NCBI RefSeq assembly: GCF_004564275.1
Contig: NZ_SPDV01000008.1
Span: forward strand, 1-64,000
DNA: 64,000 nucleotides
DNA from: Sphingomonas parva (ex Maeng et al. 2020)
Lineage (GTDB): Bacteria; Pseudomonadota; Alphaproteobacteria; Sphingomonadales; Sphingomonadaceae
Direction of reading: 5' to 3'
The notes beneath the pieces were generated by a model. The model made no database searches and was not told the DNA's origin. It worked only from the letters and a program-made list of their open reading frames with translations. A program made the position numbers and the translations under genes. Below are positions 1 to 64,000 of the stretch, one piece after another. Within the stretch, counting starts at the first letter, position 1; every line of letters begins with the position of its first letter.

Positions 1-18
1 GGGACCGCGCGTAGCGCG

Positions 19-63
19 GTGGAGGGGCCGGGCAGACCGGCAAGGAGCACCCGGCCCCTCCAC
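19..63. repeat. Long perfect inverted repeat upstream of uvrC
   Basis: GTGGAGGGGCCGGG at 19-32 is exactly complementary to CCCGGCCCCTCCAC at 50-63, with a 17-base loop. It lies in non-coding DNA at the left edge, so it could be a terminator of a gene outside the window or a REP-like intergenic element. No T-tract follows it. Confidence 0.6.
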
Positions 64-139
64 CAGCCTGCGGCCACCGGCTGCTGCGCAGCCGGGTTCC
101 GCCTTCCGGCATGCCCCCGGCGTGCCGCGGCTACACCCC

Positions 140-168
140 CCTCCCCATCCGCTGCGCGGACAGGGAGG
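140..168. repeat. Second intergenic hairpin before uvrC
   Basis: CCTCCC (140-145) pairs with GGGAGG (163-168), and inside it TCCGC (148-152) pairs with GCGGA (156-160) around a TGC loop, with a symmetric CA/CA internal mismatch. Such a regular hairpin argues that the bases between the ATG at 111 and the GTG at 216 are not translated. Confidence 0.5.
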
Positions 169-215
169 ATTACGGGCACTGGCCTCCCGCGCCCGGGCCC
201 CCTACATCGCCAGCC

Positions 216-2138
216 GTGACCAAGACCCCGCCCACCGACCGCTTCCACGAAGAGAAATCCGCTTACACCGTCCGCGGCTCGGACCAGCCGGACATCGAGG
301 CCGGCGTCGCGGCCATCCGCGCGGTGGTGAAGACGCTGCCGGTCCGGCCGGGCGTCTACCGGATGCTCGATGCGAAGGGTGAGGTGCTCTACGTCGGCAA
401 GGCGCGGGCGCTGAAGAACCGGGTGACCAATTACACCCAGGTTTCGCGGCTGACCAAGAGGCTGCAGCGGATGGTCGCCCAGACCCGGTCGATGCAGATC
501 GTCACCACCAACACCGAGGCGGAGGCGCTGCTGCTCGAGGCGCAGCTGATCAAGCGCTACCGGCCGCCGTACAACGTGCTTCTGCGCGACGACAAGAGCT
601 TCCCGTTCATCCTGCTGCGCGAGGACCATGCCTTTCCGCAGGTCCGCAAGCATCGCGGCGCGCGGCGCTTCAAGGGCCAATATTACGGGCCGTTCGCCAG
701 CGCCGGCTCGGTGACACGGACGCTCAACGCGCTGCAGAAGCTGTTCCTGCTGCGCAGCTGCACCGACACCTTCCTCGCCACCCGCGACCGGCCGTGCCTT
801 CTCTACCAGATCCGCCGCTGCTCGGCGCCGTGCGTCGGCCGGATCAGCGAGGAAGGCTATGCCGAGCTGGTCCAGGACGCGAAGGACTATCTCGGCGGCA
901 AGTCGACCCGGGTGCAGCAGAAGCTGGCGAGCGCCATGCAGACGGCGGCCGAGGCGATGGATTTCGAGCTCGCCGCCGTCTACCGCGACCGCCTGCGCGC
1001 GCTGACCTTCGTCCAGGGCACGCAGACGATCGCCGCCGAAGGCATGGGCGATGCCGACATCTTCGCGCTGGCGGCCAAGGGCGGCACGATCTCGATCCAG
1101 GCCTTCTTCATCCGCGGCGGCAACAATTGGGGCCATCGCAGCTTCTTCCCGGCCCACACCGCAGACGTGCCCGAAGAGGAGGTGCTCGCCGCCTTCCTGA
1201 TGCAATTCTACGAGGAGGTGCCGCCGCCCAAGCTGATCCTGGTCGATCGCACCCTCCCCGAGGAGGGGCTGCTCTGCGAGGCCCTGTCCGAGCGCGCCGG
1301 GCGCAAGGTGACGCTGAAGGAGCCGAAGCGCGGCGATCAGGCGCGGATGATGCGCCAGGCCACCCGCAACGCGGAGGAGGAGCTCGACCGCCATCTCGCC
1401 GAGAGCAGCACCCAGGCGAAGAACCTGCGGGCACTGGCCGAGATGTTCGAGATGTCGGAGCCGCCGCAGCGGATCGAGATCTATGACAACAGCCACGTCA
1501 TGGGCACCAACGCGGTCGGCGCGATGGTCGTCGCCGGGCCGGAGGGGTTCCTCAAGAACCAGTATCGCAAGTTCAACATCAAGCGCGACGAGACCGTACC
1601 GGGCGACGATTTCGCGATGATGCGCGAGGTGCTCGGCCGCCGCTTCGCCCGGCTTGAGAAGGAGGATCCGGACCGCAGCCGCGGCGACTGGCCGGACCTG
1701 CTGCTGATCGACGGCGGCAAAGGCCAGCTCAACGCGGTGCTCGAGACGCTGGAATGCGCCGGCATCCACGACGTGCCGGTGGTCGGCATCTCCAAGGGGC
1801 CGGATCGCAACGCCGGCCGCGAGGTGATGCACCTGCCCGGCGGCCGCGAGCTCACCCTGCCGGTCAACTCGCCCGTGCTCTTCTACCTGCAGCGGCTGCG
1901 CGACGAGGCGCACCGCTTCGCGATCGGCGCGCATCGCCAGAAGCGCGCGAAGAGCATGGCCTCGTCGCCGCTCGACGAGGTGCCGGGCATCGGCCCGAGC
2001 CGCAAGCGCGCCCTGCTGATGCACTTCGGCACGGCGAAGGCGGTGCGCGGCGCCGCGCTCGAGGATCTCGAGAAGGCGCCGGGAATCTCGCGGGGCATGG
2101 CGCGCTCCATTTACGATTATTTTCATCCGAGCGGCTAA
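216..2138 (+). CDS. uvrC: UvrABC system protein C
   Basis: Excinuclease subunit that makes both incisions around a lesion during nucleotide excision repair, acting with UvrA and UvrB in the cytoplasm. With the GTG at 216 as start the protein has 640 residues, close to the usual 600-650. It shows an N-terminal GIY-YIG nuclease (GVYRMLD near 46-52, YVGKA near 59), a UVR helix pair that binds UvrB (about 230-268), the RNase H-like second nuclease domain, and a C-terminal double helix-hairpin-helix (VPGIGPSRKRAL and APGISRGMA). An in-frame ATG at 111 would add 35 poorly conserved residues across a hairpin, so it is less likely. The start choice is the only real uncertainty. Confidence 0.95.
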   Translation: MTKTPPTDRFHEEKSAYTVRGSDQPDIEAGVAAIRAVVKTLPVRPGVYRMLDAKGEVLYVGKARALKNRVTNYTQVSRLTKRLQRMVAQTRSMQIVTTNTEAEALLLEAQLIKRYRPPYNVLLRDDKSFPFILLREDHAFPQVRKHRGARRFKGQYYGPFASAGSVTRTLNALQKLFLLRSCTDTFLATRDRPCLLYQIRRCSAPCVGRISEEGYAELVQDAKDYLGGKSTRVQQKLASAMQTAAEAMDFELAAVYRDRLRALTFVQGTQTIAAEGMGDADIFALAAKGGTISIQAFFIRGGNNWGHRSFFPAHTADVPEEEVLAAFLMQFYEEVPPPKLILVDRTLPEEGLLCEALSERAGRKVTLKEPKRGDQARMMRQATRNAEEELDRHLAESSTQAKNLRALAEMFEMSEPPQRIEIYDNSHVMGTNAVGAMVVAGPEGFLKNQYRKFNIKRDETVPGDDFAMMREVLGRRFARLEKEDPDRSRGDWPDLLLIDGGKGQLNAVLETLECAGIHDVPVVGISKGPDRNAGREVMHLPGGRELTLPVNSPVLFYLQRLRDEAHRFAIGAHRQKRAKSMASSPLDEVPGIGPSRKRALLMHFGTAKAVRGAALEDLEKAPGISRGMARSIYDYFHPSG

Positions 2139-2148
2139 GCCGCCGAGG

Positions 2149-3099
2149 ATGGCCACGCGCGTCCTTCTGACCGTCGATACCGAGCTCGCCTGGCGCCACC
2201 ATGCGCGCGGCGCCTCGTGGCAGGAGAACCTCCGCTTCTCCTACGATCCGGCCGGGGTCGGCGTGCCCTGGCAGCTCGCGCTGCTCCGCGAGCACGGGCT
2301 GAAAGCCTGCTTCTTCGTCGATCCGATGCCGGCCGAGGTCTACGGCCTCGCGCCGATCCGGGCGATGGTCGAGCCCATCCTCGCGGCGGGGCAGGAGGTC
2401 CAGCTCCATCTCCATCCCTGCTGGCGCAACGCGGCCGAAGGGGCCGCGGCGGGCGGAGCGTTCGAGCTGACCGCTTATGATGGCGAACGCCAGCGCGCCC
2501 TGATCGAGGCCGCCCGCGACCTTCTCGTCGCCGCCGGCGCGCCGCCGCCGGTCGCCTTCCGTTCGGGCAGTTACGCCGCCAATTCATGCACGATCGAGGC
2601 GCTGCGCGCGGCCGGCCTGGTCTTCGACAGCAGCCACAATGGCGCGCATCACCCGTGGCCGAGCGCGCTCCCGCTCGACCGAAGCCAGATCGCGCCCGTC
2701 CCCCTCGGCGGGATGATCGAGATTCCGGTCGGCCAGATCGAGGACTGGCCCGGCCAGCTGCGCCATCTCCAGCTCTGTGCGGTGTCGTTCGACGAGATGG
2801 CGGCGGCGCTGCTCCATGCCGAGCGCGAGGGCCAGCCGTTGGTCACTTTCGTCAGCCACAGCTTCGAATTCGCCAGCCGCGACGGCGCCCGGCCGAACCG
2901 GACGCTCTGCCGCCGCTTCGAGCGCCTGTGTGCCTTCCTCGCCGATCGACGTGCGGGAATGCCCACGGTCCATTTCAGCGATCTGGACAATGTGCCGCTC
3001 GCCGCCGACGCCCGGCCGCTCCCCGCCCGGCGGCTGCGCACCGCGCGGCGCATGGCCGAGCAGATATGGGCGAACGCCGTCTACGAGCGCGCCCTGTGA
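2149..3099 (+). CDS. Polysaccharide deacetylase (NodB-like) family protein
   Basis: 316-residue protein of the NodB/CE4-like fold. Visible motifs are the N-terminal TVDTE (residues 8-12, catalytic/metal Asp), the metal-binding HLHP (87-90) and FRSGSYA (137-143). It lacks a signal peptide, so it is probably cytoplasmic and acts on a lipid-linked or nucleotide sugar rather than on wall polymer. Its stop overlaps the GTG start of the next gene (GTGA), so the two are translationally coupled and probably act in one pathway, such as glycan N-deacetylation followed by N-acylation. The substrate cannot be read from the sequence. Confidence 0.8.
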   Translation: MATRVLLTVDTELAWRHHARGASWQENLRFSYDPAGVGVPWQLALLREHGLKACFFVDPMPAEVYGLAPIRAMVEPILAAGQEVQLHLHPCWRNAAEGAAAGGAFELTAYDGERQRALIEAARDLLVAAGAPPPVAFRSGSYAANSCTIEALRAAGLVFDSSHNGAHHPWPSALPLDRSQIAPVPLGGMIEIPVGQIEDWPGQLRHLQLCAVSFDEMAAALLHAEREGQPLVTFVSHSFEFASRDGARPNRTLCRRFERLCAFLADRRAGMPTVHFSDLDNVPLAADARPLPARRLRTARRMAEQIWANAVYERAL

Positions 3100-3998
3100 G
3101 CGCCGCAATCGCCCTTCCGTTCCGCGTCGGAGCGCGCACTTTGTGGCGGATCCGGCGGCAGTTGCAGCGGGTGTCGCTGACGCTCGATCAGGCGCGCAGC
3201 GGCACGGTGCCGGCGCTGCCGGACGCCTGTGGCGACGGCTATCTGATCGTCTCGCTTGCCGAAGCGAGCCTGGCGCCGCTGCTCGCGGACCGGCCAGGCC
3301 TGAAGCCGTTCGTGCGGCAACGCTATCCCCGCTTCTTCGCGTCGCTCGATCTCGGCTTCGACGCCTATCTCGCCGGCTTCTCGGCCAAGAGCCGGTCGAC
3401 GTTGAAGCGCAAGGTGCGCAAGCTCGCCGAGCGCTGCGGCGGGACGCTCGATCTGCGCTGCTATCGGACGGCGTCCGAAGCGGAGGAATTCCATCGCCAC
3501 GCCCGCGCCGTCTCGGCGATCAGCTATCAGGAAAGGCTGCTCGACGCCGGCATGCCCGACGGGGAGGCGGCGCTGGCCGATCTGCGGGCACGCGCGGCAC
3601 GGGACGCGATGCGCGGCTGGGTCCTGTTCCTGGACGAACGGCCGATCAGCTATCTCTATGCGCCGGCGGAGGGCACGACCCTGGTCTACGCCTTTCTCGG
3701 CTACGATCCGGCGCATGCCGATCTGTCGCCGGGCACCGTCCTCCAGTTCGAGGCGATGCGCCAGCTGATGGAGGAGGGGCGTTTCCGCCTGTTCGATTTC
3801 ACCGAAGGGGAGGGGCAGCACAAGCGCCTGTTCTCGACCGGTGAGGTGGCGTGCGTCGATCTCCTGCTGCTCCGGCCGACGGTCTCCAATCTCGCGGTCG
3901 GCTGGTCGCTGACCGGCTTCGATCGCGCGGTGGCGGTCGCCAAGTCGCTGGCGCGGCATCGGACGCTGGAGGGCCTCGCTCGCCGCCTGCGGCGCTGA
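3096..3998 (+). CDS. GNAT-fold acyltransferase, BioF2/CelD-like
   Basis: 300-residue protein starting at a GTG that overlaps the deacetylase stop by 4 bases. The central and C-terminal part has the pattern of BioF2-like/CelD acyltransferases (GNAT_acetyltransf_6 type): SKSRSTLKRKVRKL, GWVLFLDERPISYLYA, GYDPAHADLSPGTVLQFE and LFDFTEGEGQHKRLFS. These families transfer acyl groups to sugars, amino acids or polymer subunits, including in exopolysaccharide formation. Paired with the deacetylase it is a candidate to re-acylate the freed amine. No membrane segment is evident. Family is clear; substrate unknown. Confidence 0.75.
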   Translation: MSAAIALPFRVGARTLWRIRRQLQRVSLTLDQARSGTVPALPDACGDGYLIVSLAEASLAPLLADRPGLKPFVRQRYPRFFASLDLGFDAYLAGFSAKSRSTLKRKVRKLAERCGGTLDLRCYRTASEAEEFHRHARAVSAISYQERLLDAGMPDGEAALADLRARAARDAMRGWVLFLDERPISYLYAPAEGTTLVYAFLGYDPAHADLSPGTVLQFEAMRQLMEEGRFRLFDFTEGEGQHKRLFSTGEVACVDLLLLRPTVSNLAVGWSLTGFDRAVAVAKSLARHRTLEGLARRLRR

Positions 3999-4010
3999 TA
4001 GACGGGGCCG

Positions 4011-4742
4011 ATGCGGCTCGAGACCCAGGCGATCATCTGCGCGGTGCGGCCGCACGGGGAACACGGCGCCATCGTCCGCGCGCTGACCCCCGACGACGGC
4101 CTCCAGGCCGGTTATGTGCGCGGCGGCCGCTCCCGGGCGCTTCGGCCGGTGCTGTTGCCCGGAAATGTCGTCGCCTGCGAATTCCGCGCCCGCACCGCCG
4201 ATCAATTGCCGCATCTCACCGCCGAGCTCAGCGTCAGCCGCGGCGCCCTGCTCTCCGAGCCGCTGCCGGCGGCGGCGATCGACTGGGCAACGGCGCTGGC
4301 GGCGGCCGCGTTGCCCGAGGGGCAGCCCTATCCGAGGCTCTACCTCGCGCTCGACGGCCTCCTCGGCGCGATCGATGCCGCGCCTGCGGCGCGCGGCTGG
4401 GCCGCGGCGCTGGTCCGCTACGAATTGCTCGTCCTTTCGGAGCTCGGCTTTGGCCTCGATCTCTCCGAATGCGCCGTCACCGGATCTGCCCTCGACCTCG
4501 CCTATGTCAGCCCGCGCAGCGGGCGGGCGGTAGGCGCCGAAGCGGGCGCGCCCTATCGCGAGAAACTGTTCCGGCTGCCCGGCTTCCTCGGCGACCGTGG
4601 CCCCGCGGAATGGGACGAGATCCACGACGGGCTTCGCATCACCGGCCACTTCCTCGCCCGCGACGTGCTGATCGAACGTCACGCCGAGGTCCTCGCCGCG
4701 CGCGATCGCCTGATCGAGCGGTTGAAGCGGGTGACCGGCTGA
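4011..4742 (+). CDS. recO: DNA repair protein RecO
   Basis: 243-residue RecO, which with RecR helps load RecA onto SSB-coated single-stranded DNA in RecF-pathway recombination. It has the N-terminal OB-fold ([34 protein letters not shown]) and the C-terminal helical domain ([23 protein letters not shown]). The usual zinc cysteines of that domain are mostly absent: only one Cys is seen at ECAVTG, as in many alphaproteobacterial RecO proteins. It starts 12 bases after the acyltransferase stop, so it may be transcribed with the genes upstream. Confidence 0.92.
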
Positions 4743-4807
4743 GGGGAGGACCGATTGCGGCGCGCGCCGCCTTCGGCCATCAAGGGGCCAGGTCAGGGGA
4801 GGGGCGA

Positions 4808-5875
4808 ATGCTTGCTTGGCGACAGCTTCGGGGAGCGGCGCGCGCGGTCGGCGCCGCCTGTGCGGCGGTCCTCCTCTCGACGTCCGCCAATGCTGCGCCC
4901 CCGTCCAAGCCGCTTCCGACCAAGCAGCAGCTGAAGGCGTGTCCGGCGTTCAAGGACATCGATTTCCGCAAGATCTACGCCGATTACGACTCCGGCCGAA
5001 CAGAGTGGCGCCAGCAGCTGGAAGCACGCCACGCCGCCACCCGCGGGCCCTACGGGCCGTTCCAGCCACCTGCGGACGCAGCGCTCACTTTGCGGATCTG
5101 GGCCGGCGGCAGCGAGACGCAGGAGGTGCGGACCGACACGTCGAGCGTCGTGTGGAAGGGCGCTGACGGCGCGTGGCGGGTCGATCGGGTCGACCACGCG
5201 ACGACGCGTCCGCCACCACCGCCGCCACCTCCGCCTGCGGGCTGGGACGGGAAGACCCCCTATTTCCAGCGCAGCCCGGACGAGGAAGCGCGGCTGGTTC
5301 GCGATCACATCGTGGGCATCCTCGACCCGCAAAGGGCCGCGGGCATCGAGCAGACCCTTCGCGATCCCTGCTTCCTGCTCCAGCCCGACTCGATGCCGTT
5401 CGTGGTCCCGGTGAAGAAGGGGCGCGAGCCGCTCTCGCCCTGCTGGGGGATCATCGGCGGCACGCTCGAGATGCGCTGGGCCGACGGGCGCCGCCGTGAC
5501 GTCACTGAGCTGTGCGGCAATTTCTACGCTCGGGGCATCATCAATGCGGTGATGTACGCGCGGCCGCTCGCCGAGGACGCTCAAACCACGGCGGCGTGCG
5601 ATCCACTGCGGTCGGCCGCGGCCGCCGCGCTTTCGCCGCAGCAGCGCCGCGAGCTGGCGTTCTGCGAAGCGGGAGTCGCGGGAGATCTCGCGAGGAACGG
5701 GCTGGACGAGGCAGCCCGGGAACGGTTGGCGGCCGATGCCCTCGCTCTCGACCCGCGGGCCCTTACCGCGCGATACGACTTCCTGTCGGAGTGGGCGGCG
5801 GGGGCGCTGTCGAGCAGCCTGCGCGCGAGCGGGGGTGTCGGGGCGGCTGCGCGGGCGAGGACTGGCGGCGACTGA
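4808..5875 (+). CDS. Secreted hypothetical protein with proline tract
   Basis: 355 residues beginning with a Sec signal (LRGAARAVGAACAAVLLSTSANA, cut after ANA), so exported to the periplasm. A strong Shine-Dalgarno (AGGGGAGG) precedes the ATG. The mature part holds several cysteines that could form disulfides (near ACPAF, DPCF, SPCW, LCGN, AACD, FCEAG) and a run of nine prolines at about 133-141 separating an N-terminal region from a C-terminal, helix-rich region. I recognise no family. The proline run may be a linker or stiff spacer. Confidence 0.7.
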   Translation: MLAWRQLRGAARAVGAACAAVLLSTSANAAPPSKPLPTKQQLKACPAFKDIDFRKIYADYDSGRTEWRQQLEARHAATRGPYGPFQPPADAALTLRIWAGGSETQEVRTDTSSVVWKGADGAWRVDRVDHATTRPPPPPPPPPAGWDGKTPYFQRSPDEEARLVRDHIVGILDPQRAAGIEQTLRDPCFLLQPDSMPFVVPVKKGREPLSPCWGIIGGTLEMRWADGRRRDVTELCGNFYARGIINAVMYARPLAEDAQTTAACDPLRSAAAAALSPQQRRELAFCEAGVAGDLARNGLDEAARERLAADALALDPRALTARYDFLSEWAAGALSSSLRASGGVGAAARARTGGD

Positions 5876-5900
5876 ACGCCAAACGAGCAAGAGTGGGCCG

Positions 5901-5930
5901 TTGCTTGCCCTTCAGCGGGCCCTCTATATG
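5901..5930 (+). promoter_or_regulatory. Candidate sigma-70 promoter for the M3 peptidase gene
   Basis: TTGCTT at 5901-5906 and TATATG at 5925-5930 are separated by 18 bases, about 45 bases before the ATG at 5977. It is the best -35/-10 pair in this 100-base gap. A short match in GC-rich DNA, so moderate confidence. Confidence 0.45.
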
Positions 5931-5976
5931 GCGAACCATCGCCGCGGGCGCCCGCCCGTGGGCACCTGACGGAGAT

Positions 5977-8151
5977 ATGAACTTGAAGGCATTGCTCCTT
6001 GCCTCGGCCGCGGCCCTGAGCCTCGCGGCCTGCACGACCGCCACCGACACCGCCCCTGCCCAGAGCGCCGCCGATGCGGCCCCCGCCATCACCGAGGCTG
6101 CCGTGACCGTCCCCGACAACATCCTGCTCGCCGACTGGACTGGCCCCTATGACGGGGTTCCGCCCTGGGACCAGGTGAAGCCCGAGCTCTTCCCCGAGGC
6201 GATCCAGTTCGGCATCGACGAACAGCGCCGCGAGGTGCAGGCAATCGTCAACAATCCCGAGGCGCCGACCTTCGCCAACACGGTCGAGGCGCTCGAGAAG
6301 GTCGGCCAGCGCCTGGACCGCGTCCTCTCGATGTTCGGCGTGATGACCAGCAACATGGCGACGCCCGCCTATCAGGCGCTCGACAAGGAATGGTCGCCCA
6401 AGCTCTCGGCGGCTTCGGACGAGATCACGCTCGATCCGAAGCTCTTCCAGCGGATCAAGGCGGTCTATGACGCCCGCGAGGGTGCCGGCCTCGACGCCAA
6501 GCAGCAGCGGCTGGTCACGCGCCTCTACGAGAGCTTCGTGCGCCGCGGCGCCAACCTCGCCCCCGAGCAGAAGCAGCAACTATCCGCCTACAACAGCGAG
6601 CTCGCCGCCAAGTTCGCGACGTTCAGCGAGAAGGTGCTCGCGGACGAGAGCACCCACATCGTCGCCAGCGAGGCGGAGATGAAGGGCGTCCCGGCCGACA
6701 TCAAGGCGGCCGCGGCGGCTGCGGCCAAGGAGCGGGGGCTGCCCGCCGGCAGCTACGCGATCGTCAACACCCGTTCCGCGGTCGATCCGGTGCTGACCTT
6801 CGCCGACAATCGCGCCCTGCGCGAGAAGGTCTGGCGTGCCTTCGTCAACCGCGGCGACAATGGCGGCGCGACCGACACCAACCAGACGATCGCCGAGATC
6901 GTGAAGCTGCGCGCGGATCGCGCCAAGCTGCTCGGCTTCGCCAACCATGCCGATTTCCGCATGCAGGACACGATGGCGAAGACGCCGGCGCGGGCGATGG
7001 AGCTGATGATGCGCGTCTGGCCCGCCGCCGCGGCCCGGGTCCGCGAGGAGGTCTCGGACATGCAGGCGCTCGCCCGCAAGACCGATCCGAAGCTCACCAT
7101 CGAGCCCTGGGACTATCGCTACTATCAGGAGAAGGTCCGCAAGGACCGGTACAATCTCTCCCAGGAGGAGGTGAAACCCTATTTCGAGCTCAACAACATC
7201 ATCGAGGCCTCTTACTGGGCCGCGGGCGAGCTGTACGGGCTGGACTTCAAGGAGATCACCGGCACCGTGCCCACCTGGAACCCGGACATCAGGGTCTACA
7301 GCGTCACCGATCGCCGCGACGGCCATCAGGTGGGCGTCTTCTACCGCGATGATTATGCCCGCACCGGCAAGCGCTCGGGGGCGTGGGCGACCACCTATCG
7401 CAGCCGCGCCGGCCTGCTCGGCGACCAGATCGTCCTCGGCTCGAACAACAACAATTTCGTCAAGCCCGCCCCGGGCGAGCCGGTGCTGATCAGCCTCGAC
7501 GATGCCGAGACGCTGTTCCACGAGTTCGGCCACGCCATTCACTATTTCCTGTCGGACGTGCATTATCCGAGCTTCGGCGGCACCCCGCGCGACTTCGTCG
7601 AATATCCCAGCCAGGTGAACGAGAATTGGCTGCTCACCCAGCCGGTGCTCAGCCGCTTCGCCAAGCACTACAAGACGGGCGCGCCGATGCCGCAGTCGCT
7701 GATCGAGAAGATCGATCGCGCCTCGACCTTCAACCAGGGGTTCGCGACCGCCGAATATCTCTCCTCGGCGATCGTCGACATGATGCTGCACATGGATCCG
7801 GACGGCGTCGTCGATCCGGATTCGTTCGAGCGGCAGGCGCTCGCCAAGATCGGCATGCCGAAGGAGCTGGTGATGCGGCACCGCCTGCCGCAGTTCAACC
7901 ACCTGTTCTCGTCCGACGCTTACTCGGCCGGCTATTATTCCTACCTGTGGTCGGAGACGATGGATGCCGACACCTGGGCAGCGTTCGAGGAGGCGGGCAA
8001 TCCGTTCGACAAGGCGACGGCGGATCGCTTCCGCCAGACCCTGCTGTCGACCGGCAACGAGACCGATCGCGCCGAAGCCTATCGGGCGTTCCGCGGACGC
8101 GATCCGGACGTGAAGGCGCTGATGCGCAAGCGGGGCTTCCCGGTCCAATGA
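5977..8151 (+). CDS. M3 family metallopeptidase lipoprotein (peptidyl-dipeptidase Dcp/oligopeptidase A type)
   Basis: 724-residue zinc peptidase that degrades short peptides. The N-terminus is a lipoprotein signal with lipobox LSLAAC, so the enzyme should be anchored in the cell envelope, unlike cytoplasmic Dcp of enteric bacteria. The zinc motif HEFGH lies at residues 515-519 within ETLFHEFGHAIHYFL, followed by the substrate-binding region FGGTPRDFVEYPSQ and the conserved YSAGYYSYLWS near the end. The full family length is present. The chosen ATG gives the lipobox at the correct distance; GGAG sits only two bases before it, so ribosome binding may be weak. Confidence 0.93.
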   Translation: MNLKALLLASAAALSLAACTTATDTAPAQSAADAAPAITEAAVTVPDNILLADWTGPYDGVPPWDQVKPELFPEAIQFGIDEQRREVQAIVNNPEAPTFANTVEALEKVGQRLDRVLSMFGVMTSNMATPAYQALDKEWSPKLSAASDEITLDPKLFQRIKAVYDAREGAGLDAKQQRLVTRLYESFVRRGANLAPEQKQQLSAYNSELAAKFATFSEKVLADESTHIVASEAEMKGVPADIKAAAAAAAKERGLPAGSYAIVNTRSAVDPVLTFADNRALREKVWRAFVNRGDNGGATDTNQTIAEIVKLRADRAKLLGFANHADFRMQDTMAKTPARAMELMMRVWPAAAARVREEVSDMQALARKTDPKLTIEPWDYRYYQEKVRKDRYNLSQEEVKPYFELNNIIEASYWAAGELYGLDFKEITGTVPTWNPDIRVYSVTDRRDGHQVGVFYRDDYARTGKRSGAWATTYRSRAGLLGDQIVLGSNNNNFVKPAPGEPVLISLDDAETLFHEFGHAIHYFLSDVHYPSFGGTPRDFVEYPSQVNENWLLTQPVLSRFAKHYKTGAPMPQSLIEKIDRASTFNQGFATAEYLSSAIVDMMLHMDPDGVVDPDSFERQALAKIGMPKELVMRHRLPQFNHLFSSDAYSAGYYSYLWSETMDADTWAAFEEAGNPFDKATADRFRQTLLSTGNETDRAEAYRAFRGRDPDVKALMRKRGFPVQ

Positions 8152-8156
8152 GCGAG

Positions 8157-8185
8157 GAGGGCAGCCGGAATTTCCGGCTGCCCTC
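8157..8185. terminator. Bidirectional hairpin between convergent genes
   Basis: GAGGGCAGCCGG (8157-8168) pairs perfectly with CCGGCTGCCCTC (8174-8185) around AATTT. It lies exactly between the ends of two converging genes and probably terminates both, although neither side has a long T-tract. Confidence 0.7.
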
Positions 8186-8195
8186 ACGCCACGGG

Positions 8196-9263
8196 TCAGG
8201 CGCCGGCCTTCACCGCCTGGGCCCAGGCCAGATCGGCGAGCCCCTCGAGGCTCGCCGCCATCTTGTCGGCATGGGCCGAGGCGGCGGTGCCGCGCGCGAT
8301 CCGTCCCTTGATCCCGTGGACGATGGCGGCGAGCCGGAACATGTTGAAGGCGATGTAGAAATCGAGATCGGGAATGCTGTCGCGGCCGGTCCTGCGGCAA
8401 TAGGCCGCGACATAGTCGGCCTCCGAGGGGATGTTCCGGGCGGCGAGGTCCAGCCCCGCCAGGCCGGTCGTGACGCCTGCCGGCATCCGGTACATCATCA
8501 GGTGGTAGCTGAAGTCGGCGAGCGGATGGCCGAGAGTCGACAGCTCCCAGTCGAGCACCGCCAGGACGCGCGGCGCCTCGGGGTGGAAGATCATGTTGTC
8601 GCAGCGGAAATCGCCATGGATGACCCGCGCCTCGTCCTCGCCGGGCGGGATGTTCGACGGGAGCCACTCGACCAGCCGGTCCATCGCCGCGACGCGGCCC
8701 GCCTCCACATCCTCCAGATACTGGGTCGACCAGCGCCGGATCTGCCGCTCGAAATAATTGCCGGACTTGCCGTAATCGGCGAGGCCGGCCGCCGCGGGAT
8801 CGATCCGGTGCAGCTGCGCGATCGTGGCGTTCATCGCATCGAAGTAGAGCGGCCGCTCGGCGTCCGGGACCTGCGGGAGGTCGGCATCCCAGAAGATGCG
8901 GCCCTCGACCATGTCCATCACGTAGAAGGCCGTTCCGATCACCGTCTCATCGGTGCAGAGGGCATGCGCATGCGCCACCGGAAAGTCTTGCGATTGCAAC
9001 GCACTGATAACGCGATACTCGCGATCGACGGCATGCGCACCGGGCAGCAGCTTGCCGGGTGGCTTGCGCCGCAGCACATAGGAACGGCGCGGTGTGATCA
9101 GCTTGTAGGTGGGGTTTGACTGGCCGCCGCGAAATTGCTCGACTTGCAGGGGGCCGTCGAAGCCTTGCACCTCGCGCTCCAGCCACTTCTCGAGAGCCGT
9201 CACGTCGAAGCCCTGACCATTGCGTACTTCGGTCGTGCCGCTATTCTGTGCGCTCCTGTCCAT
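8196..9263 (-). CDS. Phosphotransferase family protein (APH fold, ACAD10/11-like kinase domain)
   Basis: 355 residues with the aminoglycoside-phosphotransferase/choline-kinase fold: an early GGQSNPTYKL nucleotide loop, HGDFRCDN catalytic loop and VLDWELSTLGHPLADF metal-binding loop. This subfamily (bacterial homologues of the ACAD10/11 kinase domain) phosphorylates small hydroxylated molecules such as 4-hydroxy acyl-CoAs, and usually works with acyl-CoA dehydrogenases; none is adjacent here. I took the ATG at 9263 because GGAGGG lies upstream of it. A longer reading upstream runs into the sigma gene promoter region. Confidence 0.88.
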   Translation of the reverse strand: MDRSAQNSGTTEVRNGQGFDVTALEKWLEREVQGFDGPLQVEQFRGGQSNPTYKLITPRRSYVLRRKPPGKLLPGAHAVDREYRVISALQSQDFPVAHAHALCTDETVIGTAFYVMDMVEGRIFWDADLPQVPDAERPLYFDAMNATIAQLHRIDPAAAGLADYGKSGNYFERQIRRWSTQYLEDVEAGRVAAMDRLVEWLPSNIPPGEDEARVIHGDFRCDNMIFHPEAPRVLAVLDWELSTLGHPLADFSYHLMMYRMPAGVTTGLAGLDLAARNIPSEADYVAAYCRRTGRDSIPDLDFYIAFNMFRLAAIVHGIKGRIARGTAASAHADKMAASLEGLADLAWAQAVKAGA

Positions 9264-9360
9264 TTCTACGAAGACCCTCCGGTGCGTGGCTTTCGATGAC
9301 GGCAATCTGGCAGCCCATCCCGGCCCGGCGGGCACGCTCCCCTCGGGCCTTGCTGCTGTA

Positions 9361-9870
9361 ATGGGCGCCGACGGGATCAAAGAGCAACAATTCGCGGAGG
9401 TCAGTGCAACTTGCACCGGCCTTATCACGCGCATCGCGCTGTCCTACGAGGCCGATCCGGCCCTTCGCCGCGAGCTTGTCCAGGACATATTGCTCGCCGT
9501 CTGGATCGCCCTCGACAATTTCAGGGGCGAGGCCTCGCTCAAGACCTTCACCGCCTCGATCGCGCAGAAGCGCTGCATCTCGCACGTCACCCGGCGCGCG
9601 CGTGAGCCGCGGCAGGTCGAGCTGCCGACCGATCTCATCTCCGCGGCCCCGCCGCCGGACGAGATCGCCCTCCGCAACGATCAGAAGAAGCGGCTGGTCG
9701 AAGCCATCCAGCTTCTTCCCATCCCCCAGCGCGAGGCCATCGTCCTTGCCATTGAAGGATTCAGCTATGCCGAGATGGCCGAGATCCTCGGAATTTCGAC
9801 CAACGCCGTCATGCTCCGCTGCCAGCGGGCAAAGACGACGCTGAAGTCGATCATGGAGCGGCGGTCATGA
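9361..9870 (+). CDS. RNA polymerase sigma factor, ECF type
   Basis: 169-residue sigma-70 family factor with only region 2 (LVQDILLAVWIALDNFRGEASLKTFTASIAQKRCISHVTRR, about 41-81) and region 4 (LPIPQREAIVLAIEGFSYAEMAEILGISTNAVMLRCQRAK, about 121-160), the layout of extracytoplasmic-function factors. The ATG at 9361 starts just before region 2. Its last codons overlap the next gene by 4 bases (ATGA), and that gene is an integral membrane protein, so the pair resembles a sigma/membrane anti-sigma unit. Signal and regulon are unknown; the peptide locus lies 0.8 kb downstream on the same strand. Confidence 0.88.
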   Translation: MGADGIKEQQFAEVSATCTGLITRIALSYEADPALRRELVQDILLAVWIALDNFRGEASLKTFTASIAQKRCISHVTRRAREPRQVELPTDLISAAPPPDEIALRNDQKKRLVEAIQLLPIPQREAIVLAIEGFSYAEMAEILGISTNAVMLRCQRAKTTLKSIMERRS

Positions 9871-10487
9871 GCGATTCCGATCTGGACCTGGAGAAGCTCG
9901 CCGAGCTTTGGAACGAGCCGGACGCCAGTACGGCCGAGGACGTCGATGCGCTGGCCCGTCGCGCCAGGCGCGAGGCGCGGCTGATGGGCTGGGCGGACAC
10001 GGCGCTGGCCGTGATCATCGTCGGCAGCCTTGTACTCGGGGCGATGATGAAGCCGTCGCTGCCGGTTGCGGCCGGCGCCCTGCTCACCATCGTCATGACT
10101 CTGTGGCTGAACTGGAAGCGCCGCAACTTCCGGCAGATCAATCGTACCCTCGCGGCCGCTACGCGCACCGATTTCCTCGAGAGCAGCATCCGGCTGGCGC
10201 GGACCCGGCTGCGGCGTGCCACGTTCAGCCTGATCACCTTCCCGCCGGCGATCCTGGCGGCGCTCCTCTATCGGGTGAGCACCAAGGGGGAGATCGATCA
10301 TCCCGTTATCGCCATCGTCAAATGGGCGGCCTCGCTTCGCGGCATGGTCGCGCTCGGCCTGCTCGTCCTGCTGTTTCTGTGGATGCTCCGCTCGCGTCGC
10401 CGGCAGCGGGACGAGCTTCGTCGCCTGGAGGAGATTCACCGCGACTATGCCGAGGAAGCCGAGCGAGAGCAGCGGCTTGAGGTCTGA
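9867..10487 (+). CDS. Multi-TM protein coupled to the sigma factor, possible anti-sigma
   Basis: 206-residue protein with an acidic/basic cytoplasmic-looking N-terminus (LDLEKLAELWNEPDAS then RRARREAR), two adjacent hydrophobic segments (about 43-63 and 65-82), and two more near 118-135 and 155-174, ending in a charged coiled region (RSRRRQRDELRRLEEIHRDYAEEAEREQRLEV). No zinc-binding anti-sigma HxxxCxxC motif is visible. Its ATGA overlap with the sigma gene strongly suggests joint function, such as membrane sequestration of the factor. That role is inferred from context only. Confidence 0.7.
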   Translation: MSDSDLDLEKLAELWNEPDASTAEDVDALARRARREARLMGWADTALAVIIVGSLVLGAMMKPSLPVAAGALLTIVMTLWLNWKRRNFRQINRTLAAATRTDFLESSIRLARTRLRRATFSLITFPPAILAALLYRVSTKGEIDHPVIAIVKWAASLRGMVALGLLVLLFLWMLRSRRRQRDELRRLEEIHRDYAEEAEREQRLEV

Positions 10488-10619
10488 GTCGGCGTAATTA
10501 TCCACCGCTTTTCCCGAGATTTCCTCAATTTGGTCCCCACCTAAATCTGCCGCGCTGCGAAAGGAATCCGGCTTCCGACCGACTGGCCAGCAGGGGTAGA
10601 AAAGACGTCGCGGCCGTGC

Positions 10620-10636
10620 CTCGCGAGGTTCGCGAG
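10620..10636. promoter_or_regulatory. Small hairpin in the leader of the peptide gene
   Basis: CTCGCGA (10620-10626) and TCGCGAG (10630-10636) form a perfect 7-bp stem around GGT, about 50 bases before the peptide start. It could be an operator or an mRNA structure. The 200-base gap 10488-10688 holds no other clear signal; no convincing -35/-10 pair was seen. Confidence 0.4.
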
Positions 10637-10688
10637 TTTCAGAACAAGACGATCTTTCTTCCGCCTGCAGTGCCAACGGAGGAATATC

Positions 10689-10814
10689 ATGAAGAAGATC
10701 GACATCGCCAAGCTGCCGCAGCTCAAGACGCCGGTGGGCCTGCATGGCTCGGTCAAGCAGAGGGAAGTCGGCGGCCCGGGCTGCGTTGGTATCCTGATCA
10801 TCATCTTCAGCTGA
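10689..10814 (+). CDS. 41-residue peptide, candidate RiPP precursor
   Basis: Short gene with an excellent ribosome site (GGAGGA five bases before the ATG). The product starts MKKIDIAKLPQLKTPVGLHG, a lysine-rich leader-like part, and continues SVKQREVGG followed by a strikingly hydrophobic tail PGCVGILIIIFS. A Gly-Gly pair (residues 28-29) just before the tail matches the usual leader/core boundary of exported modified peptides, giving a 12-residue core with one Cys. Two overlapping genes for related jelly-roll/HEAT proteins follow, with a stable hairpin between. No peptidase or exporter is adjacent. Alternatives are a small membrane-active toxin or a membrane peptide. Coding status is well supported; function is inferred. 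Confidence 0.75.
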   Translation: MKKIDIAKLPQLKTPVGLHGSVKQREVGGPGCVGILIIIFS

Positions 10815-10826
10815 GGCGGCGGTAGG

Positions 10827-10848
10827 GGAGGGCGCTCTGGCGCCCTCC
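10827..10848 (+). terminator. Attenuator-like hairpin between peptide gene and downstream genes
   Basis: GGAGGGCGC (10827-10835) pairs perfectly with GCGCCCTCC (10840-10848) around TCTG, 12 bases after the peptide stop and 24 bases before the next ATG. There is no T-tract, so it may be a leaky terminator or a 3' stabiliser that raises peptide mRNA over enzyme mRNA, an arrangement common after RiPP precursor genes. Confidence 0.55.
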
Positions 10849-10872
10849 GCGCCGAGGGAGTAACCGAAGCGG

Positions 10873-11865
10873 ATGATCGCTGGAGACGTGCTCGCGCGCT
10901 GGATGGCGGATGCCCGCGCGCGTGACGAGACGATGCAGGGCGTGGTGCGCGCCGGGGCTGCCGTCGAGGCGCTGCCGGCGCTTCAGGCGTTGGCAGACCA
11001 GGTCGACCAAGTGGCGGATTCGGGCTCGGCCGTCCTTGCCGCGGCCGCGCGTTTCCTCGCGACTCCGGGTGCGATCGAGGCGTGCCTGCGCCCGCTGATC
11101 GACGCCGCACGCGCCGACCCGTTCTTCCGGCCGGCCTTCCGCGCGGTGTCGAGCGCCATCCGGTCGGGCCTCGTGCTGTACGAACGGCCGGAGCTGAGTC
11201 TGCTCCTCGCGGAGATCGCGGCGGACGATCTCGCCGCCAAGCGGACGTTCGCGCAGGGGCCTTCGTCGATCACCTTCACCGGCGATCACAGCCTGCTTCA
11301 CTTCATCGACGCGGGTGGCGCGACCTTGTCCTTCTGGGAAGCGCCCATGCTCGACGAGAGCTTTTCCGCGGTGGCCGCCGCGCCGTGCCGGCCGGTCGGC
11401 CGCCGCAAGCTTCGCGACGGCGAGACGATCGTCCTCGACGGCCGCCGGGAGGCCTTCGTCATCGAGCATCTGAGCGCGACCATGGTCTACGTCCAGGCGA
11501 CGACGCGCGTCGGCGGTGGGGCGCTGAGCCGCGAATATGATTCGCGCACCATGGCCTTCGTCGGCGCCAGCAGCACCGACGATGCGGCCTCGCGCACCGG
11601 CCTTCTCCTGACCTTGCTGCGCGACATGGACCGCCAGGATGCCGTTCCCTTGTTCATCAGGGCGATCCGGGAAGAGGATTTCCATGGCCGCTGGCATGCG
11701 ATGCGCGAGCTGCTGGCCCTCGACGCGGATACCGCTCTGCCGCACTTGCGCGAAATGGCCCGATCGGATCCGCATCCGGAGGTCCGCGGGGCGGCCGCGC
11801 AGACGCTCGCAGCCTTCTTTCCGGGGGATACGCCCGCCGAGGAGCGCCAGTCATGCCCCGCCTGA
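10873..11865 (+). CDS. Jelly-roll-like protein with C-terminal HEAT repeats, lacking metal ligands
   Basis: 330 residues, no signal peptide. A helical N-terminus (1-110) leads to a beta-rich region (about 125-235) and helical HEAT-like repeats (about 240-317: ALDADTALPHLREMARSDPH then PEVRGAAAQTLAAFF). It aligns by eye with the next protein: FWEAPMLDESFSAV here against [15 protein letters not shown] there, so the two metal histidines are replaced by Met-159 and Asp-161. It may be an inactive paralogue that presents the peptide to, or forms a heterodimer with, its neighbour. GAGGGAG lies 12 bases before the ATG, a weak spacing. Its end overlaps the next gene by 13 bases. Confidence 0.75.
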   Translation: MIAGDVLARWMADARARDETMQGVVRAGAAVEALPALQALADQVDQVADSGSAVLAAAARFLATPGAIEACLRPLIDAARADPFFRPAFRAVSSAIRSGLVLYERPELSLLLAEIAADDLAAKRTFAQGPSSITFTGDHSLLHFIDAGGATLSFWEAPMLDESFSAVAAAPCRPVGRRKLRDGETIVLDGRREAFVIEHLSATMVYVQATTRVGGGALSREYDSRTMAFVGASSTDDAASRTGLLLTLLRDMDRQDAVPLFIRAIREEDFHGRWHAMRELLALDADTALPHLREMARSDPHPEVRGAAAQTLAAFFPGDTPAEERQSCPA

Positions 11866-12785
11866 TCGAGACCGAAACCGACGACCGGATCGAGCTCGGC
11901 GATCTGATCGAGGCGCTGGAGACGGGCGGCTTCGATCCGGAGGACGAGGAGAGCATCGTCGCCTTCGGTCCGGCGCTGCGTGCCCTCTCCAACAATCGGC
12001 GCTTCCTGGGCGATCTGATCATCGAGGAGCTGAAGCAGAACTGCTCGGGCCAGCGGCGGAAGAACCAGTACACGCCGCAGGTGTTCGTCCTGCACGGCAG
12101 CTCGGGGAAATACCTCATCCGCGCCAATTTCTGGCCTGCCGAGACCGACAGCGTAGTCGTGAACAGCGGCAAGGATCCCTTCTTCTACGAGCTGCCGCAC
12201 GACCACAATTTCAGCTTCCTGACCGTCGGGCATCACGGGCCCGGCTATTGGAGCGACTATTACGAATATGATTACGAGCGGACCGTCGGCTATAGCGGCG
12301 AGAAGGTGGACCTGCGCTTCGTCGAGCGTTCGCGGCTCGATCCCGGCAAGGTGCTGCTCTATCGCCGGCACCGCGACGTGCACAGGCAGCTGCCGCCGGA
12401 CGCCCTGTCGATTTCGCTGAACATCCTCGCGCTCTCGCCGGCGAGCGAGTTCCGCCACCAATATCTGTTCGACATCGAGCGGTCGGAGATCGTCAAGGTC
12501 GGCAATCCGTCGTCGCTCGAGAGCCTCGTTCTCCTCGCCGGTCATTGCGGCGGCGAAGAGGGGCGCGCGCTCGTCACCGACTTCGCGGACCATCATCCCA
12601 GCGATCGCATCCGCTTCGCGGCGGTGCGGGCGCAGGCGGCTCTCGCCTCGTCGGCCGATGACCGGATCTCGGTCTATGAAGCCGCGATCGGATCGGACAG
12701 CCCGTACGTCCGCGAGATGGCGGCCCAGGAGGCGCGGCGGCTCGAGGCCGTGCGTCCCTGGCTGGAGAGCGTTCCGGCGGCCTGA
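11853..12785 (+). CDS. Cupin-like metal-binding protein with C-terminal HEAT repeats, candidate peptide-modifying oxygenase
   Basis: 310 residues, cytoplasmic. After an acidic helical N-terminus comes a jelly-roll domain (about 75-205) with the cupin-type metal site PHDHNF (His-116, His-118) and a later histidine in [18 protein letters not shown] (His-177), the 2-His-plus-His layout of Fe(II) cupins. HEAT-like helices follow (about 222-305). Unusual aromatic/acidic stretch [11 protein letters not shown] at 132-142 follows the site. Coupled to the preceding gene by a 13-base overlap with its own GAGGAG ribosome site. Known family assignment: none that I can name with certainty. I infer oxidation or another modification of the 41-residue peptide. 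Confidence 0.75.
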
Positions 12786-12804
12786 CGCATGCCCCGGCGG
12801 AGCG

Positions 12805-14928
12805 TCACCCCGCCCGCTTGAGCGCCAGCCGATGGGTGTGGAGCAGGGGCTCGGTATAGCCGGACGGCTGCGCCGCCCCTTCGAAGATCAGCGCACGCGC
12901 GGCCTGGAAGGCGATGCTTGCCTCCGGATCGGGCGCCATCGGCCGATAACCTGGGTCGCCCGCATTCTGCCGGTCCACCACCGCGGCCATCCGCAGCAGC
13001 GCCTCCTCCACCTGCGCGGGCGCGACCACCCCGTGGAGCAGCCAGTTGGCGACGTGCTGACTCGAAATGCGGCAGGTCGCACGATCCTCCATCAGGCCGA
13101 CGTCGTGGACGTCGGGGACCTTGGAGCAGCCGACGCCCTGGTCGATCCAGCGCACCACATAGCCAAGGATGCCCTGGACGTTGTTCTCGAGCTCCTCGCG
13201 AACCTCCTCCGCACTCCAGTTTCGGCCATCGGCGATCGGGATGGTCAGCAGGTTGGCGAGCGCGGCGGGAGTCCGGCCGGCAAGTGCGCGCTGCCGGGCG
13301 GCGACGTCGACGCGGTGATAATGGATCGCGTGCAGGGTCGCGGCCGTGGGGGAGGGGACCCAGGCGGTGCTTGCGCCCGCCTCCGGATGGATGTGTTTCT
13401 GGGCCAGCATGTCGGCCATGCGATCGGGCATTGCCCACATGCCCTTGCCGATCTGGGCGCGGCCGGGGAACCCGCACGCGAGGCCGGTATCGACATTGTT
13501 GTCCTCATAGGCCTTGAGCCAGGCCGCGCTCTTCATCTCGCCCTTGCGGACCATCGGGCCCAGTCGCATCGACGTGTGGATCTCGTCGCCGGTGCGATCG
13601 AGGAAACCGGTGTTGATGAAGACGATCCTGTCCTTCACCGCCGCGATTACCGCGCCGAGGTTTGCCGAGGTTCGGCGTTCCTCGTCCATCACCCCGATCT
13701 TGATCGTGTTGCGCGCCAAGCCCAGCAGGTTCTCGGTGCGATCGAACAGCGCGCCGGCGAACGCGGCTTCCTCCGGCCCGTGCATCTTCGGCTTGACGAT
13801 GTAGATCGATCCGGCCGCGCTGTTGGCGCGCCTTTCGCCGATGTCGTGGAGCCCGATCAGCGCGGTGATCACGGCGTCGGCGAGGCCTTCATGGACCTCC
13901 TCGCCATCGATCCTCATCATCGGGTTGGTCATCAGATGCCCGACGTTGCGGACGAACAGCAGCGCGCGGCCCCTGAGGGTCAGCGTCTCGCCGCCGGGCG
14001 CGACATAATGCCGGTCTTCGGCGAGCCGCCGCTCGAAGCTGCGACCCCCTTTCGCGACCTGCGCGGACAGATCGCCTTTCATCAGCCCCAGCCAGTTGCG
14101 GTAGACGCCGATCTTCTCCGATGCATCGACGGCGGTCACGCTGTCCTCGCAATCCATGATCGCAGTGATCGCGCTCTCGAGCAGGATGTCGGCCACTCCG
14201 GCCATGTCGTCGCGGCCGATGGGATGGGCGGGGTCGAGCACGATCTCGACATGAAGGTCATGGTGGCGCAGCAGAATGGCGCCGTCGCGCCAGCCGGCGA
14301 GGCGGGCGGGATCGTCGAGTCCGCCCCGGTCGGTCACCAGCCGGTCCCCCTCGATCCGGTAGAAGGAGACGTCGGCGTGCCGCCCGCCGCTGAGAGGGGC
14401 GATCTCGTCGAGCAAAGCACGGCCCCAGTCGACCACGCGCCGGCCGCGCGCCGCGTCATACCCGCCCGCCGGCGGCAGGTCGCCGAGCGCATCGGTGCCG
14501 TAGAGCGCATCGTACAGGCTGCCCCAGCGCGCATTGGCGGCATTGAGGGCGTAGCGCGCGTTGTTGACGGGCACGACGAGCTGCGGTCCGGCGATCCGCG
14601 ATATCTCCGGATCGACGTTCTCGGTGCCGATCGTGAACGGCGCCGGCGGATCGACGAGATAGCCGATCTCGCGGAGGAACTCTTCTTCCTCCACAGGCGA
14701 GGGCGGAAGGCCGTGCAGGCCGGCGTTGCGCCGGTCGATCGCCTCCTGCAGGCGGTCGCGCTTCCTCAGCAGCCGGCGGTTTTCGGGAGTGAGCTCGCGC
14801 AGCAGGGCCGAGAAGCCGAACCAGAAGGACGCGGGCTCGATCCCGGTGCCGGGAAGCGCTTCCTCCTCGAGGAAGGACTTGAGCTGCGCGTCGACCTCGA
14901 TCCCCGAGACCAGCACATGTTGCGCCAT
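12805..14928 (-). CDS. glcB: Malate synthase G
   Basis: 707-residue cytoplasmic enzyme condensing glyoxylate with acetyl-CoA to malate in the glyoxylate bypass. The length matches the single-chain G isoform (about 720) rather than the shorter A isoform. Family signatures include [17 protein letters not shown] (metal/catalytic acidic residues), [39 protein letters not shown] and [19 protein letters not shown]. The ATG at 14928 has AAAGGGGGC upstream. No isocitrate lyase gene is adjacent. It runs towards the peptide locus and ends 19 bases from it. Confidence 0.96.
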
Positions 14929-15060
14929 CGGCCGCCCCCTTTATTGTGCATCGCGAAAAGGGACGTAGAGCCTGCCGCGCCTTCGGGAAAGCGCTTTGCG
15001 CGCAGCGCCGGGCCGCGGCGGATCTCGCGCCGCTTATGGTTTCGAAAGAGGCACGATCGA

Positions 15061-16314
15061 ATGCGCCTGCTCCTCGCTCTCTTCGCCCTGCTCCTGCCGC
15101 CTGCGGCGGCGGCCGCACAGGACGCCGTCCTTCTGCTCCGTCCGGCGCGCGTCTTCGACGGCGTCAACCCGCGGCCGCACCAGGGATGGAGCGTGCTGGT
15201 CCGCGGCGAGCGGATCGACGCCGCCGGACCCGCCGTCGCTGCGCCTCCGGGCGCGCGGGTGGTCGATCTGCCGGGCACGACCCTGATGCCGGGCATGATC
15301 GAGGGCCATTCGCACCTTTTCCTCCATCCCTATGACGAGACGAGCTGGGACGATCAGGTCCTCAAGGAGCCGGAGGCGCTGCGCACGGCCCGCGCGGTCA
15401 ATCACGCCCGCGCGACGCTTCGTGCCGGCTTCACCACGGTGCGCGATCTCGGCACCGAAGGCGCCGGCTATGCCGATGTCGGGCTCAAGCAGGCGATCGA
15501 GCAGGGGATCGTCGAGGGCCCGCGCATGCTGATTGCCACGCGCGCCCTGGTCGCCACCGGCAGCTACGGTCCCAAATCGGCCGATCCGCTGATGGCGGCG
15601 CTGGGCGCCGAGGAGGCCGACGGAGAGGCGCTGGTCGCTGCCGCCCGCCGGCAGATCGGCGCCGGTGCGGACGTCGTGAAGCTCTATGGCGACTATCGCT
15701 GGCGTCCGGGCGAGGACAGCCGCCCGACCTACAGCCTGCAGGAGATCCGGGCCGTCGTCGAGGCGGCGCACGCGGCCGGACGCCCGGTGGTGATCCATGC
15801 CAGCACGCCGGAAGGAATGCGCCGCGCCGTTCTCGGCGGGGCCAGCACCATCGAGCACGGCAATAGCGGGACGGCGGAAATCTTCCGGCTGATGCAGGTG
15901 CGAGGCGTCGCGCTCTGCCCGACGCTGGCGGCCACCGACGCGATCGCCCGCTACCGCGGCTGGAACGGCTCGGCGCCCGAACCGGCGGCGGTCGCGGACA
16001 AGAGGAAGAGCTTCGCGGCGGCGCTCGCCGCGGGGGTGCCGATGTGCATGGGCGGAGATGTCGGAGTCTTCGCCCATGGCGAGAATGTCCGGGAGATGGA
16101 GCTGATGGCCGCGTACGGCATGCGCCCCGCGGACGTGCTGATCGCCGCCACCAGCGGCAACGCCCGCCTGTTCGGCCTCTCCGACCGCGGCGCGGTGAAG
16201 CCGGGACTGCTGGCAGATCTGGTCGCCGTCGAGGGTGATCCGACGACGGACGTTCGCGCGGTCCGTGCCGTGCGGCTGGTGATGAAGGGCGGGAAGGTGG
16301 TGCGCGCGGACTGA
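15061..16314 (+). CDS. Secreted amidohydrolase family protein (imidazolonepropionase/prolidase-like)
   Basis: 417 residues with a clear signal peptide ([18 protein letters not shown]). The mature protein has the metal-dependent amidohydrolase barrel: GHSHLF metal pair, a lysine in [10 protein letters not shown] that may be the carboxylated bridging Lys, [13 protein letters not shown] and a late Asp in CMGGDVGVF. The C-terminal [17 protein letters not shown] closes the beta-sandwich. Related enzymes hydrolyse Xaa-Pro dipeptides, organophosphates or cyclic amides; export suggests a scavenging role. GAAAGAGG lies upstream. It is divergent from glcB and followed by two tandem hairpins. Confidence 0.88.
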
Positions 16315-16317
16315 ACC

Positions 16318-16349
16318 GTCCGTTTCCGGACAGGCGTCCGTCACCGGAC
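16318..16349. repeat. Two tandem small hairpins after the amidohydrolase gene
   Basis: GTCCG-TTTC-CGGAC (16318-16331) and GTCCG-TCAC-CGGAC (16336-16349) are two 5-bp stem-loops repeated with an 18-base period, starting four bases after the stop codon. A third CGGAC occurs at 16381. They could be terminators or tandem protein-binding sites before tRNA-Cys. Confidence 0.5.
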
Positions 16350-16361
16350 AGTGATAGGTGG

Positions 16362-16390
16362 TTGACTTGCGGGTCGTTCCCGGACAAGTC
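16362..16390 (+). promoter_or_regulatory. Candidate promoter of tRNA-Cys
   Basis: TTGACT at 16362-16367 is a good -35 box. At 17 bases lies CAAGTC (16385-16390), a poor -10 match, ten bases before the mature tRNA. The -35 is convincing; the -10 is not. Confidence 0.4.
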
Positions 16391-16399
16391 GCGCGGCGT

Positions 16400-16473
16400 G
16401 GCCCGATGGCGGAGTGGTTACGCAGAGGACTGCAAATCCTTGCACGCCGGTTCGATTCCGGCTCGGGCCTCCA
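16400..16473 (+). tRNA. tRNA-Cys (GCA)
   Basis: 74 bases including an encoded CCA. Acceptor GGCCCGA (16400-16406) pairs with TCGGGCC (16463-16469). The anticodon stem GAGGA/TCCTT encloses loop CTGCAAA with anticodon GCA. The T arm is GCCGG-TTCGATT-CCGGC. All arms fold without mismatch apart from a G-T pair. Confidence 0.97.
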
Positions 16474-16551
16474 CTCCCTCTCTTCGCTAGCACCTGCCGG
16501 GACGCCGCCTGTCGGCGCCGCGTGCCCCGCAACCGCGCCCGCGCAAGCCGA

Positions 16552-16567
16552 TGGCACGGCAATTGCT
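16552..16567 (+). promoter_or_regulatory. Sigma-54 (RpoN) type -24/-12 element
   Basis: TGGCACGGCAATTGCT matches the RpoN consensus TGGCACG-N4-TTGCW at every fixed position, with GG (16553-16554) and GC (16565-16566) exactly 12 bases apart. It lies in the 218-base gap after tRNA-Cys and points at the PCMT-like gene whose ATG is at 16692, leaving a leader of roughly 110 bases. No enhancer site was identified. Confidence 0.55.
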
Positions 16568-16691
16568 TAGTTCCCGCTGATCGCGCCGAGCGGAGACATC
16601 TTCGCTTGGCGGCATCGGGGCGAGCCGATAAGACGGAGGGCAGCCGCAAGGTGTATTGTATCTATAAGACAGTTGTGCGATTGAGAGCCCG

Positions 16692-17342
16692 ATGACCGAG
16701 CATAATTTCGACCATATGCGACGCGCGATGATCGCGAACCTCCTGAGGACGACGGGGACCAACGATCCCAGGGTTCTCGCCGCGTTCGGCGAGGTCCCGC
16801 GGGAGCGGTTCGTTCCGCGGGACAAGATCGCGCTCGCTTATGCCGACGCGCTCGTTCCGCTGAAGCCGGGTCGCGATCTCAACAATCCGATGGCGCTCGG
16901 CAGGCTGCTCACCGAAGCGGCGCCGCAGCCGGGCGAGCGTGCGCTCGTCGTCGGCGCCGCCACTGGTTATGCAGCCGCGATCCTCTCGCGGATGGTCGGC
17001 TCGGTCGTCGCGATCGAGGAGGATGGCGAGCTGGCGGCCTTCGCGCGCGACGCCCTCGCGGGCTATCCGGTGCAGCTGGTAGAGGGGCCGCTCGCCGAGG
17101 GGCAACAGTCCGGCGCGCCTTACGATCTGATCCTTGTCGACGGCGCGATCGAGTTCGTGCCCGATGCATTGGTGGCGCAGCTTTCCGATCTCGGCCGGCT
17201 GGCGACCGCGACGATCGACCGGGGGGTGACCAGGCTGTCGCTCGGCCGCAAGTCCGGTGATGCGTTCGGCATCGCCGCTTTCTCCGATGCCGCGGCCGCC
17301 GTGCTGCCCGGCTTCGTGAGGCCGAAGGCGTTCACATTCTGA
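16692..17342 (+). CDS. Protein-L-isoaspartate O-methyltransferase-like protein
   Basis: 216-residue Rossmann-fold methyltransferase of the PCMT family. It has the PCMT-like N-terminus (MIANLLRTTGTNDPRVLAAFGEVPRERFVP), the SAM loop ALVVGAATGYAAAILSRM (in place of the canonical VLEIGTGSGY) and the acidic ribose contact VAIEEDG. The change in the glycine loop and a short C-terminus suggest a diverged role rather than classical isoaspartate repair. It sits directly before a TolC-type gene, with 16 bases between them, an order often kept in sphingomonads. Start ATG at 16692; the ribosome site is weak. Confidence 0.85.
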   Translation: MTEHNFDHMRRAMIANLLRTTGTNDPRVLAAFGEVPRERFVPRDKIALAYADALVPLKPGRDLNNPMALGRLLTEAAPQPGERALVVGAATGYAAAILSRMVGSVVAIEEDGELAAFARDALAGYPVQLVEGPLAEGQQSGAPYDLILVDGAIEFVPDALVAQLSDLGRLATATIDRGVTRLSLGRKSGDAFGIAAFSDAAAAVLPGFVRPKAFTF

Positions 17343-17358
17343 TGAATGGAGTGAAGTG

Positions 17359-18795
17359 ATGCGGGGTGGGTATCTGGCTGCTGCGGGGGCGGCGGCGCTT
17401 GCAATGGGCTGCGCGGCGGAGGCGGAGACGCTTCGCGACGCGCTTGTGCAGACTTACAATACCAATCCGACGATCATGGCGCAGCGGGCGCAGCTGCGCT
17501 CGCTCGACGAAGGCGTCGCGCTCGCCCGATCGCAGGGCCGGCCGTCGCTGGCGGGCACCGCCGGGGTCAACCAGAATCTGGTGCGCACCGGCGGCGGCAA
17601 CGGCCGCAACCTCAGCGCCGGTCTGGAGGTCGGCTATCCGCTGTTCAACGGCGGGCGGGTGCGCAACTCGATCCGGGCCGCCGACGAGCGCGTGCTCGCC
17701 GGCCGGGCCGCGCTCCGCGCGACGGAAGGCGACATCTTCACCGAGACGGTTGCCGCCTACATGGACGTTATCCGCGACCGCTCGATCGTCACGCTGAACC
17801 GCAACCAGGTTCGGGTGCTCGAGACCAATTTGCAGGCGACCCGCGACCGCTTCGAGGTCGGCGATCTCACCCGCACCGACGTCGCTCAGTCCGAGGCGCG
17901 GCTGGCGCTCGCCCAGTCGAACCTCGCCACGGCCGAGGGGCGGCTCGAAGGCAGCGAAGAGAACTACCGGCGCGTGATCGGCGAGCTCCCCGATGAGCTC
18001 GATCCGCCGCCGCCGCTTCCGCAGCTGCCGGGCACCCCGGATCAGGCGGTCGAGATCGCGCTCGCCAACAATTCCGACCTCGTGTCGATCGCGGCGCAGA
18101 TCCGGGCGGCGGGCCGCGACGTCTCGATCGCGCGCTCCGACCGGCTGCCTACCGTCTCGGCGGTCGGTTCCGGCAATTACACCAATTACCTCGGCACCGC
18201 CGACGAGCAGTTCGGCGGCGTCGGCAACCGCAACACCAACACGTCGGCCGGCGTCGGCGTGCAGGCGCGGATCCCGATCTATCAGGGCGGCGCCGTCGGC
18301 GCGCAGGTCCGCCAGGCCCAGGCGATCCAGAGCCAGCTGCTCGAGCGCGGGGTGGAGATCGAGCGCTCGGTCGTCGCCAACACCCGCGCGGCCTTCGCCA
18401 GCTACCAGGCGGCGCAGGAGGCGGTCGAATCGAACCAGGTCGCAGTCAACGCCAACACCCTGGCGCTCGAAGGCACGCGCGCCGAGCAGACGGTCGGCAC
18501 CCGCAACGTGTTGGACGTGCTCAATGCCGAGCAGGAGCTGCTCAACAGCCAGGTCGCGGTCGTGACCGCGCGCCGCGACGCTTATGTCGCCGGCTTCCAG
18601 CTGCTCAACGCCATGGGCCAGGCCGAGGCGGAAGACCTCAATCTCGACGGCGGCGCTCTCTACGATCCGGTCGCGAACTACAATCGCGTCTCGCGCCGCA
18701 TGTCCGACTGGAGCGACGACGCCACACCGCAGGCGGTTTCCACCCGGACGGTTGCGGGGCCGCCAAACACCCCCGTGACACCGCCGTCGGAATAA
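17359..18795 (+). CDS. TolC-family outer membrane channel
   Basis: 478-residue outer membrane efflux protein. It begins with a signal peptide (AAAGAAALAMGCAAEAETL) and shows two repeats of the TolC fold: VGYPLFNGGRVRNSIRAADE in the first half and ARIPIYQGGAVGAQVRQAQ in the second, each followed by long coiled-coil helices (FEVGDLTRTDVAQSEARLAL and AEQTVGTRNVLDVLNAEQEL). It forms the trimeric exit duct of tripartite exporters or type I secretion. No inner-membrane pump or adaptor is next to it. The ATG at 17359 has GGAG seven bases upstream; a GTG three bases earlier is also possible. Confidence 0.93.
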   Translation: MRGGYLAAAGAAALAMGCAAEAETLRDALVQTYNTNPTIMAQRAQLRSLDEGVALARSQGRPSLAGTAGVNQNLVRTGGGNGRNLSAGLEVGYPLFNGGRVRNSIRAADERVLAGRAALRATEGDIFTETVAAYMDVIRDRSIVTLNRNQVRVLETNLQATRDRFEVGDLTRTDVAQSEARLALAQSNLATAEGRLEGSEENYRRVIGELPDELDPPPPLPQLPGTPDQAVEIALANNSDLVSIAAQIRAAGRDVSIARSDRLPTVSAVGSGNYTNYLGTADEQFGGVGNRNTNTSAGVGVQARIPIYQGGAVGAQVRQAQAIQSQLLERGVEIERSVVANTRAAFASYQAAQEAVESNQVAVNANTLALEGTRAEQTVGTRNVLDVLNAEQELLNSQVAVVTARRDAYVAGFQLLNAMGQAEAEDLNLDGGALYDPVANYNRVSRRMSDWSDDATPQAVSTRTVAGPPNTPVTPPSE

Positions 18796-18812
18796 GCGAT
18801 AAGCCCTTCATC

Positions 18813-19226
18813 ATGGGGGATATTAACCAGGAACCCTCGATGGAGGACATTCTCGCCTCCATCAAAAGGGTGATCGCCGAAGACGGCCGCGCGTCTGCGC
18901 GGCCGGCCCGCGGATCGCGTCCGGCCGAAGCGCCGCGCCCGGTGCCGCCGCCCGAGGAGGACGTGCTCGAGCTGTCCGATCCGGTGTCGGAGACCGACGG
19001 CCTCGTCTCCGAGGATGCGGCCACGGCCAGCGCCCGCTCGCTCGCCGCGCTTTCGGCCATTCGCGAGCGGAGCGAGACGCTGCCGCAGGGCGACGGTCCG
19101 CTCGAGGCGGTGGTGCGCGAGATGCTGAAGCCGATGCTCAAGGAGTGGCTCGACCGCCATCTCCCGGAGATGGTGGAAGAGCTTGTCACCCGCGAGATCG
19201 CCCGGATCACCGGCAAGCACTTCTAG
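18813..19226 (+). CDS. DUF2497 (PopZ-like) cell pole organising protein
   Basis: 137 residues with the PopZ layout: a short N-terminal helix (QEPSMEDILASIKRVIAEDG) that in Caulobacter PopZ recruits partner proteins, a Pro/Glu-rich spacer (about 30-70), and a C-terminal assembly region (EAVVREMLKPMLKEWLDRHL and PEMVEELVTREIARIT). PopZ forms polar condensates that anchor ParB-bound origins. The spacer is shorter than in Caulobacter, so partner range may differ. It sits between the TolC gene and valS, 17 bases after the former. Confidence 0.85.
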   Translation: MGDINQEPSMEDILASIKRVIAEDGRASARPARGSRPAEAPRPVPPPEEDVLELSDPVSETDGLVSEDAATASARSLAALSAIRERSETLPQGDGPLEAVVREMLKPMLKEWLDRHLPEMVEELVTREIARITGKHF

Positions 19227-19238
19227 AGCCGCCCGCCC

Positions 19239-19283
19239 GGTGGAGCGCGCAAAGCGCTTCCACCTCGCGCGATCACGCTCTAA
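19239..19283 (-). repeat. Interspersed palindromic element, copy A
   Basis: On the minus strand it reads TTAGAGCGTGATC, a short variable part, then AGGTGGAAGCGC and the complementary GCGCTCCACC, forming an imperfect hairpin. Two related copies lie at 31160 and 55169. It fills most of the gap between the PopZ-like gene and valS and could also act as a terminator there. Confidence 0.6.
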
Positions 19284-19292
19284 GTCGCGCGC

Positions 19293-21941
19293 ATGACCGA
19301 GCTTGCCAAGACCTTCGATCCCGCCGCCATCGAGACGCGCTGGTATGCGCATTGGGAGGAGCAGGGCCTGTTCCGCCCCGAGAGGGGCGAGGCCGAGCCC
19401 TTCACCATCGTCATCCCGCCGCCGAACGTCACCGGCTCGCTTCACATCGGGCATGCGCTCGACAATACGCTGCAGGATATCCTGATCCGTCACGCCCGGC
19501 TCCAGGGCAAGGACGCGCTCTGGGTAGTGGGAACCGACCATGCCGGCATCGCGACGCAGATGGTCGTCGAGCGCAACCTCGAGAGCCAGGGCGTGCGCCG
19601 CGCCGAAATGGGTCGCGACGCCTTCATCGAGCATGTCTGGGAATGGAAGGCCCAGTCGGGCGGGCAGATCACCCGCCAGCTGCGCCGCCTCGGCGCCTCG
19701 TGCGACTGGCGGAACGAGCGCTTCACCATGGATCCGGGCTTCTCGGCCGCGGTGCTCAAGGTGTTCGTGCACCTCTATCGGGAAGGCCTGCTCTACCGCG
19801 ACAAAAGGCTGGTGAACTGGGACCCGAAGTTCGGCACCGCCATCTCCGATCTCGAGGTCGAGACCAGGGAGGTGCAGGGCAAGTTCTGGCACCTCAAATA
19901 TCCGCTCGAGGACGACAGCGGCTTCATCCACGTCGCCACCACGCGCCCCGAGACGATGCTCGCCGACATGGCGGTGGCCGTGCACCCGGACGACGCGCGC
20001 TACAAGGCTTTGGTCGGGCGCAACGTCCGGCTGCCGATCACCGGCCGGCTGGTACCGATCGTCGCCGACGAGCATGCCGATCCGGAGCTCGGCTCGGGCG
20101 CGGTGAAGATCACCCCCGGGCACGACTTCAACGATTTCGAGGTCGGCAAGCGCGCCGGCTTCAAGGCCGTCGACATGCTCAACATGCTCGATGCCCAGGC
20201 GCGGGTGATCCAGACCGCCGACGGGCTGATTCCCGAGGCATTGATCGGGCTCGATCGCTTCGAGGCCCGCAAGCAGGTGGTCGAGCGGCTCGACGCGGAA
20301 GGCCTGCTCGAGCGGGTCGAGGACCGCACGATCCAGACGCCTTATGGCGATCGTTCCGGCGTCGTGATCGAGCCCTGGCTCACCGACCAATGGTATGTCG
20401 ACGCCGCGACGCTGGCGCAGCCTGCGATCGAGGCGGTCCGGTCCGGCAAGATCAACATCGTTCCCAAAACCTGGGAGAAGACCTGGTTCAACTGGCTCGA
20501 GAACATCCAGCCCTGGTGTGTCTCGCGCCAGCTCTGGTGGGGCCATCAGATTCCGGCCTGGTACGACGACCAGGGCAACGTGTTCGTCGCCGAGACCGAG
20601 GAGGAGGCGCAGCGCGAGGCCGGCAACCGCCCGCTCCGCCGCGACACCGACGTGCTCGACACCTGGTTCTCCTCGGCGCTGTGGCCGTTCGCCACGCTCG
20701 GCTGGCCCGAGCAGAGCGACGAGCTGCGCCGCCACTATCCGAACGACGTGCTCGTCTCCGGCTTCGACATCATCTTCTTCTGGGACGCCCGGATGGCGAT
20801 GCAGGGCCTCCATTTCATGGAGGAGGTGCCGTGGAAGACGCTCTACCTGCACGGCCTGGTCCGCGATGCCAAGGGCGCCAAGATGTCGAAGTCGAAGGGG
20901 AACACGGTCGATCCCCTCGGCCTGATCGATCGCTACGGCGCCGACGCCCTGCGCTTCACCCTCGCCGCGATGGAAAGCCAGGGCCGCGACATCAAGCTCG
21001 ATGAGAAGAGGATCGAGGGCTATCGCAACTTCGCGACCAAGCTCTGGAACGCCGCGCGCTTTTGCCAGGCGAACGGCATCGGCGGCGCCGCGACGCTCGA
21101 GCCTCCGTCCGCCGAGCTGACCGTCAACCGCTGGATCGTCGCGGAGACGGTGCGCACCATCCAGACGCTCGATCTGGCGCTCGCCGAGCTGCGCTTCGAC
21201 GAATCCGCCAACACCATCTATCACTTCGTCTGGGGCACCTTCTGCGACTGGTATCTGGAGCTGATCAAGCCCGTCCTGAGCGGTGCGGAAGGGAGCGGGG
21301 AAGGGGGCGAAGAGACGCGCATCGTCGCCGGCTGGGTGCTCGACCAGATCCTGGCCATGCTCCACCCGTTCATGCCGTTCATCACCGAGGAGCTGTGGCA
21401 TTCGCTCGCCGATCGCTCGTCGCCGCTGATCGTCGGCCATTGGCCGAAGCCGGATGCGCGGGCGCTCGATCCGCACGCCGGGCCCGAAATCGACTGGCTG
21501 ATCCGCCTGATCTCGGGCATCCGGGGCGCCCGCTCGGAGCTCAACGTGCCGCCGGGCGCCAAGCTCGCGCTCCACGTCCGCGATGCCGGGCCGGAGACGG
21601 AGGCGCGGCTCGCCCGGCACGAGGCGGTGCTGAAGCGCCTCGCGCGCATCGAGGCGGTCAGCCACGCGTCGGCGGCCGGCGCGGGCGCGCAGGTCGTCGT
21701 CGACGAGGCGACCTTTGTCCTGCCGCTCGAGGGGGTGATCGACATCGCCGCCGAGCGGGGCCGGCTCGCCAAGGCGCTCGAGGCGGCCGAGAAGGAGCGG
21801 GATTCGCTCGCCGCCCGGCTCGGCAACCCGAGCTTCGTCGAGAGGGCGAAGCCCGAGGCGGTCGAGAAGGCCCGTGCCGATCATGCCGAAAAGGCTTCGG
21901 ACGCCGAGAAATACAAGGCGGCGCTGGCCCGGCTCGGCTGA
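19293..21941 (+). CDS. valS: Valine--tRNA ligase
   Basis: 882-residue class I synthetase attaching valine to tRNA-Val. HIGH is at residues 51-54 ([16 protein letters not shown]) and KMSKS at 530-534. The editing domain is present ([20 protein letters not shown]), as are the anticodon-binding domain (about 620-800) and the C-terminal coiled-coil arm (about 815-880, [20 protein letters not shown]). Length is within the family range. Twelve bases separate copy A of the palindromic element from the ATG. Confidence 0.97.
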
Positions 21942-22005
21942 CCTTCGATCGTCGCGGCGACGCGTGCTGCCGGGAGCGGCGTGCGTCCTCGTGCGTATGG
22001 TGCGA

Positions 22006-23469
22006 ATGGCAACCCGAGCAGCACCCCGGCCCGGTCAGCGCGATCTCACGTCCGGCCCGATCGCGTCGACCCTGATCGCCTTCGCTTTGCCGACGCTGGG
22101 ATCGTCGGTGCTCCAGTCCCTGAACGGCTCGATCAACGCGATCTGGGTCGGCCGCTTTCTCGGGGTCGATGCGCTCGCCGCCACCTCCAACGGCAATATC
22201 GTGCTGTTCATGCTGATGGCGTTCGTCTTCGGCTTCGGCATGGCCTCGACCATCCTGATCGGCCAGGCGATGGGCCGGCGCGATATCGACGAGGCGCGGC
22301 GGGTGGTGGGCACCGCCATCGGCTCGTTCGTCCCGATCTCCGCGGTCATCGCTGCGGTCGGATGGTGGCTCGCGCCGGACATCCTCTCCCTGCTCGGCAC
22401 GCCCGGGAACGCGACTCCGCTCGCGCTCGACTATCTGCGCGTCATCTTCCTGGCGGTGCCGGGCACGCTGATGATGACGATGCTGATGATGGCGCTGCGG
22501 GGCGCCGGTGATTCGCTGACGCCTTTATGGTTCATGGCGCTGAGCGTGCTGCTCGACAGCGGGCTCAACCCTGTCCTGATCCTCGGCCTCGGGCCGCTTC
22601 CGGCGCTCGGCATCAGCGGATCGGCGCTGGCGACGGCGATCGCCAATTACGTCAGCCTCGCCGCGTTGCTCGTCTATATCTATGCCCGCGACCTGCCGCT
22701 TCGCCTCCGCGGCAGCGAGCTCGCCTGTCTCCGCCCCGATCCCGTGCGGCTCAGGACGATCGTCGGCAAGGGGCTGCCGATGGGGCTGCAGATGATCGTG
22801 ATCACCTCCTCGGCGCTGGCGATGCTCGGGCTGGTGAACCGCGAGGGGGTGGACACGGCGGCCGCCTACGGCGTCACCCAGCAGCTGTGGACCTATGTGC
22901 AGATGCCGGCGATGTCGCTCGCTGCCGCCGTCAGCGCGATGGCGGCGCAGAATATCGGCGCGGGCAAGTGGGACCGGGTGTCCGCGGCGACCCGCGCCGG
23001 CGTGCTGTTCAACCTGCTGATGACGGGGGCGCTGATCGTCCTGCTCACCATCGCCGACAAACCCGCGCTCGCGCTCTTCCTGGGCGGCGACAGTCCGGCC
23101 CTGCCGATCGCGCGGCACATCCAGCTCGTCGCGACCTGGGGCTTCCTGTTCTTCGGGGTCAGCCTCGTCCTCTTCGGGACGGTGCGGGCGAACGGCCAGG
23201 TGGTCTGGCCGCTGATCATCCTGGCGGTATCAATGTATCCGGTTCGCCTCGGCGTGGCGCTCGGCACCTACGACTGGCTCGGCGCCGACGCCTTGTGGCT
23301 CAGCTTCCCGCTCGGCATGGTCGCGACGATGCTGATGGCGGTGGCCCTCTACCTGCACGGCGGCTGGCGCCGCGCCCGCATGGCGGGCCCCCCGATCGGC
23401 GATACCGAGTGCATCGAGCAAGCGGAGGCGACGCGCGAGCCCGGCGGGGCGCTTCGGCCGGCGGGCTGA
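22006..23469 (+). CDS. MATE family efflux transporter
   Basis: 487-residue inner membrane protein with twelve predicted helices in two pseudo-repeats, typical of MATE exporters that extrude cationic drugs and metabolites by Na+ or H+ antiport. Characteristic N-half sequence is LGSSVLQSLNGSINAIWVGRFLGVDALAATS and the inter-repeat counterpart is LPMGLQMIVITSSALAMLGLVNREG. Start codon is uncertain: GTG 21991, ATG 21997, GTG 22000 and ATG 22006 are all in frame; I chose 22006. It follows valS by 64 bases and converges on the lipid kinase gene with six bases between. Confidence 0.92.
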   Translation: MATRAAPRPGQRDLTSGPIASTLIAFALPTLGSSVLQSLNGSINAIWVGRFLGVDALAATSNGNIVLFMLMAFVFGFGMASTILIGQAMGRRDIDEARRVVGTAIGSFVPISAVIAAVGWWLAPDILSLLGTPGNATPLALDYLRVIFLAVPGTLMMTMLMMALRGAGDSLTPLWFMALSVLLDSGLNPVLILGLGPLPALGISGSALATAIANYVSLAALLVYIYARDLPLRLRGSELACLRPDPVRLRTIVGKGLPMGLQMIVITSSALAMLGLVNREGVDTAAAYGVTQQLWTYVQMPAMSLAAAVSAMAAQNIGAGKWDRVSAATRAGVLFNLLMTGALIVLLTIADKPALALFLGGDSPALPIARHIQLVATWGFLFFGVSLVLFGTVRANGQVVWPLIILAVSMYPVRLGVALGTYDWLGADALWLSFPLGMVATMLMAVALYLHGGWRRARMAGPPIGDTECIEQAEATREPGGALRPAG

Positions 23470-23475
23470 TCGGAG

Positions 23476-24369
23476 CTATTCGGCCGGAACCACCACCTCG
23501 ACGGCGCAATGGGCGAGCTCGGCGACCGTCGGCGTCTTCGCCAGCACCTCGCCGTCGATCGAGATCTTCTGCCGCGGCTTGGTGTCGATACGCAGCACCT
23601 GGCCGTGGAAATGCTCGACCGGCGCCTGGCGTGCGGGGAGCTTCAGCAGGCTGGCGACCCAGTTCCAGACGAGGGCCAGCTTGCTGCGGCCGGTGACCGC
23701 CTGGACGACGAGCTCGCCGCTGTCGACGTCGGTATGCTCGACCAGCTCGACCCCGCCATGGAATCGTCCATTGGCGATCCGTACCTCGGTCGCCCAGACC
23801 GTCCGTTTCTCCTCGCCATTGTCGATGGAGAGCTTGAACGGCCGAAACTTGATCAAGCACCAGGTCGCCCAGGCGAGGTAGCCGACGCGGCCGAGATAGC
23901 GCTTCAATTTGTGCGGAATGCCTTCGCCGATCATCGGCGAGAGGCCCATGGCCGCGCAATTGGCGAAATAATCGCCGTCGATCGTACCGAGGTCGATCCG
24001 CCGCCGCCGCCCGGTGGCGATGGTTCGGACCGCGCCTTCGAGGTCCAGGGGGATGCCGAGGGTGCGTGCGAAGCTGTTCGCGGTGCCGAGCGGCAGGAGC
24101 GCGAAGACGCAGTCGCGCCCGACGACGAAGTCGATCGTGCAGGAGAGCGATCCGTCGCCGCCGCCGATGATCACCATCGGCGCGCCGTTCGCCACCGCCC
24201 GGTCGACGGTGGCGTTGAGGTTGCGCGGGTCCTTTACCGCATGGCTCTCGAGGAGCTCGATGCCGGACTCTTCGAGCCGGGTCTTCGCTTCGCGAAACAG
24301 GTCGCGCCCCCGCCGCGAATGGGCGTTGACGATCAGGGCGGCTTGGCGGGGAACGGGGCGGACGGTCAT
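23476..24369 (-). CDS. Diacylglycerol/lipid kinase family protein
   Basis: 297 residues of the DAGK catalytic family (YegS/DgkB/LCB5 type). Visible are the N-terminal IVNAHSRRG, the nucleotide loop VIIGGGDGSLS (about 67-77), LPLGTANSFARTLGIP (about 92-107) and C-terminal KISIDGEV. These enzymes phosphorylate diacylglycerol, sphingoid or related lipids at the membrane. In a sphingolipid-producing sphingomonad a sphingoid-base-type substrate is possible but not shown by the sequence. No signal peptide. Confidence 0.9.
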   Translation of the reverse strand: MTVRPVPRQAALIVNAHSRRGRDLFREAKTRLEESGIELLESHAVKDPRNLNATVDRAVANGAPMVIIGGGDGSLSCTIDFVVGRDCVFALLPLGTANSFARTLGIPLDLEGAVRTIATGRRRRIDLGTIDGDYFANCAAMGLSPMIGEGIPHKLKRYLGRVGYLAWATWCLIKFRPFKLSIDNGEEKRTVWATEVRIANGRFHGGVELVEHTDVDSGELVVQAVTGRSKLALVWNWVASLLKLPARQAPVEHFHGQVLRIDTKPRQKISIDGEVLAKTPTVAELAHCAVEVVVPAE

Positions 24370-24438
24370 CAGCAGCCGTTCAACATCCGATCGGCGATTT
24401 GTGTCCAGTCCCGTGCCCGCCCTCCGATTGCGCCACCG

Positions 24439-24879
24439 CTACATCGAGGTATCGGCGAGGTTCGATTTGTACTTGGTGTTGGTCTGGCGGTCGGTGATCT
24501 CGATATAGACGTAGCTCGGCGGGATCGTCCCTTCCTCGGTTGCGAACCAGATCTGACCGAGGTTCTGCGGGCTGCCGAGCGCACAGAAGCCGTAGAGGCG
24601 CTTGCCCGTCCGTCCGTCGAAGAAATCGACCCACGAGCGCGAGGAATTGGTGTTCAGGCCGCACGGCGGCAGCGACGGAGCGGCCGCGAACATGTCCGCG
24701 GGATATTGATCCTTGTTGAACACGTCGTAACGGTGCCGCACCCAGTTCTTGCCGCCCGCCGAATAATATTCCTGGCTGGTCAGGTAGAGGATCGGATTGG
24801 GAGGCGCCGCGCTCGCCGACGCGCCCGAGAGCGCGGCCGCCAGGGCCGCCCCGACGATCAGAAGCTTGCGTGCGTTCAT
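24439..24879 (-). CDS. Secreted hypothetical protein
   Basis: 146 residues with a signal peptide (KLLIVGAALAAALSGASASA) and a mature domain of about 120 residues rich in aromatic residues, with two cysteines (PPCGLN and YGFCALG) that could form a disulfide. GGGGGAG precedes the ATG at 24879 at good spacing. Features such as NKDQYPADMF and SWVDFFDGRTGKRLYGFC do not match a family I recognise. Divergent from hemB. Confidence 0.7.
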   Translation of the reverse strand: MNARKLLIVGAALAAALSGASASAAPPNPILYLTSQEYYSAGGKNWVRHRYDVFNKDQYPADMFAAAPSLPPCGLNTNSSRSWVDFFDGRTGKRLYGFCALGSPQNLGQIWFATEEGTIPPSYVYIEITDRQTNTKYKSNLADTSM

Positions 24880-25053
24880 CGTTCGTCTCCCCCTGTTGAA
24901 CCGAAGGCTCCTCGCAGCCTTCGTCCGGGCCGGCCCGGGAGCCGCGGCGAAGTGTGACATCAGCGCCGCTTCGGTTCAAGGCGGCGCCAGCCGGGTTCCT
25001 TGAAGGCGGGGATGGTGCTTCCCCCTCGTGCGGCGAGGGCCTAAGAGCCCGCC

Positions 25054-26043
25054 ATGACCTCCTTTCCCGCCCTGCGGATGCGCCGCACGCGCACCCATGC
25101 GTGGAGCCGTGCGCTCGTCGCCGAGACCGTGCTCACGCCGTCCGATCTGATCTGGCCCCTGTTCATCGCCGAAGGGCAGGGGGTGGAGGAGCCGATCGCG
25201 GCGCTCCCCGGCGTCTCGCGCTGGTCGGTCGACCGGATCGCCGAGCGCGCCAGACAGGCGCGCGATCTCGGCATCCCCTGCATCGCATTGTTCCCGAACA
25301 CGCCAGGCGGGCTGAGGACCGACGATGCGCGCGAGGCGCTGAACGCGGACAATCTCATCTGCCGTGCGGTGCGCGCCGCCAAGGAGGCCGCGCCGGAGGT
25401 CGGGATCCTCACCGACGTCGCGCTCGATCCCTACACCACGCACGGCCATGACGGCATCGTCGACGAGAGCGGCTATGTGCTCAACGACCGCACCAGTGCG
25501 GTGCTGGTCGAGCAGGCGCTGGTCCAGGCCGGGGCCGGCGCCGACATCGTCGCGCCTTCGGACATGATGGACGGGCGGGTCGCGGCGATCCGCGGCGCCC
25601 TCGAGGCCGACGGGCGCCACAACGTCCAGATCATGGCCTATGCCGCCAAATATGCCAGCGCCTTCTACGGTCCGTTCCGCGATGCGGTCGGCTCGCGCGG
25701 CCTGCTGAAGGGCGACAAGAAGACCTATCAGATGGACTATGCCAATGCCGAGGAAGCGCTGCGCGAGGTCGCGCTCGACCTCGCCGAGGGCGCCGACACG
25801 GTGATGGTGAAGCCAGGCCTGCCCTATCTCGATATCGTCCGCCGGGTGAGGGAGCGGTTCGAGGTGCCGGTCTTCGCCTATCAGGTGTCCGGCGAATATG
25901 CGATGATCGAGGCGGCGGTCGCGGTCGGCGCCGGCGATCGCGACGCCCTCGTCCTCGAGACGCTCACCGCCTTCAAGCGCGCCGGCGCCGCCGGCGTGCT
26001 CACCTATCACGCGCCGCTCGCCGCCCGGCTGCTCGGGGCGTGA
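25054..26043 (+). CDS. hemB: Delta-aminolevulinic acid dehydratase (porphobilinogen synthase)
   Basis: 329-residue enzyme joining two 5-aminolevulinates to porphobilinogen in tetrapyrrole synthesis. The two Schiff-base lysines are visible: Lys-199 in MAYAAKYAS and Lys-253 in VMVKPGLPYLD. The region TDVALDPYTTHGHDG (about 120-134) carries Asp in place of the three zinc cysteines, so this is a magnesium-dependent, cysteine-free type as in other alphaproteobacteria. It is the first gene on the plus strand of this block, 134 bases before the membrane polyamine-synthase-like gene. Confidence 0.97.
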   Translation: MTSFPALRMRRTRTHAWSRALVAETVLTPSDLIWPLFIAEGQGVEEPIAALPGVSRWSVDRIAERARQARDLGIPCIALFPNTPGGLRTDDAREALNADNLICRAVRAAKEAAPEVGILTDVALDPYTTHGHDGIVDESGYVLNDRTSAVLVEQALVQAGAGADIVAPSDMMDGRVAAIRGALEADGRHNVQIMAYAAKYASAFYGPFRDAVGSRGLLKGDKKTYQMDYANAEEALREVALDLAEGADTVMVKPGLPYLDIVRRVRERFEVPVFAYQVSGEYAMIEAAVAVGAGDRDALVLETLTAFKRAGAAGVLTYHAPLAARLLGA

Positions 26044-26176
26044 AGCCCCTATCTTTCCGGGGTCCCGGGCGGATAGGAAGGAGCGGTTGCGTCCGGGCTG
26101 GTGAGGTGTTCGAGTTGCTGAACGATCCGCAGAGCTGCCCGCCACGTCCCGCCACGCGATCGTCCCGGCAGGCCAG

Positions 26177-28426
26177 GTGAGCTCGCGGGCCGCCGCGCCG
26201 TTGTTGCTGTCGCGCGCCGCGCGCCCGTTGTTCCTGCTCGCGATCCTCACCGGATCGTTCCTGCTCTTTCTCACCCAGCCGATGATCGCGCGCATGGCTC
26301 TGCCGCGGCTGGGCGGCGCGCCGGCGGTATGGAACAGCGCCATGCTGGTCTACCAGGCCCTGCTCCTCGGCGGCTATGCCTATGCCCATTACATCTCGCG
26401 CCTCGCGCCGCGCCGCCAGGCCGGGCTCCACCTCGTCCTGTTCGCTCTCGCCGCGCTATGGCTGCCGATCGGCGTCGGCGACCGCGTCCTGCCCGCCGAT
26501 GCCGCGCCGGCGCTGTGGGCGCCGTGGCTGCTGCTGAGCTCGATCGGCCCCCTGTTCTTCATCGTCTCGGCGCAGGCTCCGCTGATGCAGCGCTGGTACG
26601 CGCTCGATCCGGCCCGCGGCGATCCCTATCCGCTCTACGCGGCCTCCAATCTCGGCAGCTTCGCCGGCCTGCTTTCCTATCCTTTGCTCGTCGAGCCTGT
26701 GCTGACGCTCGATCAGCAGAGCCTGCTCTGGTCCGCCGGCTACGCCTTGCTGGTGCTGCTCGTCGGCCTGTGCGCCCTCACCATTCCGGCCCATGTCGTG
26801 GAAGCGACTCCCGCAGCCGACGAGGGCGAAGCGCCGACCGTCCGCCAGATCCTGTGCTGGATCGCGCTGTCGGCCGTGCCGTCCGGGCTGATGCTATCGA
26901 CCACAACCCATCTCACCACCGACATCGTCGCGCTGCCGCTGCTCTGGGTCGTGCCGCTCGGCCTCTACCTGCTGAGCTTCGTCATCGCCTTCGCGGCGCG
27001 GCGCCGTGCAGCCGACGTCTTCGTGACGATCGGGCCGTTCGTGCTGCTCATCGCCGGCGGCTTCGCATTCAGCGGAGGCTCGCGCAGCCCGTTCTTCACC
27101 GCGACACTGGGGCTCGCGCTCCTCTTCACGACCGCCGTCGCGCTGCACAGCGCGCTCTACCGCGCACGTCCCTCGGCGGGCCATCTGACGTCATATTATC
27201 TGGCGATGGCCCTCGGAGGCGTCCTCGGCGGCCTGTTCTGCGCTCTGGTCGCGCCCGCGGTCTTCGACTGGGCCTATGAGCATCCGCTGCTGATCCTCGC
27301 TGCGGCATGGCTGGTGCCGCAGAGGCGTCTGTTGCCCTGGGAGGTGCCGCTGTGGGCGACGTTATCGCTGATCGGCCTTGCCTTCGTTCTCTCGTTCGCG
27401 GCCGACATGAAGCCGTGGGCGTGGATCGATTCCACGGCCGCGCTGATGATGAGCATCGCCATCTCGCTGACCGCATTGCTGTTCATCGGGCGGCGCGGCG
27501 CCTTCGCCGCCTGCCTCGCGGCGCTGATGCTCAGCTACGGCGGCTGGAGGACGCTGGAGGAGAGCCGGGTGGCCGATCGGACCCGCTCCTATTTCGGGGT
27601 CTACACGATCAGCACGCGCAGCAATCCGCCGTCGCGCCTGCTGACCCATGGCACCACCCTCCACGGCGTCCAGAACCTCACGCCCGGGCAGGAGACGGAG
27701 CCGACCTCTTATTATTCGCGCCACTCGGGCATCGGCCATGCGATGACTTCGCTGGGCATCTTCCACGGCGACCATCCCAAAGTGGGCGTGGTCGGCCTCG
27801 GCACCGGCACCCTGTCCTGCTATGCGCAGCCGGGACAGGAGTGGCGCTTCTTCGAGATCGATCCGGCGATCGTCGCCATCGCCCGGGATCCGCGCCGCTT
27901 CAGCTTCCTCTCCCGCTGCGCTCCGGGCGCGAAGGTGGTCCTCGGCGACGCCCGCCTCAGCCTCGCGCGCGCCGCGCCCGGCAGCCTCGACATGCTCGCC
28001 ATCGACGCTTTCTCGTCCGACGCGGTGCCGATGCATCTCCTCACCCGCGAGGCGCTGGCGGTCTACCGCCGCGCGCTCGCTCCGACCGGGCTCCTCCTGA
28101 TCCACATTTCCAATCGGTACCTCGATCTGGAGCCGGTGCTGGCGGCCGCGGCGAAGCGCGACGGCTGGTACGGCCGGGTCTATGATTATGTGCCGAGCGG
28201 CGAGGAGCAGGGCCGAAACGTCACCATGTCTGTCTGGGTGGCGCTCGCCCCCGATCCGGACACCATCCTGACGCTGCAGATCGCCAGCGGCGAGGATGCC
28301 CATCAGTGGCGGCCGCTGATCGCCCGCAACGGCTTCGAGGGCTGGAGCGACGATCATGCGAGCATCCTTCCCTTGCTCGAGGATTGGAGCAATTGGGTGC
28401 CGGACGTAATCAGGGACATGCCATGA
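26177..28426 (+). CDS. Multi-TM protein fused to a spermidine-synthase-like domain
   Basis: 749-residue protein. Residues 1 to about 450 hold roughly a dozen hydrophobic segments (for example LFLLAILTGSFLLFLTQPMI and LLLGGYAYAHYI). The C-terminal third is a Rossmann domain like polyamine synthases: KVGVVGLGTGTLSCYA (about 535-550), FFEIDPAIVAIARD and LDMLAIDAFSSDAVPMHLLT. Such fusions are common in proteobacteria but their reaction is mostly untested; some may not make polyamines. The GTG at 26177 is the first plausible start. The stop overlaps the GNAT start (ATGA), so the two are coupled. Confidence 0.85.
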   Translation: MSSRAAAPLLLSRAARPLFLLAILTGSFLLFLTQPMIARMALPRLGGAPAVWNSAMLVYQALLLGGYAYAHYISRLAPRRQAGLHLVLFALAALWLPIGVGDRVLPADAAPALWAPWLLLSSIGPLFFIVSAQAPLMQRWYALDPARGDPYPLYAASNLGSFAGLLSYPLLVEPVLTLDQQSLLWSAGYALLVLLVGLCALTIPAHVVEATPAADEGEAPTVRQILCWIALSAVPSGLMLSTTTHLTTDIVALPLLWVVPLGLYLLSFVIAFAARRRAADVFVTIGPFVLLIAGGFAFSGGSRSPFFTATLGLALLFTTAVALHSALYRARPSAGHLTSYYLAMALGGVLGGLFCALVAPAVFDWAYEHPLLILAAAWLVPQRRLLPWEVPLWATLSLIGLAFVLSFAADMKPWAWIDSTAALMMSIAISLTALLFIGRRGAFAACLAALMLSYGGWRTLEESRVADRTRSYFGVYTISTRSNPPSRLLTHGTTLHGVQNLTPGQETEPTSYYSRHSGIGHAMTSLGIFHGDHPKVGVVGLGTGTLSCYAQPGQEWRFFEIDPAIVAIARDPRRFSFLSRCAPGAKVVLGDARLSLARAAPGSLDMLAIDAFSSDAVPMHLLTREALAVYRRALAPTGLLLIHISNRYLDLEPVLAAAAKRDGWYGRVYDYVPSGEEQGRNVTMSVWVALAPDPDTILTLQIASGEDAHQWRPLIARNGFEGWSDDHASILPLLEDWSNWVPDVIRDMP

Positions 28427-28959
28427 TGGAGACCGAGCGGCTGCGGCTGCGCAACTGGACGATGGCGGATGTGGAGCCGTTCGTGCGCCACACCAACACC
28501 CCTGCGGTGATGCGCTGGCTGGGCGGCGTGAAGACTCCGGCGGAGCTCGAGGCGATCGTCCGCGACCGCTTCATCCGGTGGCAGGAAACGCGCGGCCGCA
28601 CCTTCTGGGTCGTCGAGCGCAAGGCCGACGATGCGTTGCTCGGCTTCTGCGGCCTGAAGGTCGCCGACGATGCGGGCAGCCCGGTGGAGGGCGAGCACGA
28701 GGTCGGCTGGCGCCTGCGCGAGGATGCCTGGGGGCAGGGCTATGCCCGGGAGGCGGCCACGGCCTCGCTCGACTTCGCGTTCGACACCTTGGCGGCGTCG
28801 CGGGTGGTCGCCCTCACCGTCGACGGCAATCGCCCGAGCTGGGGGCTGATGGAACGGCTCGGAATGACGCGCCGGCCCGAGCTCGATTACGACGGGCCGG
28901 CCTGGGCGGAAGGGCGCGTCATCGTCTACAGCATCGGGAGGGACGAATGGCGGGCCTGA
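28423..28959 (+). CDS. GNAT N-acetyltransferase (RimJ/RimL type)
   Basis: 178-residue acetyltransferase beginning METERLRLRNWTMADVEPFV, typical of the RimJ/RimL-like Acetyltransf_3 group. The acetyl-CoA loop lies around WGQGYAREAATASLDFAF, preceded by EVGWRLREDA. Substrates could be protein N-termini or small molecules; the sequence does not decide. It overlaps both neighbours: 4 bases with the upstream gene and 13 with the carbonic anhydrase gene. Confidence 0.88.
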   Translation: MMETERLRLRNWTMADVEPFVRHTNTPAVMRWLGGVKTPAELEAIVRDRFIRWQETRGRTFWVVERKADDALLGFCGLKVADDAGSPVEGEHEVGWRLREDAWGQGYAREAATASLDFAFDTLAASRVVALTVDGNRPSWGLMERLGMTRRPELDYDGPAWAEGRVIVYSIGRDEWRA

Positions 28960-29492
28960 TCCCGTTCGGCGGCCGCCGGCCGCGGATCGACGGCACGGCC
29001 TTCGTCGCGGCCGGCGCGCGGCTGATCGGCGACGTCGAGATCGGTGCGCAGGCGAGCATCTGGTACAATTGCGTGCTGCGCGGCGACGTGAACCGGATCC
29101 GCATCGGCGCGCGGACGAACGTCCAGGACGGCACCGTCATCCACGTCGATTCGCCCAAGCCCGGGAAGGACGGCGGCCATCCTACGATCATCGGCGCCGA
29201 CGTGCTGATCGGCCATATGGCGATGATCCACGGCTGTGTGCTGCACGATCGCGCCTTCGTCGGGCTCGGCGCCATCGTGATGGACGGCTGCGAGATCGAG
29301 AGCGGGGGAATGCTCGCGGCAGGCGCCATGCTCACGCCGGGGCGGCGCATCCCCTCCGGCCAGCTCTGGGCGGGCCGTCCGGCCAGATATCTGCGCGATC
29401 TCAGCGCCGAGGAGCTGGCTGGGCACGCCGCCGGCGTCGCCCATTATGTCGCCCTGGCGCAGGCCCATCGCGAGGCGCTCAGCGGCGCCTGA
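28947..29492 (+). CDS. Gamma carbonic anhydrase family protein
   Basis: 181 residues forming a left-handed beta-helix from hexapeptide repeats (IGDVEIGAQASIW, LIGHMAMIHG, VGLGAIVMDG). Three histidines at the trimer interface, His-66 (GTVIHVDS), His-90 and His-95, match the metal triad of gamma-class carbonic anhydrases; many homologues (YrdA/PaaY type) have thioesterase or unknown roles. GGGAGGG is five bases upstream of the ATG. Its last 14 bases overlap the converging lipoprotein gene. Confidence 0.9.
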   Translation: MAGLIPFGGRRPRIDGTAFVAAGARLIGDVEIGAQASIWYNCVLRGDVNRIRIGARTNVQDGTVIHVDSPKPGKDGGHPTIIGADVLIGHMAMIHGCVLHDRAFVGLGAIVMDGCEIESGGMLAAGAMLTPGRRIPSGQLWAGRPARYLRDLSAEELAGHAAGVAHYVALAQAHREALSGA

Positions 29493-29982
29493 GCATCTCG
29501 CCAAGGCTCTCCGTCTGGTCCTGCTGGCGATCGGCGAGGGCCTGCAGCGCCGCCGTCGCGCCCGCGAGCCGTTCGGCGTCCGCCGGGCTGAGCGGTCCCT
29601 GTCTCGCCCGCTCGATCGCATAGGCGTCGAGATCCGCCAGCGCGCGGCTGGTCGCCGATCGCGCGGCCGCGGCGCGGGAGAGCGCCTGCTGTGCTTCCAC
29701 CCAGCTGTCGCTGCCCGTCGAACCGGCGCGTGCGGCAAGATCGCGAGCGCGGCCCAGAGCGTCGGCAAATCCCTCGTCGCCGGCGCGGCCCGCCTGGACG
29801 AAGGCGGCGATTCGACCGGGTAACGCCGGATCGTTCGGGGCCGGGACGGGAACCCGTTCCGGGTCACCCGCGGCATAGAGTTCTTCGGCGGGACGGCGCG
29901 CCAGGGAGGGATAGTCTCCGGAGCCGGCGCAGCCCGCGCCGAGCAGCGCGACGATCAGGGGAAGGGCGATCCGATAGGTCAT
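29479..29982 (-). CDS. Small hypothetical lipoprotein
   Basis: 167 residues with a lipoprotein signal (RIALPLIVALLGAGC, lipid-attached Cys-18 by position). The mature part is alanine/arginine rich and helical (LSRAAAARSATSRALADLDA, ATAALQALADRQQDQTESL), consistent with a coiled-coil periplasmic protein. AGGAGGT is placed ideally before the ATG at 29982. No family recognised. It converges on and overlaps the carbonic anhydrase gene, which argues that both genes are real but compact. Confidence 0.72.
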   Translation of the reverse strand: MTYRIALPLIVALLGAGCAGSGDYPSLARRPAEELYAAGDPERVPVPAPNDPALPGRIAAFVQAGRAGDEGFADALGRARDLAARAGSTGSDSWVEAQQALSRAAAARSATSRALADLDAYAIERARQGPLSPADAERLAGATAALQALADRQQDQTESLGEMLRRR

Positions 29983-30084
29983 CGGAGACCTCCTATAGGG
30001 TGAACCGCCGTACGGAAAGCGTGGCGCTGTCGCGGATGCCCGGCCGGCTTTGTTGCGCTGCCGCGACTTTTCCGCCCAACGCAC

Positions 30085-30113
30085 TTGCCAGCCCCGAATC
30101 TTCCCCCTATGTG
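30085..30113 (+). promoter_or_regulatory. Promoter of tRNA-Arg
   Basis: TTGCCA (30085-30090) and TATGTG (30108-30113) are 17 bases apart and end 12 bases before the mature tRNA, the expected geometry for a sigma-70 tRNA promoter. Confidence 0.55.
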
Positions 30114-30125
30114 CCCCTCCACCGG

Positions 30126-30202
30126 GCGCCCGTAGCTCAGCTGGATAGAGCACCAGACTACGAATCTGGGGGTCAGAGGTTCGAATCCTTTCGGGCGCGC
30201 CA
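30126..30202 (+). tRNA. tRNA-Arg (ACG)
   Basis: 77 bases with encoded CCA. Acceptor GCGCCCG (30126-30132) pairs with CGGGCGC (30192-30198). The anticodon stem CCAGA/TCTGG encloses CTACGAA, anticodon ACG, whose A34 is normally edited to inosine to read CGU, CGC and CGA. The T arm has the standard GGTTCGAATCC. Confidence 0.97.
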
Positions 30203-30212
30203 TTTCAAAAAA

Positions 30213-30246
30213 CCCCGGAAGACCGCGCGGTCTTCCGGGGTTTTTT
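30213..30246 (+). terminator. Strong intrinsic terminator of tRNA-Arg
   Basis: CCCCGGAAGACC (30213-30224) pairs perfectly with GGTCTTCCGGGG (30229-30240) around GCGC and is followed by TTTTTT. Six A bases precede the stem, so it can also stop transcripts from the other strand. It is the clearest terminator in the window. Confidence 0.95.
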
Positions 30247-30376
30247 CATGCCTCGGCCGCATCCCTCCGGCGAAGCTGCTGCGGCAGGCGAGGCCGCGCC
30301 GCGATTGATTCAGCATTTACCCCGACAATCGTTCGGCTAGGCTGCCGGAAGAACGGCCGTGGAGGGGGGACGCCAC

Positions 30377-31162
30377 GTGTATTATGTATTGAGCAGCCGC
30401 GAGCACCTGCTTCGTCATTTCCCGAAGGGGGGAGTCGGCGCCGAGATCGGCGTGGCGGAGGGAAATTATTCGGCGGAGATCCTCGCCTCCGCCGACCCGA
30501 AAGAGCTGCATCTGATCGATCCGTGGAGCCATCTGGAGAGCGGTTCGGACCTGCTGCAGGCCCGTTCCCTGCTCTCCGAGGTGGACACGAAACGGGACCG
30601 CGCCGAGACCTTCGAGGCGCCCCCCGCGAATGCGCCGGGCGATGCGAAATACGCCGCGGTCGCCGCGCGCTTCCAGGGCGACCCTCGGGTCCGCCTCCAC
30701 CGCCAATATTCCTACAAGGCGGCGGAGGCCTTCGAGGACGGCAGTTTCGATTTCGTCTATCTGGACGGCAATCACCATTACGAGTTCGTGCTGCGGGACC
30801 TCGAGGATTACGCCGCCAAGCTGAAGCCGGGCGGTCTCCTGTTCGGCCACGATTTCTTCGAGGATACCTTCGCGCAGAAGGAGCGCTACGGCGTGATCGA
30901 CGCCGTCGGCGCGTTCGTGAAGCGGTCCGACTTCTGCTTCGTCCTGCTCACCTGGGAGCCGTTCTCGACCTTCTGTCTGGCGCGGCGCCTCGACGGCTTC
31001 GCCGGCGCCTTCCTGCGCAACGTCTTCGAAAGCGACGTGCAGATGATCGAGATCCCGGATGCACTGGCAGGGAGCTACCAGGACAAGATGTACGAGCGCC
31101 GCAACGGCTCTCGCAAGCGCATCCCGAGCTTCATGAACTCGCTCCAGTTCCAGCTCGGCTAG
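30377..31162 (+). CDS. Class I SAM-dependent methyltransferase (Methyltransf_24 type)
   Basis: 261 residues from a GTG at 30377 with GGAGGGGGG seven bases upstream; an earlier in-frame GTG at 30359 lies before that ribosome site and is less likely. The SAM loop is VGAEIGVAEGNYSAEIL, followed by LHLIDPWSH and FDFVYLDGNHHYEFVLRDLE, as in small-molecule or glycan methyltransferases of the Methyltransf_24 group. Single gene flanked by a terminator upstream and copy B of the palindromic element downstream. Substrate unknown. Confidence 0.82.
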   Translation: MYYVLSSREHLLRHFPKGGVGAEIGVAEGNYSAEILASADPKELHLIDPWSHLESGSDLLQARSLLSEVDTKRDRAETFEAPPANAPGDAKYAAVAARFQGDPRVRLHRQYSYKAAEAFEDGSFDFVYLDGNHHYEFVLRDLEDYAAKLKPGGLLFGHDFFEDTFAQKERYGVIDAVGAFVKRSDFCFVLLTWEPFSTFCLARRLDGFAGAFLRNVFESDVQMIEIPDALAGSYQDKMYERRNGSRKRIPSFMNSLQFQLG

Positions 31163-31202
31163 GGCGCGATCGGCTGAGGTGGAGGCGCTTCGCGCTTCTG
31201 CC
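31160..31202 (+). repeat. Interspersed palindromic element, copy B
   Basis: Begins at the methyltransferase stop codon: TAGGGCGCGATC, then AGGTGGAGGCGC and an imperfect complement GCGCTTCTGCC. Related to the copies at 19239 and 55169. Confidence 0.55.
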
Positions 31203-31256
31203 GATGGCGTGAGCCTTGGTCTAGCGGCCGCCGCGGAAAGGCGGCGCCCGCGCCGC

Positions 31257-32129
31257 TCAGCGGTCGAACTTGTCGAGGCGCCGCCGTCCGAACAGCAGCT
31301 TGCGCTCCAGCCGCCGCCGCAGGGCCTCGTAATAAGCGGTGAGGAAGGCCTCGTGGCTCTCGACCTCGCCGATTCCGAGCTTGCCCCGGATCGTCGTCGC
31401 GACGGCATCGAGGCTGTCCTGGTTGCCGCCGCGGAGGACCTGCTCGAGCGTCTGCAGCTCGAAGATGCCGTAGGCGTCGAGCTGCTCGTCGGTGAAGGCA
31501 TAACCGGCAGAGTGGGCGTCGGCGCGCATCAGATCGTAGGTCAGGCGCTGCCGCGGCGTGTTGATCACCCAGGTGCCGGCGAGAAGGTCGCCGACCCGGA
31601 GCCGGTCCTTGTTGAACAGGGGGAAGAACAGGAAGAGACAGGCCCAGCCGAGGCCGAGCAAGGTCATCGCAGCGCCGGCGCCGCCTTCGGCCGCCTCCAT
31701 GCCGAGGAAGGAAAGCGGCAGGTAGACCTCGATCTCCCGCATCAGGTTGCGCGCGATCACCGCGTCGGCGGTCAGCCGTCCGCCGTCGCGCGCGACGACC
31801 CTCAACCCCGAGGCTCTCTTGCCGAAGGTCGCGGCGCGGGGGCCCATCTCGAGGATGATGAAGTAGAAGTTCCGCAGCAGGAAATAGCCGAGCAGCCAGA
31901 TGATCGCGAGCGGCTCGGCGCCGGCCAGCCCCGTCGCCATGAAGCCGAAGGCGACGATCAGCGTCATCGCGATCAGCGTGGCGAACATGATCAGCGCGTC
32001 GAGCAGGAAGGCGGTCGCCCGCTGCCCCGCCGAGGCGAGGGTGAGGCCGAGGTCGACCCCTTCCGGTGTGACCAGCCGCCGGCGCATGCGGACCGATTGC
32101 GCCCGGTGCAGGATCGCCTGCTCAGCCAT
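31257..32129 (-). CDS. RDD family membrane protein
   Basis: 290 residues, last gene of the six-gene operon. The N-terminal half is an RDD domain: the Arg in AGQRATAFLLDALIMF, three or four TM segments (LLDALIMFATLIAMTLIVAF, LAIIWLLGYFLLRNFYFII, MTLLGLGWACLFLFFPLF), and ATFGKRASGLRVVARDG between them. A cytoplasmic tail of about 100 charged residues follows. RDD proteins are linked to ion antiport or to membrane complexes; in this operon type the role is unknown. It overlaps the SpoIIM-like stop by 8 bases. Confidence 0.85.
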   Translation of the reverse strand: MAEQAILHRAQSVRMRRRLVTPEGVDLGLTLASAGQRATAFLLDALIMFATLIAMTLIVAFGFMATGLAGAEPLAIIWLLGYFLLRNFYFIILEMGPRAATFGKRASGLRVVARDGGRLTADAVIARNLMREIEVYLPLSFLGMEAAEGGAGAAMTLLGLGWACLFLFFPLFNKDRLRVGDLLAGTWVINTPRQRLTYDLMRADAHSAGYAFTDEQLDAYGIFELQTLEQVLRGGNQDSLDAVATTIRGKLGIGEVESHEAFLTAYYEALRRRLERKLLFGRRRLDKFDR

Positions 32130-33114
32130 GGGGATTCCGCCGCGGAAGATAATAATAAGCGCACCACAGGATCAGCATCGTCATGCCGATCGCGTAACGG
32201 ACGAGATCGTCGCGAATAAGCTGGCGGCCGAGGCCCTCGAGCAGCCCGGCGACGAGCAGCATCAGCACTACGCCGACCATGGCGGTTGCCGTCTCGCGGC
32301 CGGATCGGCTCGCCGCGGCCAGTCTCGGCAGGGCTCCCGGAAAGACGACGCTCCAGCCGATGCGCAGACCGGCCGCGCCGGCAAGGACGATCGCGAACAG
32401 CTCGGTGGAGCCGTGGATGATCAGCCATCCGCCGAGCTCGAAAGTGAGGCCGTGGGAGCCGTAAAGCGCCAGGAACGCTCCCAGCATCCCGCCGTGATAG
32501 AGGAGGAGGAGTACGGTCGGCGCGCCGAAGGCGAAGCCGAGCGCGAAGCAGAAGATCGCGACCCGCGAATTGTGGGTGAACAGCACCGTCGCGAACACGG
32601 CGAGGCCGTCTCCGCCGGCGCCCGAATAGAGGCCCTCGGCAAGCGCCTCGCGGCTGGCGTTGAAGTCCCGCCCCGAGGCGAGTTCCTCGGGAACGAACGC
32701 ATTGTAGAATTCGGGCTGGCTGGTGACGAGGAAATAGCCGCCGATCGTGCCGATCACCAGGATAGCCAGCGCGATCAGCGTCTCGCGGGCGAGGCCGCGC
32801 ATCGCCGCCGGCCAGTCGCGCGTGAAGAACTGCCGCAGCCGCGCCGCGGGCGTGGTCCTGACGCCGTAGAGGAAGAAATAAGCGCGCGCGCAGAGCGTCT
32901 CGAGATAGGTGACGAGCTCGAGGTCGAGCGACGTCTCGCGTGCGACCGAGAGGGAGGAGAGGGCGCCGCGATAGAGGACCGGCAGGGCGAGCAAGTCCTC
33001 GTCGGAGAGCGAACGCGGCGAGCGTTTCTCGCAGGTCGAGAGCAGGTCGTCGAGGCGCCGCCACTCCGCCTCGCGCTCCGCTCTGAGCCCGCGGAAGCTT
33101 TGCGTGTCGCTCAC
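32122..33114 (-). CDS. SpoIIM-like (stage II sporulation protein M family) membrane protein
   Basis: 330 residues with a GTG start overlapping the DUF58 stop (GTGA). A soluble helical N-terminus (about 1-105) precedes several TM segments (LIALAILVIGTIGGYFLV, VAIFCFALGFAFGAPTVLLLLY, WLIIHGSTELFAIVLAGAAGL, MLLVAGLLEGL). SpoIIM in sporulating Firmicutes acts in the wall-remodelling DMP complex; this organism is unlikely to sporulate, and the family commonly occurs beside MoxR/DUF58 genes in Gram-negative bacteria. Function there is not established. Confidence 0.87.
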   Translation of the reverse strand: MSDTQSFRGLRAEREAEWRRLDDLLSTCEKRSPRSLSDEDLLALPVLYRGALSSLSVARETSLDLELVTYLETLCARAYFFLYGVRTTPAARLRQFFTRDWPAAMRGLARETLIALAILVIGTIGGYFLVTSQPEFYNAFVPEELASGRDFNASREALAEGLYSGAGGDGLAVFATVLFTHNSRVAIFCFALGFAFGAPTVLLLLYHGGMLGAFLALYGSHGLTFELGGWLIIHGSTELFAIVLAGAAGLRIGWSVVFPGALPRLAAASRSGRETATAMVGVVLMLLVAGLLEGLGRQLIRDDLVRYAIGMTMLILWCAYYYLPRRNPHG

Positions 33115-34420
33115 AGCAGGTTCCTCTGCTTGACGCCGAGATAGGCGTTGAGCAGCGCCGGTCCGGCCTGATCGTGCGCCGCCTCGATCACATGCACGCC
33201 CAGCCGCCGCAGCCGCCCTACGACCAGCCGTCGCTCGCGCAGCAGCGCCGCGGCCGTTACCGCTTTGGTGACGGCCTCCGGCGTCTCCGGCGCGGCGGCG
33301 GCGAGCCCTTCGAGTTCCTCGTCGCGGAGCAGGACGAACAGCACGAGATGCCGCTTGAGCAGGGTGCCGACCGCCTGGAGCATCAGCTCGGCGCTGATCG
33401 TGTCCGAAAATTCGGTGAAGATGACGAGCAGCGAACGGCGATTGAGCCCGGTGGTGAGCGTCGCGAGCGCCAGCGTGTAATTCGTCTCGCGCTCCGAATA
33501 TTCGATGCCGGCGGCGAGCCGCTGGAGCAGGGTGAAGGCCCGCGCGCCGGACACCGGCTTGCTCGACACGCGCGGGTGGGAATCGAAGGCGAACAGGCTG
33601 ACGCGGTCGCCGTCCTTCAGCGCGACGAAGGCGGTGAGCAACGCCGCGCCGACCGCCCGGTCGATCCGCGGCAGGCCGGCGAGCGGCTCGCACATGGTCC
33701 GGCCGCTGTCGAGCGCGATGATCACGTTGTTGTTGCGCTCGGTGCGATATTCCTTGGCGAGCAGCCGGCGGTGCCGCGCCGATTGCTTCCAGTCGATCGA
33801 CCGGCGGTCCATGCCCTGCTGGAACTCGGCCAGCGCCTCGAACTCCGCGCCTTCGCCGATCTGCATCCGCGCCGTCAGTCCGTGCAGCATGTCGCGGTGG
33901 CTGAAGTCGGCCGAGCGCTCGCGCAAGGCGCGAATGTCGGGAACGATGACGATCTCCTCGCCCAACGACAGGCGCCGCTGCTTCCAGACGAGGCCGAGCG
34001 GACCCTGCCAGCGGAGCCAGACGGTCTCCAGTCGCGCCGTGCCGCGCCGCAGCGGTACCAGCGGGATCGTCGTCTCGCCTTCGCCGCCGTGCAGCACGAT
34101 CCTGGTGCGCAGGCCCTGCGGCGCCGCGAGCAGGTAATGGCTGTCGAGGGCGGCCTCGCACCAACGCGGCGGTGCACGGGCGGCGCGTACGCTGACGGTG
34201 AGGGCGAGCTCGCGGCCGACCGCCGCGCTCATCGGCCCCGAGACGATCGGCGCCATGTCCCTTCCGGCCGCGCCGAGCGCCGCGTCGAGGACCAGCAAGG
34301 CGATCAGGAAGCCCAGGAAGACGAGGCCGACGAACCAATAGCCCGGCGCAAACACGCCGAGCAGGAAGGCAGCCGGCGCCGAGCCGGCGGTGATCAGGAT
34401 CGTGCGGCGCGTCGGGTAGA

Positions 34421-34424
<4 letters not shown>
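33111..34424 (-). CDS. DUF58 domain protein (VWA-like)
   Basis: 437 residues. Two TM helices at the N-terminus ([20 protein letters not shown] and [20 protein letters not shown]) anchor a periplasm/cytoplasm beta domain, then the DUF58 signature [20 protein letters not shown] (about 206-225) and a VWA-like fold with a partial MIDAS ([17 protein letters not shown]). DUF58 proteins are typical partners of MoxR ATPases. Starts with ATGA overlap on the MoxR stop. Confidence 0.9.
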
Positions 34425-35373
<949 letters not shown>

Positions 35374-35377
<4 letters not shown>

Positions 35378-36576
35378 TTGATCAGGTCCTTCTTCCACTG
35401 GAACAATGCGCGGGCGGCCGCGACCAGGCCGGCGCGGTCTCCTGCCTGGCGCGCGGCGGCGGCGAGCGCGCTGAAGCGGGGCTCGCCGGGCGGCGAGAGC
35501 CGATCGAGATAGGCGTCGAGCTCCGTGTCGCGCAACGCGAGGTGCGCGCCGCTCTCATGCGCGGCCGCTTCGCGGATAAGCTGGGCGTAAGCGTCGCCCG
35601 CGCGATGCTCGCGCCGCGCGATCTTGAGCAGCCCGGCGCTGTTCTCGACCAGGGCGGTCTTGCCGAAGGCGATCGCCCGCGGCTCCTCCGCCGCCGGGCC
35701 GAAACGGAAGGCGCCGTGCAGGCCGCCGAGGATCGCCGCGAGCACCAGCGCCAGGGTGAGGGGCAGGAACGGCGGCTCGAACGCCAGCTGCAGCGCGTTC
35801 GGGTGACGGCCGAAGCCGTTGACGGTGAGGTCGAACGCCACGGCGCGGGCGTCGGTGGCGTTCAGCTCGGTCAGGATCGCAAGCGCCGCTTTCGCCCGGG
35901 CCGGTTCCTTGAGGCCCTGATTGTTGAGCAGGTCCGGGTCCGCCAGGAGATAGAGCGGCGCGTCGCCGAGGCGTGCGAGGACGATCTCGCCGGGCGCTCC
36001 GACGAGGAGCGGCGTGACGTCATACCCGGAAACGGTCTGAACGATGCGCGGAAGCGGCGCTTGTACACCCGCCAGAAAATCGCGCCCGCGCGCCGTTCGG
36101 CTCTTCGCTTGAGATTGCGTAACCTTCAGCCGGCGGTCCTTGCCGAGGATCTCGGACACCAGGCCGTCGGGCAGCGTGCCGACGCCGCGCACCCAGCCGC
36201 GCTTGTCGCGATCCGGGACGACGCCCCATTTCGGCAGCACGATCAAAGTCGCGCGGCCGCCGCGCAGGCGCACCACCTCCTCGATCGCCTCGGCGCTCGT
36301 GTCCGGCTCGGCGGCGATGACGAGCAGGTCCTCGCCCTCGAAATCGCCGGCATTGCGGACGAGCCGCGTCTGGCCGCCGGAAAGCTCGATCAGCCGCACG
36401 ATGCCCTTGAATCCGATTCCCGAGCTCGACAGCGCATGGGCGCGCCCGTCGCGGCTGGAGCCCGTGTCCCCGGCGTAAGCCGCGAGAACGAGGAACAGCC
36501 CGAAGGCGACGATTCCCGCGGCGATGACGGCCGCGACCACTTTCGGCTCGAAGGTCGGGCGCGCGCTCTCGCTCAT
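35374..36576 (-). CDS. DUF4350 domain membrane protein
   Basis: 400 residues. One N-terminal TM helix ([22 protein letters not shown]), a globular DUF4350 region (about 45-255: [38 protein letters not shown]), a second TM ([20 protein letters not shown]) and a charged tail. Such proteins resemble GATase-like sensors of the MoxR operon. ATG at 36576 overlaps the DUF4129 stop (ATGA). Confidence 0.85.
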
Positions 36577-37220
36577 CGCCCCCACTCCGCGGCGAAGGCG
36601 AATTCCTCATAAGCGGCGCGGCAGCCGCGCCAGTCGCCCTCGCCGAGCGCCCGGCCGCCGAACAGGCTGCGCTCCACCGCCATCACAATGCGGCCGAATG
36701 CGGTGCGCGGCCCCGCCGGGATTCGTTCGGCGCCTGCGATGTCGCGGCTGGTGAGGGCGGGGCGGACCAGCTTCGGCCGCTTGGCCTCGATCTCCTCGAT
36801 GCTGCGGAAGAGCAGCAGGTGGACCGCCTCGTCGAACCGGCCGGCGGCGGCGAGCGCGTCCGCTTCGGCAAGCAGGGCGCGTGCCGGCGCTTCCTCGGGG
36901 CGCCAGCTCCCTTCGCCATCGTCGACCGCCTGGCCATCCCGCCTCAGGAAGCCGAGGCCGCCGCGCTCGATCCAGCGGAACAGAGCGTAGAGCAGGGCGA
37001 GGACGGCGGCGGCGACGACGATCCAGAAGATCGCCTTCAGCGCCGGACCGCTGCCTTCGAGGAACTGGCCGAGCCAGCGCACCCAGCCGGGCACGACCGG
37101 CGGCTCGAAGCCCGGCAGATCGAACTGGATGGAGGAATCCGCGCGAAGCGCCGCATGCGCCTGCTCGAAGCGCGCAGGGTCGCCCGTCGCCGCGACCACA
37201 TTTCCCCCGGTGTTCGCCAC
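36573..37220 (-). CDS. DUF4129 domain membrane protein
   Basis: 215 residues; first gene of the MoxR operon, starting at a GTG with AGGGGGG seven bases upstream. A short extracytoplasmic N-terminus is followed by one TM helix (AIFWIVVAAAVLALLYALF, about 62-80) and a DUF4129 domain with TPR-like helices (DALAAAGRFDEAVHLLLFRS and SLFGGRALGEGDWRGCRAAY). All six genes downstream overlap, so they are one transcription unit. Confidence 0.85.
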   Translation of the reverse strand: MANTGGNVVAATGDPARFEQAHAALRADSSIQFDLPGFEPPVVPGWVRWLGQFLEGSGPALKAIFWIVVAAAVLALLYALFRWIERGGLGFLRRDGQAVDDGEGSWRPEEAPARALLAEADALAAAGRFDEAVHLLLFRSIEEIEAKRPKLVRPALTSRDIAGAERIPAGPRTAFGRIVMAVERSLFGGRALGEGDWRGCRAAYEEFAFAAEWGR

Positions 37221-37325
37221 CTACAGCCCCCCTGGCGCCGGTGTAGGCGGCACGCCGCAGCCCGCGCAAGCAAGAAGGGCAGGGAGCCGCGCAACCGAAC
37301 GCACCTTCGGGCGTCCCTCCCGCTT

Positions 37326-38759
37326 ATGATCCGCGTCCTTCCCGCCCTTGGGCTCGCAATGCTCCTGTTCTCCGGCTGCAGCGGAGACGATCCGGTCGTC
37401 AGCGACGCCGACCGCGAGGCGGGGGCGGAGGCGCATCCGCAGCTCCTCGCCGAGTTCGGCGGCGCCTATTCGGGCGAGGAATCGGCCTATGTCGTGCGGC
37501 TCGGCGGCAAGGTCGCGAACGCCGCCGGTCTGGGCGGACGCTGCACCTTCACCCTGGTCAACAGCGACGTCGTCAACGCCTTCGCCGTCCCGGGCTGCTA
37601 CATCTACGTCACCCGCGGCCTGATGGGCATCGTCAACAGCGAGGGGGAGCTTGCCTCGGTCCTCGCGCACGAGGTGGGGCACATCACAGCGCGTCACAGC
37701 CAGCGCCAGCAGCGCCGGTCGATCTGGCGCGGCCTCGGTGTTCTCGCCGTCCAGGTGCTCACCGGGTCGGAGCGGCTGACCCGCATCGCCGGCGAGGCGG
37801 CGGCGTTCTTCACACTCCGCTATTCGCGCGGCCAGGAATATGAGGCCGACGATCTCGGCCTCACCTACCTCAGGGGCGCCGGCTACGATCCCTATGCGGC
37901 AGCCGACATGCTCGACGCGCTCGGCCGGCAGGAGAGTTTCCTCGCCCGCACCCGCGGGCGAGACGAGGCGCGCAGCCTGCCGGAATGGACCCGGACCCAT
38001 CCGCTCACCACGAATCGCGTCACCCGGGCCCGCGAGCAGGCGGCGGCGACCGGGCTCGAGGCCGATGCTCTCCCCGAGAACGAGCTGCCCTTCCTCCGCG
38101 AGGTCGACGGCCTGCTCTACGGCGACGATCCGGAGCAGGGCTTCGTCATCGGCCGGCGCTTCGCGCATCCGGTGATGCGGATCGGCTTCGAGGCGCCGCA
38201 GGGCTTCACCCTGACCAACAGCCCCCAGGCGATCCTGATCGAGGGGCCGGACGGCCTGCGCGGCGAGTTCGCCGGCGGTCCGATGCCGCCCGGCGGGCTG
38301 GAGGCCTATGCCTCCTCGGTGCTCCGGCAGCTGCTCGGCGACACGCCCGTCGAGCCCGGCGAGGTTCGCCGGGTCGTCGTCAACGGCGTCCCCAGCATCC
38401 AGTCGCAGATGCGGATACAGACGAGCGATGGCGCGGTGACGCTCTCGCTCGCCGCCTATCGCGGTGCCGGCGACGGCGCCTATCATTTCGTGATGATCGG
38501 CAATCCCTCAGCCCCGTCGGCGGCCGCGGTCGCCTCCCTGTTCGGCTCGTTCCGCCTGCTCGGCGAGGAGGAGGCGCGCCGTCTGAAGCCGCGCTGGATC
38601 CGGGTGGCGAAGGTGAGCCCCGGGGAGACGGCGCAAAGCCTCGCAGCCCGCATGGCCACCGACGCCCCGCTCGAGCATTTCCTGATGCTCAACGGCCGGT
38701 CCGGCGATCAGCCGGTGCGCCCGGGCGAGCTGGTCAAGATCGTCACCTACACCCGCTGA
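37326..38759 (+). CDS. M48 family metalloprotease lipoprotein (BepA/YfgC-like)
   Basis: 477 residues with lipobox LLFSGC (Cys-18), so envelope-anchored. The zinc motif HEVGH (115-119, in LASVLAHEVGHITARH) and the third ligand in YEADDLG fit periplasmic M48 proteases such as BepA/LoiP, which trim misassembled outer membrane proteins. Instead of the TPR tail of BepA, the C-terminus has a beta domain and a LysM-like end (VSPGETAQSLAARMATDAPL then LMLNGRSGDQPVRPGELVKI), suggesting peptidoglycan contact. Divergent from the MoxR operon with a 105-base gap. Confidence 0.9.
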   Translation: MIRVLPALGLAMLLFSGCSGDDPVVSDADREAGAEAHPQLLAEFGGAYSGEESAYVVRLGGKVANAAGLGGRCTFTLVNSDVVNAFAVPGCYIYVTRGLMGIVNSEGELASVLAHEVGHITARHSQRQQRRSIWRGLGVLAVQVLTGSERLTRIAGEAAAFFTLRYSRGQEYEADDLGLTYLRGAGYDPYAAADMLDALGRQESFLARTRGRDEARSLPEWTRTHPLTTNRVTRAREQAAATGLEADALPENELPFLREVDGLLYGDDPEQGFVIGRRFAHPVMRIGFEAPQGFTLTNSPQAILIEGPDGLRGEFAGGPMPPGGLEAYASSVLRQLLGDTPVEPGEVRRVVVNGVPSIQSQMRIQTSDGAVTLSLAAYRGAGDGAYHFVMIGNPSAPSAAAVASLFGSFRLLGEEEARRLKPRWIRVAKVSPGETAQSLAARMATDAPLEHFLMLNGRSGDQPVRPGELVKIVTYTR

Positions 38760-38822
38760 GCCGCGCCTCGCCTTTCCCGCCGCGGCCCATATAGTGGCGC
38801 GAAAAGAGGGGGACGGCAGCGC

Positions 38823-41249
38823 ATGTTTCGATCGTTCGGCCGCGTCGAGCGCGCGGTACTTGTCGCCGCGGCGGCGTTGCTCGGGCCACATCCGGCCGAC
38901 GCTCTCGCCCAGGGCGGCGCGCAGGCCGAGACGCGGCGGCACGCCGAGTGGACTGCCCAGTGGGTCGCGCATCCGGACGCGCCGCCCACCGCCGCCGGCC
39001 TGTTCCATTTCCGCCGCAGCTTCGATCTCGCGGCGCCGCCCGAGCATTTCGTCGTCCGCGTCTCGGCCGACAATCGCTACCGTCTGCTGGTCAACGGCCG
39101 CTCGGTGGCGAGCGGACCGGCGCGCGGCGACGTCGCGCACTGGCGCTACGAGACGCTCGATCTCGCGCCCTGGCTCCGCGCCGGCCGCAACGTGATCGCC
39201 GCTTCGGTGTGGAACTGGGGCGAGCATCGGCCGGCGGCGCAGGCCAGCCACCGCACCGGCTTTCTCCTCCAGGGCGAAGGCGCGGCCGCGGCGGTGAGCA
39301 CCGGCGCGGGCTGGCGGGTCCTGTGGAACCGAGGCTACGGCTTCGCGCCCGTCGTCGGCCCCGATGCCAATGGCTATTACGTCGCCTCCCCGGGGGAGGT
39401 GATCGACGGCCGCGTCATGCCCTGGGGATGGGAGCAGCCGGGCTTCGACGACAGCGGGTGGATCGCGGTTCGGCCGGTGGTGCTGCGCGCCGACGCGGCG
39501 AAGGGGGCGCTTCCGCGCGGCGGCCATTCCTACGGCGAGGCAAGCGAGTGGCAGCTCGTGCCGCGCGAGCTGCCGGCGATGGAGGAGACGCCGGTGCGCT
39601 TCGCCCGCGTCGCCCGCAGCGAGGGCGTTGCGCCGGACGACCGCTTCCTCCGCGGCAAAGGTGATCTCGTGGTTCCGGCGAACCGCCGTGTCTCGATCCT
39701 GCTCGATCAGGGCCATCTCACCACCGCTTATCCGGTGGTGGTCGCCAGCGGCGGGGAGGGGGCTTCGATGACGCTCACCTATGCCGAGGCGCTGTTCGAC
39801 GCGCAGGGGCGCAAGGGCAATCGCAACGAGATCGCCGGCAAGACGATCCGCGGCGTGCGCGACCGCATCCTGTTCGACGGCGGGGCGCAGCGGCGATATC
39901 AGCCCCTGTGGTTCCGGACGTGGCGCTACGTCCAGCTCGACGTGGAGACCGGCGCCGCGCCGCTCCGCCTTCACGACGTCCATGGCATCTTCACCGCTTA
40001 TCCCTTTGCCCAGCACGCCGCCTTTGCCAGCGATCAGCCCTGGATCACGCCGATCTGGGACATCGACTGGCGGATCTTCCGCCTGAGCGCCTTCGAGACC
40101 TTCTGGGACACGCCCTATTACGAGCAGTTCCAGTACGTCGGCGACACGCGGATCATGTCGCTGATCTCGCTGTACAGTGACGGCGACGACCGGCTGATGC
40201 GCAACGCGCTGATTCAGATCGACCAGTCGCGCATCCCCGAAGGAATCACCGCCAGCCGCTACCCTTCGGCGCTCCCGCAATACATCCCGCCATTCTCCTT
40301 GTGGTGGGTGGCGATGGTCCACGACTACTGGATGCACCGCGACGATCCCGCCTTCGTCCGGCGCTTCCTGCCCGGAGTCCGCGGCGTGCTCGGCTGGTAC
40401 GAAGGCTTCGTCGACGAGACGGGCATGCTCGGCCCGATGCCGTGGTGGAACGTCCTCGACTGGGCCTCGGCTTACGATCGCGGCGTGCCGCCCGGCGCCG
40501 AGAATGGTCATTCGACGCCGCTGACGCTACAATATGCCTATGCCCTTCAGCGTGCGGCGGAGATCGAGGAGGCGCTCGGCCAGCCGGCGGAGGCGGCCCG
40601 CTACCGCGTCCGCGCTGAGGGACTGATCGCCGCGGTCGTCGCAAGGGCGTGGGACGCGCGCCGGGGCCTGTTCGCCGACACGCCGGACAAGTCGTTGTTC
40701 TCCCAGCAGACCAACAGCCTCGCCGTGCTGGTGGGCGCGGTCCCCGACGGGGAGCAGGCGGCGGTGATGGAGCGGGTCCTCGCCGATCCCTCGCTGGTCC
40801 AGGCGAGCTATTATTTCCGCTTCTATGTCGACGAGGCGCTCGTCCGCGCAGGTCTCGGCGGGCGTTATCTCGAGCGGCTCGCGCCGTGGCGGGAGATGAT
40901 CCGCCTCGGCCTCACCACCACGCCCGAAAATCCGGAGCCGACGCGCTCCGACTCCCACGCCTGGAGCGCCCATCCCAATTACCATTTGCTCGCCTCGGTG
41001 CTCGGCGTGCGGCCGGCCAGCCCGGGCTTCAGGACCGTGCGCATCGCGCCGGCGCTCGGCCCGCTGCGGCGCGTGCACGGCATCGTGCCCCACCCCGCCG
41101 GTCCGATCGAACTACGGCTGCGGCGCTCCGGGGGGCGGCTGCGCGGCGAGGTGATCCTGCCGCCCGGGCTGTCCGGCCGCTTCGAGCAGGACGGGCAAAG
41201 CGTCGCGCTGCGGCCGGGACGGCAGCAGGTCGACCTCGGCGCGCCCTGA
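38823..41249 (+). CDS. Alpha-L-rhamnosidase-like glycoside hydrolase (GH78)
   Basis: 808 residues with an N-terminal export signal (AVLVAAAALLGPHPADALAQ). Domains in order: a jelly-roll like the rhamnosidase N domain (FHFRRSFDLAAPPEHFVVRV), the Bac_rhamnosid-type region (FRTWRYVQLDV), the six-hairpin (alpha/alpha)6 catalytic barrel (about 395-700, with FETFWDTPYYEQFQYVGDTR) and the C-terminal beta domain starting at SDSHAWSAHPNYHLLASVLG. The acidic motif WDTPYYEQ replaces the DCPQRDE typical of GH78, so activity on rhamnosides is likely but may be altered. No sugar transporter lies near. Confidence 0.82.
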   Translation: MFRSFGRVERAVLVAAAALLGPHPADALAQGGAQAETRRHAEWTAQWVAHPDAPPTAAGLFHFRRSFDLAAPPEHFVVRVSADNRYRLLVNGRSVASGPARGDVAHWRYETLDLAPWLRAGRNVIAASVWNWGEHRPAAQASHRTGFLLQGEGAAAAVSTGAGWRVLWNRGYGFAPVVGPDANGYYVASPGEVIDGRVMPWGWEQPGFDDSGWIAVRPVVLRADAAKGALPRGGHSYGEASEWQLVPRELPAMEETPVRFARVARSEGVAPDDRFLRGKGDLVVPANRRVSILLDQGHLTTAYPVVVASGGEGASMTLTYAEALFDAQGRKGNRNEIAGKTIRGVRDRILFDGGAQRRYQPLWFRTWRYVQLDVETGAAPLRLHDVHGIFTAYPFAQHAAFASDQPWITPIWDIDWRIFRLSAFETFWDTPYYEQFQYVGDTRIMSLISLYSDGDDRLMRNALIQIDQSRIPEGITASRYPSALPQYIPPFSLWWVAMVHDYWMHRDDPAFVRRFLPGVRGVLGWYEGFVDETGMLGPMPWWNVLDWASAYDRGVPPGAENGHSTPLTLQYAYALQRAAEIEEALGQPAEAARYRVRAEGLIAAVVARAWDARRGLFADTPDKSLFSQQTNSLAVLVGAVPDGEQAAVMERVLADPSLVQASYYFRFYVDEALVRAGLGGRYLERLAPWREMIRLGLTTTPENPEPTRSDSHAWSAHPNYHLLASVLGVRPASPGFRTVRIAPALGPLRRVHGIVPHPAGPIELRLRRSGGRLRGEVILPPGLSGRFEQDGQSVALRPGRQQVDLGAP

Positions 41250-41254
41250 GGCCT

Positions 41255-41437
41255 TCAGCTGACGTGCTCGGGCTTGCCCTTGCGCTTGGTCGAGGCGAGC
41301 TCCTCGAGCTGCTTCTCGCTCATCGAGTCGACCATCTGCTTCGATGCGCCCTGCAACTTGCTCTTGGGCGTATCCCCCCTCTTTGCGGAGAGGGCGGCGC
41401 CGGCCGCCTTTTGCTGCGCTTTCGATTTGGCAGGCAT
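41255..41437 (-). CDS. DUF3008 family small basic protein
   Basis: 60 residues, start MPAKSKAQQKAAGAALSAKR and end LASTKRKGKPEHVS, matching the DUF3008 family of small, highly charged, probably disordered proteins seen in alphaproteobacteria and associated with general stress genes. A palindromic EcfG-like element lies 32 bases upstream of its start. It ends six bases from the GH78 gene. Confidence 0.85.
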   Translation of the reverse strand: MPAKSKAQQKAAGAALSAKRGDTPKSKLQGASKQMVDSMSEKQLEELASTKRKGKPEHVS

Positions 41438-41468
41438 GGGTGAACTCCTCTAACGGCGTCTCGACACC

Positions 41469-41496
41469 GGAACCGACGCGCGCGCCGCGCGGTTCC
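41469..41496. promoter_or_regulatory. Palindromic EcfG-like promoter between divergent genes
   Basis: GGAACC (41469-41474) and GGTTCC (41491-41496) enclose a 16-base GC spacer. Read on either strand this gives GGAAC-N17-GGTT, one base from the alphaproteobacterial general stress consensus GGAAC-N16/17-CGTT. It sits between DUF3008 (minus) and pgl (plus) at proper distance from both. Confidence 0.45.
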
Positions 41497-41522
41497 TTGA
41501 CGCCGAAGCGAGCGGAGGAAAG

Positions 41523-42236
41523 ATGGACGAGATCGAATGGTGGGAGTTCGACTCCGCCAAGGAAATGGCCGAGCAGGTCGCGGGCGACATCGGCTTCGTC
41601 ATCGAGAATGCGCTCGAGGCGCATGGCGGCGCCCGGCTCGCCGTGCCCGGCGGCTCGACGCCCGACCTGATCTATGCCGAGCTGCTGAAGCGCAAGGACA
41701 TCGACTGGACCAAGGTCACCTTGATCCCGACCGACGATCGCCTGGTGCCGCTCGACCACGAGCTCAGCAATTACCGCAAGCTCCACGGCTTCTTCGGCGC
41801 CAAGAAGGCCGATCTGGTCAGCCTCGTCGACGAGGCGGCGCTCGAGGACGCGCAGGAGGCGGGCCGGCTCGCCGATGCGCGCCTCTCCCTGCTGCACTGG
41901 CCGCTCGACCTCGCCTGCCTCGGCATGGGCGCCGACGGTCACACCGCCAGCATCTTCCCGGGCCCGGATTTCGACGCGGCGATCAACGGTCCGCGCGCCC
42001 GCCGCGCGCTCGGCGTACGCCCCGATCCAATGCCGGAGGCGGCCCCGGTGCCCCGCGTCACCCTCACCGCCGCGGCGCTCAGCTCGGCGCGGACGGTGAT
42101 GATCGTGATCTCCGGCGCCGAGAAGCGCCGCGTGCTCGAGCAGGCGCTGAAGGAAGGCCCGCTCTCCAGCCTGCCGATCGGCCGCGTCGTCTCCGCGATC
42201 GACGCCTCGATCGACATCTTCTGGAGCGCCGAATAG
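41523..42236 (+). CDS. pgl: 6-phosphogluconolactonase
   Basis: 237-residue enzyme hydrolysing 6-phosphogluconolactone in the pentose phosphate and Entner-Doudoroff routes. Family motifs are LAVPGGSTPDLIYAELL, VTLIPTDDRLVPLDHELSNY and LGMGADGHTASIFPGPDF. GGAGGAAAG precedes the ATG. Usually neighbours zwf/edd in sphingomonads, but here it stands alone between DUF3008 and astB. Confidence 0.94.
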   Translation: MDEIEWWEFDSAKEMAEQVAGDIGFVIENALEAHGGARLAVPGGSTPDLIYAELLKRKDIDWTKVTLIPTDDRLVPLDHELSNYRKLHGFFGAKKADLVSLVDEAALEDAQEAGRLADARLSLLHWPLDLACLGMGADGHTASIFPGPDFDAAINGPRARRALGVRPDPMPEAAPVPRVTLTAAALSSARTVMIVISGAEKRRVLEQALKEGPLSSLPIGRVVSAIDASIDIFWSAE

Positions 42237-42288
42237 GCGCGGTCCGAGCGGAAATTACACGCGGAGCCGAACGTCGTTTCAGTGGGTT

Positions 42289-43536
42289 CTAGATGAGTTC
42301 CGAAAGCTCCAGCGCCCCGTAGAGCGCGCTTCGAGCGTGCTCCATCTGCGCCGAGATCTCCGGCTTCAGCAGATCCTCGGGCGCGATCGCCTCGGGCCAA
42401 TCGCGCGCGATCACGGCCGCGATCCGATCGAGCTTCGCCTCGTCGACCATGAAGCGAGGGTCGACGTCGGCAGGGTCCGCGACGACGCGCAGGCGCAGGC
42501 AGGCCGGGCCGCCGCCGTTCGCCATCGACTGGCGCACGTCGACGACGAACAGCTTCCGGATCGGGCCGTTGCCGGCGATCATCTGCCCCAGCCAGCCCCA
42601 GACCGAGGGCGTGTCCCGCGCTTCCTCCGGCACGATCAGGCCCATGCCTCCCTCCGGCAGCGTCACCAGCTGGGCGTTGAACAGATAGGAGTGGATCGCG
42701 TCTTCCAGGCTCACCGCCGCGGCGGGCACCTCGACGATCTCGACCTCGGGCAGCAGCCGCTTGAGCTCGGCGTAGAAGGACGGGCGGTCCTCGAACGCCT
42801 GCTCGTGGGCGAACAGCACGTTCTCGTTCGCCACCGCGACCACGTCGTTGTGGAAGGCGCCGGCGGCGATCGCCGCCTCGGACTGGCAGACGAACAGGGT
42901 GCGCTCCGGATCGAGGCCGTGGATTCGGGCGACCGCGCGGCTCGCCTCGACATGCTGGCGGACCGGGAAGGCGCCGCCGCGCTGGCCGTAGACGAAGACC
43001 TCGACTCCCTGCGCGTCGTGCGACGCGCACAGCCGCATGTGGTTGGCCGCGCCCTCGTCGCCGAACGTGCCGGGGACCGGCGCATGGACCGCGAAGCGCG
43101 CGTCGTCGGCGAAGGCGAGGCGAAGCTGGGCGAGCGTCTCCGGCCATTCGTGGCTGCGGTGCGCCATCGTCCTCAGATTCGCCACCGTGAGGTGCGTCCT
43201 GCCGTCCCGGCAGTCAGGGGCAGGGGAGACGGTGGCGGCGTTCGCCGCCCACATCGCCGATGCGGAGAAAGCAGCCGGGCGGAGCGACGCGGGCACGTCC
43301 TCGACGCTCGTGCCGAGCTCCGCCAGCCAGGCCCGGTCGGGGCGGCGGTGGGGGAGCAGCACGCCCTGGGCGAGGCCGAGCCGCAGGTTGTGGCGCATCT
43401 TCTCCAGCCCCTGCAGCGCGGCGGCGCGGGGGTGGGAGACGAGCCCCTTGTTGGTCGCGGATGCGACGTTGCCGAGGCTGAGCCCCGAATAATTGTGGCT
43501 CGGCCCGATGATCCCGTCGAAATTGATCTCGCGCAT
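42289..43536 (-). CDS. astB: N-succinylarginine dihydrolase
   Basis: 415 residues. Second step of the arginine succinyltransferase pathway, releasing two ammonia and CO2 from succinylarginine to give succinylornithine. Signatures are the N-terminal NFDGIIGPSHNYSGLSLGN and conserved pentein-fold positions (HLTVANL, FHNDVVAVANENVL, FVVDVRQSMANGGGPACLRL, the last containing the catalytic Cys). Start two bases after the astA stop, so co-transcribed. Confidence 0.95.
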   Translation of the reverse strand: MREINFDGIIGPSHNYSGLSLGNVASATNKGLVSHPRAAALQGLEKMRHNLRLGLAQGVLLPHRRPDRAWLAELGTSVEDVPASLRPAAFSASAMWAANAATVSPAPDCRDGRTHLTVANLRTMAHRSHEWPETLAQLRLAFADDARFAVHAPVPGTFGDEGAANHMRLCASHDAQGVEVFVYGQRGGAFPVRQHVEASRAVARIHGLDPERTLFVCQSEAAIAAGAFHNDVVAVANENVLFAHEQAFEDRPSFYAELKRLLPEVEIVEVPAAAVSLEDAIHSYLFNAQLVTLPEGGMGLIVPEEARDTPSVWGWLGQMIAGNGPIRKLFVVDVRQSMANGGGPACLRLRVVADPADVDPRFMVDEAKLDRIAAVIARDWPEAIAPEDLLKPEISAQMEHARSALYGALELSELI

Positions 43537-43538
43537 GC

Positions 43539-44558
43539 TCAGCGGCTCATCGCCAGGAAACTGTCGCCCGGACCGATGCCGAGCATCTCGGCGGCCTTGC
43601 GGGTGATCGTCACCTCGCCGTCGGCGGCAACCTGGACGTTCGCGCAGCAGCTCGCGAAATCGGTCAGCCGCCCGGCGGCGAGCATCAGCTCCGGGCCGTC
43701 CACCGCGTCCGCAACGGCGCCGACGATCATCTCCTTCGATTCGCGGACCGTGCGGATCTGGTCGGTCGGCGCGATCATCGTCGGGCCGCCGTCGAAGATG
43801 TCGATGTAGCAATCGAACTGGAAGCCTTCCTTCTCCAGCATCTTCATCGCCGCGCGTCCCTTGGGATGGGGCACGCCCATCACCGCCCGGGCATGCTCCG
43901 GCAGCAGCGCGGTGTAGATCGGCGTCTTGGGCATCAGGTCGGCGATGAACTGGGTGCCGTGGGCGGCATTGAATTCGTCGGCTTCCTGGAAGTTCATGCC
44001 GAAGAAGCGCCCGGCGATCGCGTCCCAGAAGGGCGATCCGCCGCCTTCGTCGATGACTCCGCGCAGCTCGGCGAGGACGCGCTTGCCGAAGCGTTCGCGG
44101 TGCAGCTTGATGAACAGATAGCGGCTGCGCGCGAGCAGCAGTCCGAGGCCGCCGGCGCGCTCTCCGGGATGAAGGAACAGGCCGCCGACCTCGGAGGACC
44201 CTTCAAGGTCGGTCGAGAGGTTCAGCATCTCGGCGCGGAAGGTCTTGCCGAGCGCCTGTGAGGTCTGGGTCAGGGTGCCGATGCGATAGCTGTAGAAAGG
44301 CGCGTGGACGCCCACCGTGCCGAACACCTGGCAGGTGCCCCGGATCTGGCCGGTCTCGACATTCTCCAGCACGAACAGGAACATGTCGTCGCTGGGCGTA
44401 TCCCCCACCCGGGCGAACGACTTCTGCGAGCGGACGATCTTTTCGACCAGCGCGCCGCGGTCCGGCGGCAGGTTGGTGAAGCCGCCGCCGGTCAGCTTCG
44501 CCATCTCGTAGATCGCCTGGAAATCGTCATTGCCCGCCGGGCGTACGCGAAAGCTCAC
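43539..44558 (-). CDS. astA: Arginine N-succinyltransferase
   Basis: 339 residues, first step of arginine catabolism to glutamate: succinyl-CoA plus arginine to N2-succinylarginine. GNAT-like fold with SEVGGLFLHPGERAGGLGLLLARSRYLF, LMPKTPIYTALLPEHARAVMG and DIFDGGPTMIAPTDQIRTV. GTG start overlapping the upstream peptidase stop (GTGA), with AGGGGAGGACTT as ribosome site. astC and astD are not in the window. Confidence 0.95.
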   Translation of the reverse strand: MSFRVRPAGNDDFQAIYEMAKLTGGGFTNLPPDRGALVEKIVRSQKSFARVGDTPSDDMFLFVLENVETGQIRGTCQVFGTVGVHAPFYSYRIGTLTQTSQALGKTFRAEMLNLSTDLEGSSEVGGLFLHPGERAGGLGLLLARSRYLFIKLHRERFGKRVLAELRGVIDEGGGSPFWDAIAGRFFGMNFQEADEFNAAHGTQFIADLMPKTPIYTALLPEHARAVMGVPHPKGRAAMKMLEKEGFQFDCYIDIFDGGPTMIAPTDQIRTVRESKEMIVGAVADAVDGPELMLAAGRLTDFASCCANVQVAADGEVTITRKAAEMLGIGPGDSFLAMSR

Positions 44559-45766
44559 AAGTCCTCCCCTGAAGCGAGCCGGAGCAGGGCCAGCGTCGAA
44601 AGCTGCGCCCGCTCGATCAGGCTCTCCACGATGCAATATTCCTCGGCCGAGTGGATCGCACCGCCGCGCACGCCCATCGTGTCGACGACCGGCACGCCGC
44701 AGGCGGCGATGTTGTTGCCGTCGCAAACGCCGCCGCTGGCGCGCCAACCGATCTGCTGGCCGAGATCGGCGCCGCAGGCACGGACCAGCGCGAACAGGCG
44801 CTCGGCCGCGGGATCGAGCGGCTTGGGCGGACGGCCGAAGCCGCCGTGCACCGCAATCGAGACGTCGTGCTCGGCGGCGACCGCGGCGACCGCCGCGTCG
44901 AGCGCCGCTTGCGCGCGCGCCTGGTCCTCCGGCGAGCGCGGCCGCAGGTTGACGCGCAGCAGGGCGAAATCGGGGACGACGTTGTTGGGGCTTCCGCCCT
45001 CGATTCGCGCCGGATTCACGGAGAGGCCGTCCGCCCTCGCCGCGGCGAGCCTGAGGGCCAGATCGGCGGCGGCGACGATCGCGTTGCGGCCGTCCTCGGG
45101 GTTGCGCCCCGCATGGGCGCTGCGGCCGCGCACCACCAGCGAGAAATTGCCGCTCCCCGGCCGCGCGCCGGCGAGCGTGCCGTCGGGAAGCGCCGCCGGC
45201 TCATAGGTGAAGGCGGCGGCCTTGCCGCGCGCTGCGGCGGCGATCAGGCCGGCGGATCCGGGCGAGCCGACCTCCTCGTCGGAATTGATCACCACCTCGT
45301 AGCCGATGCGGTCGGCGAGCGGAGAGGCGTCCAGCGCCTTCAGCGCCGCCAGCATCACCGCCAGCCCGCCCTTCATGTCGGCGACGCCCGGTCCGCCGAG
45401 CACGCCGTCCTCGCGCCACGCGACCGACTGAAACACGTGCTCGGGGCCGAACACCGTGTCCATATGACCGGTCAGCAGAATCTGGCGTGGGGCGTCGGGC
45501 CGCACCCGCAGGTGGAGGTTCCGGCCGTGCTCTACCGCGCGCACGTCTCCGCCGGCATCGACCGCCTCGACGGGGGCGGGCGCCTCGAGGACGAGCGCGC
45601 CGGGCAGTGCCGAAAAGGCGTCCGCAAGCTGCGACCCCATGCGCGCGAGACCGGGAAGGTTGCGCGAGCCGCTGTTGATCGCCGCCCAGGCCAAGACCTG
45701 GTCGAGCATGGGCTCGGCGGCGCATCGCTCGGCCGCGTCTCTCTCAATGGCTGAAAGCCCCCGCAT
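44555..45766 (-). CDS. M20 family peptidase (carboxypeptidase G2-like)
   Basis: 403-residue zinc hydrolase with GHMDTVFGPEH, GPGVADMKGGLAVML, NSDEEVGSPGS, RSAHAGRNPEDG and the late HSAEEYC, all metal or catalytic elements of the M20 family. It leads the astA-astB operon with 4-base overlap. Its placement suggests hydrolysis of an N-acyl amino acid, such as succinyl-glutamate or succinyl-ornithine, which could replace AstE; that is inference. No signal peptide, so cytoplasmic. Confidence 0.9.
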   Translation of the reverse strand: MRGLSAIERDAAERCAAEPMLDQVLAWAAINSGSRNLPGLARMGSQLADAFSALPGALVLEAPAPVEAVDAGGDVRAVEHGRNLHLRVRPDAPRQILLTGHMDTVFGPEHVFQSVAWREDGVLGGPGVADMKGGLAVMLAALKALDASPLADRIGYEVVINSDEEVGSPGSAGLIAAAARGKAAAFTYEPAALPDGTLAGARPGSGNFSLVVRGRSAHAGRNPEDGRNAIVAAADLALRLAAARADGLSVNPARIEGGSPNNVVPDFALLRVNLRPRSPEDQARAQAALDAAVAAVAAEHDVSIAVHGGFGRPPKPLDPAAERLFALVRACGADLGQQIGWRASGGVCDGNNIAACGVPVVDTMGVRGGAIHSAEEYCIVESLIERAQLSTLALLRLASGEDL

Positions 45767-45823
45767 GGCGTCGCTCTAGCCAGTCGCCGGCGCGGAGTAC
45801 AGGCCGGCGCCGTGTCGCGTCGT

Positions 45824-46306
45824 TCAGGCAAGCCACGCGCGGAAGGCGTGCAGAACGTCCTCGTAGAGTTTGCGCTTGAACGGCACGATCATCGCCGGAA
45901 GCGTCTCCGGATCGGCCCACTTCCAGGCGCGGAACTCGGGATGCTCGGTCTCGATGTCGACGTCCTCGTCGCGCCCGAGGAAGCGGCAGAGGAACCAATG
46001 CTGGCGCTGGCCCCGCCATTTCCCCTTCCACAATTTGCCGACCAGATCGTCGGGCAGATCGTAGAGCAGGGCTTCCGGCGCGCGGGCGATCACCTCCACC
46101 TGGTCGCGGCGGATGCCGGTCTCCTCCTCCAGCTCGCGCAGCGCGCCGTCCTCCGGATCCTCGCCCTCGTCCAGCCCGCCCTGCGGCATCTGCCAGGCCT
46201 CCAGCGTCGAATCGAGCCGCTGCGCGACGAATACCTTGCCCTCCTGGTTGATCAGCATCACGCCGGCGCCGGGCCGATAGGGAAGGGCTGCCTTGTCCGT
46301 CGTCAT
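45824..46306 (-). CDS. rppH: RNA pyrophosphohydrolase (Nudix)
   Basis: 160 residues with RppH features: [34 protein letters not shown] and the Nudix box (about 43-65, ending RELEEETGI), and C-terminal [13 protein letters not shown]. Removes pyrophosphate from mRNA 5' ends to trigger decay, and can hydrolyse diadenosine polyphosphates. ATG overlaps the upstream esterase stop (ATGA). Confidence 0.92.
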
Positions 46307-47262
46307 TTCGCCTGCGCCTCCTCGATGATCAGCCTCAACGCTTCGATCGCCGCGCGGACGTCCTCTTCCGACGAGGGGATCGCCTTGCGCAGCGAGATGA
46401 AGCCGTGGATGTTTCCGCGGGCCTCGCGGAAGACGATTGGCACGCCCGCCTGTGCGAGCGCCGCCGCATAGGCGCGGCCCTGGTCGCGGATCGGATCGAG
46501 GCTCGCGGTAACCAATACAGTCGGCGGCATCCCCTCCTGGCTGCGCAGCATCGGCGCGTAGCGCCAGTCCTCCTTGTCGGGGCGATAGCAGCGGTCGAAC
46601 CAGTCCATGCCTTCGCGGGTCAGCAGATAGCCTTCGGCGAAATCCCTGAAGCTCGGATAGCCCTTGGCCGGATCGGCTGCGGGGTAGATCGGCCATTGGG
46701 CGATCACCGGCACCGCGGCGGGAGAATCGCGCAGCGCGAGGCTGACGACGATGGCGAAGTTGCCGCCCGCGCTGTCGCCGCAGGGGACGAGGCCGGTGAC
46801 CGCGCGCCCGAGCGCGGCGGGGCTCTCCGCCGCCCAGCGCGCGACCGCGATGCAATCCTCGATGCCGGCCGGAAAGGGGTGCTCGGGCGCGAGACGATAG
46901 TCGACCGCGATCACCGGCAGATCGAGCTGCGCCGCCACGCCCGCGCAGAACGGCTCGTGCGTGTCGAGATCGCCGAGAACGAAGCCGCCGCCGTGGAAGA
47001 AGAGCAGCAAGGGGCCGGGGCCGCGTGCCTCGCGGCTGTCGTAGAGCCGCAGCGGGATCTCCCCCGCCGGCCCGGGGCAGGCGAGGTCGCGGATCACCGC
47101 AAGCGGCGCGACCGGAACGTCCGCGACATGCCTCGACTTCAGGAGCATCGCGCGCGCCTCGGAAAGGCCTGCTTCATGGCCCTTCGGCCCCGGCAGCGCG
47201 TTCAGGAAATCGAGAAAGGCGCGGACATCGGGCCGCACATAGGCTTCGGAAGTATCGCTCAA
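46303..47262 (-). CDS. Alpha/beta hydrolase, HSL (family IV) esterase
   Basis: 319 residues from a TTG start at 47262 (GGAG ten bases upstream); a much earlier ATG at 47463 would prefix a 67-residue stretch with no family character. HSL signatures: HGGGFVLGD (oxyanion hole), [17 protein letters not shown] and the nucleophile elbow GDSAGGN, with late acid and His in [11 protein letters not shown] and GNIHGF. Hydrolyses short-chain esters; cytoplasmic. Coupled to rppH by a 4-base overlap. Confidence 0.88.
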
Positions 47263-47582
47263 CGCGGGCTGCTCCAGTCCTCCGGCAGGAACCGCCGGCG
47301 CGAGCGGCTCTCCTAAGCAGGCCGGAGGCGCTCGTCCATCGCCGACCGGGGCTTGGACGTGCACGCGCGAGGCCGCTCGAAGTTCCCTCGAAAACGCGTC
47401 TCGTAAAAACTGTGCCGGTGCCGCACAGCTCGTCGCGTTTTGCGGCCTTCTGCTTGAAACCAATGGGTTTCTAGCGAATTACCGTAGATCTGCGGTGTGT
47501 CATCCACCCACGAGTCGCCGAGCCTGTTCCCTGCTCGGAGTGGACGTGCCGGGCCGCGAGTATTTCAGAAGAAGGGGAACCC
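47263..47582. other. Divergent intergenic region between esterase and bactofilin genes
   Basis: 320 bases, no gene. It contains CTGTGC/GCACAG around a 7-base loop (47410-47428), a perfect palindrome GAAACC-AATG-GGTTTC (47456-47471) overlapping a TTGAAA -35-like box, and AT-richer DNA at 47440-47510 that may hold the bactofilin promoter. No -10 match is strong. Confidence 0.5.
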
Positions 47583-48020
47583 ATGGACGCGATCGACCAG
47601 GCCCAGACGGGCGAGCCGAAATCCGTGTCGGTGATCGGACCGAACATCGTCATCAACGGCAATATCGAAGCGGCCGATGGGGCGCCTGAGACGGACCTCC
47701 AGATCGAGGGAACGGTGAACGGCGACATCCGCTGCGGCACCGTGATCATCACCGATACCAGCCGCGTCGCCGGCAACGTCATCGCCGATCGGGTCCGTGT
47801 CTCGGGCGCGGTGGAGGGCGGTATCAACACGGGCGATCTCGCCGTCGAGGCGACCGCCAGGGTGACCGGCGAGGTGGTCTACGAGCGGCTGCGGATTGCC
47901 GCCGGCGGCGTCGTCCAGGGCACGATGAAATGGCGCGGGGCCGATGCGGTCGAGACCAGCCGGCTGAAGCTGGTCGAGAAGGCGTCTGGCCATAACGTCA
48001 ACGCCGTCTGGATCGAGTAG
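47583..48020 (+). CDS. Bactofilin (polymer-forming cytoskeletal protein)
   Basis: 145-residue bactofilin. The central right-handed beta-helix is visible as repeats (SVIGPNIVINGNIEAADG, DLQIEGTVNGDIRCGTVIIT, VAGNVIADRVRVSGAVEGG, VTGEVVYERLRIAAGGVVQG), with short polar ends. Bactofilins polymerise without nucleotide at the membrane and localise wall enzymes or stalk/pole functions. The usual M23 peptidase partner is not adjacent. AAGGGG lies before the ATG at 47583. Confidence 0.93.
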   Translation: MDAIDQAQTGEPKSVSVIGPNIVINGNIEAADGAPETDLQIEGTVNGDIRCGTVIITDTSRVAGNVIADRVRVSGAVEGGINTGDLAVEATARVTGEVVYERLRIAAGGVVQGTMKWRGADAVETSRLKLVEKASGHNVNAVWIE

Positions 48021-48107
48021 ACGGCACACCGTCTCCCTCGCCGCGATGGCGCATCCGGACCTCCTGAAGGCGATCGGCACCGTCGACGGCGCGGAGCGGG
48101 GGCGGCG

Positions 48108-48581
48108 ATGAGGCTCGCCTGCCGCCTGGGTTTCCACCGCCCGCAGCGTCCCGCCTTGTGGAACGCCGGCTACTATTTCAGCCGCTGCGCGCGTTGCCGC
48201 CGCGATCTCATCAAGACGCCCTGGGGTCGCTGGCGCGTCCCTCGTGGCTTCCGGGTCGTCTGGAAGACGGCATCGGAAGCTGCGCTCGGCCTGCTGCTCC
48301 GCGACGTACGCGAAGCCCCGGGCGCCAAAGCAGGGCCGCTCAGGACGTCCGTGCCGTTGCAGACCGTGCTGCGCCGCCTCCACCATCAGGATTTCATGGG
48401 CGACGAGCGCCGGCGGAGCGGCTGGGACGGCGAGATCGAGGTCGCCGTGGACGACGCCTTCCGCCGCATCGACCGCAGCGATTTCATGGCGCCGCGCGCC
48501 GGAGACATGCGGGCCGGCGAGGCAGCCGGGCCGGCTGCGCAGCCCGTCCGTCCGCCGCTCGGCCAGTCCGGTCGCCGCTGA
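48108..48581 (+). CDS. Small hypothetical protein with zinc-ribbon-like N-terminus
   Basis: 157 residues. Start RLACRLGFHRPQRPALWNAG then YYFSRCARCRRDLIKTPWGR: Cys-5, His-9 and the pair C27xxC30 could bind one zinc ion. The remainder is basic and then loop-like, with a helical central part (SVPLQTVLRRLHHQDFMGDE). No family named. Follows bactofilin by 87 bases on the same strand and could share its transcript. Confidence 0.62.
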   Translation: MRLACRLGFHRPQRPALWNAGYYFSRCARCRRDLIKTPWGRWRVPRGFRVVWKTASEAALGLLLRDVREAPGAKAGPLRTSVPLQTVLRRLHHQDFMGDERRRSGWDGEIEVAVDDAFRRIDRSDFMAPRAGDMRAGEAAGPAAQPVRPPLGQSGRR

Positions 48582-48605
48582 CCCGCCGCGCGGCGCGCCG
48601 GCCTT

Positions 48606-50810
48606 CTAGAGACCTTCGGCCTGCGCGAGCAGGGGACAGAGGAAGGTCTCCGGATCGCCGGCCGCCGCGCGAAAGGCGGTACGAGCCGGGACGATCAACG
48701 CCCGCTGGCGCACCGCCTGGTCGAGCGCGCGCGCCGCGTCGGAGAGGCGGGTGAGCCCGAGCATGCCCGCCTGCGACACGATCTTGTGCGCATCGGCCGC
48801 GACCTCGCCGTAGCGCTCGGGGTGCCGGTCGGCATCGGCGCATTCGGGGTCGAGCCGATCCGCCGCATCGGCGACCCGCGCGGCGGCGCCGATCAGCGTC
48901 TCGACATGGCCGCGCAGCCGGTCCGCCGGCAGCATGGTCTGGACATCGGCGAAGATCAGCGGCGCGAACACCTCTTGCGCCGTGTCCGCGGCCAACGCGC
49001 TCCGGTCGTCGCCGCGTGCCTGCAGGGCGGAGGCGACGGCGGCATGGAGCTGCGTCTGGCGCACCGGCTTCGCGATGTGGCCGTTCATTCCGGCCGCCAG
49101 GAACTCGCGCACCTGTTCGGGGAGCACGTTCGCGGTCATCGCCAGGATCGGCACCTGGCCCTTGGTGCCGGGAAGAGCGCGAATGCGCCGGGTTGCACTG
49201 ATCCCGTCCATCCTGGGCATCTGGATGTCCATCAGCACGAGGTCGAACGTCTTCGTCCCGGCGGCATGCACGGCCGCTTCGCCGTCTCCCGCCACCTCCA
49301 CCTGATAGCCGGCGCGCGCCAGCATCGACTTGGCGAGCTCCTGGTTCATCGGCAGGTCTTCGGCGAGCAGGATGCGCGCGCCGTCGGAGCGGGACGGCGC
49401 CGCCGTCGGCAAGGCAAGCTCGGGCGGCGCTGCGGCGCGGGCCAGGCTGACCTCGAACCAGAAGGAGGAGCCTTCACCCGCGATGCTGCGCAGCTCGATC
49501 CGCCCGCCCATCAGCTCGATCAGGCGCTTGGAGATGCTGAGGCCGAGGCCGGTGCCGCCGTAGCGCCGCGTGATCCAGGCGTCGGCCTGGACGAACGGCC
49601 GGAACAACCGCGGCTGCAGCTCGGCCGCGATGCCCGGTCCGGTATCGGTGACGGTGAAGCGGACCTTCTGCTGGTCGCCATCCTGTCCGGCCGCGGCGAC
49701 GGCCAGGCTGACCTTGCCTTCCGACGTGAACTTCACCGCATTGTTGAGCAGGTTCAGCAGCACCTGGCGCAGGCGGTTCTCGTCGCCGAGCAGATAGGGC
49801 GGAAGCCAGCGGTCGATCGAGACCTCGACCTCCAGTCCCTTTGCCTCGGCGGCGCCGCGGACGATCGAAATGCTGTTGTCGACCAGCGTCTCGAGCGCGA
49901 ACGGCTCCAGCGTCAGCTCGATCCTGCCGGCTTCGATCTTGGAGAAATCGAGCAGGTCGTTGACCACGGTCAGGAGCATCGTTCCGGCATTCTGGATCAG
50001 CCGGACCTGACGGTGCTGCTCGGGCGTCAGCCCACGATCCTCGTCGAGCAGATCGGCGAAGCCGATGATGCTGTTCAGCGGCGTTCGAATCTCATGGCTC
50101 ATCACCGCCAGGAAATCGGTCTTGGCGCGGGTGGCGTTCTCCGCGCGGCGGCGCGCGTCGGCGAGCTGATTGGCCCATTGCCGCGCCGGCCGCACGACGA
50201 CGATCCAGGCGACGCCGAGCAGCAGCAGGGCGGCGAGGCTGGTCGCCAGGTTGACGGCAAGGTAGCGATTGGTCTCCGCTCGCGTCGCCGCGATGAACGC
50301 GTTCGATCTGTTCTGGATTGAGGAAAGGCCCCGACGATAGGAACGGGCGAGTGCCCGGTAGCGCGCGTCGGCGACGATCTGCAGCGCCTCCTCGCGCCGG
50401 CCGCTCACGGCGAGGTCGAGCGCGGCGAATTGCAGCTTCGAGATTTCCTGTTCCGCGGCCTCGACGCTGGCGAAGGCCGCCCGGCTCTCGGTCAGGTGAA
50501 TCGCCTCGCTGAGCCTGCGCAGCGTCGCGCGAAGCTGCGGCTGGATCTCGGCATAGCGCTGCGCATAAGCGGTGTTGCCGGTGGCGATCGCCGCCTCGAC
50601 CGAGAGGTCGGCGACGTCGCTCTGGTGCTGCAGCCGCGCCGACGCGGTGAGGACCGCGAGCTGCGAGCTGGTGATGGTCCGCAGCCGCTCGCCGACGATC
50701 CAGGTCGTCGCCGCCGCGACCACCGCGATCAGCAGCATCGCCAGCACCCCGACGATCACGGCCCGGATCGGGAACTCGGCCTGGACCGCCCGTCGAATAC
50801 GTCGTTTCAT
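48606..50810 (-). CDS. Hybrid sensor histidine kinase with REC and HPt domains
   Basis: 734 residues. An N-terminal TM helix (IVGVLAMLLIAVVAAATTWI, about 19-38), a helical periplasmic sensor, a second TM (about 184-206), HisKA with His-239 (FLAVMSHEIRTPLNS), HATPase (N box near LRQVLLNLLNNAVKF, G boxes TDTGPGI and GGTGLGLS), REC with Asp-528 (LVLMDIQMP), and a C-terminal HPt-like helix bundle with His-675 (AADAHKIVSQAGMLGL). Together with the stand-alone response regulator at the other end of the operon it can form a full phosphorelay. ATG overlaps the GT2 stop. Confidence 0.92.
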   Translation of the reverse strand: MKRRIRRAVQAEFPIRAVIVGVLAMLLIAVVAAATTWIVGERLRTITSSQLAVLTASARLQHQSDVADLSVEAAIATGNTAYAQRYAEIQPQLRATLRRLSEAIHLTESRAAFASVEAAEQEISKLQFAALDLAVSGRREEALQIVADARYRALARSYRRGLSSIQNRSNAFIAATRAETNRYLAVNLATSLAALLLLGVAWIVVVRPARQWANQLADARRRAENATRAKTDFLAVMSHEIRTPLNSIIGFADLLDEDRGLTPEQHRQVRLIQNAGTMLLTVVNDLLDFSKIEAGRIELTLEPFALETLVDNSISIVRGAAEAKGLEVEVSIDRWLPPYLLGDENRLRQVLLNLLNNAVKFTSEGKVSLAVAAAGQDGDQQKVRFTVTDTGPGIAAELQPRLFRPFVQADAWITRRYGGTGLGLSISKRLIELMGGRIELRSIAGEGSSFWFEVSLARAAAPPELALPTAAPSRSDGARILLAEDLPMNQELAKSMLARAGYQVEVAGDGEAAVHAAGTKTFDLVLMDIQMPRMDGISATRRIRALPGTKGQVPILAMTANVLPEQVREFLAAGMNGHIAKPVRQTQLHAAVASALQARGDDRSALAADTAQEVFAPLIFADVQTMLPADRLRGHVETLIGAAARVADAADRLDPECADADRHPERYGEVAADAHKIVSQAGMLGLTRLSDAARALDQAVRQRALIVPARTAFRAAAGDPETFLCPLLAQAEGL

Positions 50811-52225
50811 GCCGTTCCGAACCCTTTACGGCTCATGGCGCCCCAACCCTGCTCCCGACGCAGGAACTGCCACCATCCCCTGATCCGCCAGAGGTTGGAG
50901 AGCTGTCGGTAGCCGAAATTCTCCAGGACCGCGATGAAGGTCAGGATCGCCAGGTCCTTGGCGCGGGCGAGGCGGCGAAGCTCGACCTCCTCGAGGATCA
51001 AGGTAGCCACGCTCAGGAAGATGCCGAAGGTGAAGACGACTGCGAGCCACGCCAGCAAATGGTCTACGGAGAGCAGCCCCAGGCTCCAGAGCGAGGGAAC
51101 GAGGACGTAGCCGAGTACTTCTACGATGGGACCGAGCACGTCGACGAGCAGCAGCTGGCCGAAAGCGAGAATGCCGATCCGCCCGTAACGCGGATTGAAG
51201 GTCATCCTCCAGTGGCGGAAGAAGGTCTCCAGAGCGCCCCGTTGCCAACGTGCCCGCTGCCGGCCGAGCGAGCCGAGGTCTTCCGGGACCTCGGTCCAGC
51301 ACACCGGCTCCGGGATGAAGTCGATACGATATTTCTGGCGCCGATCGCGGAAGAGTTTGTGGAGCTTGATCAGCAACTCCATGTCCTCGCCGACCGTATC
51401 GGTGCTGTATCCGCCCACTTCGATCACCGCCTTGCGGTCGAAGAGCCCGAACGCTCCGGAGATGACGGTCAGCACCTGCATGGCGCTGAGCGCGATCCGG
51501 GCCATCAGATAGGCGCGGAGATATTCCACCGTCTGGATCAGGGCGAGAAAGTTGCGAGGCAGGGCGATCTCGCGCACCTGGCCGGCCTGGATCCGGCTCC
51601 CGTTGGCGATCCGGATCGTTCCGCCAACGGCCTTCGTCACCTGCGGATCCTCGACGAACGGGCGAACGGCGCGGAGCAGCGCGTCGGACTCGAGGAGCGA
51701 GTCGGCATCTACCGCGCAGAACAGCGGCGCCCGGGCGACGTTGATCCCGGCGTTCAGCGCATCTGCCTTGCCGCCGCCGTTGACCTTGTCGACGACCAGC
51801 AGCCGCGGAAGTCGCGGATTGGCGTAGAGGCCGCGGATCGGCGCGTGCCGAACGGCAAGGTCGTAATAGCGAGTGACCGGCGCCAGACCGTAATGATCGA
51901 TCAATTTCTGCAGCGTCGCGTCCTTCGAGCCGTCGTTGATCACGATCACTTCGAAGTCGGGGTAATGCAGGCCGAGCAGGGAGGTGACGCTCTCGATGAT
52001 CGTCAGCTCCTCGTTGAAGGCGGTGGCGAGCACGGCGATCGCCGGCGCCTCGTCGGCAAAACGCCCCCAGAGCATCGACGCCTTCGGCAGCGGCGGACGC
52101 CGAACGAGCGCCACCGCGGCGAAGACGAGCTGCACCAGATAATGCAGGATCTGCAGCAGGCCGGCCGCAATCACGACCAGCGCGATCCATTCGGCAGCGG
52201 CCACGCTCCAGGAGGCAGGGCTCAC
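50807..52225 (-). CDS. Family 2 glycosyltransferase (processive polysaccharide synthase-like)
   Basis: 472-residue membrane glycosyltransferase with GTG start overlapping the HEAT gene (GTGA). TM near 12-42 then the GT-A domain with NDGS (Asp-98), AVDAD (173/175), VGED (280-281) and QRARW (323-327), the D,D,D,QxxRW pattern of processive synthases such as cellulose, hyaluronan or PgaC (PNAG) enzymes. Further TM helices at about 340-380, 390-415. Likely polymer synthase of the operon's exopolysaccharide; product not determined. Confidence 0.9.
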   Translation of the reverse strand: MSPASWSVAAAEWIALVVIAAGLLQILHYLVQLVFAAVALVRRPPLPKASMLWGRFADEAPAIAVLATAFNEELTIIESVTSLLGLHYPDFEVIVINDGSKDATLQKLIDHYGLAPVTRYYDLAVRHAPIRGLYANPRLPRLLVVDKVNGGGKADALNAGINVARAPLFCAVDADSLLESDALLRAVRPFVEDPQVTKAVGGTIRIANGSRIQAGQVREIALPRNFLALIQTVEYLRAYLMARIALSAMQVLTVISGAFGLFDRKAVIEVGGYSTDTVGEDMELLIKLHKLFRDRRQKYRIDFIPEPVCWTEVPEDLGSLGRQRARWQRGALETFFRHWRMTFNPRYGRIGILAFGQLLLVDVLGPIVEVLGYVLVPSLWSLGLLSVDHLLAWLAVVFTFGIFLSVATLILEEVELRRLARAKDLAILTFIAVLENFGYRQLSNLWRIRGWWQFLRREQGWGAMSRKGFGTA

Positions 52226-53250
52226 GCGAGCCCCCGCTCGGCCAGGATCGAGGCTGCTGCATGCCGCGCCGCCTCGCCGCCCGCCCTCGACGTAGCGCGA
52301 AGGCGCGCGACTCCTTCCTCGCCGAGACGCACCAGCGCTTCCCCGGCGCGGAGCCGGACGTCGAAGCTGAGATCGGCAAGGCAGCCCTCGAGCTCGTCTG
52401 CGAGCTCGGCCAATCCGATTCTCCCTGCCGCTTCGCACGCGGCGGCGCGAACATCGGCGTCCCAGCTGGACAGGCCGCGCTTCACCGCCTCGGCGGCGGC
52501 CGGGTGGCCGAATTCGCCGAGGGCATGAAGATAGCGCGCAACGATGGAATCGCCGGTCGGCGTCTCGCAGACCAGCCGAGCGACCATCGGCACGAGCGAA
52601 TAATCGCCCGACGCGCTCAGCGCGTCGACGGCCGCCGCCTTCGCGCCGACGGGTACGCCGCCGGAAAGAATGAGCGCCTTTATCTCGTCGGGCCTGGTAC
52701 GTGCGATGTCGGAGAACAGCGCCCTGACCAGCAGCGAATGCTCCGTCGTGCCGATGCCGAGCAGATCGACCAGGGTGACCGCGCTCGGCGCCCGATCTCG
52801 TGCCGCGAGGGCCAGCGCCGCGCTGAGGCGTACGTCGGCGCTGCGATCGCTCAGAGCCGTCAGCAGGCGATCGGTCGATTCCTCGTCCGGGAACTCCGAT
52901 AGGGCCTCGACGGCCGCGATTCGGACCCGGGGTGACCCGCTGTCGAGGCGGCGTTGGAGGCGCGCGGCGACACCCAGCCGACTGGCTGCATCGATCAACC
53001 GGTCCCGTTCGCTCCCGCGGACCAGCCGGATCAACTCGACGGTGATGTCGGTCAGCAGCGGGCGGTCGCGTGCCCTCCTGTCGGTTCCGGCCGCCCCTGC
53101 GAGCAGCACGGGGACGAGCCGACGTCGTTCAGCCTCACGGCCGCTGCGTGACCACGTGACCGCAGTTCGCGCGATGACGAGGCCGATCATGATCGCCAGC
53201 GCCACGGCGGCGGTGGCGACCGACAGGGTCCAGAGGAAGAGACCGCTCAA
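52222..53250 (-). CDS. HEAT-repeat membrane protein
   Basis: 342 residues from a TTG start that overlaps the beta-barrel gene stop (TTGA). One N-terminal TM (LFLWTLSVATAAVALAIMIG) and then about seven HEAT-like helical repeats (ASRLGVAARLQRRLDSGSPR, VRIAAVEALSEFPDEESTDR, VRAAACEAAGRIGLAELADE, VRLRAGEALVRLGEEGVARL). Probably a scaffold that joins the synthase to partners. Between the outer membrane protein and GT2 genes, so very likely in the same complex. Confidence 0.8.
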   Translation of the reverse strand: MSGLFLWTLSVATAAVALAIMIGLVIARTAVTWSRSGREAERRRLVPVLLAGAAGTDRRARDRPLLTDITVELIRLVRGSERDRLIDAASRLGVAARLQRRLDSGSPRVRIAAVEALSEFPDEESTDRLLTALSDRSADVRLSAALALAARDRAPSAVTLVDLLGIGTTEHSLLVRALFSDIARTRPDEIKALILSGGVPVGAKAAAVDALSASGDYSLVPMVARLVCETPTGDSIVARYLHALGEFGHPAAAEAVKRGLSSWDADVRAAACEAAGRIGLAELADELEGCLADLSFDVRLRAGEALVRLGEEGVARLRATSRAGGEAARHAAASILAERGLA

Positions 53251-54344
53251 AAGCGGTAACCCAGCCCCACGCTCACCTGGGTCCTGTCACTCCCGGTGTC
53301 GCTGTCGTCGTGCGCTACCGAAAGCCGGACAATGGTGCGATCGCCGACGTCGGCCGAGAGGCCGCCGAAGACGCTCAGCGTGTCGACGACCACGCCTTCG
53401 CTGACGTCGGGCGCGTCGGCGATCCCGGCGAACAGGCGGAGCCTCTTCGAAGCCTGGAAATCGCCGCGACCGAGCCAGCCGGAGCGGTGATCGCCATTCT
53501 CGTCGAAGGTGTTGATCCATCGACCGGTCAGCCAGACACGCCCGCCGGCGACATATTGCTCGAAGCCGGGCGTCAGCGTCTGGATGTCGCCGACGGGGTA
53601 GCGCGCCTGGCGCGCGTCGAGGGTCAGCACGCTGGCGCCGGGGCCGCTTCGCAGCCGGACGGAGCCACCCGCGCCGATCTGCCATTTCGGCCGGAAATCG
53701 GCGTCCGGCGTCGCGCCGACGCTCGCATAACCGCGCACGCCGTCGGAGAAGCGATGGTCGATCAGGATTTCGCCATAGGTGTCGGTCGCGCCGAAGCGCC
53801 GGGAGGTCTCGATCGTGGCCTGGACCGCGGTGGCGCCCGGCTGGTAGCGAAGCTGGAGCGCGCCTTCCTTCCAGTCGCGCGCGCCGCGCTCGACCGCGGT
53901 GTAGCTGGCACCGGCGTTGAACTCCCATGCAAATCCGGGGCGGGCGGAGTCGCGGCCGAGACGCGCGTGCAGCTCACGGGCCTCGGCATTGTCCGCGGCG
54001 ACCGGCTCCAGCAGGGCTTTCGCGCCCGCGGTGTCGCCCCGCCGTTCGGCCTGCCGGGCGAGCGCGATCCGGGCGTCGTCATAATCGGGCGCGAGCGCGA
54101 GCGTCCGGCGGAATTCCGCTTCGGCCTCGGCGTCGCGATGCAGCGCTGAAAGCGCGAGGCCGAGCTGGAGGTGGGCATCGGCATTGTCCGGCTGGACGGC
54201 GATCACCTCCTGCAGCAGCGCGATCGCCCGCTCGGCCTGGCCGGCATGACGGGCTGCCACCGCCTCGGTGTAGAGACGGTCCGGATCCGCGGGCGGTGCG
54301 GCGGCGATCAGGAGGGCGGCGGCGGCCGGCAGCAGCCGCCTCAC
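53247..54344 (-). CDS. TPR protein with YaiO-type outer membrane beta-barrel
   Basis: 365 residues with a signal peptide (RRLLPAAAALLIAAAPPA), TPR helices (about 23-125: AGQAERAIALLQEVIAVQPD, NADAHLQLGLALSALHRDAE) and a C-terminal beta-rich domain of about 230 residues ending in Phe (SVGLGYRF), like the YaiO family outer membrane proteins. TPR plus barrel recalls PgaA/AlgK-AlgE type polysaccharide exporters. GTG start overlaps the response regulator stop (GTGA). Confidence 0.85.
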   Translation of the reverse strand: MRRLLPAAAALLIAAAPPADPDRLYTEAVAARHAGQAERAIALLQEVIAVQPDNADAHLQLGLALSALHRDAEAEAEFRRTLALAPDYDDARIALARQAERRGDTAGAKALLEPVAADNAEARELHARLGRDSARPGFAWEFNAGASYTAVERGARDWKEGALQLRYQPGATAVQATIETSRRFGATDTYGEILIDHRFSDGVRGYASVGATPDADFRPKWQIGAGGSVRLRSGPGASVLTLDARQARYPVGDIQTLTPGFEQYVAGGRVWLTGRWINTFDENGDHRSGWLGRGDFQASKRLRLFAGIADAPDVSEGVVVDTLSVFGGLSADVGDRTIVRLSVAHDDSDTGSDRTQVSVGLGYRF

Positions 54345-54718
54345 CGCGGCGCGCCTTCGACCAGGCGGGCGAGACGGGCGACCAGCTCTTCGGGGATGAA
54401 CGGCTTCACCAGATAGTCGTTGGCGCCGAGCTCGAGCGCGCTGACGATGTCCTGCTCCTGCTTGCGGGCGGTGAGCATGATCACCGGCACGTCTCGGGTC
54501 GCCTCCTGCTCGCGGATGCGGCGCAGAAGCTCGTAGCCGTCGATGACGGGCATCATCGCGTCGAGCAGGATGGCGTCGGGCGTGCTTTCGCCCAGGCGGA
54601 CGAGCGCCTCGCCGCCATCGCGGGCGATCTCGACGTCATATCCCTTCGCGGAGAGTCGGAATTCGATGAGGTCGACGAGCAGCGAATCGTCGTCGCACAC
54701 CAGGATCTTCTTACGCAC
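54341..54718 (-). CDS. Stand-alone response regulator (CheY-like)
   Basis: 125 residues consisting of one REC domain: acidic pocket CDDDS (residues 8-12), phospho-acceptor Asp-53 (ILLDAMMP), Thr in VIMLTARK and Lys in YLVKPF. No output domain, so it acts through protein contact, perhaps on the synthase or HEAT protein. First gene of the exopolysaccharide operon; GTG start with GGAG seven bases upstream. A -10-like TATAAG lies about 40 bases ahead of the start. Confidence 0.93.
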   Translation of the reverse strand: MRKKILVCDDDSLLVDLIEFRLSAKGYDVEIARDGGEALVRLGESTPDAILLDAMMPVIDGYELLRRIREQEATRDVPVIMLTARKQEQDIVSALELGANDYLVKPFIPEELVARLARLVEGAPR

Positions 54719-54879
54719 GCAGATGCTCCAGAGCCGGCCGGGCTTTACAACGTCTTATAGACCGCGGCCGCACGGTCTGGACGATGGCCGCTTTATGGCG
54801 GCGCGCGATGCGAGAAAATCGGCGGTGCGGCCGAATGTTTCGCATCCGCGCCGGATCCCGCGGCGGGCCCAAACGACAA

Positions 54880-54905
54880 GTGCCCGGGCATCGCTGCCCG
54901 GGCAC
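54880..54905. terminator. Perfect hairpin in the long intergenic region
   Basis: GTGCCCGGGCA (54880-54890) pairs exactly with TGCCCGGGCAC (54895-54905) around TCGC. No T-tract on the plus strand; the minus strand continues TTGTCGTTT, a weak one. It could end an unannotated small transcript, or be an operator. Confidence 0.5.
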
Positions 54906-55168
54906 CCGCGTGACGATTGCTCGTCAGCCCCCTTTGGAAGAAATCGGCCCGCACGCAGTCCCACCTCGCATAGGCTTGCGGGGCCGAAGCCTCCCCGAAC
55001 CGAGGCCTTCGCCACTTGTTCGGTGAAGCCTTGCTAGGCGAAGCGGCGCCCGATTGTCACGATCCTATTCAAGGGGTTGTGGCAAAATGCCGACGGCCTG
55101 TGTCAGGAATGCCACAGCGGTCCGGCCGCGCGCGGGGGAGGGCGGTTGCCTAAAAGGGGGCGCACCCG

Positions 55169-55210
55169 TAGAGCGTGATGTCTCAGGTGGAAACGCCGCG
55201 CGGTTCCGCC
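55169..55210 (+). repeat. Interspersed palindromic element, copy C
   Basis: Reads TAGAGCGTGATG, then AGGTGGAAACGC, a CGC loop, and GCGGTTCCGCC. Related to the elements at 19239 and 31160. It lies about 70 bases before the proS start. Confidence 0.6.
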
Positions 55211-55276
55211 GAGGCATTGATCAGATCTTTCCCGGCCTGCAGGCTCGACCCCCTTCAACGGACGAACGTCACCACG

Positions 55277-56581
55277 ATGCGCCTTTCCCGCTATTTCCTG
55301 CCCGTCACCAAGGAAACGCCCGCCGACGCCCAGATCGTCAGCCACAAGCTGATGCTGCGCGCCGGACTGGTCCGGCAGACCGCCGCCGGCATCTATGCCT
55401 GGCTGCCGCTCGGCCTGAAGGTGCTCCGCAACATCGAGAGGATCGTGCGCGAGGAGCAGGATCGCGCCGGCGCCGTCGAGCTGCTTATGCCGACGGTGCA
55501 GTCGGCCGACCTGTGGCGCCAGTCGGGCCGCTACGACGCCTACGGGCCCGAGATGCTTCGCTTCCTCGACCGGCACGAGCGGGAGATGCTCTACGGGCCG
55601 ACCAACGAGGAGATGATCACTGCGATCTTCGCCGAAAGCGCGCGCTCCTATCGCGATCTCCCCCGCACGCTCTACCACATCCAGTGGAAGTTCCGGGACG
55701 AGCGCCGCCCGCGCTTCGGGGTGATGCGCGGCCGCGAGTTCCTGATGAAGGACGCCTACAGCTTCGATCTCGACGAGGAAGGGCTGAAGGCGAGCTACGA
55801 GGCGATGTTCGTCGCCTATCTGCGCACCTTCGCGCGTCTCGGCCTGCAGGCGGTGCCGGTGCGCGCGCCGACCGGTCCGATCGGCGGCAACCTCAGCCAC
55901 GAATTCCACATCCTCGCCGACACCGGCGAAAGCGCCGTCTTCTACGACGCCGCGATCGAGGAGATCACCCGCGAGGAGCTCCTCGCCGCCGACGCGTCGA
56001 CCATCGCGAAGCTGACCGGCCTCTATGCGATGGAGGAAGAGGAGCATGCCAAGGTCGCCGATTGCCCGGTGCCGGCCGATCGGCTGCGCACCCGCAGGGG
56101 CATCGAGGTCGGCCACATCTTCGCCTTCGGCACCAAGTACAGCGCCAGCATGGGCCTGTCGGTCCAGGCGAAGGACGGCAGCCAGGTGCAGCCGCACATG
56201 GGCAGCTACGGCATCGGCGTGTCGCGCCTGATGGGGGCGATCATCGAGGCCAGCCATGACGAGGGCGGCATCGTCTGGCCGGAGAGCGTGGCGCCGTTCC
56301 GCGTCGGCATCGTCAACATGCGGGCCGACGATCAGGCCTGCACCGAGGCCTCGGACGGGCTCTACCAGGCGCTGCAGGCCGCCGGCGTCGAGACGCTCTA
56401 CGACGATCGCGACGAGCGTGGCGGCGCCAAGTTCGCCACCATGGACCTGATCGGCCTGCCGTGGCAGCTGGTCGTCGGCCCCAAGGGTCTTGCCAGGGGC
56501 GTGGTCGAGCTCAAGAACCGCGCGAGAGGCGAACGCGAGGAGCTCTCGATCGAGAGCGCGCTGGCGAGACTGTCTCGGTGA
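55277..56581 (+). CDS. proS: Proline--tRNA ligase
   Basis: 434-residue class II synthetase starting [20 protein letters not shown]. Motif 1 lies around [20 protein letters not shown], motif 2 around [20 protein letters not shown], and motif 3 near [17 protein letters not shown]. The editing insertion domain of E. coli ProRS is missing, as usual in Alphaproteobacteria. An ATG 34 codons earlier exists, but it lies within the palindromic element, so it is rejected. Followed with a 4-base overlap by the Lol permease. Confidence 0.95.
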
Positions 56582-57828
56582 TCCTCAACCGCTACGAGCG
56601 GATGATCGCCCGGCGCTATCTGCTGCCGGGGAAAGGCGAGGGGTTCATCTTCCTCGTCGCCTCGATCAGCCTCGTCGCCGTGATGCTCGGCGTTGCCGCC
56701 CTGATCATCGTGATGAGCGTGATGAACGGCTTCCGCGCCGAGCTGTTCGACAAGATCGTCGGCCTGAACGGCCATGCCGTCATCCAGGGTTATGGCGGGC
56801 GGCTCGACAATTGGCAGGACATCGTCCGCCAGGCGCGGGCGACTCCCGGGGTCACCGACGCGGTGCCGCTGATCGAGCAGCCGCTGATGGCGAGCTATTC
56901 CGGCCGGGTCGAGGGCGTGATCGCCCGCGGCATGCAGCGCCAGGACATCCTGCGCAATCCCGTCCTCCAGGGGAAGGTGCTCGCCGGCTCGCTAGACGCG
57001 CTCCAGCCGGGCTCGAACAACGTCGCGATCGGCGCCCGCCTGGCCGAGGCGCTCGGCGCCAGCGTCGGCGGGCAGATCTCGCTGATCAGCCCGGACGGGC
57101 GGACGACGCCGTTCGGCACGGTGCCGCGCATCGTCTCCTACAACGTCGCCGCCGTGTTCGAGGTCGGGGTCTACGATTACGACAAGGCCTTCGTGCTGAT
57201 GCCGATCGAGGACGCCCAGACCCTGCTCCTGCTCGGCGACGCGGTCGGGATGGTCGAAGTCCAGACCGTCGATGCCGACCGGGTCGGCGAGATCCTCGAG
57301 CCGCTGCGGCCGGCGGTCAGTGGACGAGCGGTGATCGCCGACTGGAGGACGCTCAATTCCTCGCTGTTCGAGGCGCTGCAGGTCGAGCGCGTGGCGATGT
57401 TCGTCGTCCTCTCGATCATCATCCTCGTCGCCGTGTTCAACATCCTCTCGTCGCTGATCATGCTCGTCCGCGCCAAGACGCGCGACATCGCCATCCTGCG
57501 CACTATGGGCGCCACCCGCCGGGCGATGATGAAGATCTTCATGACCGTCGGCGTGACGATCGGCGTGCTCGGCATCCTCGCCGGGCTGGTCCTCGGCGCG
57601 ATCTTCCTGTTCTTCCGCCAGTCGGTGGTGAATTTCGTCCAGTTCGTCACCGGCCAGAATCTCTGGGATCCGTCGATCCGCTTCCTCACCGAATTGCCGT
57701 CGAAGACCGATCCGTTCGAGGTGCTGGCGATCGTCGTGATGGCGATGCTGTTCAGCTTCCTCGCCACGCTCTACCCGGCGTGGAAGGCGGCGAGCACCGA
57801 TCCGGTCCAGGTGCTCCGCTATGAATGA
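56578..57828 (+). CDS. lolC: Lipoprotein-releasing ABC transporter permease (LolC/LolE type)
   Basis: 416 residues, GTG start overlapping the proS stop. Begins [20 protein letters not shown], one TM ([20 protein letters not shown]), a large periplasmic domain (about 45-270) and three C-terminal TM helices of the FtsX type ([60 protein letters not shown]). Extracts outer-membrane lipoproteins to LolA. Only one permease gene is present, so a LolF-like homodimer is likely. Confidence 0.92.
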
Positions 57829-58492
57829 AGTAATTTCGGTTCGCGGCCTGCGCCGCAATTTCGAACAGGGCGGCGTGACCATCCACGTCCTGCGCGGCGT
57901 CGATCTCGACGTCCGCAAGGGGGAGATCGTGGCGCTGCTCGGCCCCTCGGGCTCCGGCAAGTCGACGCTGCTGCAAGCCGTCGGTCTGCTCGAGGGCGGG
58001 TTCGAAGGCTCGATCCGTATCGCCGGCGAGGAGGCGGCGGCGCTCGACAATGACGGCCGCACCCGCCTGCGGCGCGACGCGCTCGGCTTCGTCTATCAGT
58101 TCCACCATCTGCTGCCGGACTTTACGGCGGCCGAGAACGTGGTCCTGCCCCAGCTCATCCACGGTGCCACGCCCGACGCCGCCGCGGCGCGCGCCGAGAT
58201 CCTCCTGTCGTCGCTCGGCCTCGGCCACCGCCTCACCCACCGCCCGAGCCAGTTGTCGGGCGGCGAGCAGCAGCGCGTCGCGGTGGCGCGCGCGCTCGCC
58301 AACCGGCCGGCGCTGGTCCTCGCCGACGAGCCGACCGGCAATCTCGACGAGAGCACGGCCGACGTCGTCTTCGCCGAGTTCCTCCGCCTCGTCCGTGACG
58401 AGGGCAGCGCCGCACTGGTCGCCACCCACAACGAGCGGATCGCCGCGAAGATGGACCGCGTCGTGCGGCTTCACGAGGGCGTGCTCGAATAG
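57821..58492 (+). CDS. lolD: Lipoprotein-releasing ABC transporter ATPase LolD
   Basis: 223-residue ABC ATPase. Walker [11 protein letters not shown]-loop [16 protein letters not shown], signature [15 protein letters not shown], Walker [13 protein letters not shown] and H-loop ATHNER are intact. It overlaps the permease gene by 8 bases and supplies energy for lipoprotein release from the inner membrane. Confidence 0.95.
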
Positions 58493-58590
58493 CTTCGGCC
58501 GCGCCGCCGGTGAAAATCGGCGAGCGCCTGACCCGCCTGGGCTTTCGTGCGTTTGGGGCCGCAGTGCCCAACGATGGAGTGTCACGCTTC

Positions 58591-59490
58591 GTGCGCAGTG
58601 CCCTTTCGATCGCCCTCGCTTCGTCCTTGGTGCTGCTCGGCGCGTGCGACTGGATGCGGCCGAAGAAGGCGCCCGGAGAGAAGAGCGAGAAGCAGCTCGC
58701 CGCCGAGGAGCAGGAGGCGCTGCGCAAGACCTGCGCGTCGGAGGCCACCTACGACCGGTTGAAGGCTCTAGTATTCGATCAGGCCGCCCGCATCCGTAAT
58801 CGTGACGCGCGTCTGCTCGATCCGATCGCGGCCGGCTCGGTGGTCCGGATGGAGGATCCGGTGGTGAAGAGTCGCGACGAGACGCTCGGCGTCACCGTCT
58901 GCACCGGCCGCTTCATCCTCGAGCTTCCGCCCGGAACGGAGAACGCCTTCGACGGCATGCGGCGGGTCTCCGCCGACGTCGAATATTCGGCCCAGGCGGC
59001 AGCTGACGGCAGCGGCCTCGTCTACCAGATGGATGGCGCGGAGCCGGTCGTCTACCGCCTCGCCATCTTCGATCTCGCCCGGCCGAGTCCGGTCGAGCTT
59101 CCCCAGCCGAGCGCGCCGCCGGCCGCGCCGCCCGAGGTGGCATCCGTGCCGGCGAAAGGTCCCGCGCCGGCCGTGCCGCCGGCGCCCGAGACTCGCCGCC
59201 CGGAAGAGCCTGCACAGCCGGCGAGCGGCCCCAGCTTCAACTGCCGCTACGGCCGCTCGAACTCGGAGCGGATGGTCTGCGGCTCGCCCGCGCTCGCCGC
59301 CAAGGACCGGCAGATGGCGTCGATCTATTATGCCGCCATGGCCCGGGTCGATCCGGCCGCCCGTGCGCACCTGCGCCGCAGCCGCGACTGGTTCCTGCAG
59401 CGGCGCGAGCGCTGCGGCTCCGAGGAGTGCGTGGCGGCCGCCTATAATGCGCGCATCGCCGAGATCCGGAGCATCGCGGAAGGACGCTAG
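58591..59490 (+). CDS. Lipoprotein with C-terminal LprI/DUF1311-like domain
   Basis: 299 residues from the GTG at 58591, which gives a lipoprotein signal (RSALSIALASSLVLLGAC); a GTG at 58510 would add 27 residues. After an N-terminal domain (residues about 20-165) comes a Pro/Ala-rich linker (LPQPSAPPAAPPEVASVPAK) and a cysteine-containing LprI-like domain (FNCRYGRSNSERMVCGSPAL, RSRDWFLQRRERCGSEECVA). Similar domains occur in lysozyme inhibitor LprI of Mycobacterium and many periplasmic proteins. It follows lolD closely and may be a client of that exporter. Confidence 0.75.
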   Translation: MRSALSIALASSLVLLGACDWMRPKKAPGEKSEKQLAAEEQEALRKTCASEATYDRLKALVFDQAARIRNRDARLLDPIAAGSVVRMEDPVVKSRDETLGVTVCTGRFILELPPGTENAFDGMRRVSADVEYSAQAAADGSGLVYQMDGAEPVVYRLAIFDLARPSPVELPQPSAPPAAPPEVASVPAKGPAPAVPPAPETRRPEEPAQPASGPSFNCRYGRSNSERMVCGSPALAAKDRQMASIYYAAMARVDPAARAHLRRSRDWFLQRRERCGSEECVAAAYNARIAEIRSIAEGR

Positions 59491-59573
59491 GGCAGGCCGG
59501 CAAGCCCCCGATTTCCTGTGGAAAAGCCGCCGCCGCTATTCCCATCCCGGGCCCTTCTGCCCATAACGTCGCC

Positions 59574-62500
59574 ATGGCCGCGCCTTACGTCCCGCTTCGC
59601 ATCTTCTCCTGCTACACGATGCTCGAAGGCTCGATCGAGCCGAAGGCGATTGCCAAGCAGGCGAAGAAGCTCGATCTGCCCGCGGCGGCGCTCACCGATC
59701 GCAACGGCCTCTATGCGGCGATGGCGTTCACCGATGCCTGCAAGGGCGAGGGGGTACAGCCGGTCGTCGGCACGATGCTGGGCGTGGCGCGGCCGGGCAC
59801 GCCCGAAGGGAAATCGCCGATCGTCGACTGGCTGGCGCTCTACGCCCAGAATGCTGCCGGCTATGACAATCTCTGCGCCCTGGTCTCGGCCGCCCATCTT
59901 GACCGGCCGGTCGAGGAGGAAGCGCACGTCCCCTTCGCCTTCCTCGAAGGGCGCACCGACGGCCTGATCGCGCTGACCGCCGGCGCGGAAGGCGCGCTCG
60001 CCCGGCTGATCGCCGAAGGACAGGACACAGCCGCCGAGCAAGTGCTCGAAAGGCTGGAGGCGCTGTTTCCGAACCGGCTCTACATCGAGCTCAGCCGCCG
60101 CGGCGAGGCGGTCGAGGAGCAGGCCGAGACGCGGCTGATCGACCTCGCATTTGCGCGCAGCCTGCCGCTGGTCGCGACCAATCCCGCGCGCTACGCCGAG
60201 GCGCACTTCCACCAGGCGCATGACGCGATGCTGTGCATCGCCCAGTCGAGCCAGATCGATCGCGACGATCGCCAGAAATCCTCGCCCGAAGCGTGGCTGA
60301 AGCCGGCCGCCGAGATGCGCCGCCTGTTCGAGGATCTGCCGGAGGCGATCGAGAACACCGCCGTCGTCGCGCGCCGCTGCGCCTTCGGCGCGCCGAAGCG
60401 CAAGCCGATCCTGCCGAGCATCGCCGGCGATCTCGAGGGCGAGGCGAAGCAGCTGCGCGAGGACGCTTATGCCGGTCTCGAGGCCCGCCTTGCCCCCTAC
60501 GAGGGACTCTCGGCCGAAGAGCGCCAGGCCTATTTCGACCGGCTCGATTACGAGATCGACATCATCGTCCGGATGGGCTTCCCCGGCTACTTCCTGATCG
60601 TCGCCGACTTCATCAAATGGGCGAAGGAGCAGGACATCCCGGTCGGGCCGGGCCGCGGCTCCGGCGCCGGCTCGGCGGTCGCCTGGGCGCTCACCATCAC
60701 CGATCTCGATCCGCTGCGGCTCGGCCTGCTGTTCGAGCGCTTCCTCAACCCGGAACGCGTCTCGATGCCGGACTTCGACATCGACTTCTGCGAAACCCGG
60801 CGCGGCGAGGTCATCCGCTACGTCCAGCAGCGCTACGGCGCCGACAAGGTGGCGCAGATCATCACCTTCGGTAAGCTGAAGGCGCGCGCGGTGCTGAAGG
60901 ACACGGGCCGCGTGCTCCAGATGTCCTACGGCCAAGTCGATCGCCTCGCCAAGCTGGTGCCGAACCATCCCACCGATCCCTGGACGCTCGAGCGGACGCT
61001 GAACGGCGTCTCGGAATTCGCCGCCGAATACAAGAACGACGCCCAGGTCCGGCGCCTGATCGATCTGGCGATGAAGCTCGAAGGGCTGCCCCGGCACAGC
61101 TCCACTCACGCCGCCGGCGTGGTGATCGGCGATCGCCGGCTCGATGCGCTGGTGCCGCTCTACCGCGATCCCCGTTCCGACATGCCGGTCACCCAATTCG
61201 ACATGAAATATGTCGAAGGCGCCGGCCTGGTGAAGTTCGACTTTCTCGGCCTCAAGACGCTGTCGGTGCTGCAGAAGGCGGCGCATCTCCTCAGGAAGCG
61301 CGGCATCGAGGTCGCCTTCGATCGGCTCGCCTGGGACGACGAGGAGGTCTACAAGCTCCTCCAGCGTGGCGAGACGGTCGGCGTGTTCCAGCTCGAATCG
61401 GAAGGCATGCGGCGGACGCTCGCCGCGGTGAAGCCGACCAACTTCGAGGACATCATCGCGCTCGTCTCCCTCTATCGGCCGGGTCCGATGGACAACATCC
61501 CGACCTTCGGCGCGCGCAAGAACGGCCGCGAGCCGATCGAATATCCCCACGCGCTGCTCGAGAACGTGCTGAAGGAGACCTACGGCATCTTCGTCTACCA
61601 GGAGCAGGTGATGGAGGCCGCCAAGGTCCTCGCCGGCTACAGCCTGGGCGAAGCCGATCTTCTCCGCCGCGCGATGGGCAAGAAGATCAAGGCCGAGATG
61701 GACGCCCAGCGCGAGCGCTTCGTCACCGGCTGCAAGGCGAACCAGATCGAGAAGGCCAAGGCCAACGAATTGTTCGACTTGATCGACAAGTTCGCCGGCT
61801 ACGGCTTCAACAAGAGCCACGCCGCCGCTTACGCGCTCGTCGCCTATCAGACTGCCTGGCTGAAGGCGCATCATCCGGTGGAATTCTACGCCGCGTCGAT
61901 GTGTTTCGACATGCACCAGACCGACAAGCTCGCCATCTTCGTCGAGGACATGCGTCGGCTCGAGGTCGAGTGCCTGCCGCCCTGCGTCAACGCCAGCGAG
62001 GCGGAGTTCGACGTCGAGCCGCACGGCGAGGGGTTCGCCGTCCGCTACGCCCTCGGCGCGCTGAAGGGCGTCGGCGAGAAAGCGATGGAGCAGCTCGTCG
62101 ACGAGCGGAAGACCAAGGGGCGCTTCAAGTCGCTCGACGATTTCGCCGAGCGGGTCGATCCGCGCCTGCTCAACCGCCGCCAGATCGAGAGCCTCGCCGC
62201 CGGCGGTGCGTTCGATGCGCTGGCGCCGAACCGCGCCGCCGTTTTCGCCGCGGCCGAGACCATCCTCGCCCATGCCGCAAGCGCGGCCGACGAGCGCGCG
62301 AGCGGCCAGGGCGGCCTGTTCGGCGGCGAGAGCAATGTCGTGCCGATCCGCATGCCGGTCGCCGCGGCCTGGTCGATGGCCGAGAGCATGGCGGCCGAGA
62401 AGGAGGCGTTCGGCTTCTATTTCTCAGCCCATCCGGTCGATCGCTTCCGCCATCTCGCCGAGGCGCACGGTGCGCGCAGCTTCGGTGCGCTCTGCGCAAT

Positions 62501-63047
62501 GCCGGCGCCGCCCGACGGCGGCCGGTCGAACGGCGTCATGGCCGGCCTGATCGAGGATGCCCGCTGGCGGACCTCGGCGCGCGGCCGCCGCTATTTGATG
62601 GCGACGCTGTCCGACGCGTCGGGCCAGTTCATCGCCACCGTCTTCGACGACGATGTCGCCGAGCGGGTGGAGGAGGGCGCGAAGAGCGGCGCCTGCGCCC
62701 TGCTCACCGTCGAGCTCGATCGCCGGCCCGGCGAGGACACGCCGCGAGTGACCATCAAGCAGCTGCAGATGTTCGACAGCCTGTCCAAGCGCGCCCGCCT
62801 GCAGCTCGAGGTCGAGGTGGAGGATGCCGCTGCGCTCCGCCGCCTCGCCGAAGCGCTGGCGAGCGAGCGCGGCGGCAGCGGCGATCTGCGCCTCAAGGCG
62901 CGCTTCGACGGCGGCAATGCCGAGGTGCTGCTCGGCCGCGACTACCGCCTCGATGCGGATCTTGCCGCCCGTATCGAGCGCATTCCCGGCGTTGTCGTGG
63001 CGCGTCTCTCGGCGGCTCCCGCGCCGCGGCTCGCGCTGGTCTCCTGA
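59574..63047 (+). CDS. dnaE: DNA polymerase III alpha subunit
   Basis: 1157-residue replicative polymerase subunit. The PHP domain is at the N-terminus (residues about 5-75, LPAAALTDRNGLYAAMAF), the palm has PDFDIDF with Asp-400 and Asp-402 as metal ligands, and the third Asp is in KFDFLGLKTL. Finger (YGIFVYQEQVMEAAKVLAGY, KSHAAAYALVAYQTAWLKAH), a helix-hairpin-helix region and the OB fold (VMAGLIEDARWRTSARGRRY) follow. Full-length and intact. Confidence 0.97.
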   Translation: MAAPYVPLRIFSCYTMLEGSIEPKAIAKQAKKLDLPAAALTDRNGLYAAMAFTDACKGEGVQPVVGTMLGVARPGTPEGKSPIVDWLALYAQNAAGYDNLCALVSAAHLDRPVEEEAHVPFAFLEGRTDGLIALTAGAEGALARLIAEGQDTAAEQVLERLEALFPNRLYIELSRRGEAVEEQAETRLIDLAFARSLPLVATNPARYAEAHFHQAHDAMLCIAQSSQIDRDDRQKSSPEAWLKPAAEMRRLFEDLPEAIENTAVVARRCAFGAPKRKPILPSIAGDLEGEAKQLREDAYAGLEARLAPYEGLSAEERQAYFDRLDYEIDIIVRMGFPGYFLIVADFIKWAKEQDIPVGPGRGSGAGSAVAWALTITDLDPLRLGLLFERFLNPERVSMPDFDIDFCETRRGEVIRYVQQRYGADKVAQIITFGKLKARAVLKDTGRVLQMSYGQVDRLAKLVPNHPTDPWTLERTLNGVSEFAAEYKNDAQVRRLIDLAMKLEGLPRHSSTHAAGVVIGDRRLDALVPLYRDPRSDMPVTQFDMKYVEGAGLVKFDFLGLKTLSVLQKAAHLLRKRGIEVAFDRLAWDDEEVYKLLQRGETVGVFQLESEGMRRTLAAVKPTNFEDIIALVSLYRPGPMDNIPTFGARKNGREPIEYPHALLENVLKETYGIFVYQEQVMEAAKVLAGYSLGEADLLRRAMGKKIKAEMDAQRERFVTGCKANQIEKAKANELFDLIDKFAGYGFNKSHAAAYALVAYQTAWLKAHHPVEFYAASMCFDMHQTDKLAIFVEDMRRLEVECLPPCVNASEAEFDVEPHGEGFAVRYALGALKGVGEKAMEQLVDERKTKGRFKSLDDFAERVDPRLLNRRQIESLAAGGAFDALAPNRAAVFAAAETILAHAASAADERASGQGGLFGGESNVVPIRMPVAAAWSMAESMAAEKEAFGFYFSAHPVDRFRHLAEAHGARSFGALCAMPAPPDGGRSNGVMAGLIEDARWRTSARGRRYLMATLSDASGQFIATVFDDDVAERVEEGAKSGACALLTVELDRRPGEDTPRVTIKQLQMFDSLSKRARLQLEVEVEDAAALRRLAEALASERGGSGDLRLKARFDGGNAEVLLGRDYRLDADLAARIERIPGVVVARLSAAPAPRLALVS

Positions 63048-63147
63048 GGGTACACGTCGCCAGCACCACATACCGCTGAACGGAGTGTGGGTGCCCGCTT
63101 GTGCTTGCTCCGGGACCGCATACACTCTCCTCGCAAAAGGAGAGACG

Positions 63148-64000
63148 ATGCTCGGAGGAATGCAGGACTGGCCGCTCCGCGTCACGCGGATCCTCGATCA
63201 TGCGGAGCGCGAGCACGGCACGCGCGATATCGTCTCCCTCTATGCCGACGGAACGAGGACGCGGACCGACTGGCGGGGCATCGCCCATGACAGCCGCAGG
63301 GTCGCCCAGGCGCTCGAGCGGCTCGGCATCCGCCGTGGAGAGCGGGTCGCGACGCTGGCGATGAACCACGCCCGCCATCTCGCTGCCTGGTACGGCACGA
63401 TCGGCGTGGGCGGCGTCATCCACACGATCAATCCGCGCCTGTTCGACGATCAGCTCGTCTACATCGCCAACCATGCCGAGGATCGCGTGCTTTTCTACGA
63501 CGCGGCCTTTGCGCCGATCGTCGAGCGGCTGAAGCCCCACTGGACCAGCATCGAGCATTTCATCTGCTTCGATCCCGCCCCGGGCCGCGAGGGGTTCGAG
63601 GACCTGATCGCGGGCGAGAGCGGCGACTATTCCTGGGTGGAAGGGGACGAGCGCGACCCCTGCATGCTCTGCTACACCAGCGGCACCACCGGCAATCCCA
63701 AGGGCGTGCTCTACGAACATCGCTCGACCGTACTCGAGGCGATGGTAATCAGCTCCGGAGACGTCTTCGATCTCAGGGCCAGCGCGGTGGTGCTGCCGGT
63801 CGTGCCGATGTTCCATGCCGCCGCCTGGGCGCTGCCGTTCGCCAGCCCGATGGTCGGCGCGAAGATGGTCTTCTCGGCCGATTACACGCCGAGCGTGATG
63901 TGCGATCTGCTGCGCGAGGAACGCGTCACCCATACGGCGGGCGTGCCGACCGTATGGCTGGCGCTGATCAACCATGTCGAATCGACCGGCGCCGATCCCG
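63148..64000 (+). CDS. Acyl-CoA ligase (AMP-binding), truncated by window end
   Basis: First 284 codons of an AMP-dependent synthetase, starting MLGGMQDWPLRVTRILDHAE with AAGGAG properly spaced. The AMP loop is YTSGTTGNPKGVLYEHRST, and LPVVPMFHAAAWALPFASPM matches the medium/long-chain fatty-acid ligase group. It activates carboxylic acids to acyl-CoA via acyl-AMP, probably in fatty-acid catabolism. The C-terminal half lies beyond the window. Confidence 0.93.
   Translation, partial: MLGGMQDWPLRVTRILDHAEREHGTRDIVSLYADGTRTRTDWRGIAHDSRRVAQALERLGIRRGERVATLAMNHARHLAAWYGTIGVGGVIHTINPRLFDDQLVYIANHAEDRVLFYDAAFAPIVERLKPHWTSIEHFICFDPAPGREGFEDLIAGESGDYSWVEGDERDPCMLCYTSGTTGNPKGVLYEHRSTVLEAMVISSGDVFDLRASAVVLPVVPMFHAAAWALPFASPMVGAKMVFSADYTPSVMCDLLREERVTHTAGVPTVWLALINHVESTGADP

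Follow-up and report, generated by a model that had tools for sequence, protein, structure and literature searches.

In the methanobactin (MbnB/MbnC) and TglH/TglI systems, an iron oxygenase of the MNIO type (DUF692) and a partner protein are encoded beside the gene of a short ribosomal precursor. An exporter or a leader protease is common in RiPP loci, though optional. The thiol dioxygenases act on free thiols or on the N-terminal cysteine of proteins; their ligand pattern is a three-histidine HxH...H, whereas the usual cupin motif has a glutamate after HxH. The CDO motif reads SxHxY. A cupin/JmjC-type RiPP hydroxylase that acts on ornithine has been described as PbsQ; in its biphenomycin-like pathway, this tailoring enzyme is related to a JmjC-domain protein and its cluster also contains an MNIO, an arginase and a B12-radical SAM enzyme (PMC12257519).

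A three-gene cassette of Sphingomonas parva, composed of a short peptide gene and the genes of two related proteins, A and B, recalls these systems. As in the MNIO systems, a short precursor-like gene adjoins the genes of a putative iron oxygenase and of a second protein. Unlike them, the cassette would use a thiol-dioxygenase-type cupin with HEAT-like helices and a related, ligand-less partner, and neither A nor B matches DUF692. With PbsQ the cassette would share a cupin-fold oxygenase working on a ribosomal precursor, the role proposed for B; it differs in having the cupin pair as its sole enzyme candidate (PMC12257519). No description of the combination of the peptide with A and B appears among the matches listed in the PMC literature, a collection that leaves most subscription papers and preprints outside.

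The cassette lies in the stretch of 64,000 nucleotides that was analysed (the window), where all its genes are on the forward strand. The peptide gene (10689..10814) has a GGAGG ribosome-binding site at 10678..10682, the start context AACGGAGGAATATC-ATG and a 41-amino acid product, MKKIDIAKLPQLKTPVGLHGSVKQREVGGPGCVGILIIIFS, which may be divided into a leader-like part, MKKIDIAKLPQLKTPVGLHGSVKQREVGG, and a hydrophobic tail, PGCVGILIIIFS. A hairpin (10820..10854; core stem 10827-10835 with 10840-10848) occupies the gap that separates it from the gene of protein A (330 amino acids, 10873..11865), which in turn overlaps that of protein B (310 amino acids, 11853..12785) by 13 nt. Downstream of B the cassette is bounded by a malate synthase G gene on the opposite strand (12805-14928). 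Upstream, also on the forward strand, lie an ECF-type sigma factor gene (9220..9870; Pfam Sigma70_r2 6.7e-11, Sigma70_r4_2 2.9e-13), whose true start is uncertain, and an overlapping gene (9867..10487) whose product matches no Pfam family at the family cut-off; its position and overlap suggest a putative anti-sigma partner. One copy of B and one clear peptide gene (profile match E 2.1e-16) are present in the genome, where two further matches to the peptide profile reach only E 1.5. The closest named relatives of the window's B come from Sphingosinicella.

The first-pass annotation of this DNA had described a 41-codon gene with a ribosome site, followed by two overlapping and related genes, at a locus devoid of the standard RiPP enzymes. 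These points are borne out by the ribosome-binding site, by the conservation of the small frame with a pN/pS below 1, by the 13-nt overlap and by the profile-profile match between the two proteins (hhalign E 5e-6, probability 86). When the three products of the cassette and those of the two genes before it are scanned with Pfam and NCBIfam, no radical SAM, YcaO, LanM, lasso B/C or MNIO protein is detected. Likewise, no PqqD-type match is found in A or B with the Pfam and NCBIfam models, which are general rather than dedicated RRE models.

Foldseek assigns the AlphaFold models of both proteins (pLDDT 95.2 for B and 92.7 for A) to the thiol-dioxygenase/cupin fold. The best match of B is a thiol dioxygenase (E 1.4e-8; TM-score 0.40 by query and 0.59 by target), and its top matches include 4tlf, 6xb9, 8vni and cysteine dioxygenases. 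The same fold is found by A, with a best E of 8e-6. Both proteins have 3-mercaptopropionate, mercaptosuccinate and cysteine dioxygenases among their best structural matches, while the plant cysteine oxidase PCO4 is among those of B and not of A. According to the models, A consists of a helical N-terminus, a cupin-like barrel and a HEAT C-terminus (PF13646, E 2.2e-10), and B of a cupin followed by a helical, HEAT-like C-terminus. The initial description of both as cupin-like/HEAT proteins agrees with these models; for B, the Pfam HEAT match stays below threshold (E 0.0047), though its model ends in helices. The HEAT part of A is weakly similar to the HEAT-repeat bilin lyases CpcE/CpcF (NCBIfam CpcF, E 0.00045), scoring 19.9 bits against a cut-off of 220, and A has a cupin-like barrel in addition. 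With a similarity that is only sub-threshold, a place among the phycobilin-lyase relatives was rejected.

In B, the histidines H116, H118 and H177 are invariant in 40 of 40 aligned homologues, a set assembled free of any HxHxF filter (the 141-locus set referred to below is pre-selected for HxHxF). They belong to 21 invariant columns, which also include D175, S186 and N190, and they reproduce the HxH...H pattern of the thiol dioxygenases. Because the glutamate expected at the usual cupin position after HxH is missing, B likely has a three-histidine site, presumably occupied by a metal. The predicted structure of B combines a cupin fold with the three histidines that would serve as ligands in a thiol dioxygenase. 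A family match at the level of sequence is not seen: no Pfam family covers the main domain of B, the CDO and PCO Pfam models give zero matches in the 40 members at E 0.1, and no thiol dioxygenase is listed among the matches of a PDB sequence search with B. B departs from the known enzymes in carrying a HEAT-like domain as well and in reading SxSxN at the place of the CDO motif SxHxY. Protein A keeps only M1, R273, W274, R278 and A308 invariant in 31 sequences and has no conserved histidines, and is most likely a non-catalytic paralogue of B. The earlier proposal, in which the pair modifies the peptide, is to be corrected in that B looks like the catalytic subunit and A like a non-catalytic, pseudo-enzyme partner.

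The peptide gene is a constant companion of A and B. It was located upstream in 152 of 156 fetched loci (74/76 in a first set and 78/80 named relatives), where the first-pass annotation had suggested searching for small frames beside homologues of B. The first set comprises 76 regions from 73 of 74 B-bearing genomes (G176 is absent) and the second the best 80 of 402 named relatives; the 156 loci are not independent, since eight named loci appear to repeat first-set ones (e.g. L118 and L033). Fifteen of the 152 peptides were placed by hand-picked motifs after reading the loci, and the L091 peptide is a weak match (E 0.011). The 152 peptides represent 143 distinct sequences with a median length of 51. 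In 151 of the 152 loci, A lies no more than 1300 nt downstream of the peptide; the exception is L093, where the peptide precedes a B remnant and A is not found. Four loci lack an upstream peptide. Two of them lie at the ends of contigs: in L095 the contig stops inside B and a profile match occurs elsewhere on the same contig, and in L114 just 763 bases are available before B. The operon of L101 is split inside A, with the beginning of A and its peptide about 39 kb away, and in L177 B is present with an A that is truncated and fused to other sequence. Where a genome visibly has two separate cassettes, each has its own peptide (six genomes: L032/L034, L116/L121, L115/L122, L117/L124, L039/L091 and L045/L090); in a seventh (L114/L131) the peptide is visible for one cassette only. 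In all 45 pairs examined, pN/pS of the peptide gene is below 1 (range 0.04-0.79).

The association persists at the scale of whole genomes. Of 199 genomes from the bacterium's family, 74 have homologues of B, and these are spread over 41 of 96 genera. As a control that does not depend on position, a profile search for the peptide over whole genomes matches 72 of the 199, namely 71 of the 74 with B and 1 of the 125 without it. This overlap of 71 compares with 26.8 expected (hypergeometric 3.8e-49, which is not a true probability because the genomes are related). The profile was fed by peptides from 25 of the 199 genomes and from 11 named loci. When the 25 genomes are dropped, 46 of 49 B-bearing genomes match as opposed to 1 of 125 without B, i.e., over 174 genomes, 46 shared against 13.2 expected (2.8e-37, uncorrected for kinship and with the 11 named loci, possibly close kin of other genomes in the 199, left in). 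The three B-bearing genomes missed by the profile (G068, G076 and G155) do contain peptides, in loci L070, L040 and L092. The one match without B, in G018 (85% complete), is a peptide-like frame without A or B that may be a remnant. The first-pass annotation had named homologues consistently lacking a short peptide gene as the result that would refute it; the opposite is found, an almost perfect co-occurrence of peptide and B. The locus observed in the window is thus confirmed as real, far beyond chance. A chance open reading frame is ruled out by the conservation of the peptide beside the cassette, its pN/pS below 1 and its genome-wide co-occurrence with B.

The peptides share an N-terminal pattern that tends to I-D/E-x-x-x-L/I-P-x-L-x-T-x-x-G-x-x-G-S. 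An alignment of 37 has zero invariant columns and two above 90% (L12 and G20), and the mean frequency of the top residue is 0.52 over residues 1-22 versus 0.34 over residues 23-41. As in a RiPP precursor, then, the leader part (LPxLxTxxGxxGS) is common and the tails diverge, and the gene itself looks like that of a short, ribosomally made precursor, given its ribosome-binding site, its presence in 152/156 loci and its pN/pS. Peptides of the window's clade carry QxEVGGxxC and an aliphatic tail; tails are DDRIVIIMVYLYE-like in Novosphingobium and Erythrobacter, DDVFDYIIGVAILIYE in the Sphingomonas type and DISLMDIVIAIID in the Sphingobium type. The lysine-rich leader and Gly-Gly pair first noticed in the window hold for that clade and not for the peptide family as a whole. 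In 31 of 141 loci the peptide has a cysteine after residue 20, and in 110 it has none. The latter peptides, linked to B all the same, set the cassette apart from the known thiol dioxygenases. When B proteins that accompany peptides with and without cysteine are compared, eight columns differ, none of them at the histidine set.

Six clusters contain more than one precursor-like peptide. Five are from Sphingomonas (L120, DG1-23; L123, S. gei; L125, S. trueperi; L134, S2M10; L174, Leaf33); in these the initial peptide-A-B set is extended by two or three additional peptides and, after them, by another A-B pair. The extra peptides share one leader type, LPxL(D/E)(L/F)(E/D)x(G/A), and differ in their tails. 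The second A-B pair is followed by an ABC exporter (PF00664+PF00005) in L125 and L134 and by a HlyD-ABC-FtsX set in L174; L123 has an ABC exporter and a HlyD-like frame, read by eye. In four of the five, the first B is followed by a MarR-like protein, which falls below the Pfam cut-off in the two that were scanned. The sixth cluster, on an Alteromonas plasmid, has genes for HlyD and for an ATPase and a permease of the MacB type, two small frames for peptides, the A and B genes, and a transporter pair of the ABC-2 type. ETVGAACFGIGMAVGVYL occurs in one of the small frames, and one ends in ETVGAACFGIGMAVGVYLNQLR, which resembles the core of the window's clade. Exporter genes were thus read in five of the six. 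With several precursor-like peptides and exporters, these larger clusters are built like gene clusters for peptide natural products or RiPPs. Among the commonest neighbours of the cassette no exporter family is found, one ABC ATPase family occurring near it in 5/80 named loci, and no leader protease was noticed in an unsystematic look.

We favour, with a probability of about 0.68, the view that the cassette encodes a RiPP-like pathway in minimal form, of a class not yet described, in which A and B would together hold the leader and B would oxidise the core. The 41-amino acid product would be the precursor: its better conserved N-terminal half would be the leader used for recognition, and the core would lie in the hydrophobic, variable part towards the C-terminus. 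A and B would form a paired enzyme, the ligand-less cupin and the HEAT helices of A probably holding the leader and B, a non-heme-iron cupin of the thiol-dioxygenase type with iron presumably at H116/H118/H177, oxidising a core residue. In the window's clade this residue would most simply be the cysteine of EVGGxxC. Thiol oxidation is not the family-wide reaction, because 110 of 141 peptides have no cysteine beyond residue 20. In such cores another site would be needed, e.g. the backbone, or the side chain of an aliphatic or aromatic residue. Mutual binding of A and B, leader binding, iron in B and oxidation of the core are all inferred.

It is a matter of even odds whether the cassette represents a new class of RiPPs, frequent among Sphingomonadales and scattered elsewhere in the Proteobacteria, defined by a HEAT-fused three-histidine cupin and its ligand-less paralogue and by O2-dependent modification of hydrophobic, often cysteine-free cores. 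If so, such modification of cysteine-free cores would be a chemistry new to the thiol-dioxygenase fold. Should the core be modified, a class using an enzyme pair without standard markers, present in 74 of the 199 sampled family genomes, would be added to the RiPPs; the thiol-dioxygenase fold would extend to ribosomal peptide cores, many of them devoid of cysteine, and the pair would offer a clean case of an enzyme partnered by its own ligand-less paralogue. The compactness of three genes makes the cassette directly testable. The locus is best called RiPP-like rather than a proven RiPP. The original interpretation is partly supported: the co-occurrence and the cluster anatomy favour it, and its inference of a RiPP-like class that lacks the standard enzymes, with a fold suggesting oxidation, is supported. 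Points against the favoured reading are the modest whole-chain TM-score of the fold match of B (0.40), the peptide without A or B in G018, the B without peptide in L177 and the peptide without A in L093. To these may be added the absence of exporters from the commonest neighbours, the housekeeping-type flanks and the lack of a promoter-like motif in the window.

The peptide might alternatively remain unmodified, as a signal or a small membrane protein bound by an A-B complex that senses oxygen, iron or redox state and feeds the sigma factor or the OmpR-like or MarR-like regulators nearby, without any covalent change. Regulators of several kinds do adjoin the cassette (the ECF sigma factor, a Trans_reg_C member and the sub-cut-off MarR-like protein), and its chromosomal neighbours are constant in 42 of 76 first-set loci. 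We consider this unlikely, however, since the tandem peptides with one leader type and different tails, the second A-B pairs and the exporters better fit a product pathway, and B keeps a complete set of ligand-type histidines. Those same histidines, in a pair of cupin/HEAT proteins with no transport or immunity match in Pfam, also speak against A and B being chaperone, export or immunity proteins for an unmodified bacteriocin-like or toxic peptide, which is quite improbable despite the hydrophobic tails and the MacAB-like and ABC-2 transporters of the Alteromonas plasmid. It is scarcely credible that the small frame is a translated leader (attenuator) for A and B whose product has no role: a short frame followed by a hairpin before A recalls such an arrangement, but the amino acid sequence is kept across genera with pN/pS below 1 and additional peptide copies lie downstream of A-B. 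Within the RiPP-like reading, the fixed neighbours of the single cassettes point to a product with a physiological or signalling role, and the exporter-bearing clusters to a secreted one. The fixed, housekeeping-type flanks, the same in those 42 loci, would be unusual for an antimicrobial. Two further origins were discarded: an anti-phage defence system, as a PADLOC scan of A and B matched no known defence protein, and a phage origin, with no match in PHROGs and no tblastn match for B in phage records.

Profile searches at wider taxonomic ranks found B in 77 of 246 genomes of the order. A sample of the class gave 5 genomes with B out of 385, one of them from another family, and a sample of the phylum gave 15 out of 398, two of them from other classes. 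In the three loci from outside the order (L230, L231 and L232) A precedes B throughout; a clear, hydrophobic-tailed short peptide stands before A in L231 and L232, and the candidate in L230 is weak. Plasmid records from a Vibrio (46% covered), with no convincing peptide at the B match, and from Alteromonas stellipolaris (96% covered) also match.

The hairpin after the peptide gene, reported in the first-pass annotation, is present but ordinary in its folding energy (z -1.25; matched by 25 of 200 dinucleotide shuffles), although its perfect 9-bp stem is rare in mononucleotide shuffles (P 0.01). Long perfect stems follow the peptide gene in most loci of the clade (11 of 15, counting the window; P 0.01 or less). 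Across 152 loci the median z is -0.46 with 25% below -2 (mononucleotide shuffles); on this median the hairpin was dropped as a family-wide feature and is a clade feature at best.

A scan of positions 9100-13000 for consensus sigma-70 promoters found none. In 11 of 20 wider-clade loci, the pair CGACA-N18-GACT, which resembles a promoter, stands 177-205 nt upstream of the start of the peptide gene, against 0.24 matches expected per whole locus (mononucleotide shuffles); the window has no copy. The pair was found by enumeration on overlapping loci, where it reached 11 of 18 (two of which, L033 and L118, are one genome) and shuffles at most 3. In the window's clade, the adjacent ECF sigma/anti-sigma pair may control expression of the cassette; relatives of the sigma gene stand ahead of it in part of the wider clade. 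By heuristic gene calls, a sigma-like family about 2.5 kb before B (its L125 member was domain-scanned) and an anti-sigma-like family about 2.0 kb before B each occur in 13 of 80 named loci, and a family with Trans_reg_C in its scanned member follows B in 19 of the 80.

The cassette, a precursor-like peptide gene followed by A (the putative ligand-less cupin/HEAT partner) and B (the putative thiol-dioxygenase-like cupin), is expanded in five Sphingomonas loci, those of DG1-23 (L120), S. gei (L123), S. trueperi (L125), S2M10 (L134) and Leaf33 (L174). In each, the first cassette is followed by two or three additional precursor-like peptides and by a second A-B pair, all lying about +1000 to +4000 from the start of the first B. 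As read, exporter genes come next in four of these five clusters.

A constant bipartite element, CGACA-N18-GACT, lies 177-205 nt upstream of the peptide start in all five expanded loci as well as in L035 and L115-L119. The ECF sigma factor encoded nearby may recognise it.

The cassette occupies a fixed position in 42 of the 76 first-set loci (regions with B from 73 genomes of the same family), as noted for those with DDRIVIIMVYLYE-type peptides. Reading by eye places signal peptidase- and AcpS-like genes 3' of the cassette at this fixed position. A thioesterase family, so assigned from a scan of one relative, is found upstream in 45/76. In the window, the cassette's neighbours are malate synthase G (12805-14928, minus strand) and an APH-type phosphotransferase family protein (8196-9434, minus strand), neither of them obviously connected with the peptide. 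Some Sphingosinicella-type loci (L115, L117 and L119) have, downstream of the cassette and on the opposite strand, frames for an ABC-2-like ATPase and permease, also read by eye; they start at roughly +2.4 kb relative to B and extend to +4.9 kb.

A plasmid-borne version is carried by Alteromonas stellipolaris pASTE61-200 (CP013927.1, 1761-9929; L262). Besides MacAB-like and ABC-2 transporters, this cluster contains two small peptide frames. Of its genes, only one, for an ABC ATPase, has an annotation other than hypothetical protein.

In G162:C1 (L249 and L101), roughly 39 kb of other DNA splits the operon inside A into two parts. In another genome, 85% complete, a peptide-like ORF (L250, contig G018:C22) is accompanied by neither A nor B and is possibly the remnant of a lost cassette.
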